From assembly GCA_029268555.1 (NCBI GenBank), contig JAQWNN010000040.1:1-40007 (forward strand): a stretch of 40,007 bases of DNA, given 5' to 3'. Made by a program: the position numbers and the translations under genes. Positions 1-40,007 of this stretch are shown here, in pieces (position 1 is the first letter of the stretch; every line of letters begins with the position of its first letter). The notes under the pieces were generated by a model, which worked only from the letters and a program-made list of their open reading frames with translations, searched no databases and was not told the origin of the DNA. Origin of the DNA: Flavobacteriaceae bacterium. GTDB lineage: Bacteria > Bacteroidota > Bacteroidia > Flavobacteriales > Flavobacteriaceae.

Positions 1-1910
1 CAATTCTGAGTAGACCATAAATTGGGTTTTAAAAAATCCAAAGCACTGAGTTGGTTTATTTTTGGTAAATTTTTATAGGGTATATTGTCTTGCCCTTTAT
101 TCATCAATGTTTGGTTTACTCCACCTATTAAACGAATCACATGATATATATATCTTCGATAAACAGCAATCAGTTCTTTATATAATTCCTGAAGATCATC
201 ATATGATTGACCCTCCGTGGTTGTCCATTCTTCTAAATTTTTAATAACTATTTTAAGATTTTTGATTCCATAAGCACTCGCTTTGGTGGGATCATCTCCA
301 ATATTTTCAGTTTGGCTGTTAGGATCATATCCATTATAACCAAACATATATATTGGATCCATACTTTTTTTATCAACCATTCTTCCCAAGGAAACTTTTT
401 CAGTTTCTGAAGTTTCTTGCGTATAATATCTATAACCCCATTCTATAGAATAATCATCATATGGCCCTAATTGACGCACAAATCGAATATTTTTATCCCC
501 TGGTTGGGCGATGTAATTAAAACGAGCATAATCCATTATCGTAGTTGCAATTCCCATTTTTTGTGTGAAATTTCCTGAGCGTAGGGAGTCAACTGGATAT
601 GCTGAACTGGCTTTCATGTTATGTGGTAATCCCAAGGCATGTCCAATCTCATGTGAAATGACTCGTCGCATCATCTCACCAATTTCCTCTTCTGGAGTAT
701 TTAGAGTTCTGGCCTTGGGATTAGCTGCAGCAGTTTCAAGTAAATAACGGTTTCTGTAAGATCTCAAATGATTGTGATACCAAATTATATCACTTTCAAT
801 AATTTCACCGGTTCTGGGGTCTGAAACACTCGGACCTATTGCGTTTCTTGTAGTTGAGGCTACATAACGAACAGTTGAATAACGACTATCCTCTGGACTA
901 AAATCAGGATCTTCACTTTTCGATGGAGGATCTTTAGCTATGATTGCATTTTTAAATCCAGCTTTTTCGAAAGCAGTATTCCAGTCTTCAATTCCTTTTT
1001 TAAAATAAGGGCGCCATTTTAGTGGTGTTGCAGGATCTAGATAATAAACTATTGGTTTGATTGGTTTAACCAACTCACCATTATTATATCTTTTGATATC
1101 CGAAGGAACTAAGCGCCATCTTCTGATTAAACGAACTTCATCTGATTTTAAAGCTTCTGAACTATAGTTGTATTGCTTTAGTGTAAACCAACCAACCCTT
1201 GGATCTTCATAACGAACCTGCATAGGTTTCTTCGGTAATAAAATAATAGAATGATTTATCTGAAAACTAAAGGTTCCAGTACTATTGCCTCTTGGTGGGC
1301 TTGAAGCATTATAGGTTAAGGTGTGAAGAATTTCAGTATTTTCCGGAAAACTCTTGACATTGTCAATAAAGCTTCGCTTTTGATCTAAACTGCTTAATCC
1401 AAATTTCTTCTTTAAACTTTTTCTAATAACATTAAAGCTTGGTGCATCAGAGTTAAAATAATTACTTACCTTAAAAAGGTACCTATCTGATTCTTTATTT
1501 TCAATATTAAAAGCACCTAGAATAGGAGGGAAGTTATTTTTTTCAACACTTAGGCTTATGGGATCAGATGTTTTTGCTGTATTAATAAATGAGTGCTGGG
1601 TAAGTAATATACGATCTCTTTTTTTTGAAAAACGCACCATGAGTTGGCTTGACTTTGAGCCTGCATTTGTATATGCGTTATAATTGGCTGGGAGTTGGGC
1701 ATAACGGGTTATCATCAAAAGATCCTTTCCTAGTAGACTATCATGAAGTTCAAAATAAAGTTCATCACCTTTAATATGGGTTGTAAAGAGACCTTTGTCA
1801 GTATTAAAATCTGTAATGATTGAGTCTAACGACTTTTTTGATTGACCGAAGAGAAAAGTCGATGTAATTAATAAAGAAAGAAATAAGATGTAATTAAATA
1901 TTTTAAACAT
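1..1910 (-). CDS. Secreted zinc-dependent metalloprotease (DUF5117/DUF4953 type), 3' part outside window
   Basis: My reverse translation from the ATG at 1910 is open to the window edge (636 codons), so the C-terminus is missing. A hydrophobic N-terminus (MFKIFNYILFLSLLITSTF, then LFGQS) looks like a signal peptide, so the product is probably exported. The zinc site is the extended metzincin-like motif HEIGHALGLPH at residues 420-430: His420, His424 and His430 as ligands and Glu421 as catalytic base. A downstream IMDYARFNY stretch resembles the Met-turn region. Long Bacteroidota zinc metalloproteases of this class are usually over 800 residues, which agrees with the gene continuing off the window. 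The substrate is unknown; nutrient acquisition from extracellular protein is an inference. It is transcribed in the same direction as the GNAT gene upstream, 54 bp away. Confidence 0.85.
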   Translation of the reverse strand, partial: MFKIFNYILFLSLLITSTFLFGQSKKSLDSIITDFNTDKGLFTTHIKGDELYFELHDSLLGKDLLMITRYAQLPANYNAYTNAGSKSSQLMVRFSKKRDRILLTQHSFINTAKTSDPISLSVEKNNFPPILGAFNIENKESDRYLFKVSNYFNSDAPSFNVIRKSLKKKFGLSSLDQKRSFIDNVKSFPENTEILHTLTYNASSPPRGNSTGTFSFQINHSIILLPKKPMQVRYEDPRVGWFTLKQYNYSSEALKSDEVRLIRRWRLVPSDIKRYNNGELVKPIKPIVYYLDPATPLKWRPYFKKGIEDWNTAFEKAGFKNAIIAKDPPSKSEDPDFSPEDSRYSTVRYVASTTRNAIGPSVSDPRTGEIIESDIIWYHNHLRSYRNRYLLETAAANPKARTLNTPEEEIGEMMRRVISHEIGHALGLPHNMKASSAYPVDSLRSGNFTQKMGIATTIMDYARFNYIAQPGDKNIRFVRQLGPYDDYSIEWGYRYYTQETSETEKVSLGRMVDKKSMDPIYMFGYNGYDPNSQTENIGDDPTKASAYGIKNLKIVIKNLEEWTTTEGQSYDDLQELYKELIAVYRRYIYHVIRLIGGVNQTLMNKGQDNIPYKNLPKINQLSALDFLKPNLWSTQN

Positions 1911-1964
1911 AATAGTTTTTTAACAATATCGTAAAAATATTTTTCGGTAGGAGATTGATGATTT

Positions 1965-2420
1965 TTAAATTACATCTAGAAAGTATCGTTCTTTGGATTT
2001 TGAATGTCCACCAGTCCGATTGTAAAATTTTATTGCTCGGGTATTAAAATTTGGAGTTTGCCATTGAATTTCTTTAATATCTAATTTTTTTGATTCCTCT
2101 TTAATGCGATCAAAAAGTAGCTGTCCTATACCAAATCCTCGAAAAGAATCAATTAAGTAAAGACAGTCCATATAAATGTAATTACAAGCATCCCAGGTTG
2201 AAAATTGGATCATATATGATGCATATCCTACAATTTTTTTCTTTTTCATTGCAACTAAACAAAACAATGCGGGGTTTTCTTTAAATAAAAATTGCCTGAG
2301 TTTTTCTTCCTTCCCTTTTGAGTCAAAAGGGACACGCTCATATTCAGAATGAAGCCCACAGAGTGGGATAAGTTGATCTACATTATTTTCTTTTATAAAA
2401 TCAATTGAAATGGTCTCCAT
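1965..2420 (-). CDS. GNAT family N-acetyltransferase
   Basis: This 151-residue protein has the GNAT fold signature. The acetyl-CoA pyrophosphate-binding loop appears as RGFGIGQLLFDRI (R-x-x-G-x-G pattern) around residues 94-106, preceded by the beta4 strand YIYMDCLYL and followed by the typical C-terminal NTRAIKFYNRTGG segment (Asn-x-x-Ala-x-x-x-Tyr). The length is normal for a single-domain acetyltransferase. The acceptor (a small amine, an amino acid or a protein N-terminus) cannot be told from sequence. It is the last gene of a cupin-SDR-GNAT set, 7 bp after the SDR gene, so co-transcription is likely and the substrate may be the small molecule handled by its neighbours; that link is inference. 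Confidence 0.85.
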   Translation of the reverse strand: METISIDFIKENNVDQLIPLCGLHSEYERVPFDSKGKEEKLRQFLFKENPALFCLVAMKKKKIVGYASYMIQFSTWDACNYIYMDCLYLIDSFRGFGIGQLLFDRIKEESKKLDIKEIQWQTPNFNTRAIKFYNRTGGHSKSKERYFLDVI

Positions 2421-2427
2421 AAATTAT

Positions 2428-3213
2428 TTAAAATGATTTGAGTAGCCCACCGTCTATAGGAATATTAGTCCCTGTAATATAACTAGCTTGCTCTGAAGCT
2501 AAAAAACAAACTAGATTAGCGTATTCTTCAGGACGGCCAATTCGTTTAGCCGGGATACCAGAGATCATATTTGAACGCACCTCACTTTCAGAAATTCCCA
2601 TTTTTTTTGCTTTTTGAGCATTAATTTGGGCAATACGCTCAGTATCAAAATAACCTGTTAATGTATTATTAATGGTAATATTATTTGGAGCTATTTCTAC
2701 GGATAGGCTTTTTGCCCAAGTCACTAAAGCGGCTCGTAAACTATTTGATAACGCTAGATAGGTTAAGGGTTCTCGAACCGATATTGATGATACGTTCACA
2801 ATACGCCCCCATTTTTGTTTTTGCATATGAGGTAGTGCAAGGCTAGTAGTAAATACTGCACATTTAAATAGTAAATCAAAGGCACTTTGATAGTCGTCGA
2901 TACTTTTTTCAAGAGCACCCCCTGAACTCGGACCTTGGGTATTATTAATTAATATATCTATGGCATTAAGTTTAAAATACTGATCTATTTTTGATTGAAA
3001 ATCATTAAAATCTGTAAAATTAACAACCAAATATTGATGTTTTTGACCTGAATTAGTGTCCAATTCATTTACAACTTTTTCCAATATAATTTCACTTCGT
3101 GCCATAACAGTTACATTAGCTCCTGAAGCTGCTAATTGAATTGCTACTGCTCGACCTATTCCCTTACTACTTCCTCCTACCAGAGCATTTTTTCCATTTA
3201 AATTAATTTGCAT
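2428..3213 (-). CDS. SDR family oxidoreductase, FabG-like with altered active site
   Basis: A 261-residue classical-length short-chain dehydrogenase. The dinucleotide-binding motif GGSSKGIG lies near residues 13-20, an NNTQGP segment stands where NNAG is usual, the catalytic-Ser region is NVSSIS, and the C-terminus has the FabG-like pattern ITGTNIPIDGG. The active-site region reads YLALSNSLRAAL, so the Lys of the YxxxK motif is replaced by Ser. A subgroup of beta-ketoacyl-ACP-reductase-like SDRs is known to have imperfect catalytic tetrads, and this fits it. It may use another general acid arrangement or not be a standard reductase. The start is 3 bp after the upstream cupin gene, and the pair is probably one transcription unit. 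A FabG role in fatty acid synthesis is unlikely given the context. Confidence 0.85.
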   Translation of the reverse strand: MQINLNGKNALVGGSSKGIGRAVAIQLAASGANVTVMARSEIILEKVVNELDTNSGQKHQYLVVNFTDFNDFQSKIDQYFKLNAIDILINNTQGPSSGGALEKSIDDYQSAFDLLFKCAVFTTSLALPHMQKQKWGRIVNVSSISVREPLTYLALSNSLRAALVTWAKSLSVEIAPNNITINNTLTGYFDTERIAQINAQKAKKMGISESEVRSNMISGIPAKRIGRPEEYANLVCFLASEQASYITGTNIPIDGGLLKSF

Positions 3214-3216
3214 AGT

Positions 3217-3528
3217 CTATCGATATTCTTCTCTAACTGGACTAAATACATCCATTAATCTACATGGGGTTAATGCTTTTCCCGAGTGAGGCTCATTAGA
3301 GGGTATAGAAACTATATCTCCAGCAGTATACAAATTAGTTTCACCAAAGAGAGTGAATTCAAATTCACCATCCATGATATACATCATTTGCTCATGATGA
3401 TGATGATGTTTTGGAACCGTTGCCCCTTGTTCAATATTCCAAAAAGCCCACGTAATTTTCTGGCCGTGGATCATTTTTCCATGACATCCAGGCATAATTT
3501 CTTTACTTTCTGTATTTTTTAGATTCAT
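3217..3528 (-). CDS. Small cupin-domain protein
   Basis: A 103-residue single-domain cupin. Cupin motif 1 is seen as GATVPK followed by five consecutive His, then EQMMYIMDGEFEF; motif 2 is seen around AGDIVSIPSNEPHSG. The metal-binding His/His/Glu set and the distal His are all present, so a mononuclear metal (Fe, Mn, Ni or Zn) is expected. The run of five His is longer than a normal HxH motif. It sits 3 bp upstream of an SDR gene and downstream of a PhyH-type dioxygenase. Cupins of this size include isomerases, dioxygenases and sugar-binding sensors; I cannot choose among them. Confidence 0.83.
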   Translation of the reverse strand: MNLKNTESKEIMPGCHGKMIHGQKITWAFWNIEQGATVPKHHHHHEQMMYIMDGEFEFTLFGETNLYTAGDIVSIPSNEPHSGKALTPCRLMDVFSPVREEYR

Positions 3529-3631
3529 AGGAGATTTTTATCTAAAATACAACAAACGAATTTATTTATTTTAAAATCATTTATCATTAGGAGTCAATTT
3601 TGATAATACAAAAAAAGTTGGCTCATAATAA

Positions 3632-4444
3632 TTAGTATTCAAATAAAATCGGATTTATAGCTGAATTGACCTCACTACCAATTTTTACCCCAGGACACCA
3701 TGTTTCCCAATCGTTTTGTTGACCCTCGTTTTCGGGTGCTTTAAGAGTTATATTTTTATCCATATAAATAATAGTCATTACTTTACGTATTTCATCTGTT
3801 TCATTCTTACCTGCTCGGTGAAAAACCCAACCAGAATGAAAACTAATCTCACCCAAGTCAAATGATTCAATTATATGAGGAAAATCATTGATCTTTAAAT
3901 TCTTTTGAATTAACTGTTCACTTCTTTCGCTGATAGAAAGTTCACGTCCAGTTAAAACTTCTTGGCTACCTGCGCTAAATTCCAAAGGCCCCATTTCTAA
4001 GGATGTGGCCTGTAAAGGTATCCATGCAGTTATGGTTTTTGAAGATGATAAAGGCCAATAGTATTGATCAGCATGCCATGGTGTAATACCTCCTCCAGCT
4101 TCTTTAAATAAGGCTTGATCGTGATATAATCTTACACCATCAACCTCCATTAAATCTGTAGCCAATTGAGCTAAACGTTTATTAAAAATTAGGTTTTTGA
4201 TTTTCTCATCTTCCCGCCATAGATTGAAGAGTTGTAAAAAAGCTTTTTCGTAGGTATTTCTTTGCTCAAGTGGTGTAGATTGTTGATTTATTTCCTCTAC
4301 TTTAATCGAAACTATTTCATTGAAATAATTCAAGGTTTCTTCATCTAGTACATGTTTTAATTTAATAAAGGCATGTTTTTTATAAAAGTCAATTTGGTCT
4401 TTACTTAATTTATAAGGCTGATTTAAAATAGAAAAATCCATCAT
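3632..4444 (-). CDS. Phytanoyl-CoA dioxygenase (PhyH) family protein
   Basis: A 270-residue protein of the Fe(II)/2-oxoglutarate-dependent PhyH family. The iron-binding HxD motif is in PWHADQYYWPL (His124 and Asp126 from the first Met). The distal iron-ligand His lies in FHSGWVFHRAGKN, and the 2-oxoglutarate-binding Arg is probably that of EIRKVMTIIYM. Bacterial members hydroxylate varied small molecules (ectoine, amino acid derivatives, phosphonates, halogenation substrates), so the substrate is open. Two Met codons occur in tandem (4444 and 4441); either may start the protein. It lies 103 bp upstream of the cupin-SDR-GNAT genes on the same strand and may belong to the same pathway (inference). 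Confidence 0.85.
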   Translation of the reverse strand: MMDFSILNQPYKLSKDQIDFYKKHAFIKLKHVLDEETLNYFNEIVSIKVEEINQQSTPLEQRNTYEKAFLQLFNLWREDEKIKNLIFNKRLAQLATDLMEVDGVRLYHDQALFKEAGGGITPWHADQYYWPLSSSKTITAWIPLQATSLEMGPLEFSAGSQEVLTGRELSISERSEQLIQKNLKINDFPHIIESFDLGEISFHSGWVFHRAGKNETDEIRKVMTIIYMDKNITLKAPENEGQQNDWETWCPGVKIGSEVNSAINPILFEY

Positions 4445-4524
4445 TTATAGTATTAAACTATTTTAAAGATATGAAGAGTTTGGGTAAATACGTAAAGCTG
4501 GAGTAATTAAGAGAAAGTTTGGGT

Positions 4525-5913
4525 TTATAGATGGATTACCTCATCATAAGCATCCGCTACCGCTTCCATAACAGCCTCACTCATTGTTGGATGGGGGTGA
4601 ACAGCTTTAAGAACTTCATGTCCGGTAGTTTCTAACTTACGTCCTAAAACAGCTTCTGCAATCATGTCAGTAACTCCTGTTCCGATCATATGACAACCTA
4701 ACCATTCGCCGTATTTGGCATCAAAAATAACTTTGACAAAACCTTCCGAGTTTCCACCTGCCTGTGCTTTACCCGAGGCTGAAAATGGAAATTTACCCAC
4801 TTTGATATCAAATCCCTTTTCTTTAGCTTGGGTTTCAGTGAGCCCAACCGAAGCTATTTCTGGAGAACAATATGTACAACCTGGAACATTGTTGTAATCT
4901 AGTGGTTCTACATGTTCTCCTGCAATTTTTTCAACACATAAGATTCCTTCTGCTGAGGCAACATGGGCCAATGCCTGGCCCTGGGTAACATCTCCAATCG
5001 CATAATAACCAGGCAGATTAGTTTGGTAAAAGTCATTAACTAAAATTTTATCTCGGTCGACTGCTATACCTACATCTTCTAAGCCAATATTTTCAATATT
5101 GGCTTTAATCCCTATGGCTGAAAGCACTATATCCGCTGAGATACTCTCATCACCTTTCGAAGTTTTTACCGTAGCTTTAACACCTTTACCTTTGCTATCA
5201 ACCCCTGTTACTTCTGCACCTGTCATAATTTTAATTCCACTCTTTTTAAATGAGCGTTCCAGTTGTTTAGAAACTTCTTCATCTTCTACTGGGAGAATTC
5301 GGTCTAGATATTCTATTATTGTTACTTCAGTACCCATTGAGTTGTAAAAATAGGCAAACTCAATCCCAATTGCTCCTGAGCCAACAACAATTAGTTTTTT
5401 AGGTTGCTTGGGAAGTGTCATAGCTTCTCTATAGCCTATAACTTTTTCACCATCTTGCTTTAGACTACCAATCTCGCGAGAACGAGCTCCAGTAGCTATA
5501 ATAATATTTTTAGCTTGGTACTCTACAGTTTTTTCCCCTTTAGTTACTGCTATTTTTTTTCCAGTAAAAATCTTCCCGTGCCCTTCAATTACATCGATCT
5601 TATTTTTTTTCATTAAAAACTGAACCCCCTTACTCATACCATTAGCTACATTTCTACTTCGGTTCACGACTGCATTAAAATCTTTATCATATTCTTTTAT
5701 ACTTAGACCGTAATCTTCAGCATGTTTTAAATATTCAAATACTTGAGCAGATTTTAAAAGGGCTTTGGTAGGAATACATCCCCAATTTAAACAAACACCT
5801 CCAAGGCTTTCTTTTTCAACGATGGCTGTTTTTAAACCAAGTTGAGAAGCACGAATTGCAGTTACATAACCTCCTGGTCCACTTCCTAAAATTATGATAT
5901 CATATGTAGTCAT
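4525..5913 (-). CDS. lpdA: Dihydrolipoyl dehydrogenase
   Basis: The 462-residue product is the E3 component that reoxidises dihydrolipoamide with NAD+ in pyruvate and 2-oxoglutarate dehydrogenase complexes and the glycine cleavage system. The FAD motif GSGPGGY is at the N-terminus, the redox disulfide is in GGVCLNWGCIP (two Cys five apart), the NAD-binding motif is GSGAIGIEFAYF mid-protein, a second FAD motif is in GYYAIGDV, and the catalytic His-Glu region is HPHPTMSEAVMEA at the C-terminus. Length and motifs are complete. It is not next to E1/E2 genes, so it probably serves several complexes, including glycine cleavage with GcvT encoded at 29418-30503. It starts about 50 bp downstream of the broken msrB. 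Confidence 0.97.
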   Translation of the reverse strand: MTTYDIIILGSGPGGYVTAIRASQLGLKTAIVEKESLGGVCLNWGCIPTKALLKSAQVFEYLKHAEDYGLSIKEYDKDFNAVVNRSRNVANGMSKGVQFLMKKNKIDVIEGHGKIFTGKKIAVTKGEKTVEYQAKNIIIATGARSREIGSLKQDGEKVIGYREAMTLPKQPKKLIVVGSGAIGIEFAYFYNSMGTEVTIIEYLDRILPVEDEEVSKQLERSFKKSGIKIMTGAEVTGVDSKGKGVKATVKTSKGDESISADIVLSAIGIKANIENIGLEDVGIAVDRDKILVNDFYQTNLPGYYAIGDVTQGQALAHVASAEGILCVEKIAGEHVEPLDYNNVPGCTYCSPEIASVGLTETQAKEKGFDIKVGKFPFSASGKAQAGGNSEGFVKVIFDAKYGEWLGCHMIGTGVTDMIAEAVLGRKLETTGHEVLKAVHPHPTMSEAVMEAVADAYDEVIHL

Positions 5914-5962
5914 GAAAAGCTCTTTAAATTCACTGTAAAGTTACAAAACTGAGGGCAATATT

Positions 5963-6372
5963 TTATTTTTCCTTAGGTTGAAAATTTATACTGGCAGAAT
6001 TTACACAATAACGTTCTCCTGTTGCTGTTGGTCCATCTTGGAAGACATGTCCTTGATGTCACCACAATTTGAGCATACAATTTCCGTTCGTAACATATCG
6101 TGGGTTGTGTCTCTGATAAATTCCAAAGCACCCTTGATTGACGCATCATAACTTGGCCATCCACAGCTACTATCAAATTTACTTGAAGAGTCATAAAGCG
6201 ATGCACCACAACCTCTACATTTATAGGTTCCTTCTTCAAAATGGTCATTGTACTTTCCTGTAAAGGGATATTCCGTTCCCTTTTTTCTTAAAATTTGGAA
6301 AGAATTAGAATCGAGTTTTGTTTTCCATTCCTCCTCACTTTTTTGAACAGGATAAATTTTATGGTTTTTCAT
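5963..6372 (-). pseudogene. msrB: Peptide methionine (R)-S-oxide reductase, frameshifted, catalytic Cys out of frame
   Basis: The first 104 or so residues are a good MsrB: the Zn-binding pairs CRGC and CSNC are present, with the family segment CGWPSYDASIKGALEF. After CSNCG the frame is lost and the ORF ends at 6001. Restoring one G near 6058-6061 (GGTGACATC to GGTGGACATC) gives [19 protein letters not shown], then [14 protein letters not shown], ending at a TAA at 5963. The lost part contains the catalytic Cys (RYCVNS), so the protein as written cannot reduce methionine sulfoxide by the known mechanism. This is either a real one-base deletion or a sequencing error. The gene overlaps the 3' end of the intact upstream msrB by 14 bp, and redundancy could tolerate its loss. 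Confidence 0.85.
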
Positions 6373-6856
6373 CAGTTGGAATAAAGTTTAGAGCAGCAGA
6401 ATTGATACAATGTCTCATCCCAGTAGTTTCTCTTGGGCCATCATTAAATGCATGTCCAAGATGTCCACCACATTTATTGCATTTGAGTTCGGTTCGTGGA
6501 TATCCAATTTTATAGTCAACATCGTATTCTAAATTAGCGTCTATACCACGATCAAAAGATGGCCAACCACTTTTAGAATCGTACTTGTTTTTGGATTCAT
6601 AAAGTGGAACTTGACAACCAGCGCAGACATAGGTCCCAGTTTTTTTATTATTATTCAATGGACCAGAAAAGGCACGCTCTGTTCCAGCCTTTCTTAAAAC
6701 ATAGTATGCCATTTGAGGTAATTCTGACTTCCACTCTGAATCAGTTTTATCGATGGCATATATCTTATTATTTTTTATTTCAGCTTCTTGTGAAATTCCT
6801 TTACATCCCATGAGTATTAGAAAGAAAAAGAGGGTAATATAAATATTAATTTTCAT
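6359..6856 (-). CDS. msrB: Peptide methionine (R)-S-oxide reductase, lipoprotein form
   Basis: A 165-residue MsrB that reduces the R-epimer of methionine sulfoxide in proteins. The N-terminus has a lysine, a hydrophobic stretch and a lipobox-like LMGC with Cys at residue 18, so it is probably an envelope lipoprotein that repairs periplasmic or membrane proteins. The Zn ligands are CAGC and CNKC, the family motif GGHLGHAFNDGP is intact, and the catalytic Cys is in RHCINSAALNF. Length is standard once the signal is removed. Its 3' end overlaps the second msrB by 14 bp, suggesting a tandem envelope/cytoplasm pair in one transcript. No msrA is seen in the window. Confidence 0.93.
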   Translation of the reverse strand: MKINIYITLFFFLILMGCKGISQEAEIKNNKIYAIDKTDSEWKSELPQMAYYVLRKAGTERAFSGPLNNNKKTGTYVCAGCQVPLYESKNKYDSKSGWPSFDRGIDANLEYDVDYKIGYPRTELKCNKCGGHLGHAFNDGPRETTGMRHCINSAALNFIPTDEKP

Positions 6857-7068
6857 CGCTTTTTTTGCAAAGCTAAATAAACTTTTGATTAAGTTAAAAT
6901 TTGAACTTCAAGCTAATCGTTATAAAATTTTTAGAATACTCGTCCACTAATTATAAAATCAATTTAATTAAATGATATTTTAAAAGAATTAAAGGGATTA
7001 AAAAACAATCACAGTTGAATCATATTTATCATTTTGATTTTATTACATTGGTCAGCTAAAATTATTCA

Positions 7069-8391
7069 ATGCTATCATCGAAGGTACCTCTCGAGAAAGG
7101 AAGTAAAAAATTGATTAATGCCTGGGCATTTTACGATTGGGCGAATTCAGTTTATTCATTAGTAATTTCCTCTGCTATTTTCCCACTTTACTTTGGTGCA
7201 TTATTTACTGATATAAATACCATCTCATTTTTTAATTACGACATTAAAAATACAGCTGTTATTAGTTTTGTTACCGCCTTTGCATTCATAATTGTTGCTT
7301 TTATATCACCATTGTTATCGGGTATTGCAGATTATATTGGCGATAAAAAAAAGTTCATGAAAATTTTTGTTTATATGGGATCCTTATCCTGCATTGGTTT
7401 GTATTTTTTTGAACTAGAAACCATTTATATGGGTTTGTTTTTTTATTTCTTAGCTATGGTGGGTATTTGGGCTAGTTTAGTCTTTTATAATTCTTATCTC
7501 CCAGACATTGCTTATCCAGATCAACAAGATCGGGCGAGTGCACGTGGATTCTCCATGGGTTATATTGGGAGTGTTTTACTTTTGTTATTTAACCTAGCTA
7601 TGGTAATGCAGCCTGAATGGTTTGGGATCAGTGGTGAACCTCAAGAAGCTTCTATGAAAGCTATGCGTTACTCATTTATTTCGGTAGGAATTTGGTGGTC
7701 ATTATTTAGTCAATATTCTTTTTACTACCTCCCTAAAGGAAATAATCGAATCAAAGTGACTAAGGATATTTTTTGGAATGGTTTTAAAGAGCTTAAACTA
7801 GTTTGGAAACAGTTGAAAAATAATTTAGGTTTAAGACGTTTTTTACCTGCTTTTTTTTCATATAGTATGGCTCTACAAACAGTTCTTTTAGTTGCTGCAT
7901 ATTATGGAGAAGAAGAAATAGCTTGGGCAAGTTCCAGTGAAAAAACTATAGGGCTTATTGTTAGTATTTTACTTATTCAAATCGTTGCTATTTTTGGAGC
8001 GATATTAACTGCTCGAGCATCAGAGCGTTTTGGTAATATTATAGTTTTAGTTGTAATCAATGGAATTTGGGCTGTACTTTGCGTGATTGCTTATTACACT
8101 AGAACACCTATGCAATTTTATATTGTAGCTGGGTTTGTTGGTATGGTTATGGGAGGTTTACAATCTCTTTCCAGGTCGACATATTCCAAGTTGATACCTG
8201 AAACTCAAGACACAACTTCTTTTTTTAGTTTTTACGCTGTTGCAGAAAAAATTGCAATTGTAATTGGAATGTTATGTTTTGGTTTGATTGATCATTTTTC
8301 AGGAAGTATGCGTAATGGCATATTATTTTTTATTTTGTTTTTTATCTTGGGCGGTGTTATGCTGTTGCGTATTCCATTTAAACGAACATAA
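7069..8391 (+). CDS. MFS transporter of the UMF1/Atg22-like family
   Basis: A 440-residue integral membrane protein with about twelve hydrophobic segments. The N-terminal signature NAWAFYDWANSVYSLVISSA is typical of the Atg22/UMF1 (vacuole effluxer-like) branch of the major facilitator superfamily, with the loop GIADYIGDKKKFM between early helices and GGLQSLSRSTYSKLIP in the later half. Eukaryotic Atg22 exports amino acids from the vacuole; bacterial substrates are not established, so function is left general. The gene is flanked by 212 bp upstream and 288 bp downstream without other genes and appears monocistronic. Confidence 0.9.
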   Translation: MLSSKVPLEKGSKKLINAWAFYDWANSVYSLVISSAIFPLYFGALFTDINTISFFNYDIKNTAVISFVTAFAFIIVAFISPLLSGIADYIGDKKKFMKIFVYMGSLSCIGLYFFELETIYMGLFFYFLAMVGIWASLVFYNSYLPDIAYPDQQDRASARGFSMGYIGSVLLLLFNLAMVMQPEWFGISGEPQEASMKAMRYSFISVGIWWSLFSQYSFYYLPKGNNRIKVTKDIFWNGFKELKLVWKQLKNNLGLRRFLPAFFSYSMALQTVLLVAAYYGEEEIAWASSSEKTIGLIVSILLIQIVAIFGAILTARASERFGNIIVLVVINGIWAVLCVIAYYTRTPMQFYIVAGFVGMVMGGLQSLSRSTYSKLIPETQDTTSFFSFYAVAEKIAIVIGMLCFGLIDHFSGSMRNGILFFILFFILGGVMLLRIPFKRT

Positions 8392-8679
8392 TTTACGATT
8401 TCAAAGTCACCTAAACCTTAAGCTTTGAGTTCCTGTATTCTGATTTTATTTTAAAGATACTTCAGGGAACAATAAAATTTAATTTATGATAATTCAATTT
8501 ATATCTCATTAATTTATCTGAGTATTAAACTTAAAGATTGTTAGTTATGATCATTTTTTTGTGGCATAACTATTGACGATATTAGTGTTAAGTTATTTAA
8601 AAACAGACATCGTGATTAATTATTATTTATCTAAAGCGTTTTCTGATTAAAAAATGACAAGATGACTTAAAAAAACAAT
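8392..8679. other. Intergenic region upstream of lon, no gene seen
   Basis: The longest gene-free stretch of the window (288 bp, very A+T-rich). I see no plausible small ORF, no strong terminator hairpin after the transporter, no perfect TAnnTTTG element and no clear heat-shock operator. It presumably holds the lon promoter. Confidence 0.5.
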
Positions 8680-11139
8680 ATGGCTAGATCCTATTTTAAC
8701 ACTATTGACAACTTGTCACTAAAAGATATAGAATCCGATGCGGATTTAATCCCACTAATGTCCACAGAAGACGAGGAGGCATTGGAAAATGAAGCATTAC
8801 CAAATACTGTCCCAATACTACCTCTAAAAAACACTGTTCTTTTTCCTGGGGTTGTAATTCCGATTACTGCTGGAAGGGATAAGTCTATAAAGTTGATTAA
8901 AGATGCTAACAAATCAGATAAGACAATTGGTGTAGTTGCACAGCTAAATTCAGAGTTAGAAAATCCTGGCGCTCAAGACATCTATAAAATGGGTACTGTA
9001 GCACAAATTCTTCGTGTTCTAAAAATGCCTGATGGAAACACAACTATCATAATTCAGGGAAAAAAACGATTTAAGATTAAATCTATACTTGAGGATCAAC
9101 CTTATTTGAGGGCAAATATTGAATCAGTTCAAGACGACAATCCTAATAAAAATGACAAAGAATTTCTTGCGACTATTGATTCTATAAAAGACCTGGCTTT
9201 ACAAATCATTCAGGAGAATCCAAATATACCAACAGAGGCCGCATTTGCAATTAAAAATATTCAAACACCATCTTTCTTAATAAATTTTGTGGCTTCCAAC
9301 ATGAATGTTGCTGTCAAAGACAAACAAAAAATCTTAATGGAAGTAAGTTTACATCAACGAGCTTTGTTGTGCCTAAAGCATATGAATGATGAATATCAGA
9401 AATTGGCTTTGAAAAACGATATTCAATCTCGAGTGAGATCTGAAATGGATACTCAACAAAGGGAATATTATCTTCATCAGCAGATGAAAACTATTCAAGA
9501 AGAATTAGGAGGTGTTTCTTACGAAGAGGAAGTTGATGAGATGCGAGCTAGAGCAGTTGAAAAAAAGTGGAGTGATGATGTTGCAAAACAATTTGATAAA
9601 GAATTGATGAAGTTACAGAGAATGAATCCTCAAGTGGCAGAATATTCTGTTCAACGCAATTATTTGGATTTATTTCTTGACCTTCCTTGGGAAGAATTTT
9701 CTGAAGATAGTTTTGATTTAAAACGCGCTCAAAAAATCCTAGATCGTGATCATTTTGGATTGGAAGAAGTCAAAAAAAGGGTAATAGAACACCTTGCCGT
9801 TTTGAAGTTGAGAAACGACATGAAATCTCCAATTTTGTGCTTGCATGGACCACCAGGAGTCGGAAAAACATCTTTAGGGAAATCAATTGCTGAGGCTTTG
9901 GGAAGAAAATATGTAAGAATATCCCTTGGTGGTATGCGGGATGAAGCTGAAATCCGAGGGCATAGAAAAACCTATATTGGGGCTTTACCAGGGCGAATTA
10001 TTCAAAGTCTAAAAAAGGCAGGGACTTCAAATCCAGTTTTTGTATTGGATGAGGTTGATAAATTAGCTGCTGGAGCCCAAGGAGATCCTGCAGCTGCATT
10101 ATTGGAAGTTTTAGATCCAGAACAAAACACAAATTTTTACGATAACTTTTTAGAGATGGGTTATGACTTGTCAAAAGTTATGTTTATTGCAACAGCAAAT
10201 AGTTTGACACCGATTCATCGAGCATTAAGAGATCGAATGGAAATGATTTCTGTTAGTGGCTATACTATAGAGGAGAAAACCTCTATAGGGCAAAAGTTTT
10301 TATTGCCAAAGCAATTGAAAGAGCATGGAATGAAAAAGATTCAATTAAATCTAAAAAAAACTGTTTTAGAAAAAATCGTTGAGTGCTATACTAGGGAATC
10401 TGGTGTACGTGGTTTAGAGAAGCAAGTAGCTAAAGCTGTTCGATATGCTGCTAAATCAATTGCAATGGACGAGGAATATATAGTTTCACCTAAAACTAAC
10501 GATTTGGTTAATATACTTGGTGCTGCAAAAGTACACCGTGATTTATACGAAAATAACCATATAGCTGGAGTTGTAACCGGATTAGCATGGACAGCTGTTG
10601 GCGGTGATATATTGTTCATAGAATCTGCCATATCAAAAGGAAAGGGAAGTTTAAGCATTACTGGCAATTTGGGTAAAATAATGAAAGAATCTGCAACCAT
10701 TGCAATGGAATACATTAAGGCAAATGCTGAATTTATGGGTCTTTCAGAGTTTAAATTTGAAAATTTTAATATACATTTTCATGTACCTGAGGGAGCAACT
10801 CCAAAAGATGGTCCTAGTGCAGGAATTACAATGTTGACTTCACTAGTATCATTATTTACGCAAAAACGTGTTAAGAAAAATTTGGCCATGACAGGTGAAA
10901 TAACTTTGAGAGGTAAAGTTCTTCCTGTCGGAGGAATCAAGGAGAAGATTTTAGCAGCCAAACGATCTAAGATCAAAGAGATTATTTTATGTCAGGAAAA
11001 TAAAAAAGACGTTGAGGAAATCAACCCAAAATACTTGAAGGGTTTGAAATTTCATTATGTTTCTGAAATGCATGATGTAATTCACCTTGCACTAACATCT
11101 CAAAAAGTTATTAATGCAAAGAGTTTGAGTCCATCCTAA
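8680..11139 (+). CDS. lon: ATP-dependent protease La (Lon)
   Basis: An 819-residue LonA-type protease that degrades misfolded and regulatory cytoplasmic proteins as a homohexamer. The order is a LON substrate-binding N-domain (about residues 40-250), a coiled-coil linker, an AAA+ module with Walker A GPPGVGKTS (from residue 390) and Walker B VFVLDEVDK, and the C-terminal peptidase domain with catalytic Ser713 in GPSAG and Lys756 in GGIKEK, 43 residues apart as in E. coli Lon. The first 40 residues form a short acidic leader (EDEEALENEALPN), common in Bacteroidota Lon. It is followed by cmk after 21 bp, so the two may share a transcript. No disruption is visible. Confidence 0.98.
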   Translation: MARSYFNTIDNLSLKDIESDADLIPLMSTEDEEALENEALPNTVPILPLKNTVLFPGVVIPITAGRDKSIKLIKDANKSDKTIGVVAQLNSELENPGAQDIYKMGTVAQILRVLKMPDGNTTIIIQGKKRFKIKSILEDQPYLRANIESVQDDNPNKNDKEFLATIDSIKDLALQIIQENPNIPTEAAFAIKNIQTPSFLINFVASNMNVAVKDKQKILMEVSLHQRALLCLKHMNDEYQKLALKNDIQSRVRSEMDTQQREYYLHQQMKTIQEELGGVSYEEEVDEMRARAVEKKWSDDVAKQFDKELMKLQRMNPQVAEYSVQRNYLDLFLDLPWEEFSEDSFDLKRAQKILDRDHFGLEEVKKRVIEHLAVLKLRNDMKSPILCLHGPPGVGKTSLGKSIAEALGRKYVRISLGGMRDEAEIRGHRKTYIGALPGRIIQSLKKAGTSNPVFVLDEVDKLAAGAQGDPAAALLEVLDPEQNTNFYDNFLEMGYDLSKVMFIATANSLTPIHRALRDRMEMISVSGYTIEEKTSIGQKFLLPKQLKEHGMKKIQLNLKKTVLEKIVECYTRESGVRGLEKQVAKAVRYAAKSIAMDEEYIVSPKTNDLVNILGAAKVHRDLYENNHIAGVVTGLAWTAVGGDILFIESAISKGKGSLSITGNLGKIMKESATIAMEYIKANAEFMGLSEFKFENFNIHFHVPEGATPKDGPSAGITMLTSLVSLFTQKRVKKNLAMTGEITLRGKVLPVGGIKEKILAAKRSKIKEIILCQENKKDVEEINPKYLKGLKFHYVSEMHDVIHLALTSQKVINAKSLSPS

Positions 11140-11160
11140 ATTAAATACTATTTTTAACTT

Positions 11161-11847
11161 ATGGATAAATTGATTATTGCCATAGATGGTTATTCTGCAA
11201 CAGGTAAAAGTACTCATGCAAAGGCTCTTGCAAAAAAATTGAACTTCACTTATGTAGACACTGGAGCGATGTATAGGGCAGTAACACTTTTTGGACTGAA
11301 TCAAAACCCTAAAAATATTATTGATTTACGTTTGTTAAATAATTCTTTAAATCAGATTAAAATCCATTTTGAAGAAGGAGATGAGGAACAACAAACTTTT
11401 CTAAATAATGAAAACGTTACAAAAGTAATTCGTGATCCTAGGGTAAACAAAAACGTGAGCATGGTAGCTGCTCAAAAACCAATTCGCTCTTTTTTAAATG
11501 ATCAACAGCATTTACTGGCGTTGGATAAAAATCTTGTAATGGATGGCCGAGATATTGGGACTGTGGTTTTTCCTAATTCTTTTTGTAAATTTTTTTTAAT
11601 AGCAAATCCAGAGGTAAGAGCTAAAAGAAGATATTTAGAGCAATTAGAAGTAGGTTTTGAAGAATCTTTGGAAGAGGTTTTACAAAATATTAATTCACGT
11701 GACAATCAAGATGAGTCTAGAGTAACTTCACCCCTACAAAAAGCAAATGATGCCATTGAAATTGATGTAAGCAACCTAAATATTAATAGAGTTTTTAATA
11801 TGTTATATAACCAAGTATTAAAAAAACTTGAATCTATCAAAAAATAA
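11161..11847 (+). CDS. cmk: Cytidylate kinase
   Basis: A 228-residue (d)CMP kinase that phosphorylates CMP and dCMP with ATP. The P-loop is near the N-terminus as DGYSATGKST, a form seen in Bacteroidota Cmk, followed by the CMP-binding YVDTGAMYRAV segment and the conserved VMDGRDIGTVVFP motif. The lid and C-terminal region includes SRDNQDESR. Length and motifs are normal. It lies between lon and rpsA; the cmk-rpsA order is widespread in bacteria. rpsA has its own promoter-like element in the gap. Confidence 0.97.
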   Translation: MDKLIIAIDGYSATGKSTHAKALAKKLNFTYVDTGAMYRAVTLFGLNQNPKNIIDLRLLNNSLNQIKIHFEEGDEEQQTFLNNENVTKVIRDPRVNKNVSMVAAQKPIRSFLNDQQHLLALDKNLVMDGRDIGTVVFPNSFCKFFLIANPEVRAKRRYLEQLEVGFEESLEEVLQNINSRDNQDESRVTSPLQKANDAIEIDVSNLNINRVFNMLYNQVLKKLESIKK

Positions 11848-11884
11848 AATCTTTCAGAATATTTTTTTATCAAGTCTTTAACGT

Positions 11885-11892
11885 TATATTTG
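11885..11892 (+). promoter_or_regulatory. Bacteroidota -7 element for rpsA
   Basis: TATATTTG matches the TAnnTTTG consensus exactly. It predicts a start near 11899 and a leader of about 100 nt for rpsA. No clear -33 TTG lies 17-23 bp upstream. Confidence 0.6.
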
Positions 11893-11998
11893 CGGGCTTT
11901 TTGTTGGAAGGAAAACCGAAAAGCAATTAATTCATTATTAACATCTTCTGTAATCACAACTAGGGTTTTTCAGTATACAGAATACAAAAATATCGGAA

Positions 11999-14206
11999 AT
12001 GGCTAAAAAACCAACCGAAAAATCTACAACAGAAAAAGCAGCTGATAAGAAAATAACTGCAAAAAAAGAAACTGTTAAGAAAGCTATCCCCAAAAAATCT
12101 TCAACAAAAAAAGAAACTTCTAAAAAAGCAGCTGTCAAGAAAACAACAGCAAAAAAAGAGACTTCTAAAAAAGTAGCTGTCAAGAAAACAACAGTAAAAA
12201 AAGAAACTTCTAAAAAAGCAGCTGTCAAGAAAACAACAGCAAAAAAAGAGACTTCTAAAAAAGCAGCTGTCAAGAAAACAACAGCAAAAAAAGAAACTTC
12301 TAAAAAAGCAGCTGTCAAAAAATCAACTGCAAAAAAAGCAGAAGAAAATAAAGAAATAATACCAAAAACAAAAAAAACTATATCTAGGGTTGAACTTACT
12401 GATATGCCTGAGGATGTTGCTGTAAAGCAAGAAGAAGTTTTTTCCAAAGAAAAAAATGATGCTTCTCAATCTGAATTTTTATCCAACTTTAACTGGCATA
12501 ATTATAAAGAAGGTATTGATGTGATTGAAGACAAGCAGTTAGATGAGTTCGAAAAATTAGTAAAAGATAATTTTGTAGATACTGCAGATGACGATGTAAT
12601 AGAAGGAGAGGTTATTTATATGACAGACCGTGAAGCTATTATTGACATTAATGCCAAATCTGAAGGTGTAATATCACTTAATGAATTCCGATATAATCCC
12701 GAATTAAAAGTAGGGGACAAGGTAGAAGTAATTGTTGACATGCGTGAAGACAAATCAGGGCAATTAGTTTTATCACACAGAAAGGCACGTGTTATCAAAG
12801 CCTGGGATCGTGTAAATAATGCTCATGACAATGGTGAAATCGTAAGCGGTTTTGTTAAATGTAGAACTAAAGGAGGTATGATTGTTGACGTATTTGGTAT
12901 TGAGGCTTTCTTGCCAGGGTCACAAATCGATGTTAAACCGATTCGTGATTACGATCAATATGTAAACAAAACAATGGAGTTTAAAGTGGTAAAAATTAAC
13001 CATGAATTCAAAAATGTTGTTGTTTCACACAAAGCATTAATCGAAGCCGATATTGAAGAGCAGAAAAAAGAAATTATAGGCCAGTTGGAAAAAGGCTAAG
13101 TTCTTGAGGGTACTGTAAAAAATATTACTTCTTATGGAGTTTTTATTGATCTTGGAGGAGTTGATGGATTGATTCATATTACAGACCTTTCATGGAGTCG
13201 TATTAATCATCCAAGTGAAATATTAGAATTAGATCAGAAGCTAAATGTCGTAATTCTTGATTTTGACGACAATAAATCAAGAATTCAACTCGGTCTAAAA
13301 CAATTGAGTGCTCATCCATGGGAACAGTTATCTGAAGGTTTAAAAGAAGGTGATAAAGTAAAAGGGAAGGTGGTTGTAATTGCAGATTACGGTGCTTTTG
13401 TAGAAATCGAAGAGGGTGTCGAAGGTTTAATTCACGTATCGGAGATGTCTTGGTCTACACATTTGAGATCTGCTCAAGATTTTGTAAGTGTAGGTGATGA
13501 AGTTGACGCGATAATTCTCACACTTGATCGTGAATCAAGAAAAATGTCGTTAGGAATCAAACAAATTTCACCTGACCCATGGACTGACATTACTTCAAAA
13601 TATCCCATTGGATCAAAACATTCGGGATTGGTAAGAAATTTCACCAACTTTGGAGTATTCATTGAATTAGAAGAGGGTATTGACGGATTGGTATATATCT
13701 CTGATTTGTCTTGGACAAAGAAAGTAAAGCACCCAACTGAAATATTGGCACTTGGAGAGAAAATTGATGTGATTGTTCTTGAGTTAGATGTTGAAGGCCG
13801 AAAGCTAAGTTTAGGTCACAAGCAAACGACTGACAACCCATGGGACAAATACGAAAAAGAATTTGCATTAGATTCATCTCATACTACATCAATTACTGAA
13901 ATCGTTGATAAGGGTGCGACCATTCAGTTTAATGATGATATTGTAGCCTTTGTTCCTTCACGTCATCTTGAAAAAGAAGATGGAAGTAAACTCAAGAAAG
14001 GAGAAGAAGCTTTATTTAAAATTATTGAATTTAGTAAAGAATTCAAAAGAGTTGTTGCTTCACATACTATAACCTTTAGAGAACAAGAGATCAAAAACGT
14101 GAAGCGAGCAGCTAAAAAAGTGGCTGATTCAAATGCTGATAAAGCAACTTTAGGTGATCTTGATGCTTTAGCCAACCTTAAGGAGCAAATGGATAGTGAT
14201 AATTAG
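11999..14206 (+). CDS. rpsA: 30S ribosomal protein S1, reading frame interrupted by TAA at codon 367
   Basis: The two open segments 11999-13099 and 13100-14206 are in the same frame and together would encode 735 residues. The order is a Lys-rich repeat tail (1-125), a linker with FNWHNYKEGID, S1 domains 1-2 (about 200-350), the stop codon, then domains 3-6, with typical motifs such as SYGVFIDLGGVDGLIHITDLSW split across GGVDGL. At codon 367 TAA stands where CAA (Gln) is expected in LEKGQVLEGTVKN, a one-base C-to-T change. S1 is a ribosomal protein that binds mRNA; domains 1-2 dock on the ribosome and 3-6 hold RNA. The TTG at 13169 is not a credible separate start because it lies inside domain 3. 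Sequencing error, polymorphism, readthrough or true truncation are all possible. Confidence 0.9.
12062..12331 (+). repeat. Tandem 45-bp repeat in the S1 N-terminus (six 15-residue units)
   Basis: Residues 22-111 of S1 form six in-frame units of consensus KKETSKKAAVKKTTA. The five units at 12107-12331 are nearly identical, differing at a few positions (for example VAV for AAV, TTV for TTA); the first unit (12062-12106) is degenerate. The sequence is Lys/Ala/Thr-rich, like histone H1-type bacterial tails, and probably disordered and nucleic-acid binding. Exact multiples of three keep the frame if the copy number changes. Confidence 0.9.
13097..13099 (+). other. In-frame TAA inside rpsA
   Basis: This TAA is codon 367 counted from the ATG at 11999, between S1 domains 2 and 3. 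The frame is open before and after it. Confidence 0.95.
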
Positions 14207-14231
14207 TAATACTCTGTTAAATATAGATAAC

Positions 14232-14259
14232 AAAACCCTCCACTAGGAGGGTTTTTTTT
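14232..14259 (+). terminator. Rho-independent terminator after rpsA
   Basis: A 7-bp stem (ACCCTCC / GGAGGGT) with a four-base loop ACTA is followed by eight T. It lies 25 bp after the rpsA stop and before the pyrR promoter element. Confidence 0.92.
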
Positions 14260-14275
14260 ATCGTATAGAAACGCC

Positions 14276-14283
14276 TACTTTTG
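14276..14283 (+). promoter_or_regulatory. Bacteroidota -7 element for pyrR
   Basis: TACTTTTG matches TAnnTTTG and lies only 16 bp before the pyrR ATG. The predicted leader is about 10 nt, which leaves no room for a PyrR-binding attenuator. Confidence 0.55.
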
Positions 14284-14299
14284 TAATATTATATTTAAG

Positions 14300-14842
14300 A
14301 TGAAGCCAAAAGTGCTACTTAGCGACAAAAAAATAAATATTATTTTAAATCGGCTTTGTTACCAATTGATTGAACGTCACGGTGATTTTTCCAATACTAT
14401 CCTTATTGGATTACAACCTAGAGGAACTTTACTTTTAGATCGTTTAATTCAATTATTAGTTAAATTTGGTATAGCTGATCCTAAAACAGGTAAACTAGAC
14501 ACTACTTTTTTTCGGGACGATTTTAGAAGAAGTGATCATCCTCTTAGTCCCAACGCTAATGTTATGGACCAATATGTAGAAGGCAAAGATGTGGTGTTAA
14601 TTGATGATGTGTTATTCACTGGAAGGAGTATACGATCCGCACTTACTGCAATAGATACTTACGGAAGACCTAGGTCAATAGAATTATTGGTTTTAGTAGA
14701 TAGAAGATTTAGCAGACATTTACCTATACAGCCAGACTATCTTGGAGCTCAAATTGACGCATTACAAGGCGATAAGGTTAAAGTTGTATGGTCTAAAAAA
14801 GAAACAGAAAATATAGTTTATCTAGAAAAGTACATTGAATGA
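14300..14842 (+). CDS. pyrR: PyrR bifunctional protein (pyr operon regulator / uracil phosphoribosyltransferase)
   Basis: A 180-residue phosphoribosyltransferase. The PRPP-binding motif is VVLIDDVLFTGRS near residues 98-110; the substrate-side segment LIGLQPRGTLL and the PyrR-type VDRRFSRHLPI segment are present. In Gram-positive bacteria PyrR binds pyr mRNA and also makes UMP from uracil. Here the promoter element sits 16 bp before the ATG, so classical leader attenuation of its own operon is not supported, and UPRT activity or another RNA target is more likely (inference). It overlaps pyrB by 4 bp (ATGA), indicating translational coupling. Confidence 0.93.
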   Translation: MKPKVLLSDKKINIILNRLCYQLIERHGDFSNTILIGLQPRGTLLLDRLIQLLVKFGIADPKTGKLDTTFFRDDFRRSDHPLSPNANVMDQYVEGKDVVLIDDVLFTGRSIRSALTAIDTYGRPRSIELLVLVDRRFSRHLPIQPDYLGAQIDALQGDKVKVVWSKKETENIVYLEKYIE

Positions 14843-15777
14843 AAGCACTAAGTGTTTCACATCTTTTGGGAATTAAATACCTTAAGATACAAGACATAAA
14901 CTTGATTTTTGAGACTGCTAAACATTTTAAAGAAGTCATTAATCGGCCTATAAAAAAAGTTCCAAGTCTACGAGATATTACCATTGCAAATTTGTTTTTT
15001 GAAAACAGCACTCGTACCAAGCTATCTTTTGAATTAGCTGAAAAAAGACTGAGCGCTGATGTACTTAACTTTTCAGCTAATCAATCTTCATTAAAAAAAG
15101 GAGAAACTCTGGTCGATACAGTCAATAATATATTGGCCATGAAAGTTGATATGATTGTAATTCGACATCCAAATCCTGGTGCTGCTCATTTCCTTTCAAA
15201 ACAAGTTGATTCATGTATTATAAATGCAGGAGATGGTACGCACGAGCACCCATCTCAAGCCTTATTAGATGCTTTTTCTCTCCAAGAAAAGTTTGGAGAG
15301 CTAGTTGGAAAAAGAATTGCTATTGTAGGTGATGTTTTACACTCCAGAGTTGCATTATCTAATATATATGCTTTAAAAATGTTAGGTGCTGAGGTGAGTG
15401 TGTGTGCTCCAAAATCTTTAATTCCAAAACATATTGATTCTCTTGGAGTTAAAATATCTACAGATTTATCTAAGACACTTAAATGGTGTGATGCACTAAA
15501 CATATTACGTGTTCAAAATGAGCGCATGGATTTGAATTATTTTCCATCAACAAGAGAATACACTCAAAATTTTGGACTTACTTCTAAACGGTTAAAAGCA
15601 GTAAAAAAGGAAATCGTGATTTTGCATCCTGGACCGATAAATAGAGGTGTAGAAATTAGTAGTGAAGTTGCTGATTCTGATCAATCTATTATTTTAGATC
15701 AAGTCGAAAATGGTGTAGCAATTAGGATGGCAATTATATACCTTCTAGCTTCCAAACTGAATATTTCTATTACATGA
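14839..15777 (+). CDS. pyrB: Aspartate carbamoyltransferase catalytic subunit
   Basis: A 312-residue ATCase that joins carbamoyl phosphate and aspartate in pyrimidine synthesis. The carbamoyl-phosphate motif STRTKLSFE is near residues 56-64; HPSQALLDAFSL and HPGPINRGVE are the other active-site segments. Length is normal for the catalytic chain. No pyrI regulatory chain is adjacent, so it is probably a PyrI-independent class, with control through PyrR or expression. It overlaps pyrR and the next gene by 4 bp each (ATGA). Confidence 0.96.
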   Translation: MKALSVSHLLGIKYLKIQDINLIFETAKHFKEVINRPIKKVPSLRDITIANLFFENSTRTKLSFELAEKRLSADVLNFSANQSSLKKGETLVDTVNNILAMKVDMIVIRHPNPGAAHFLSKQVDSCIINAGDGTHEHPSQALLDAFSLQEKFGELVGKRIAIVGDVLHSRVALSNIYALKMLGAEVSVCAPKSLIPKHIDSLGVKISTDLSKTLKWCDALNILRVQNERMDLNYFPSTREYTQNFGLTSKRLKAVKKEIVILHPGPINRGVEISSEVADSDQSIILDQVENGVAIRMAIIYLLASKLNISIT

Positions 15778-16091
15778 TTTTAATTGATAAAAATGATATA
15801 GGAACTGTTTCCACAGACCAATTTATTAAGCAAAAAATGAGTTGTTTAAAGCAGCTAAATTTTGAATTAAGTTTTGATTTAATTCTTGACTGCACTAAAG
15901 CTCTCTTGCCAATTGAAGATTTGATTGAGTTACAGTCATTGTTAAAAAAAAAGTCTAGATTACTTGTATTAATTCTTCCTCACGATGAAATTGATATTTT
16001 ACCAATTGAATTTAATATAGCACCAACACTTGTAGAGGCAAATGATTTTATTTCTTTCGAACGGATGCAACGCGATTTAGGCTTTCAATAA
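15774..16091 (+). CDS. Small conserved protein between pyrB and rnz, unknown function
   Basis: A 105-residue soluble protein with no signal peptide or membrane segment. It resembles small proteins found upstream of rnz in other Flavobacteriia, which are sometimes labelled ribonuclease Z only because of position. The pattern of a central hydrophobic strand (RLLVLILPHDEIDI), then TLVEANDFISFERMQRDLGF recalls STAS/anti-sigma-antagonist-like folds, but the resemblance is weak and the phosphorylatable Ser region is not clear. It overlaps pyrB by 4 bp and touches rnz by 1 bp (TAATG), so expression is tightly coupled to both. I do not assign a function. Confidence 0.75.
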   Translation: MILIDKNDIGTVSTDQFIKQKMSCLKQLNFELSFDLILDCTKALLPIEDLIELQSLLKKKSRLLVLILPHDEIDILPIEFNIAPTLVEANDFISFERMQRDLGFQ

Positions 16092-16999
16092 TGATGAAAC
16101 TTACAATTTTAGGATGTCATTCGGCTACACCAAAGGAGAACAAACATACTACATCTCAATTGCTAGAGGTAAAAGGTAAATTTTTTTTAATTGATTGTGG
16201 AGAAGGAACACAAATTCAATTAAGAAAATTGAAGATAAAATTTTCTTTAATTCAACACATTTTTATTTCTCATTTGCACGGAGATCATTTTTATGGTTTA
16301 ATAGGATTAATTAGTACTTTTCGTCTTTTAGGAAGGACAGCACCACTTAATATTTATGGACCAAAAGGGATTAAAGAAATAATTACACTTCAATTAAAAC
16401 TAGCTAAATCGTGGACTGATTATGAATTACATTTTAAGGAATTAGAGGGTACTATTCCAGAACTTATTTTTGAGGATGAAAACGTTAAAGTGAATACCCT
16501 TCCACTTGATCATAGGATATATACTAATGGTTTTTTATTTAAAACAAAACCGAAAAAAAGAAAAATAAATAAAGTATCAATATTAGGATTGGATTTGAAA
16601 CCGTTTCATTATAATCAATTACAAAATGGTTTTTCAATTCAACTTGAAAATGGTAACAACATAGAAAACAAAGAGCTTACCTTACCGCCAGAGATGCCAA
16701 AGCAATATGCCTATTGCAGTGATACTGCTTACAATGAGACCTTTGTCTCTGAAATAAAAGGAGTTGACTTATTATATCATGAGTCTACTTTTTTGGAGCA
16801 ACACAAAGAGCTTGCAAAAAAAACGAAACATAGTACGGCAAAAGAAGCAGCTAGTCTTGCAAAAAAGGCAAAGGTCAAGCAATTAATGTTAGGTCATTAT
16901 TCAAACAGATACAATAATAAAAATGATTTTATAAAAGAGGCATCAACAATTTTTGAAAATGTAATTTTATCTGAAGATCTTAAAACATTCTCTATATAA
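16091..16999 (+). CDS. rnz: Ribonuclease Z
   Basis: A 302-residue metallo-beta-lactamase-fold endonuclease that cuts tRNA 3' trailers. The zinc motif is SHLHGDHFYGL (HxHxDH) near residues 60-70; further ligands are expected in PLDHRIYTNGF, YCSDTAYNE and LMLGHYSNRY, all visible. Length fits the short form RNase ZS. Two tandem ATG codons (16091, 16094) are possible starts. It is coupled to the small upstream gene by a TAATG junction, placing tRNA processing in the pyr transcription unit. Confidence 0.95.
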   Translation: MMKLTILGCHSATPKENKHTTSQLLEVKGKFFLIDCGEGTQIQLRKLKIKFSLIQHIFISHLHGDHFYGLIGLISTFRLLGRTAPLNIYGPKGIKEIITLQLKLAKSWTDYELHFKELEGTIPELIFEDENVKVNTLPLDHRIYTNGFLFKTKPKKRKINKVSILGLDLKPFHYNQLQNGFSIQLENGNNIENKELTLPPEMPKQYAYCSDTAYNETFVSEIKGVDLLYHESTFLEQHKELAKKTKHSTAKEAASLAKKAKVKQLMLGHYSNRYNNKNDFIKEASTIFENVILSEDLKTFSI

Positions 17000-17027
17000 T
17001 TGAAATTGATTATAAATTTAACTTCAA

Positions 17028-17675
17028 ATGGAAAAAAAAGATTTAGGACATTTACGTAAATCATATGATAAAAATGAATTGAATGTGGAGGATATCTCCA
17101 ATAATCCATTAATATTTTTCGAATCTTGGTTTGACCAAGCAGATAAACACCCAGCAATAGATGAGGCTAACGCGATGTCGCTTGCAACCCTTGGATTAGA
17201 CGAATTTCCTAAAACAAGAGTAGTTTTGCTTAAATCTCTAACAGAAAATGGTTTTCAGTTTTACACCAATTATCATAGTGAGAAAGGTCTTTCAATTGAA
17301 CATCATAACAAAGTAGGACTTAGTTTTTTCTGGCCTGTTTTAGAGAGACAAGTTATTATTAAAGGAATTGCAGAAAAACTGAATGCTGATGCCAATAATA
17401 AGTATTTTAGTAGTCGTCCAAAAGGTAGTCAGTTGGGGGCTATTGTATCTGATCAAAGCAAAGTAATTATTGATCGTTCAATTCTTGAATCCAAATTAGA
17501 TGCTTTAGAGATTGAATATCTTAATAAAGATGTAAAGCGTCCACAGCATTGGGGTGGTTACAATGTAACTCCTAAATGTATTGAATTTTGGCAAGGTCGT
17601 CCAAATCGATTACATGATCGTGTACGTTGTAAGTGGCAAGGAAGTTATTGGAATATTGAACGCTTAGCACCTTAA
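17028..17675 (+). CDS. pdxH: Pyridoxamine 5'-phosphate oxidase
   Basis: A 215-residue FMN enzyme that oxidises pyridoxine or pyridoxamine phosphate to PLP using O2. Family segments include LATLGLDEFPKTRVVLLKS, FYTNYHSEKG, the SRPKGSQLGAIVSDQS motif and the C-terminal FWQGRPNRLHDR with NIERLAP at the end, which is the canonical PNPOx terminus. Length is standard. It starts 28 bp after rnz and ends 2 bp before sixA, so it may be read from the same transcript. PLP made here would serve ThrC and others (general knowledge). Confidence 0.97.
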   Translation: MEKKDLGHLRKSYDKNELNVEDISNNPLIFFESWFDQADKHPAIDEANAMSLATLGLDEFPKTRVVLLKSLTENGFQFYTNYHSEKGLSIEHHNKVGLSFFWPVLERQVIIKGIAEKLNADANNKYFSSRPKGSQLGAIVSDQSKVIIDRSILESKLDALEIEYLNKDVKRPQHWGGYNVTPKCIEFWQGRPNRLHDRVRCKWQGSYWNIERLAP

Positions 17676-17677
17676 CT

Positions 17678-18163
17678 ATGAAAGAATTATTTCTTTTGAG
17701 ACATGCTAAATCATCTTGGGAATCTTTATTAGAAGATCGGAATCGTAGTCTTACCAAAAAAGGAATAGAAAGGGTAAAATCTGTAGCATTAGCTTCTTCG
17801 GAAGTTTTCAAGGATATTGAGATTGTCTATTCAAGTCCGGCTAATAGAGCAGTGCATACCGCCTGCATTGCGATGAAACAACTTCATATCCCCTTTAAAT
17901 TATTAAATATAAGAGAAGCTCTTTATACTTTTGAAATTTCTCAATTACTTAATTTTATAAAATCTTTATCGGATAATTATTCTAAAGTAATTTGTATTGG
18001 TCACAACCCAGCATTTACTCAAGCAGTGAATCAATTATCCACAACTAAGCTGGATCATCTGCCAACTGCTGCTTGGGCTCGAATTCAATTTGAGCAAAGT
18101 AATTGGAAAAATGTTCATAATGGCAAGATAAATTTGGGCTTACCTAAAGAAATTTTGAAATGA
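17678..18163 (+). CDS. sixA: SixA-like histidine phosphatase
   Basis: A 161-residue member of the histidine phosphatase superfamily. The catalytic RHG-type motif appears as LLRHAKSSW (His9 nucleophile); the second-site features are SSPANRAVHTA (Arg) and CIGHNPAFT (second His). E. coli SixA dephosphorylates a phosphohistidine in phosphotransfer proteins; here the gene overlaps ppk1 by 4 bp (ATGA) and precedes ppx, so a link with polyphosphate or a phosphohistidine intermediate is suggested by context only. The length equals the typical SixA. Confidence 0.88.
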   Translation: MKELFLLRHAKSSWESLLEDRNRSLTKKGIERVKSVALASSEVFKDIEIVYSSPANRAVHTACIAMKQLHIPFKLLNIREALYTFEISQLLNFIKSLSDNYSKVICIGHNPAFTQAVNQLSTTKLDHLPTAAWARIQFEQSNWKNVHNGKINLGLPKEILK

Positions 18164-20226
18164 ATAAAAAGTATATTCAACCACGTTTTATAAATCGCGA
18201 ACTAAGTTGGTTAGATTTTAATGCCCGCGTACTTCAAGAAGCCGCACACCGTAATGTTCCTCTTTTAGACCGGCTTCGATTTATTGGCATTTTTTCCAAT
18301 AATTTAGATGAGTTTTTTCAGGTCCGCTACGCTACAGTCCAACGAATTGCACAATCAGAAAAAACAGGGAAAAAAATTTTTGGAGGAGAAAGTGCCACTG
18401 AACTATTGAAAATGATTACTCAAAAAGTAATTGGACAACAAAAAGAAAGCACCAAAATCCTTAGAGAAATAGAAAAAGAATTAGAAAAAGAGCAAATCTA
18501 TTTTGTAAATGAAAATCATGTTTTAGATGAGCATAAGGTATTTTTAAAAGAGTATTTTATTCAAAAGGTAAGCCCAGCTTTAATGACTATAATGATTTCA
18601 GAAAATCAAAATCAGGATTTTTCTGATAATCAGTCCTTTCTAGCCGTAAAACTATCAATTGAATCAAAAGAAGTCTCTCAAAATCAATTTGCATTAATTG
18701 AAATACCGAAAGAATTGGATCGTTTTATCGTTTTACCTCAATTAGGAGAAAAACAATATGTAATGTTCTTAGACGATCTAATTCGCTATCATTTTCATCT
18801 TATTTTTAATTTTAATGAGTTTTCATCCATCACTTCCCATATGATTAAAGTTACCCGTGATGCTGAACTTGATATGGAAGGAGATGTTTCAAAGAGTTAT
18901 ATTAATAAAATTGTTAAAAGTGTTCGTGAGCGAATTTTAGCAGAGCCCGTTCGCCTGGTCTATGATATTGATATACCGTTGGATACATTAAATTTAGTCA
19001 AAGATATTTTGGGCATGGACTCAACCGATAGTTTAATACCTGGTGGACGATATCATCATCGTAGGGATTATATGAATTTTCCAAATTTGAAGAACACCGA
19101 TCTTCAATATGATAAAGTAGATCCTGTGAATATTCCAGGACTCTCACTAGAGAAAAGTATAATTAAAGCTGTTGATAAAAAAGATTTTTTGCTTTATACA
19201 CCCTATCACAGCTTTTCCTACCTCATTAAATTTCTAAGAGAAGCAGCTTTAGACCCTGAGGTTACTACTATAAAAATAACTATTTATCGTCTTTCAAAGC
19301 TGTCAAATGTTGCAAGTGCTTTAATTAATGCAGTCAAAAATGGTAAAAAAGTATTGGTTCAAATTGAATTACAAGCTCGCTTTGATGAAACAAATAATAT
19401 CATTTATGCTGAAAAAATGGAAGCCTCTGGCGTTCAACTAATTTTTGGTATACCAGGATTGAAAGTACACTCCAAAATTGGATTAATAGAAAAAACAGTA
19501 AACGGCAAGAAAAAACGTTACGGTTTTATAAGTACAGGAAATTTTAATGAAGACACAGCAAAAATATATACAGATTATACCTTACTCACTTCTAATCAGA
19601 AGATTTTAAAAGAGGTAAATAAAGTCTTTAATTTTTTACAGGTTCATTATAAACTCAAAAAATACAAACACTTAATTGTTTCTCCCCATTACACCAATAA
19701 TTCAGTTGTTCGCTTGATTAATAAGGAAATTGAAAATCATAAAGCTGGTTTAAACAGTGGCATTAGATTAAAGCTTAATGCCATTACCAATTTTAAAATG
19801 ATTGAAAAACTTTATGAGGCCAGTTGTGAAGGAGTACCAATTAAAATGATTGTTCGTGGTATTTGCTGCTTGATTCCTGGAGTTAAAGGCATGAGTGAAA
19901 ATATTGAAGTAATTAGTATAGTTGACAAATATTTAGAACACCCCAGAGTTTATATTTTTGAAAATAATGATAGTCACAAAGTTTATTTATCCTCTGCTGA
20001 TTTCATGACACGAAATATTGAAAATAGGGTAGAAGTGGCAGTTCCAATTTACGATACTATACTTCAAGAAGAAATCTTAGATGTTTTTGAAATAACTTGG
20101 AATGATAATGTAAAAGCTAGAAGAATAAATGGTCCAGAACAAAATATATTTGTAAAAGGTAAAGGAAATGAAACAAGGTCTCAATGGAAAATTCATGACT
20201 ATTACTATGAAAAAAGTAATAAATGA
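18160..20226 (+). CDS. ppk1: Polyphosphate kinase 1
   Basis: A 688-residue PPK1 that reversibly polymerises the ATP gamma-phosphate into polyphosphate. The N-domain begins with the classic INRELSWLDFNARVLQEA; the phospholipase-D-like catalytic half contains His437 in VHSKIGLIE (autophosphorylated His) and His594 in LEHPRVYIFEN. Length is normal. It overlaps sixA and ppx by 4 bp each, so synthesis and hydrolysis of polyphosphate are encoded in one coupled operon. Confidence 0.98.
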   Translation: MNKKYIQPRFINRELSWLDFNARVLQEAAHRNVPLLDRLRFIGIFSNNLDEFFQVRYATVQRIAQSEKTGKKIFGGESATELLKMITQKVIGQQKESTKILREIEKELEKEQIYFVNENHVLDEHKVFLKEYFIQKVSPALMTIMISENQNQDFSDNQSFLAVKLSIESKEVSQNQFALIEIPKELDRFIVLPQLGEKQYVMFLDDLIRYHFHLIFNFNEFSSITSHMIKVTRDAELDMEGDVSKSYINKIVKSVRERILAEPVRLVYDIDIPLDTLNLVKDILGMDSTDSLIPGGRYHHRRDYMNFPNLKNTDLQYDKVDPVNIPGLSLEKSIIKAVDKKDFLLYTPYHSFSYLIKFLREAALDPEVTTIKITIYRLSKLSNVASALINAVKNGKKVLVQIELQARFDETNNIIYAEKMEASGVQLIFGIPGLKVHSKIGLIEKTVNGKKKRYGFISTGNFNEDTAKIYTDYTLLTSNQKILKEVNKVFNFLQVHYKLKKYKHLIVSPHYTNNSVVRLINKEIENHKAGLNSGIRLKLNAITNFKMIEKLYEASCEGVPIKMIVRGICCLIPGVKGMSENIEVISIVDKYLEHPRVYIFENNDSHKVYLSSADFMTRNIENRVEVAVPIYDTILQEEILDVFEITWNDNVKARRINGPEQNIFVKGKGNETRSQWKIHDYYYEKSNK

Positions 20227-21119
20227 AAATCCAAAAGTATGCAGCAATAGATATTGGGTCAAATGCTATTCGAATGCTGATTTCAAATGTAATAAAGCAT
20301 AAAAAAGAAAATATAATTCTTAAAAATGCATTAGTACGAGTTCCTATTCGTCTTGGGGAAGATTCTTTTACTAGTGGATCAATATCAAAAAAAAATATAA
20401 ATATGATTATTAAATCCATGAAAGCTTTCAAAATATTAATGAAAGTTCATGGAGTAAAAAAATACATTGTATTTGCTACTTCAGCATTAAGAGAAGCAGA
20501 AAACAGCAATAAAGTAATTAAAGAAGTTTTGATTAAGTCAGGTATTAAAATTGAAATCATTGACGGAAAAAAAGAAGCTAAAATTATTTCTAACACTAAT
20601 ATATTTAATATTGTAGGTAATGATAAAACATTTTTATATGTTGACGTAGGTGGTGGAAGTACTGAATTTAGTATACTTAAAAATGGAAAAAGAATTCATT
20701 GTAAGTCCTTTAAAATAGGCACCGTAAGACAATTGAATGTTGGTATTTCAGATGAATTGTGGCAGCAGGCTGAAAAATGGGTAAGAGAAAAAACAAGTGA
20801 GTATAAAAAAATTTATTTACTTGGTACAGGTGGAAACATCAACAAACTTCATAAAATGTCTAGTAACAAAGATAATAGACCGATTACTTATTTAACTCTG
20901 AATGCCTTGTATTCAAAACTTAGTAAAATGACTTATGAAGAGCGAATTATTAAGTTAGGCCTAAACCCTGATCGATCAGACGTTATTTTACCTGCTGCTC
21001 AACTCTTTTTAAGAACCCTTAATTGGAGTGGCGCCAAGGTTATTTATGTTCCTAAGGTTGGTCTTTCAGATGGAATGATACGTGAGCTTTTAAAAGAAAA
21101 AAAATCTAACCATGTATAG
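20223..21119 (+). CDS. ppx: Exopolyphosphatase / pppGpp phosphatase family
   Basis: A 298-residue ASKHA-fold phosphatase of the Ppx/GppA family. The phosphate-1 motif is AAIDIGSNAIRML at the N-terminus, with the second glycine-rich loop in YVDVGGGSTEFSI and a third in LLGTGGNINKL. The length is the short form without the C-terminal HD-like domain of E. coli Ppx. It follows ppk1 with a 4-bp overlap and would hydrolyse polyphosphate ends; GppA-like activity is possible. Its 3' end overlaps the opposite-strand miaE by 14 bp. Confidence 0.94.
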   Translation: MKIQKYAAIDIGSNAIRMLISNVIKHKKENIILKNALVRVPIRLGEDSFTSGSISKKNINMIIKSMKAFKILMKVHGVKKYIVFATSALREAENSNKVIKEVLIKSGIKIEIIDGKKEAKIISNTNIFNIVGNDKTFLYVDVGGGSTEFSILKNGKRIHCKSFKIGTVRQLNVGISDELWQQAEKWVREKTSEYKKIYLLGTGGNINKLHKMSSNKDNRPITYLTLNALYSKLSKMTYEERIIKLGLNPDRSDVILPAAQLFLRTLNWSGAKVIYVPKVGLSDGMIRELLKEKKSNHV

Positions 21120-21690
21120 ACTCTTTATCCCCCAAAGTATTAATTAGTTCAGCTTCATAATCCAACAGATTTTCCCATTTCATATCTACCTGCTCTCGAG
21201 AGTTACCATAATGTCTAGCAAGGCGAAGAAACATAGTATAATGACTTGCTTCACTAATCATAAGTTTACGATAAAATTTTCTAAGTTTTATGTCTTCCAA
21301 CTTCTCTGATAAGATTCTAAAACGCTCACAGCTTCTTGCTTCAATTAGCCCAGCAACAAGGAGTTTATGTATAAGATGATCATTTTTTGATCCACCTTTA
21401 GGAAAAAACGAGCGCAAATTTATTACATAGTAATCTTTTCGCTCTCTTCCTAATTTGAGCCCTCTTTCAATAATTAAATCGTGAACCATTTTAAAATGAC
21501 TCATTTCTTCTTGAGCTAAATCGGCCATGGCCGAAACTAGTTTGGGATATTGGGGAAAACTAATAATCATCGATATTGCTGTGCTAGCTGCTTTTTGCTC
21601 ACAGTAAGCGTGATCTGAAAGTATTTCACTAATTTTCATTTTAGCAATATTTACCCAATTTGGATCTGTAGGTAGTTTAAGACTTAACAT
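21106..21690 (-). CDS. miaE: tRNA-(ms2io6A)-hydroxylase
   Basis: A 194-residue ferritin-like diiron monooxygenase that hydroxylates the isopentenyl group of ms2i6A37 in tRNA. The diiron ligands are seen as paired E-x-x-H motifs: QEEMSHFKMVH in the first half and SEASHYTMFLRLARHYG in the second, with further Glu in DHAYCEQKA and GLIEARSCERF. Length is normal. It begins 4 bp after the dnaX tau segment, so it is probably in the same transcript, and converges with ppx. Confidence 0.95.
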   Translation of the reverse strand: MLSLKLPTDPNWVNIAKMKISEILSDHAYCEQKAASTAISMIISFPQYPKLVSAMADLAQEEMSHFKMVHDLIIERGLKLGRERKDYYVINLRSFFPKGGSKNDHLIHKLLVAGLIEARSCERFRILSEKLEDIKLRKFYRKLMISEASHYTMFLRLARHYGNSREQVDMKWENLLDYEAELINTLGDKESIHG

Positions 21691-21694
21691 AACT

Positions 21695-22276
21695 TTAAAA
21701 ATCTAAATCAAATTTTTTTCGAAGTTTATCCAACGAAGGATTTATTTTTAGAAGATATTGATATTTTTCTTGAGGTGAATAAATGGAATCTTCTTGATTT
21801 CTTTTCTTTATTACAATCTCAATTTTAATTCCAAAATGATTTAACTTTTCACTTATAAAAGGAATTAAATATTTCATTTCACGAGTCATTTCAACCTTGT
21901 TCATTTCATTAGCGACATCGAAACTTATAGTAGATTGACTTATTAGATCAGGGTGGTTCATTTTCATTATGGATGAAATATTTTGCTTTCCTTCGACTTT
22001 AATGTATTCTGAGTATTCATTCCAAAACTTCAAAAGACTTTTTTTATCAAATGAATCTTTTGGAAGGTTTTCCTTTTTGTCTCTAGGACGATTATTTTTT
22101 TTTGCAGCTTTTTTTACTGCAATGCTAGAAAGTGAAAATCCTGACACCTCATGTTTGATATTTTCTTCCTGCAAAGGCTCTTTTTTTTCTGAAATATTTT
22201 CTTGGAAATCAGTATTAGTTTCAGTTTCTACTCGATTAATAACTTTTACTGCATCTTCTTTTTCTTGAACAGTCAT
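21695..22276 (-). CDS. dnaX: C-terminal tau domain of DnaX, reached by frameshift from dnaX
   Basis: This is probably not an independent gene. The frame is open upstream of its ATG for 29 further codons to 22363, exactly at the A10-G run where the dnaX zero frame ends, and the joined product would be 580 residues, the usual flavobacterial DnaX size. The C-terminus (SPQEKYQYLLKINPSLDKL then RKKFDLDF) matches the end of flavobacterial DnaX as I remember it. A charged low-complexity linker (about the first 75 residues here) connects it to the AAA+ part. Tau contacts the polymerase core and the replicative helicase. If expressed alone from 22276 it would lack the clamp-loader ATPase. Confidence 0.85.
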   Translation of the reverse strand: MTVQEKEDAVKVINRVETETNTDFQENISEKKEPLQEENIKHEVSGFSLSSIAVKKAAKKNNRPRDKKENLPKDSFDKKSLLKFWNEYSEYIKVEGKQNISSIMKMNHPDLISQSTISFDVANEMNKVEMTREMKYLIPFISEKLNHFGIKIEIVIKKRNQEDSIYSPQEKYQYLLKINPSLDKLRKKFDLDF

Positions 22277-22353
22277 TTTTAATTCAGAATTTTTTCCGAT
22301 GGTCGAATTATATTGATTTTTTTGATTTAATTTATTTACTTCTTGTACTGAAA

Positions 22354-23436
22354 TTATGTAACCTTTTTTTTTTCTCCATTAAAATGGAGTGAAGCGAGTT
22401 GCATTAGGCTTAGTTCTGTATGAACTCTTTTATTGTTTACATTTTTATAGTTTACTTCAAAAGAATTTATTAAGGCAATACTATCAAGCAGATATTCGGT
22501 TGAAAGGATTTTAGTTTCCTGCTGAAAACTCTTTTTAATATCCACACCCAATTCCATTAAGGCAAGTGTACTAGGATCTTTTGCCAATATCAAATGTCTG
22601 AAAAAATCTCCTAAACCTTTTATGAATTGTAAAGGTTCGATTCCTCTTTGGAGAAGCTCATCATATGCTTTAAGTATTCCATGAATATCATTTTTAAAAA
22701 TGAATTTACCCAATTCTAAGTAAGCTTGATGGTCCAGTAGATTTAGATTATCAGCCACGTCCTTTGTAGTCAGTTTTCCTTTCGTAAAACTGACCATTCT
22801 ATCAAATATAGATAACGCATCACGCATTGCTCCTTCTGCCTTTTGAGCTATAAGATAAAGTGCACTTTCTTCAAATTGTAAGTTTCTATCCTGAGCTATT
22901 TTGACCAAATACTCTTGAATATCATTAACTGCTATTCTTTTAAAATCATATACTTGACATCTGGAAAGTACTGTAGGAATGATTTTATTTTTCTCAGTGG
23001 TTGCTAAAATAAAAATAATATGCTTCGGAGGCTCTTCTAAAGTTTTTAAAAAGGCATTGAATGCAGAGTTTGAAAGCATATGTGCCTCATCGATAATATA
23101 GATTTTGTGAGAGCCTACCTGTGGAGGTATTCGTACTTGCTCGTTAATTTTCCGAATATCTTCTACAGAGTTATTTGAAGCTGCATCAAGTTCAAAAATA
23201 TTGAAGGCAAAATCGTCATGGACAGTGCCTTCTAAAACAGATTTATTGATTTCTTTTGCCAGAATTCGAGCACAAGAAGTCTTACCAACACCCCTGGGTC
23301 CACAAAATAACAAAGCTTGAGCAAGTTGGTTTTTTTCTAGACTATTTTTTAATGTTTGCGTAATACCTTGTTGTCCAACTACATCTTCAAAACTAGTCGG
23401 TCGGTATTTAAGTGCAGAAACCACAAATGCTTCCAT
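22354..23436 (-). CDS. dnaX: DNA polymerase III gamma/tau subunit, gamma-like zero-frame product
   Basis: A 360-residue AAA+ clamp-loader subunit. Walker A is GPRGVGKTSCA, Walker B YIIDEAHMLS, sensor 1 LATTEKNK and the SRC motif is SRCQVYDFKRI; domain III helices end near 355. The zinc-binding Cys cluster of E. coli DnaX is not visible between Walker A and LDAASNNSVEDIRK. The zero frame stops three codons after GAA AAA AAA AAG, while the -1 frame continues into the tau region, so this ORF gives a gamma-like form and slippage gives tau. A -7 element ends 5 bp before the ATG, so the mRNA may be leaderless. It is divergent from rnpB. Confidence 0.95.
   Translation of the reverse strand: MEAFVVSALKYRPTSFEDVVGQQGITQTLKNSLEKNQLAQALLFCGPRGVGKTSCARILAKEINKSVLEGTVHDDFAFNIFELDAASNNSVEDIRKINEQVRIPPQVGSHKIYIIDEAHMLSNSAFNAFLKTLEEPPKHIIFILATTEKNKIIPTVLSRCQVYDFKRIAVNDIQEYLVKIAQDRNLQFEESALYLIAQKAEGAMRDALSIFDRMVSFTKGKLTTKDVADNLNLLDHQAYLELGKFIFKNDIHGILKAYDELLQRGIEPLQFIKGLGDFFRHLILAKDPSTLALMELGVDIKKSFQQETKILSTEYLLDSIALINSFEVNYKNVNNKRVHTELSLMQLASLHFNGEKKKVT
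22362..22373 (-). promoter_or_regulatory. Slippery A10-GG run at the dnaX frame junction
   Basis: On the coding strand ten A are followed by GG (GAA AAA AAA AAG GTT ACA TAA). A -1 ribosomal shift, or one extra A from transcriptional slippage, joins the upstream frame to the tau frame. The E. coli dnaX slippery site is A AAA AAG; Thermus dnaX uses an A9 run. I see no strong downstream hairpin, which favours transcriptional slippage or a sequencing length error. Confidence 0.75.
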
Positions 23437-23441
23437 TAATA

Positions 23442-23449
23442 CAAATATA
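23442..23449 (-). promoter_or_regulatory. Bacteroidota -7 element for dnaX
   Basis: TATATTTG on the minus strand matches TAnnTTTG and ends 5 bp before the dnaX ATG, predicting a leaderless or nearly leaderless transcript. No -33 TTG is evident. Confidence 0.5.
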
Positions 23450-23513
23450 AAAATCAGTTTTTGGTTTTATTACATAGTTAAAAAATATTCCCTGTTAATT
23501 ATCAACAAATAAC

Positions 23514-23521
23514 TAAATTTG
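23514..23521 (+). promoter_or_regulatory. Bacteroidota -7 element for rnpB
   Basis: TAAATTTG matches TAnnTTTG and ends 4 bp before the predicted RNase P RNA 5' end (23526), the expected spacing for a start site. Confidence 0.65.
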
Positions 23522-23525
23522 TCAT

Positions 23526-23815
23526 GCAGGCCATCTTATCGCTTTTTTCCTTGGAAAAAAGAGGAAAGTCCGGACACCATTGGGCAGCATAGCGGGTAAT
23601 ACCCGTCCTTCGTTTTACGGAGAGGACTAGTGCAACAGAAAGCAAGTACAGTTAGGCTGTAGTGAAATCATGCAAACTCTATGCGGTGCAACGCCAAGTA
23701 GTTCTAATGTTAAGGGTAGCTCAGCCAATTTAGACGGGTAGGCGGCTAGAGTGCAAAAGTAATTTTGCATCCAGATAAATGATAAGACACGACAGAATCC
23801 GGCTTATCGGCCTGC
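23526..23815 (+). ncRNA. rnpB: RNase P RNA (bacterial type A)
   Basis: The catalytic RNA that removes tRNA 5' leaders. The conserved 5' core GAGGAAAGTCCGGACACC is near 23561-23578, GGTAGGCGGC-like and CAACAGAAAGC elements follow, and the 3' core CGACAGAATCCGGCTTATCGG closes it. The terminal P1 helix pairs GCAGGCC (23526-23532) with GGCCTGC (23809-23815), followed by a T-run (23816-23824) that acts as terminator. The total of about 290 nt is compact for type A. Its 3' end overlaps the last codons of rsmD on the opposite strand. Confidence 0.96.
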
Positions 23816-24352
23816 TTTTTTTTTAATAGTAAAAAATGAAAAGGTAATACTACCGTAGCTCCGACTGTTATTAAATCCTTCAAATCCAGAAAGATCGATT
23901 TTATTGAAATGTTCTACTATAAGTTGCCCATCAACAGCTAGTCTATTAATTGTTAATTTGATAATATTTGAGTAAGTATTTAGGGAAAGATCATATGGGG
24001 GATCAGCAAAAATTAGATCATATTCTCCTTTATCTTTTTCTAAATATGAGATACAATCCTTCTGAATGATTCTAATATCTATTAAAAGCGATGCGGCAGT
24101 AGTTTTAATAAATTTAACACAATATCTATTTTTGTCAACTGCCGTAAGTTGTGAGACTCCTCTTGAGGCAAATTCGAAGCTAATACTCCCTGTACCAGAA
24201 AATAAATCTAAAACTCTTGTTTTAGAAAATTCGATTTGATGCTGTAAAATATTAAATAGTGCCTCTTTAGAGCGATCAGTGGTAGGTCTAACAGGAAGAT
24301 TTTTAGGCACTTTTAGTCTTCTCCCTTTATAAATACCGGCGATAATCCGCAT
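23804..24352 (-). CDS. rsmD: 16S rRNA (guanine(966)-N(2))-methyltransferase
   Basis: A 182-residue SAM-dependent methyltransferase that modifies G966 of 16S rRNA. The N-terminus MRIIAGIYKGRRLKVP and RPTTDRSKEALFNIL are hallmarks of RsmD; the SAM-binding loop is VLDLFSGTGSISFE and the catalytic motif is FADPPYD. Length is standard. Its start overlaps the DUF3822 stop by 1 bp (TAATG). Its last 12 bp or so overlap the 3' end of rnpB. Confidence 0.96.
   Translation of the reverse strand: MRIIAGIYKGRRLKVPKNLPVRPTTDRSKEALFNILQHQIEFSKTRVLDLFSGTGSISFEFASRGVSQLTAVDKNRYCVKFIKTTAASLLIDIRIIQKDCISYLEKDKGEYDLIFADPPYDLSLNTYSNIIKLTINRLAVDGQLIVEHFNKIDLSGFEGFNNSRSYGSITFSFFTIKKKAGR
23809..23824 (+). terminator. 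3' end of rnpB: P1 strand plus T-run
   Basis: GGCCTGC, the 3' strand of P1, is followed by nine T. The same bases encode the C-terminal KKKAGR of RsmD on the minus strand. Confidence 0.7.
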
Positions 24353-25125
24353 TAATTACTAAATTTAGCAAAAAAAGGAGCTGGATGATGATCTATGTCT
24401 AAAGCACATCCCTTGGAATACTCGAAACGTATTGTATTGTGGTATTCTTTGACACTTTGATAATAGGTTTTAAAAGCTTCAATTTCACCTAGAAAAACAA
24501 TTTCAAATTGGTCTAATGAGAGATTATATTGTTCTACAACAAAAAAAATATAATATAAAAATTCATCCTTATTTTGAACGCTAAAATGATTTTGAAAAAT
24601 CACGGATGAGTTTTGTGTTAAATACAAATCCATAGCCTTTTTTTGCAGATGAATGTATAGCTGATATTCTTTGTCAGAGGAATTAGCTAATTTATTTACC
24701 TCTTTAAATAACAAGCTATTATAATGACATAATGAAGCTTTTTCAAGGTTTTGATTTAAAATCTTTAAAATTACTTTAGGATAAGTATATACATTAACTT
24801 GATTTTCTTTTTCTAGCGTATCAAAATTGAGACCTGAGTCTTCATCAAAAGTACCGAATAGTTGTAAATAGTTTGGGAGTAGATTTTTATCAAAAAATGT
24901 AACAGGTACAAAAGTTGATGGTTGATGATATGTAATAATCTGGGTTTTGGAAAATGCTCCTTTTGGGTAAAAGCTAAGAAGTTCTTGCAAAGAAGATTCT
25001 AAATCACCAATATCTTTAGTGATAGGAATAAATTCAGTTTTAGAATGGGTGAAAAAAGAAAATCCATTTACAAAAAGGTGTATGGATGATTCATTAAATG
25101 GTATGTCCTTATTCTTGTTTGGCAT
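24352..25125 (-). CDS. DUF3822 family protein
   Basis: A 257-residue protein of the DUF3822 family, which in Bacteroidota is found next to rsmD as here. It may have a duplicated actin-like (ASKHA) fold, but I see no clear ATP-binding motif: the N-terminal half has SSIHLFVNGFSFFTHS and the C-terminal half LYLTQNSSVIFQNHF with FEIVFLGEIE. No signal peptide or membrane segment is seen. It overlaps the upstream membrane-anchored unknown by 17 bp and rsmD by 1 bp, which indicates co-translation. Function is unknown; a link to rRNA modification is only positional. Confidence 0.88.
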   Translation of the reverse strand: MPNKNKDIPFNESSIHLFVNGFSFFTHSKTEFIPITKDIGDLESSLQELLSFYPKGAFSKTQIITYHQPSTFVPVTFFDKNLLPNYLQLFGTFDEDSGLNFDTLEKENQVNVYTYPKVILKILNQNLEKASLCHYNSLLFKEVNKLANSSDKEYQLYIHLQKKAMDLYLTQNSSVIFQNHFSVQNKDEFLYYIFFVVEQYNLSLDQFEIVFLGEIEAFKTYYQSVKEYHNTIRFEYSKGCALDIDHHPAPFFAKFSN

Positions 25126-25762
25126 CGAAGATAGTCGGCCAATTTCCGTTATTACTCACGTTACTCAAAGAGCCTAAAATAATTTCAGATCCATTAACAC
25201 CATCTACCGAAACAGTTTCATTTTCTTGTCTTACAAGGTCTGAGTTTTGATCATAAAGAATAATACTTTTTGTAACCTTCACCTCAAAAACAGGTACTTT
25301 ATATCCATTTTTATTAATGACCTCAGAATTGATCTTAAACATACTGTCTTGAACACCTTCAATAGGTATGTAGGCCATTTCTTTGTAATGATTTGAGTCT
25401 CCAAATAATGAGTCTTTAACTGGTACTGTACCCAAAGTATCGATAACTATTACCTCACGAAGCATATCTATACGATAAGTTCTGTCGTATTCAAGATAAG
25501 AGGAGTCTCTTTTTTCAATAAGAGTAAAAATTCCTTCGTCTATAAATTTAATAAGACTATCAAAATTATTTGAGAAAATACCTTTAACATCTTTATGCGC
25601 AATTTGAGCTTTACGAATATCTTTTAAGCGATTAATCACTTTTGCGTAACGTTCATTTTTTATTTGTTTAAATTTAATAGGTCCACTGATAGAGTCATAA
25701 ATCTTGTAAGCAAAAAAGATTGACGCGATCCACAAAACGACTTGAATACCTAACTTCATCAT
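25109..25762 (-). CDS. Membrane-anchored conserved flavobacterial protein, unknown function
   Basis: A 217-residue protein with one N-terminal hydrophobic segment (LGIQVVLWIASIFFAYKIY, residues 4-22) followed by a basic/charged region and a mainly beta-rich exterior domain. Topology is probably N-in with the domain in the periplasm, as the stretch FKQIKNERYAKVINRLKDI has an alpha-helical linker look. I recall similar proteins near rsmD/DUF3822 in other flavobacteria but know no function. Two tandem ATG (25762, 25759) are possible starts. A well-formed promoter lies 20-odd bp upstream, and its 3' end overlaps DUF3822 by 17 bp. Confidence 0.8.
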   Translation of the reverse strand: MMKLGIQVVLWIASIFFAYKIYDSISGPIKFKQIKNERYAKVINRLKDIRKAQIAHKDVKGIFSNNFDSLIKFIDEGIFTLIEKRDSSYLEYDRTYRIDMLREVIVIDTLGTVPVKDSLFGDSNHYKEMAYIPIEGVQDSMFKINSEVINKNGYKVPVFEVKVTKSIILYDQNSDLVRQENETVSVDGVNGSEIILGSLSNVSNNGNWPTIFDAKQE

Positions 25763-25782
25763 ATGATATTAAGAGATAAAAA

Positions 25783-25812
25783 CAAAACTACAATTTTTTT
25801 TTAATCACAAAA
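25783..25812 (-). promoter_or_regulatory. Bacteroidota-type promoter TTG-N17-TAGTTTTG
   Basis: On the minus strand TTTTG is followed by 17 bp and then TAGTTTTG (25783-25790), matching both the -33 TTG and the -7 TAnnTTTG. It lies about 20 bp before the ATG at 25762 and drives the unknown-DUF3822-rsmD operon. Confidence 0.65.
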
Positions 25813-25852
25813 GTATTTAAAATGAATTATATTTAGCTACTTGAAAGAATCC

Positions 25853-27283
25853 ATGACTCCTCAAAAATTTCGTTTACAACTTGAAGCAAATTTTGGCTTC
25901 GAACCAACTGAATCTCAACAACTTTGGTTTCCGGCCATCTCAAACTTTATTTTTTTAAAAAAACCTAACACAGCTTTTTTGCTTAAAGGATATGCAGGAA
26001 CAGGAAAAACAACTTTAATTAGTTCACTTGTTAAAGATATTCAGAAAACTGGTTTTAAGATTGTTTTAATGGCTCCAACTGGTCGAGCGGCTAAAGTAAT
26101 GTCTACTTATTCAAGAACTTCGGCAAAGACAATTCACAAGCAGATTTATTATCCAAGAGCTGAAAAAAGTGGAAAGATGAGCTTTCAATTAAAAAACAAC
26201 AAATTCAAAAAAACACTCTTTGTGATCGATGAGGCCTCTATGATAGGTGACGATAGGGAAAATGTAAAATTCTTTGAAAACGGATCTTTACTTCACGATG
26301 TGGTTCAATATGTAAGTAGGGGGGAACAGTGCAAGCTTCTTTTTGTGGGTGATCAAGCTCAGTTACCCCCAATTCACTTAAACTTGAGTCCTGCTTTGGA
26401 TCAAGAAGAATTACGAAACTTCCATTTTGATCAGGTTTTTAATGTTGAGTTAGAGGAAGTAGTTAGACAAAAGAAAGATTCAGGAATTTTAAAAAACGCA
26501 ACTCAATTACGAGTTGATCTAAACCATGGAGTTTATGATCAATTTAAATTTGACATTCAAGGTGTTAATGACATTTATTATTCCAATAATGGGATGGATG
26601 TTTTTGAAGCCATTGAATCTGCATTTTCTGAAGCGGGTATTGACCAAACGGTTTTTATTGTCCGATCTAATAAACGGGCAAATAGTTATAACGAAAATAT
26701 TAGAAGAAAAATACTTGGCTTGGAAGATGAATTGTCTGTTGGTGACCAGTTGATGGTTGTAAAAAATAATTATTTTTGGCTTGAGGCAGATTCTACTCCT
26801 GGATTTATTGCTAATGGAGATGTAATTAAAATCCTTTATATTCACTCTCTAAAAGAGCTTTATGGTTTTTCTTTTGCCGAGGCAAGAGTTCAATTAGTGG
26901 ATTATTTAGACGAAGAACCTTTTGATACGGTCTTACTATTAAATACACTTCAAGCAGAATCTGCATCACTTTCTTTTGAAGAGGGAAACCGTCTATATCA
27001 AGCAGTACTGGAAGATTATGCCATGGAAAGTTCTAATTACAAAAGGTTTTTGAAAGTTAAAAAAAATCGTTTTTTCAATGCCTTGCAAGTTAAATACTCC
27101 TATGCTGTAACTTGTCATAAATCTCAGGGTGGACAGTGGCAAAATGTATTTATCGAAAAACCTTACCTTCCCGAAGGACCAAATAAGGACTATTTACGTT
27201 GGTTGTACACCGCAATGACACGTGCTACAAAAAAACTTTATCTTTTGGGTTTTCCAAATGATGATTTTATTAATATTGAATAG
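25853..27283 (+). CDS. RecD/Pif1-like superfamily 1 DNA helicase
   Basis: An AAA-type SF1B helicase of 476 residues from the ATG at 25853; an upstream in-frame TTG at 25841 is less likely because the family begins with MTP-x-x-F. Motif I is LLKGYAGTGKTTLI, Ia is LMAPTGRAAKVM, motif II VIDEASMIGD, motif III FVGDQAQLPP, motif V VTCHKSQGGQW and motif VI LYTAMTRATKKLY. It lacks the N-terminal extension of RecD2 and no recB or recC is adjacent. A role in repair or recombination is expected, partner unknown. Possible promoter bases TATATTTA lie upstream. It is followed after 2 bp by the acyltransferase gene. Confidence 0.93.
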   Translation: MTPQKFRLQLEANFGFEPTESQQLWFPAISNFIFLKKPNTAFLLKGYAGTGKTTLISSLVKDIQKTGFKIVLMAPTGRAAKVMSTYSRTSAKTIHKQIYYPRAEKSGKMSFQLKNNKFKKTLFVIDEASMIGDDRENVKFFENGSLLHDVVQYVSRGEQCKLLFVGDQAQLPPIHLNLSPALDQEELRNFHFDQVFNVELEEVVRQKKDSGILKNATQLRVDLNHGVYDQFKFDIQGVNDIYYSNNGMDVFEAIESAFSEAGIDQTVFIVRSNKRANSYNENIRRKILGLEDELSVGDQLMVVKNNYFWLEADSTPGFIANGDVIKILYIHSLKELYGFSFAEARVQLVDYLDEEPFDTVLLLNTLQAESASLSFEEGNRLYQAVLEDYAMESSNYKRFLKVKKNRFFNALQVKYSYAVTCHKSQGGQWQNVFIEKPYLPEGPNKDYLRWLYTAMTRATKKLYLLGFPNDDFINIE

Positions 27284-27285
27284 TT

Positions 27286-27828
27286 ATGGGGAATCTGTTT
27301 TCACGATTTATATTTTATAAACTTTTGGATTGGAATCTCGTTGGAATTCTACCTTCACTACCCAAATACATTGTGGCCGTTGTTCCTCATACAAGTTGGC
27401 TGGATTTATTCTTGGGCTTATTGGTGCGCAGTATTTCAAAAGAACAAATCAACTTTTTGGGCAAAAAAGAATTATTTTCACCATTAATATCCTGGTTTTT
27501 TCGAGGACTTGGTGGAGCCCCTATCGATCGGTCTGGTAAGCAAGGTTCGGTAGAAGCTATTACTGCTGTTTTTGATGCTCATGATAAATTTAGAATTGCC
27601 CTTTCTCCTGAAGGTACCCGTAAGAAAGTAAGAAAGCTTAGAACAGGATACTATCATATTGCTAAAAATCTTAAAATCCCGATAGTTCCAGTTGCTTTTG
27701 ACTATAAAAATAAAAAAGTTGTTGTTCATCCTGTTTTTTACACTACAAAAGATGAGGCCAAAGATTTAGATGCCCTAGAAAAAATTTTTAAAGGTGTAGA
27801 GGGATTTTCAAAAGAAAAGAGCTTTTAA
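27286..27828 (+). CDS. 1-acyl-sn-glycerol-3-phosphate acyltransferase-like protein
   Basis: A short 180-residue PlsC-family protein. The catalytic HX4D motif is in VVPHTSWLDLFLG, the acceptor-binding motif is SPEGTRKKVRKL, and the IPIVPVAFDY block is also present. It lacks a long N-terminal membrane helix. Such short forms are common next to the RecD-like helicase in Bacteroidota. It would acylate lysophosphatidate or another lipid acceptor. It converges with yebC, the two stop codons being only 6 bp apart. Confidence 0.9.
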   Translation: MGNLFSRFIFYKLLDWNLVGILPSLPKYIVAVVPHTSWLDLFLGLLVRSISKEQINFLGKKELFSPLISWFFRGLGGAPIDRSGKQGSVEAITAVFDAHDKFRIALSPEGTRKKVRKLRTGYYHIAKNLKIPIVPVAFDYKNKKVVVHPVFYTTKDEAKDLDALEKIFKGVEGFSKEKSF

Positions 27829-27834
27829 GAGAAG

Positions 27835-28551
27835 CTATTCCTTAATTTCTAAAGTATGATATACATTTTGCACATCATCATCCTCTTCTAGACGTTCGAT
27901 CAATTGAAGAACATCTTTTTGAGCCATTCTAGATAAGGGTTTGGTAGTTTTAGGAATGCGTTCAAAGCCAGAGGATAAAATTTTAAAATTTTTGTTTTCC
28001 AGCTCTTTTTGTACTTCTCCAAAACTCTCGAAAGGTGCATAAAGTAGTATATTGTCATCATCAATAAAAACCTCTTCAACACCAAAATCAATAAATTCTA
28101 ATTCTATTTCTTCAGGATCAAGTCCCGAAGCATGGATTCTAAAATTACAGCTGTGATCAAACATAAATTCTACCGACCCTGCTGTTCCTAGATTCCCATT
28201 AACTTTATTAAAGTAAGATCTGATATTGGCTACAGTTCGATTGTTGTTGTCAGTGGCAGTTTCAACCAAAATAGCTATTCCGTGTGGTGCGTAGCCTTCA
28301 AACATGACTTCTTTAAAATCACCAGATTCTTTATCGGAAGCTTTTTTTATTGCACGCTCAACATTTTCTTTAGGCATGTTAGCTGCTTTAGCATTTTGAA
28401 TTACCGCACGAAGTCTAGAATTGTTATCAGGATCAGGACCTCCTTCTTTTACAGCCATGACAATATCTTTACCTATTCGTGTAAATATTTTCGCCATTGT
28501 AGACCAGCGTTTAATTTTTCGGGCTTTTCTAAATTCAAATGCTCTTCCCAT
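27835..28551 (-). CDS. yebC: YebC/PmpR family protein (TACO1-like)
   Basis: A 238-residue protein of the YebC/PmpR/TACO1 family, linked to transcriptional regulation and to translation of difficult proline stretches. The N-terminus MGRAFEFRKARKIKRW differs from the common MAGHSKW form but is the usual Bacteroidota version; core segments include NSRLRAVIQNAKAANMPKEN, EGYAPHGIAILVE and TDNNNRTVANIRSYF. Length is normal. It has its own -7 element (28571-28578) and lies downstream of the RmlD-like gene on the same strand. Confidence 0.95.
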   Translation of the reverse strand: MGRAFEFRKARKIKRWSTMAKIFTRIGKDIVMAVKEGGPDPDNNSRLRAVIQNAKAANMPKENVERAIKKASDKESGDFKEVMFEGYAPHGIAILVETATDNNNRTVANIRSYFNKVNGNLGTAGSVEFMFDHSCNFRIHASGLDPEEIELEFIDFGVEEVFIDDDNILLYAPFESFGEVQKELENKNFKILSSGFERIPKTTKPLSRMAQKDVLQLIERLEEDDDVQNVYHTLEIKE

Positions 28552-28570
28552 AATTTATCAATTTGGACTT

Positions 28571-28578
28571 CAAAAATA
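28571..28578 (-). promoter_or_regulatory. Bacteroidota -7 element for yebC
   Basis: TATTTTTG (minus strand) matches TAnnTTTG, 19 bp before the yebC ATG; no TTG is seen at -33. Confidence 0.45.
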
Positions 28579-28589
28579 AAAAATTAGAA

Positions 28590-29414
28590 TTATTTCTTAA
28601 TCTGCTTTAGACTAAGATCATCCAGTACATCTAAATAAGAAGGCAAGATGTGGCTTGGAAGTCTATTTTCTTTGGGAAGGGTAGCAATATAGCGAATGGT
28701 GTTGGAACTAAAAATATGTTTAAAAATTCCTGGGGTATGGTGCCTTCTTTCAACTATATTTTTTATGAAATCAAAATGCGAAATTAAATCGGTACTACCT
28801 AAATGGAAAAGCCCTGTTTTTTTATGATTAATTAAATAGTGAATCTGTTGACTAAGTCGGATATCGCTGTTCACATTAATTATGGAGTTAGGAAACACCT
28901 CAATTGCTTTATTGTATTTAATAGCTTGGTCTATTTCGATAGTTCTAGGTGCGTTTAAACCAAAAATCATTGGAAGCCTTGCAATAATATATTTACTAGG
29001 TGTTAGACGCATCAATTGATTTTCTATCTTGATTTTAAAGCGTCCAAAAATACTTTCAGAAAAGGTTTTATCATACTCGTATGAGGGGTAATGTTCAAAT
29101 GAATCAAAAACATTTGAAGAAGAAAGGAATAAAATTCTACAGTCACTTTTTTTTATTAGTTTAATCAAAAAATCATGTGTCTCTAATTGGGCATTAAACT
29201 CCCCTCTCAATGATGAAATAATAAGTTTGGGCTTAACTTCTTTAAGTATTGTTTCTAAACCTCCTTCCTCAAGGTTGAAATAAAAAAAATGATGATTCTT
29301 TTTATAACCTTTAGCAGTATTGTATGTAGCAAAGGTATTGTAATAAGGAGCTAATTCTTTATAGAGGCAATTACCTATAAACCCACTTCCTCCTAAGATG
29401 AGTATTGATTTCAT
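28590..29414 (-). CDS. RmlD-like extended SDR (sugar-nucleotide reductase/epimerase family)
   Basis: A 274-residue NAD(P)-binding protein. The Rossmann motif is LILGGSGFIGNCLY and the SSSNVFDS segment aligns with the S/T-S-T-D-Y-VFDG motif of dTDP-4-dehydrorhamnose reductases. The expected YxxxK catalytic pair appears as FGRFKIKIENQL, so the catalytic Tyr seems replaced by Phe. Without Tyr normal redox chemistry may fail. A fixed position beside gcvT and yebC in Flavobacteriia is my recollection, not proof. No sugar-nucleotide pathway genes are adjacent. It ends 38 bp before yebC and starts 3 bp after gcvT, so it is probably cotranscribed with gcvT. Confidence 0.85.
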   Translation of the reverse strand: MKSILILGGSGFIGNCLYKELAPYYNTFATYNTAKGYKKNHHFFYFNLEEGGLETILKEVKPKLIISSLRGEFNAQLETHDFLIKLIKKSDCRILFLSSSNVFDSFEHYPSYEYDKTFSESIFGRFKIKIENQLMRLTPSKYIIARLPMIFGLNAPRTIEIDQAIKYNKAIEVFPNSIINVNSDIRLSQQIHYLINHKKTGLFHLGSTDLISHFDFIKNIVERRHHTPGIFKHIFSSNTIRYIATLPKENRLPSHILPSYLDVLDDLSLKQIKK

Positions 29415-29417
29415 CAG

Positions 29418-30503
29418 CTACGATTCAATAAATGGTAGTTTGACAACCTTAGCTGGGCAGTTTTTTCCTCTAATCTGAACACCGATTTCAGTTCTTGGTT
29501 TAGCAAAATCAGTATCCACATATCCCATACCAATTCCCTTTGCGAGTGTTGGTGATTGTGTTCCTGAGCTCACTTGACCGATGATGTTGTTTTCCTTATC
29601 CACGAGAGTGTGTCCCGATCTAGGGATTGCCCTTGATTCCATAAGAAATCCAATAAGTTTTTTAGCTGTACCATTTGATATTTCAGCTGAAATTTGAGTT
29701 GCACTTATGCAGCCTTTTTCAGGTTTGCTAATCCATTTCAATCCTGCAGCAATTGGTGAACTAGTATCGTTAATTTCATTTCCATATAAACAATATCCCA
29801 TCTCAGTTCTAAGGGTATCCCTTGCAGCAAGTCCAATTGGAGCAATCCCGAAGGATTCTCCAGCCTCAAGAACAGCTCCCCATACTAAAGGTGCTTTTTC
29901 CGAAGGGAAATAAATTTCAATCCCTCCGGCACCAGTATAACCTGTTGTTGCGATCAGGGTGTTTTCGCAGCCAGCAAATGTCCCTTGGGTATGAGCGTAG
30001 TAGGGAAGTTCATCTAAACGACTGCTGGTAAGTTTTTGCATGGCTTCCAAAGCTTTAGGCCCTTGAATAGCAAGTAAAGCAGTAATTTCACTTCGATCTT
30101 CTATTTTAGCATTAAAACTAGTGTTATGTTTTTGAATCCATTTCCAGTCTTTTAAAATATTTGAGGCATTGACTACAAGCAAATAAGAAGATTCCTCTAT
30201 ACGATAAATGATTAAATCATCTACAATTCCCCCTGTTTCATTTGGTAAATAGTTGTACTGCGCCTTACCTACTGAAATTTTTGAAATATCATTACTACAA
30301 ACATACTGAAGTAAAGGAAGGGCATTCGGACCAGAAACATAAAACTCACCCATATGAGAAACATCAAAAACACCAAGATTATTTCTAACAGTTAAATGTT
30401 CTTTCTTAATACTTGTGTATTGAATCGGCATTTCAAAGCCTCCAAATGTGGTCATTTTTGCATTCAGTTCAAGATGTGTATTGTAGAGTGTAGTTTTTTT
30501 CAT
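29418..30503 (-). CDS. gcvT: Aminomethyltransferase, glycine cleavage T-protein
   Basis: A 361-residue T-protein that transfers the aminomethyl methylene group from lipoyl-H protein to tetrahydrofolate, releasing ammonia. Segments include the N-terminal GGFEMPIQYTSI, GVFDVSHMGEF (substrate Asp region), TGYTGAGGIEIY and RDTLRTEMGYCLYGNEI. Length is normal. gcvH and gcvP are not in the window. It uses lipoamide reoxidised by Lpd (4525-5913). It diverges from pepP with only 22 bp between start codons. Confidence 0.97.
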   Translation of the reverse strand: MKKTTLYNTHLELNAKMTTFGGFEMPIQYTSIKKEHLTVRNNLGVFDVSHMGEFYVSGPNALPLLQYVCSNDISKISVGKAQYNYLPNETGGIVDDLIIYRIEESSYLLVVNASNILKDWKWIQKHNTSFNAKIEDRSEITALLAIQGPKALEAMQKLTSSRLDELPYYAHTQGTFAGCENTLIATTGYTGAGGIEIYFPSEKAPLVWGAVLEAGESFGIAPIGLAARDTLRTEMGYCLYGNEINDTSSPIAAGLKWISKPEKGCISATQISAEISNGTAKKLIGFLMESRAIPRSGHTLVDKENNIIGQVSSGTQSPTLAKGIGMGYVDTDFAKPRTEIGVQIRGKNCPAKVVKLPFIES

Positions 30504-30525
30504 AAGTTCATTTAAAAATTTCCAT

Positions 30526-32160
30526 ATGTCTTCAGTACTTAATTCTAAATTCTATTTTATACTTTCTCTTACAGTATTTTTTTTAGCTGCATCTGTAGAA
30601 TCCTATGGACAAAAGTCGGAACTTTCCTTCGAATTTCATAAAAATAGACGTATTGAATTGAGACAAAAATTACCCTATAATAGTGTAGCTGTTTTCTTTT
30701 CATCTCCTGTCCGTAACCGAGCAAATGATGTTGATTATATTTATCATCCTGATCCGAATTTTTACTATCTGACTGGATGGAATGAGCCTCATGCAGTATT
30801 ACTAGTTTATAAGACAACACAAGAGGACCAGAATGGTTCGTATTATGAAAAACTATTCGTACGTGAACGGAACTTAAGGAATGAAATGTGGAATGGGAAA
30901 CAGTTGGGCGTAGAAGGTGCAGCTAACATGGGTTTTGATAGAGTGGAGAGTAAAAAGCAGTTTATAAAGAGTTCATTAGATTTAAATGAATTTGATACTA
31001 TTCTGATGTTTGATTTTAAAAATGATGTGCGTGATGATAAAACTGATTCTAGTGATCTGTTCGACCTGCAACAACATTTTAAAAATGTGATAAACTATCC
31101 TGATAATTTTAACGCTGAACGCTACAGACTCTATCAAAAAATCAGAACTGCCCAAGTACAAGATTTATCAAATATTAAACGCATGATTTCTTATTATGCT
31201 TCTCAAGACGAAACACTGATCGAAGATCCTATAATTAAGGATTTTTTAAATTCTCAAGAATCGAATTCACTTGTTGATCTGAAAAAAAGAACAGCTTACC
31301 TTACCCGTGATTATAACTTTGATATAGATCAACTTTCCTATTTGATGGCAAGTTTGAGAGAGAAAAAACAGCCAGAAGAACTTTCATTACTCAAAAAAGC
31401 CATTCAGATTTCAGCCCAAGGGCAAATTGAAGTTATGAAAGCGATTCATCCCAAAATGACGGAGCGAGAAGTTCAAGGAATACATCAACTAGTCTATAAA
31501 AAGTATGGAGCAGCTCATGAGGGATATCCTTCTATTGTTGGTGCTGGTCACAATGCCTGTGTTTTACATTACATCACTAATGACAAAACAGATCTAAAAA
31601 ATCAATTAATTTTAATGGATTTAGGTGCTGAATATCAAGGTTATACAGCTGATGTTACTAGAACAATACCAGTCTCAGGTAAATATAGTCCAGAGCAGAA
31701 AGCTTTATATGAAATCGTATATGATGCACAGAATGCAGGAATTGATGCCGCTCAAAAAGGAGCTAGTTTCAGAGCTATAGGAAATGCAGCAAATAAAGTG
31801 GTTGAAAAGGGATTACTTTCCCTAGGTTTAATAGATAAGCCAGAGGATTATAGACGCTACTTACCCCATGGGATTTCTCATCATATTGGTCTGGACGTCC
31901 ACGATCCTGGTTTGTATGAAACCCTTGATACCGATATGGTTATTACGGTTGAACCAGGTATTTATGTCCCTAAAGGTAGCCCATGTGACCCTAAATGGTG
32001 GGATATTGGAATTCGTATTGAAGATGACATACTTATTACAGATGAAGGTCCAGTAAATTTGTCAGCTGCAGCTCCAAGATCATGGGAAAAAATTGAAAAA
32101 CTAATGAAGGAGGAGAGTCCTTTAGATGACTTTGAACTTCCTGAATTAGCAATTGATTAG
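30526..32160 (+). CDS. pepP: Xaa-Pro aminopeptidase (aminopeptidase P), secreted
   Basis: A 544-residue M24-family metallopeptidase that removes N-terminal residues before proline. A signal peptide is predicted at the N-terminus (KFYFILSLTVFFLAASVES, cut near YGQ), so it is probably periplasmic or secreted. The N-terminal creatinase-like domain has AVFFSSPVRNRANDVDYIYH. The five metal ligands are in MDLGAEYQGYTADVTRT (two Asp), HGISHHIGLDVHD (His), ITVEPGIYVP (Glu) and GIRIEDDILIT (Glu). The start is fixed by the signal peptide. Its stop overlaps the convergent thrC stop by 4 bp. Confidence 0.95.
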   Translation: MSSVLNSKFYFILSLTVFFLAASVESYGQKSELSFEFHKNRRIELRQKLPYNSVAVFFSSPVRNRANDVDYIYHPDPNFYYLTGWNEPHAVLLVYKTTQEDQNGSYYEKLFVRERNLRNEMWNGKQLGVEGAANMGFDRVESKKQFIKSSLDLNEFDTILMFDFKNDVRDDKTDSSDLFDLQQHFKNVINYPDNFNAERYRLYQKIRTAQVQDLSNIKRMISYYASQDETLIEDPIIKDFLNSQESNSLVDLKKRTAYLTRDYNFDIDQLSYLMASLREKKQPEELSLLKKAIQISAQGQIEVMKAIHPKMTEREVQGIHQLVYKKYGAAHEGYPSIVGAGHNACVLHYITNDKTDLKNQLILMDLGAEYQGYTADVTRTIPVSGKYSPEQKALYEIVYDAQNAGIDAAQKGASFRAIGNAANKVVEKGLLSLGLIDKPEDYRRYLPHGISHHIGLDVHDPGLYETLDTDMVITVEPGIYVPKGSPCDPKWWDIGIRIEDDILITDEGPVNLSAAAPRSWEKIEKLMKEESPLDDFELPELAID

Positions 32161-33461
32161 CGCGCTAAAAAAAAATCCTTTAATGATTTATAATCACTAA
32201 TAGGAATACTTAGACTTGGCTTATCAAGAACTTTTTCAATTTGTTTTGGAGGATCGATTTTGAGTTTTAAAGTTGCTTCAACTGTAGGGGCAAACTTTAT
32301 TGGATGGGCTGTTTCAAAGAATATACCCTGTGCAGTATCTTTTTCTAAGCCTTCTAAATAAGTTTTTAGCCCAAGATAACTTAATGCCCCGTGCGGATCT
32401 GCTATATACTTACTTTTAGTATGAATCTCTTTAATTGCCTTCCTGGTTTGAGGATCGGAAAAGGCATATCCACTAATCTCTTTTTTCAACTTTTGAAAGT
32501 CGTTGTTGAATAATTTTTGAATACGGATAAAATTACTTGGATCTCCAACATCCATAGCATTTGAGATCGTTGAAATTGATTTTTTAGGCTCATAATTACC
32601 CGAATCTAGATAGCGTGGCACTGTATCATTGATATTTGTACATGCAATAAAATGTTTTATAGGGAGTCCCATTTTATGAGCAACTAGTCCTGCACATAGA
32701 TTTCCGAAATTTCCACTAGGAACAGAAACTATTAACTCTTTACGGGGATTGGGCCTATTTTTATAAGCAATAAAGTAATAAAACATTTGAGCCAACCACC
32801 GTGCAATATTTATCGAATTTGCAGAGGTTAAAGTTATATTTTTTGTTATCTCTGGGTCAATAAATACTGATTTGACCATATTTTGACATTCATCAAATGT
32901 TCCATCTATTTCAAGGGCAGTAATATTTTCACCTAGAGTAGTCAATTGTTTTTTCTGCACTTCACTCACTTTTCCTTTGGGATAGAGAATAACTACATCA
33001 ATTCCTTCAACTTTAAAAAACCCATCGGCAACAGCTCCCCCTGTATCTCCAGAAGTTGCAACAAGTATGGTGAGTTTTTTCTGTTCTCTAACTTCATGAG
33101 CATAAGCAAGGCAACGTGCCATAAACCTTGCACCAACATCTTTAAATGCGAGTGTAGGACCATGAAATAATTCCAAACTAGCGATAGAGTCACTGATAGG
33201 TATTATTGGGAAATCAAAATTTAAAGTTTCCTCAACAATAGACTTTAGCCTCTCTTTAGGGATGTCATTTTGAACAAAAGGGTTTATTACATTTAGTGCC
33301 AATTCATGATTACTGAAGTTGGTTATGTTATTTATGAAATCTTCAGAAAGTAAAGGAATTTTCTCTGGGAAATACAAACCGCGGTCCGGAGCAAGGCCTT
33401 TTCGAACTGCTCCAAGAAAACCAACTAGAGAAGAGTTATAATTTAAACTATAGTAATTCAT
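32157..33461 (-). CDS. thrC: Threonine synthase
   Basis: A 434-residue PLP enzyme that converts O-phosphohomoserine to threonine. The PLP Lys is in GPTLAFKDVGARFMAR, the phosphate-binding loops are VATSGDTGGAVADGF and VSVPSGNFGNLCAG, and the N-terminus MNYYSLNYNSSLVGFLGAVRK-like is typical of the E. coli-type enzyme. It overlaps thrB by 4 bp (ATGA) and is the last gene of the thrABC operon; its stop interlocks with that of pepP. Confidence 0.97.
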   Translation of the reverse strand: MNYYSLNYNSSLVGFLGAVRKGLAPDRGLYFPEKIPLLSEDFINNITNFSNHELALNVINPFVQNDIPKERLKSIVEETLNFDFPIIPISDSIASLELFHGPTLAFKDVGARFMARCLAYAHEVREQKKLTILVATSGDTGGAVADGFFKVEGIDVVILYPKGKVSEVQKKQLTTLGENITALEIDGTFDECQNMVKSVFIDPEITKNITLTSANSINIARWLAQMFYYFIAYKNRPNPRKELIVSVPSGNFGNLCAGLVAHKMGLPIKHFIACTNINDTVPRYLDSGNYEPKKSISTISNAMDVGDPSNFIRIQKLFNNDFQKLKKEISGYAFSDPQTRKAIKEIHTKSKYIADPHGALSYLGLKTYLEGLEKDTAQGIFFETAHPIKFAPTVEATLKLKIDPPKQIEKVLDKPSLSIPISDYKSLKDFFLAR

Positions 33462-34387
33462 AATCTTTTCAATACTTTAATTCCTTTTGTATTGATTTCT
33501 GAAAAATATAATTGATAATTTAAATTCAAATTTTTATAAATATTCTCCATAGCAGAACCCACTTTTTCAGCTGTTTCCCTTCCTTTTGAAAGTGCATAAA
33601 TAGAAGGTCCAGAACCAGAAATACCGCTTCCAAGAGCTCCTGCATTTAAGGCGGCTTGGCGAGTTTCTTCAAATTTCGGAATCAACATAGCTCGATAGGG
33701 TTCGATTATTTTATCCTCCAGACTCCGTGAGAGTAATTCATAATCATCCGTATACAAAGCGCTTATTAGTCCACCAAGATTTCCCCATTGTTCTATTGCT
33801 TTATCAAGTGGAATAGTTGCTTTTAAAATAGCTCTTGAGTGAAGTGTTTTTAACTCAATTTTTGGATGAATTATAGTGGCGACTAATTGTGATGGATTAG
33901 GAAGTTTAATAACATCCAAGCTCACGTTACTTCGAACAAGAGTAAATCCTCCCAAAAGTACAGGCGCTAAATTATCAGCATGTGCAGCACCACTTGCAAT
34001 AGCTTCTCCTACCATAGCAAAACGGATTAATTCTTTTCTAGTGTAAGGATTACCAAGGAGTTCATTAATACCGAATACGGCACCAGCTGCGCTGGCTGCG
34101 CTACTGCCGATTCCACTTCCAGGCTTAATTTTTTTATCAATATCAATTTGAAATCCAAATTCACTTGGAGTTTCTTTCAATAAAGCTAGTCCAGCTACAC
34201 TGGCTACATTTTTTGAGGGGTCTTTAGGTAGTTTTTGTCCTGTAACTTTACCTATTGTAATTCCAGTAGTCTTTGTTTTTGAAATATGCATTATGTCACC
34301 TATATGGTCTAAACAAAAACCAAGGACATCAAAACCACATGATACATTTGCAACACTCGCGGGAGAAAAAAGTTCGATTTGATCCAT
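33458..34387 (-). CDS. thrB: Homoserine kinase
   Basis: A 309-residue GHMP-family kinase that phosphorylates homoserine. The ATP-binding motif is PGSGIGSSAASAAGA near residues 90-104, preceded by SPASVANVSCGFDVLGF at the N-terminus and followed by the C-terminal GSGISGSGPSIYAL. Length is normal. It is 2 bp after thrA and overlaps thrC by 4 bp, so the operon is coupled. Confidence 0.97.
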   Translation of the reverse strand: MDQIELFSPASVANVSCGFDVLGFCLDHIGDIMHISKTKTTGITIGKVTGQKLPKDPSKNVASVAGLALLKETPSEFGFQIDIDKKIKPGSGIGSSAASAAGAVFGINELLGNPYTRKELIRFAMVGEAIASGAAHADNLAPVLLGGFTLVRSNVSLDVIKLPNPSQLVATIIHPKIELKTLHSRAILKATIPLDKAIEQWGNLGGLISALYTDDYELLSRSLEDKIIEPYRAMLIPKFEETRQAALNAGALGSGISGSGPSIYALSKGRETAEKVGSAMENIYKNLNLNYQLYFSEINTKGIKVLKRL

Positions 34388-34389
34388 GA

Positions 34390-36846
34390 CTATGACTTTC
34401 CTATTCTGATGATATCTCCAAAAATTCCACCTGCAGTAACTTCAGAACCTGCGCCTGCACCTTTTACGATAAGAGGCTGATTTTTATAACGATTTGTATA
34501 AAATAAAATGATATTATCACTCCCTTCTAAATTGTAAAAATCATGATTTGGACCAATCTCTTGAAGCCCAACATTCGCTTTCCCACCCTCTAGCTGCGCC
34601 ACATACTTTAGGCGGCAATTTTTGTCATTAGCCTTAGTCAAAATTGACTGAAAATGAGTTTCATGTTTTTTTAACCCTTCAAAGAAGGTATCATTAGTTG
34701 TAGTATCCAATACTTCTTTAGGAAGGAATGATTGGTTTTCAATATTTTCCAAATCCAGTTGAAAACCACTCTCACGTGCAAGAATTAAAATTTTTCTTGC
34801 AACATCAACACCACTTAAATCTATTTTTGGATCAGGTTCTGTATACCCTTCTTTTTGAGCATCTTTAACAACATCTTCAAAACTTCTATCAGAAGAGAAA
34901 TTGTTGAATACAAAATTTAAACTCCCAGAGAGTATTGCCTGTATTTTGAGTATTTCATCTCCGGATGCAATTAAATTGTTTAGAGTATCAATCACAGGGA
35001 GTCCAGCCCCAACGTTTGTCTCAAAAAGAAATGGAGTACCAAATTTTCGGGCTGTTTTTTTAAGTTCTTTATAATTTGAAAGCGTACCCGCACAAGCTAT
35101 TTTATTACAAGTGACAACTCCTATATTATTTTCTAAAAAGCGAATGTATTCGCTGGCAATTTCCTCATTAGCTGTATTATCAATGAAAATGCTGTTTCTT
35201 AAATTAAGTTTTTTGATGTGATCAAAAAATGTTTCACGATTTGCTTTTTGAGTACTTTCATCAAGTTTTTCTTTCCAATTATTAAGATCAATTGGAGTGT
35301 CTGAAAGAATCATTTTTCTTGAGTTTGACAGGGCGATGACTCTAATTTTTAATCTTAGATTTTCTAGAAGGTAGCTCTTTTGTTGACTAATTTGTTCTAA
35401 CAGTTTACTTCCTACATTACCTACACCAGTAATGAATAGGTTTAATTCTTTGGTTTGAGTTTCAAAGAAACTTTCATGAATTGTATTTAGTGCTTTTTGA
35501 GTATTTCGTTCATCGATTATGATAGAAATATTTCGCTCGGAAGCTCCTTGAGCAATTGCTTTTATGTTAATGTTATTTGCTCCCAGACTACTGAATAGTT
35601 TCCCACTTATTCCTTGATGTTTTTTCATTTCATCCCCGACTACAGCAATATTTGTCATGTTTAACTCTACCTTGGCGGCTTCCACTCTTAAACGACTAAT
35701 TTCAAATTCAAATTGTGAATCAATTGCTTTTTTAGCTTCAGCTGCATCCTCCATCCTAACTCCAATACAGATTGAATGCTCTGATGAGGCTTGTGTAATC
35801 ATAATGATATTTATCTGTTTTAGAGACAAACATTCAAATAATCTTTTTGAAAAACCAGGTATACCAATCATCCCACTTCCTTCCAGGTTTATTAATGCAA
35901 CTTTTTCAATATGACTGATCCCTTTTACTACTGTTCCATTTCCTCCTTCAGAGATTCCCTTGTTATCAATTCTTGTACCATGAGCACTAGCATCAAAAGT
36001 ATTTTTTATGAGAATTGGAATTTTATTTTGAATTAAGTGTTGAAGTGTTGGTGGATAGATAACTTTAGCTCCAAAATGTGACAGTTCCATCGCTTCGTGA
36101 TATGAAAGTCTTGGAATTGGCTGTGCTTGTGAAACTATATTTGGATGTGCTGTAAACATTCCACTTACGTCTGTCCATATCTCAAGTAATGAAACCTTGA
36201 GATAGTTTGCTAAAAGTGAAGCGGTATAATCTGACCCTCCCCTTCCTAGTGTAGTGATTTTGCCATTTTCATCACTGGCAATAAATCCTGGAATTAAAAT
36301 TATTTTAGCTGGAATATTAGAAGCAAAATTAATACAGGCTTCCTCACTTCTTAAATGATTAACTACCTCGCGTTCATTTAATTCGTGTGTAAATAAAAGT
36401 TCACGTGAATCCTTAAAAACAACATCAAGATTAAAATTTTTAAGAATATAAAATATAATTTTACTAGAGAGTATTTCCCCAAAGCTACTGACCTTAGCTA
36501 GACTTTTAGTTGTTAGTTCTCCCAAGGCATAAATGGATTCCAAAAGCTCCTCTAGGCTATTTAGTTGGGCTTTTAAAAAGCTAATGAGTTCACTTTGATT
36601 AGTTACAGGAATAAAGTGATGGATTGGATTTAAGTGTCTTTTCTCAATTATTTGAATATCGTCTTTAAATTCAGACTTACCTATACTGGCATTTTCTGCC
36701 ATCTCTACAAGCATGTTGGTTATTCCTCCTAAAGCTGATACAACAATAATTTGTTTTTCATCTTTAGAATCCTTAATAATCTCAATTACATGAGATAAAC
36801 TATGTGAATCAGCAACCGAAGTACCTCCAAATTTTAAAACTTTCAT
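34390..36846 (-). CDS. thrA: Bifunctional aspartokinase / homoserine dehydrogenase I
   Basis: An 818-residue fused enzyme catalysing the first and third steps from aspartate to homoserine. I place the start at the ATG at 36846 because the conserved N-terminus is MKVLKFGGTSVADS; the frame is open 19 codons further upstream but that part is not family-like. The aspartokinase kinase domain comes first, with the substrate motif TTLGRGGSDYTA, then ACT domains (ISIIIDE segment), then HSD with the Rossmann loop LFITGVGNVGSKLL and the catalytic GYTEPDPKIDLSGVDVARK. ACT domains suggest feedback inhibition by threonine. It heads thrABC; no leader peptide or attenuator is seen. Confidence 0.96.
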   Translation of the reverse strand: MKVLKFGGTSVADSHSLSHVIEIIKDSKDEKQIIVVSALGGITNMLVEMAENASIGKSEFKDDIQIIEKRHLNPIHHFIPVTNQSELISFLKAQLNSLEELLESIYALGELTTKSLAKVSSFGEILSSKIIFYILKNFNLDVVFKDSRELLFTHELNEREVVNHLRSEEACINFASNIPAKIILIPGFIASDENGKITTLGRGGSDYTASLLANYLKVSLLEIWTDVSGMFTAHPNIVSQAQPIPRLSYHEAMELSHFGAKVIYPPTLQHLIQNKIPILIKNTFDASAHGTRIDNKGISEGGNGTVVKGISHIEKVALINLEGSGMIGIPGFSKRLFECLSLKQINIIMITQASSEHSICIGVRMEDAAEAKKAIDSQFEFEISRLRVEAAKVELNMTNIAVVGDEMKKHQGISGKLFSSLGANNINIKAIAQGASERNISIIIDERNTQKALNTIHESFFETQTKELNLFITGVGNVGSKLLEQISQQKSYLLENLRLKIRVIALSNSRKMILSDTPIDLNNWKEKLDESTQKANRETFFDHIKKLNLRNSIFIDNTANEEIASEYIRFLENNIGVVTCNKIACAGTLSNYKELKKTARKFGTPFLFETNVGAGLPVIDTLNNLIASGDEILKIQAILSGSLNFVFNNFSSDRSFEDVVKDAQKEGYTEPDPKIDLSGVDVARKILILARESGFQLDLENIENQSFLPKEVLDTTTNDTFFEGLKKHETHFQSILTKANDKNCRLKYVAQLEGGKANVGLQEIGPNHDFYNLEGSDNIILFYTNRYKNQPLIVKGAGAGSEVTAGGIFGDIIRIGKS

Positions 36847-36900
36847 ATTATTATTTTGAACCAAAAAAATAAACTGTAGTGCGAGAACTTTAAAACAGCC

Positions 36901-36908
36901 CAAAAATA
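36901..36908 (-). promoter_or_regulatory. Possible -7 element of the thrABC operon
   Basis: TATTTTTG (minus strand) matches TAnnTTTG, 54 bp before the thrA ATG. The nearest TTG upstream is 24 bp away, just over the usual spacing. Confidence 0.4.
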
Positions 36909-36946
36909 GTATTATTTGACTAGTAGAGAAAACAAATACAGAATAA

Positions 36947-36984
36947 AAAAGACGTTAATCTAGCTTATTAGAGAAGCGTCTTTT
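36947..36984 (-). terminator. Probable terminator after clpC
   Basis: Inverted repeat AAAAGACG / CGTCTTTT with a 22-nt loop, running into T on the minus strand, about 20 bp after the clpC stop. The loop is long for a classic intrinsic terminator. Confidence 0.6.
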
Positions 36985-37003
36985 CAAAAACAAAAAACTG
37001 TAT

Positions 37004-39553
37004 TTAAGAAGAAGCTTCAGTTTTTTGATTAATTTTTAATATCAATGCTTTTCCATTTACATTTAGATTTACTTCGATATAATCTCCTTCTTTTATTGAA
37101 TTGTCAACCACGTGTTCAGCAATCAAATCTTCAACGTGTTTTTGAATAGCTCTATTAAGTGGTCTTGCCCCATATTTAATATCAAAACCTTTTTCAGATA
37201 AAAAATCTTTGGCATTTTCTGAAATTGAAATTTTATACCCAAGTTTTTCAACTCTTGTAATAAGAAATTTTAATTCTATATCAACAATTTTACGAATGTC
37301 TTTCTGATTTAAGGAATTGAAAATAACAATGTCATCAATTCTATTTAAGAATTCGGGTGAAAATGTTTTTTTTAATTCTTTTTTGATAACCCCTTTTTCA
37401 ATATCAGATGATTGTGCTTTTTGAGCAGCTGTTTCAAATCCTACTCCCTTTCCAAAGTCTTTAAGTTGGCGTGCTCCAATATTTGAAGTCATAATTATGA
37501 TTGTATTCTGGAAATTAACTTTTCTACCAAGACTATCAGTTAGGAATCCATCATCTAATACTTGAAGCATCATATTGAAAATATCTGGGTGTGCTTTTTC
37601 AACCTCATCAAGTAAGATTACGGAGTATGGTCGCTGCCTTACTTTTTCACTCAATTGTCCACCTTCTTCATATCCAACATATCCTGGAGGGGCCCCAATA
37701 AGTCTTGAAATAGCAAATTTTTCCATGTATTCACTCATGTCAATTCGAATCAAGTTTTCTTCTGAATCAAAAATTTCTGAGGCGAGAATTTTTGCAAGTT
37801 GTGTTTTGCCTACTCCCGTTTGACCTAAAAAAATAAATGATCCTATTGGTTTGTCAGGAGCTTTCAGTCCAGCTCTGTTCCGCTGAATAGCTTTTACAAC
37901 TTTTTCAATTGCATTTTTTTGTCCAATTAGTTTTTCTCCAATGACTTTAGATAGCTTGTATAATTTATTTTTTTCAGACTTAACAATTTTGTTTACCGGG
38001 ATATTAGTCATCATTGAAACTACATCTGCAATATCATTTTCATTTACAGTGATTCTATTTATTTTCGAATCTTCTTGCCAACGTTCTTGTGCTTCAATAA
38101 GATTTTTTTCTACTCTTTTTTCATCATCACGAAGTTTTGCAGCTTCTTCATATTTTTGCTTTTTTACCACTGAGTTTTTCAAATCGCGAACTTGATCCAG
38201 CTGAGCTTCTAAATCAACTACCTCTTGAGGCACACTCATATTATTAATATGAACTCTGGAGCCCGCTTCATCCAAGGCATCTATAGCTTTATCTGGAAGA
38301 AAACGATTAGACATGTATCTATCCGTAAGATCTACACACGCTTTTAAAGCTTCATCAGTATAATTTACATTGTGATGGTTTTCATAATGTACTTTGATAT
38401 TGACTATGATTTCCAATGTTTCTTCTGTGCTAGTTTGCTCCACTAAGATCTTCTGGAATCTTCGCTCCAAGGCGCCGTCTTTTTCTATATGTTGACGATA
38501 TTCGTCAAGTGTGGTAGCACCGATACATTGGATTTCTCCTCTTGCTAGAGCGGGCTTGAACATATTTGAAGCATCTAGACTTCCAGTTGCTCCTCCAGCC
38601 CCAACAATTGTGTGAATTTCATCTATGAAAAGAATTATATCATTATTTTTTTCCAACTCATTCATCACAGCTTTCATTCGCTCTTCAAACTGACCCCTGT
38701 ATTTTGTTCCAGCAACAAGGCTAGCAAGGTCTAGAGTAACAACTCTTTTGTTATATAGAACTCTTGATACGCGTTTTTGAATAATTCTCAAAGCCAAACC
38801 CTCTGCTATTGCTGATTTTCCAACACCAGGTTCACCTATAAGTAAAGGATTGTTTTTTTTTCGGCGACTCAATATCTGGGAAACACGTTCAATTTCTTTT
38901 TCTCGGCCAACGACTGGATCAAGTTTATCTTGCTCAGCTAAACTAGTAACATCCCTTCCAAAATTATCAAGTACAGGAGTTTTAGTTTTTTTAGAACCCT
39001 TAGATTCTGAGGTGGGAATGAATGGGTTTTCTTTTCCTTCATTCTCATTTTCTTTTTCATCCGAAAATGAAGAAGAAGTTGGTAAATCCTCGTAGGAATC
39101 TGCATCATTTGCAAGCATGAGTTTGAATTGTTCTTTGACTATATCGTAATCAATATTTTGCTGAGCGAGTAACTTGGTTGTTGGATCATTTTCATTTCGT
39201 AAAATACACAATAATAAATGAACAGTATTTATTAATTCACTTTGAAAAAGCTTGGCTTCTAAAAATGTTGTCTTTAGGGCTCTTTCGGCTTGGCGTGTAA
39301 GGTGAAGATTTTTTTTATCAATTAATTTTTGGGAGTTTTCTAGAGTTGCAGGATTAAGAATCTCGACTTTTCGTCTCAATTCCTCTAGATCTACCTCAAT
39401 AGCATTTAAAATTGCAATCGCCTTACCTCCTCCATCTCTTAAAATACCTAACATTAGATGTTCTGTGCCAATAAAGTTGTGTCGTAATCTAAGGGCTTCT
39501 TCTTTGCTAAAAGCAATTACATCTTTAACGCGAGGTGAAAAATTATCGTCCAT
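37004..39553 (-). CDS. clpC: ATP-dependent Clp protease ATP-binding subunit ClpC
   Basis: An 849-residue HSP100 unfoldase from the ATG at 39553 (the frame extends one codon to a TTG at 39556). Order: two Clp_N repeats (about 1-145, with [16 protein letters not shown]), AAA-1 with Walker [14 protein letters not shown], a UVR-like coiled coil ([20 protein letters not shown]), AAA-2 with [12 protein letters not shown] and Walker [14 protein letters not shown], and the ClpP-docking VGF tripeptide in KGVGFETAA. It feeds proteins to ClpP, which is not in this window. No CIRCE-type operator was seen upstream. It is divergent from gyrA. Confidence 0.97.
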
Positions 39554-39769
39554 CAACTATTTTTTTAATACTTTAAAAGCAAAAAACAGACCAGAGTTTT
39601 ATACTTGTTGCTAATAGACAAAAAATTATCAATATTTCAAAAGCTGAGTGGTTATTATTTATAACAAATTATGTACTTTATTATGTTAATAATTTCAATA
39701 ATTATCTTCTAATTTAAAACTGTTTTAGCTAGACGATTTCTTATTTTAGCAATAATACAATATAAAATT

Positions 39770-40007
39770 ATGAGCGAAGCAGATAAAGTAATCCCGATCA
39801 ACATTGAGGATGAAATGAAATCAGCATACATTGATTACTCAATGTCTGTCATTGTGTCACGAGCCCTGCCAGACGTTCGCGATGGTTTGAAACCAGTTCA
39901 TAGACGTGTTCTTTATGGAATGCATGAATTAGGAATTCGTTCAAATACAGCCTACAAAAAATCAGCTCGTATTGTGGGAGAAGTATTGGGGAAATATCAC
40001 CCTCATG
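39770..40007 (+). CDS. gyrA: DNA gyrase subunit A, 5' end only
   Basis: The first 79 codons from the ATG at 39770 encode [20 protein letters not shown], then [19 protein letters not shown] and [12 protein letters not shown], the conserved GyrA N-terminus. GyrA breaks and reseals DNA; the catalytic Tyr and the quinolone-resistance region lie just beyond the window (the sequence ends at GKYHPH). The 216-bp gap to clpC holds the promoter; TATTTTAG near 39742-39749 is a weak -7 candidate. Confidence 0.97.

Follow-up and report, generated by a model that had tools for sequence, protein, structure and literature searches.

An in-frame TAA in the rpsA gene of a Flavobacteriaceae draft genome, most likely an error of the consensus

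Introduction

The gene for ribosomal protein bS1, rpsA, carries an in-frame TAA in the draft genome of an environmental member of Flavobacteriaceae. The question raised by this locus is whether the cell makes a shortened S1, passes the stop in some way, or has no such stop, the base being wrong in the assembly. The window, by which is meant the whole stretch of 40,007 bases that was analysed, is an entire contig (C40); the assembly to which it belongs has 1,547,219 bases (1.55 Mb) in 65 contigs and is 74.75% complete. A first-pass annotation, made from the letters alone, placed the stop exactly between S1 domains 2 and 3, expected Gln (CAA) at this position and listed sequencing error, strain polymorphism, suppression, readthrough and real truncation as possible explanations. 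It also proposed that rpsA be compared with that of close relatives and that a second copy be sought elsewhere in the genome.

The rpsA gene and its in-frame stop codon

The rpsA frame runs from an ATG at 11999 to a terminal TAG at 14204–14206 and is open on both sides of the TAA at 13097–13099, which is present as first described. When the TAA is read through, the product scores 917.9 bits on the NCBIfam model NF004953 (30S ribosomal protein S1), whose cut-off is 720, and contains six PF00575 S1 domains; these do not share a single uninterrupted frame. The features of the gene are as follows.

11999–14206, plus strand: rpsA, encoding ribosomal protein bS1, the full frame with its internal TAA (NF004953 and six Pfam S1 matches on the DNA)
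11999–12358, plus strand: Lys/Ala/Thr-rich repetitive N-terminal tail, residues 1–120, with histone H1-like HC2 similarity (PF07382 HC2, E 2.9e-13, residues 2–120)
12587–12781, plus strand: S1 domain 1 (PF00575)
12827–13033, plus strand: S1 domain 2 (PF00575)
13085–13300, plus strand: S1 domain 3, with the stop at its fifth residue (PF00575 match with one TAA inside)
13097–13099, plus strand: in-frame TAA, codon 367, Gln in relatives (frame reading and alignment)
13169–13171, plus strand: first in-frame ATG, GTG or TTG past the stop, a TTG within domain 3 (frame reading)
13343–13561, plus strand: S1 domain 4 (PF00575)
13604–13822, plus strand: S1 domain 5 (PF00575)
13892–14065, plus strand: S1 domain 6 (PF00575)

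The domain layout given at first, with domains 1–2 before the stop and domains 3–6 after it, is borne out by the six Pfam matches. The first description of the stop as lying exactly at the border of these domains is off by little: Pfam domain 3 begins at residue 363, which makes the TAA its fifth residue. Read through, the window gene resembles the six-S1-domain bS1 of Flavobacteriaceae, with all six domains and a score above the equivalog cut-off, and it differs from these proteins by the TAA at codon 367 and by its long Lys/Ala/Thr-rich tail. The length of the N-terminal tail, which matches histone H1-like HC2, varies among the seven congeners shown.

Codon 367 in relatives and the search for a second copy

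In best alignments, the window S1 is 74–89% identical to 29 congeneric loci. Together with 80 named loci, mostly from Flavobacteriaceae, these make up 109 relatives with a match at aligned codon 367, or 105 distinct loci, as four sequences are present in both sets under two labels. All 109 have Gln at this codon, encoded by CAA in 96 and by CAG in 13, and none has a stop there. The TAA is one base apart from CAA, such that the expected Gln and the single C-to-T change both agree with the relatives. The residues directly before codon 367 are identical to those of the window in the congeners shown, and those directly after it differ little. An invariable Gln in relatives is also one half of what the first-pass annotation had itself named as speaking against a real stop.

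The search for a second rpsA, made with matches to the Pfam S1 profile, found one copy only in the incomplete assembly. Two other Pfam S1 matches, one behind part of a pnp gene on contig C41 and the other in a 718-codon frame on C50, were rejected as second copies since each is a single domain.

Selection and published genetics on domains 3–6

Measured against the nearest relative (L021), domains 1–2 of the window gene have a dN of 0.009 and a dS of 1.09, and domains 3–6 a dN of 0.043 and a dS of 1.09. For comparison, the pair L021 and L015 gives a dN of 0.049 and a dS of 1.49 in domains 3–6, with aligned codons 367 and 543 excluded from the estimates. The dN/dS ratio of domains 3–6 is about 0.04, in line with intact pairs, and the release from selection expected under a functional truncation is not seen. 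Private changes at otherwise invariant columns, that is columns unchanged in all other genomes aligned to the window, were found at 1 of 181 columns in domains 1–2 and at 5 of 286 in domains 3–6, whilst the same count in nine other genomes ranges from 0 to 3 and from 0 to 9, respectively. These alignments give no sign of a lasting period in which domains 3–6 went unused.

In Escherichia coli, S1 without domains 3–6 is reported to keep its 30S binding, yet the allele is lethal, and S1 that lacks only domains 4–6 is reported to result in extremely slow growth (Duval et al. 2013, PMC3858243). This protein has the same architecture as the predicted short product of the window gene, namely domains 1–2 only, but it comes from an engineered deletion, whereas the DNA downstream of the window stop is intact and conserved. 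The ribosomes of Bacteroidia are described as hiding their anti-Shine-Dalgarno tail, and the addition of bS1 to wild-type ribosomes of Flavobacterium johnsoniae is reported to have doubled the reaction amplitude on an mRNA without a Shine-Dalgarno sequence (PMC9976891). Because of the lethal E. coli allele and this effect of bS1, it is unlikely, by analogy, that an S1 able only to dock would suffice for the cell.

Lesion load of the same assembly

The lesion load of the draft was estimated from 20 further stretches (319,900 bases) and the window, a sample of 359,907 bases onto which the open reading frames of congeners were aligned. The window genome has six internal stops in 159 gene matches (53,765 aligned codons), as against four in 684 gene matches (217,950 codons) in eleven congeners, the latter count leaving out one stop of genome G001 in a match that resembles an antisense shadow frame. 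By codons, the difference has a Fisher p of 0.006, or of 0.0015 without rpsA. A smaller reference set, used initially, had given four stops in 137 gene matches of the window genome. Among the congeners, genome G003 has a TAG (L161, 9087) within a gene whose frame is open in the congener aligned to it.

The six stopped genes are rpsA, mutS, pnp, folK, a gene for a GH3/beta-lactamase-domain protein and one unnamed gene. The mutS stop, at codon 84 (contig C4), stands where 29 of 29 relatives have Glu. The stop in the GH3/beta-lactamase-domain gene falls on a Gly in 23 of 29 relatives, and that in the unnamed gene on an Arg in 18 of 22, its ancestral codon not being certain. For pnp (C41; L164, 1767) both aligned genomes have Gln; for folK, the gene beside mutS, the two aligned genomes have Lys and Glu, such that the ancestral codon is again not certain. 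The privacy of the stop is thus well tested in four of the six genes and thinly in pnp and folK. On locus L175 of contig C4, the folK and mutS stops lie at 15681 and 17261. Taken together, the six are a mix of TAA, TAG and TGA over Gln, Glu, Lys/Glu, Gly and Arg positions, in kind and in residue much as scattered substitutions would be predicted to fall. All six are possibly first-position changes, for which 55% would be expected of each and 2.7% of six out of six, and no weight is given to this.

When the open reading frames of relatives are aligned on the window, no gene but rpsA shows an internal stop; a further stop is listed in the 5' flank of another gene (3220–3528). The first of two msrB-like genes (6001–6372, minus strand; region 5966–6372) slips frame near 6061, a point on which references from nine genomes agree. 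Residues 1–104 and 106–136 of the relatives' protein match in different frames, and in the open msrB reading frame the match to the MsrB family stops at residue 104. The finer scan for frame slips detected this one in the window genome, none in nine other genomes and one in each of two congeners, as follows.

L143, 6584 (G011): frame slip, finer scan
L156, 10027 (G021): frame slip, finer scan

A coarser scan, with pieces of 100 residues, found none in the window genome and one flagged pair each in G001, G011, G036 and G026. Stops and frame slips together amount to 7 in 159 gene matches for the window genome and 6 in 684 for the congeners (p 0.005). Isolated lesions are more frequent in this assembly than in the congeners, as would be expected if its consensus contains errors.

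The window also holds dnaX (21695–23436, minus strand), in the form of two open reading frames in different frames that meet at ten consecutive A, a length shared by all seven congeneric loci compared. This fits a described type of dnaX with two reading frames and poly-A slippage (PMC3711429). The window dnaX looks like conserved recoding and not an error.

A probable error of the draft consensus

The TAA is probably an isolated single-base substitution in the draft consensus, with base-calling, amplification or low coverage as the most likely source, and the cells probably make a full-length bS1 of six domains. The base is most likely wrong in the assembly rather than in the cell. An error is considered most likely, and not a short working protein, because similar small breaks are found in other housekeeping genes of the same draft. 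The same reading is favoured by the Gln found in every relative, by the constraint on domains 3–6, by the excess of stops together with the msrB slip, by the reported lethality of the same truncation in E. coli and by the presence of one rpsA copy in the assembly. Living cells would then make full-length bS1 that works in the ordinary way, with domains 1–2 docking on the 30S subunit and domains 3–6 holding the mRNA. Sequencing or assembly error is the best fit among the options first listed.

Two observations point the other way, one of which is the preference for rpsA that is considered below. The other is that the genes of the window show no rise in radical private missense changes. There are 8 at 4,345 invariant columns (0.0018 per column), within the range of 0.0004–0.0043 in other genomes, although this test has low power and is too weak to detect an error rate of roughly 7e-4 per base, as implied by the stops.

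A possible real but non-functional allele

It is possible, though unlikely, that the TAA is a real non-functional allele, either a recent deleterious nonsense variant, unfixed in the species, or one that a mixture of strains brought into the consensus. Lesions in several genes of the draft would agree with this, as would the constraint still seen in rpsA, which is what a very recent mutation would leave. Moreover, the mutS stop, lacking in 29 of 29 relatives, makes a mutator strain conceivable, whilst the events are too few for a mutation spectrum. However, the equivalent allele is reported as lethal in E. coli, and a cell with such an allele as its sole rpsA would be expected not to grow. A living strain would also have a heavy load to bear with six stops among 159 gene matches, several of them in central genes.

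Readthrough, suppression and reassignment

A real stop that is read through or suppressed, whether by leaky termination or by a suppressor tRNA, would allow some full-length S1 to be made, and this is rather improbable. Purifying selection persists behind the stop, and all three stop codons occur internally in the draft, which is compatible with a general leakiness of termination. The tRNA genes include tRNA-Gln(TTG), a possible near-cognate reader of UAA. Against this, none of the 23 tRNA genes found in the incomplete genome has a stop-reading anticodon. A second in-frame stop within five codons of gene ends is not enriched either, with a value of 0.32 for the window genome and 0.21–0.44 for others; TAA ends 67% of 147 genes. 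The structure downstream of the TAA has a fold z-score of −0.49, which is nothing unusual, and this, along with the absence of the stop from all 109 relatives, led to the rejection of programmed readthrough.

Reassignment of a stop codon was likewise rejected. No single reassigned codon explains the stops, because all three kinds occur and the residues beneath them (Gln, Glu, Lys/Glu, Gly and Arg) differ, and no matching tRNA was found. As with known recoded stops, be they programmed readthrough or reassignment, the window rpsA has an open and conserved frame on both sides of one stop. Unlike them, its TAA comes without conservation, stimulatory structure, consistent residue or any suppressor tRNA found.

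Stops in rpsA of other Flavobacteriales

In-frame stops were found in four of 34 near-complete congeneric copies of rpsA, those of the window genome (G000), G026, G029 and G017, at unrelated codons; two of the 34 are without part of the tail and two are without the last 60 residues on their contig. In G026 (L015/L158) a TGA lies at aligned codon 543, the eighth residue of domain 5, where the window genome and each of 108 others have Gly. G029 (L027) and G017 (L030) have a TAA in the tail between a conserved start and domain 1, with no ATG between. No gene other than rpsA has such a stop in those parts of G026, G017 and G029 that were sampled.

Control genes of the genus have no stop in 162 copies among the matches listed (clpC 31, lon 32, ppk 35, infB 34 and rpoC 30), which, in a comparison made after the data had been seen and with a variable tail included, differs from rpsA with a p of 0.0008. 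Three of these controls (clpC, lon and ppk) are genes of the window, and that they are intact in its genome was known beforehand. Only matches over the family cut-off were counted for infB and rpoC, several infB matches below it, probably EF-Tu-like, having stops listed. Without the window genome the counts are 3 of 33 for rpsA and 0 of 157 for the controls (p 0.005), and the domain part alone gives 1 of 33 (p 0.17). A wider control set that also takes in mutS, the GH3-type gene and the unnamed gene, again with the window genome excluded, has a stop in 1 of 221 copies (p 0.007), internal to the GH3-type gene of G013. Two mutS stops were left uncounted, namely a TAA of G023 at residue 853 of 855 and one listed for a second copy of G003.

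A draw across the order matched rpsA in 181 of 196 genomes and flagged at least six more genomes (G064, G182, G069, G038, G121 and G173), of which the first three were inspected. In G064 (L376), from another family, a real in-frame TAA lies at aligned codon 358, nine codons upstream of 367, where 110 of 110 aligned sequences have Glu; 10 other gene matches on the rest of its contig are free of stops. The stops of G026, G029, G017 and G064 are at four different codons. Other flagged stops were rejected, those of G182 and G069 as lying outside the gene, those of G007 and G028 as upstream of the start and that of G018 as not found inside the gene, along with five N-terminal stops among the named loci that precede a start codon. 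The three stops found in the domain part (G000, G026 and G064) all lie within linkers or no further than eight residues into a domain. Such sites make up 25% of positions, and the outcome has a chance of 1.6% when calculated post hoc.

These counts sit uneasily with consensus error, since random error should favour no single gene, and the apparent recurrence of rpsA stops in Flavobacteriales is a lead. In its fuller form, nonsense alleles of rpsA would arise repeatedly among uncultivated Flavobacteriales, at the borders of domains or close to them, with a short S1 either tolerated or made beside a full-length pool through leaky termination or strain mixture, such that some ribosomes would carry a docking-only S1. 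This proposal is very doubtful.

Truncation and gene fission

That a two-domain S1, made up of the tail and domains 1–2, is the working product, docks on the ribosome without the mRNA-binding arm, and is tolerated since the phylum hardly uses Shine-Dalgarno pairing, is highly improbable. The stop does lie at the start of domain 3, the TAA of G064 is close by and the TGA of G026 is similarly near the start of a domain, with the post hoc clustering of all three as noted above. Nevertheless, deletion of domains 3–6 is reported to be lethal in E. coli despite 30S binding, and the reported help of bS1 to initiation on mRNA without a Shine-Dalgarno sequence in F. johnsoniae implies that the arm should matter more, not less. 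Selection on domains 3–6 is not relaxed and no relative shares the stop. The first-pass hint of a neat break, and with it of a real truncation, finds no backing in these results, and the other stops of the assembly, such as those at mutS codon 84 and in pnp, are at positions that are not neat.

Gene fission, with domains 3–6 translated separately by re-initiation past the stop, is the least credible reading: the downstream frame is open for 368 codons and conserved, but re-initiation is unlikely given that the first start-like codon is a TTG at the 24th codon past the stop, already inside domain 3, that the first ATG, at 13445, is in domain 4, and that no relative has the stop.

Implications

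Before biological claims are made from a lone stop in an essential gene, the lesion load of the draft assembly in which it lies should be taken into account. If the TAA were real, a cell that lives with only two S1 domains, or with leaky termination, would be at odds with the E. coli genetics on the minimal S1, and this in a phylum whose ribosomes make no ordinary use of Shine-Dalgarno pairing.
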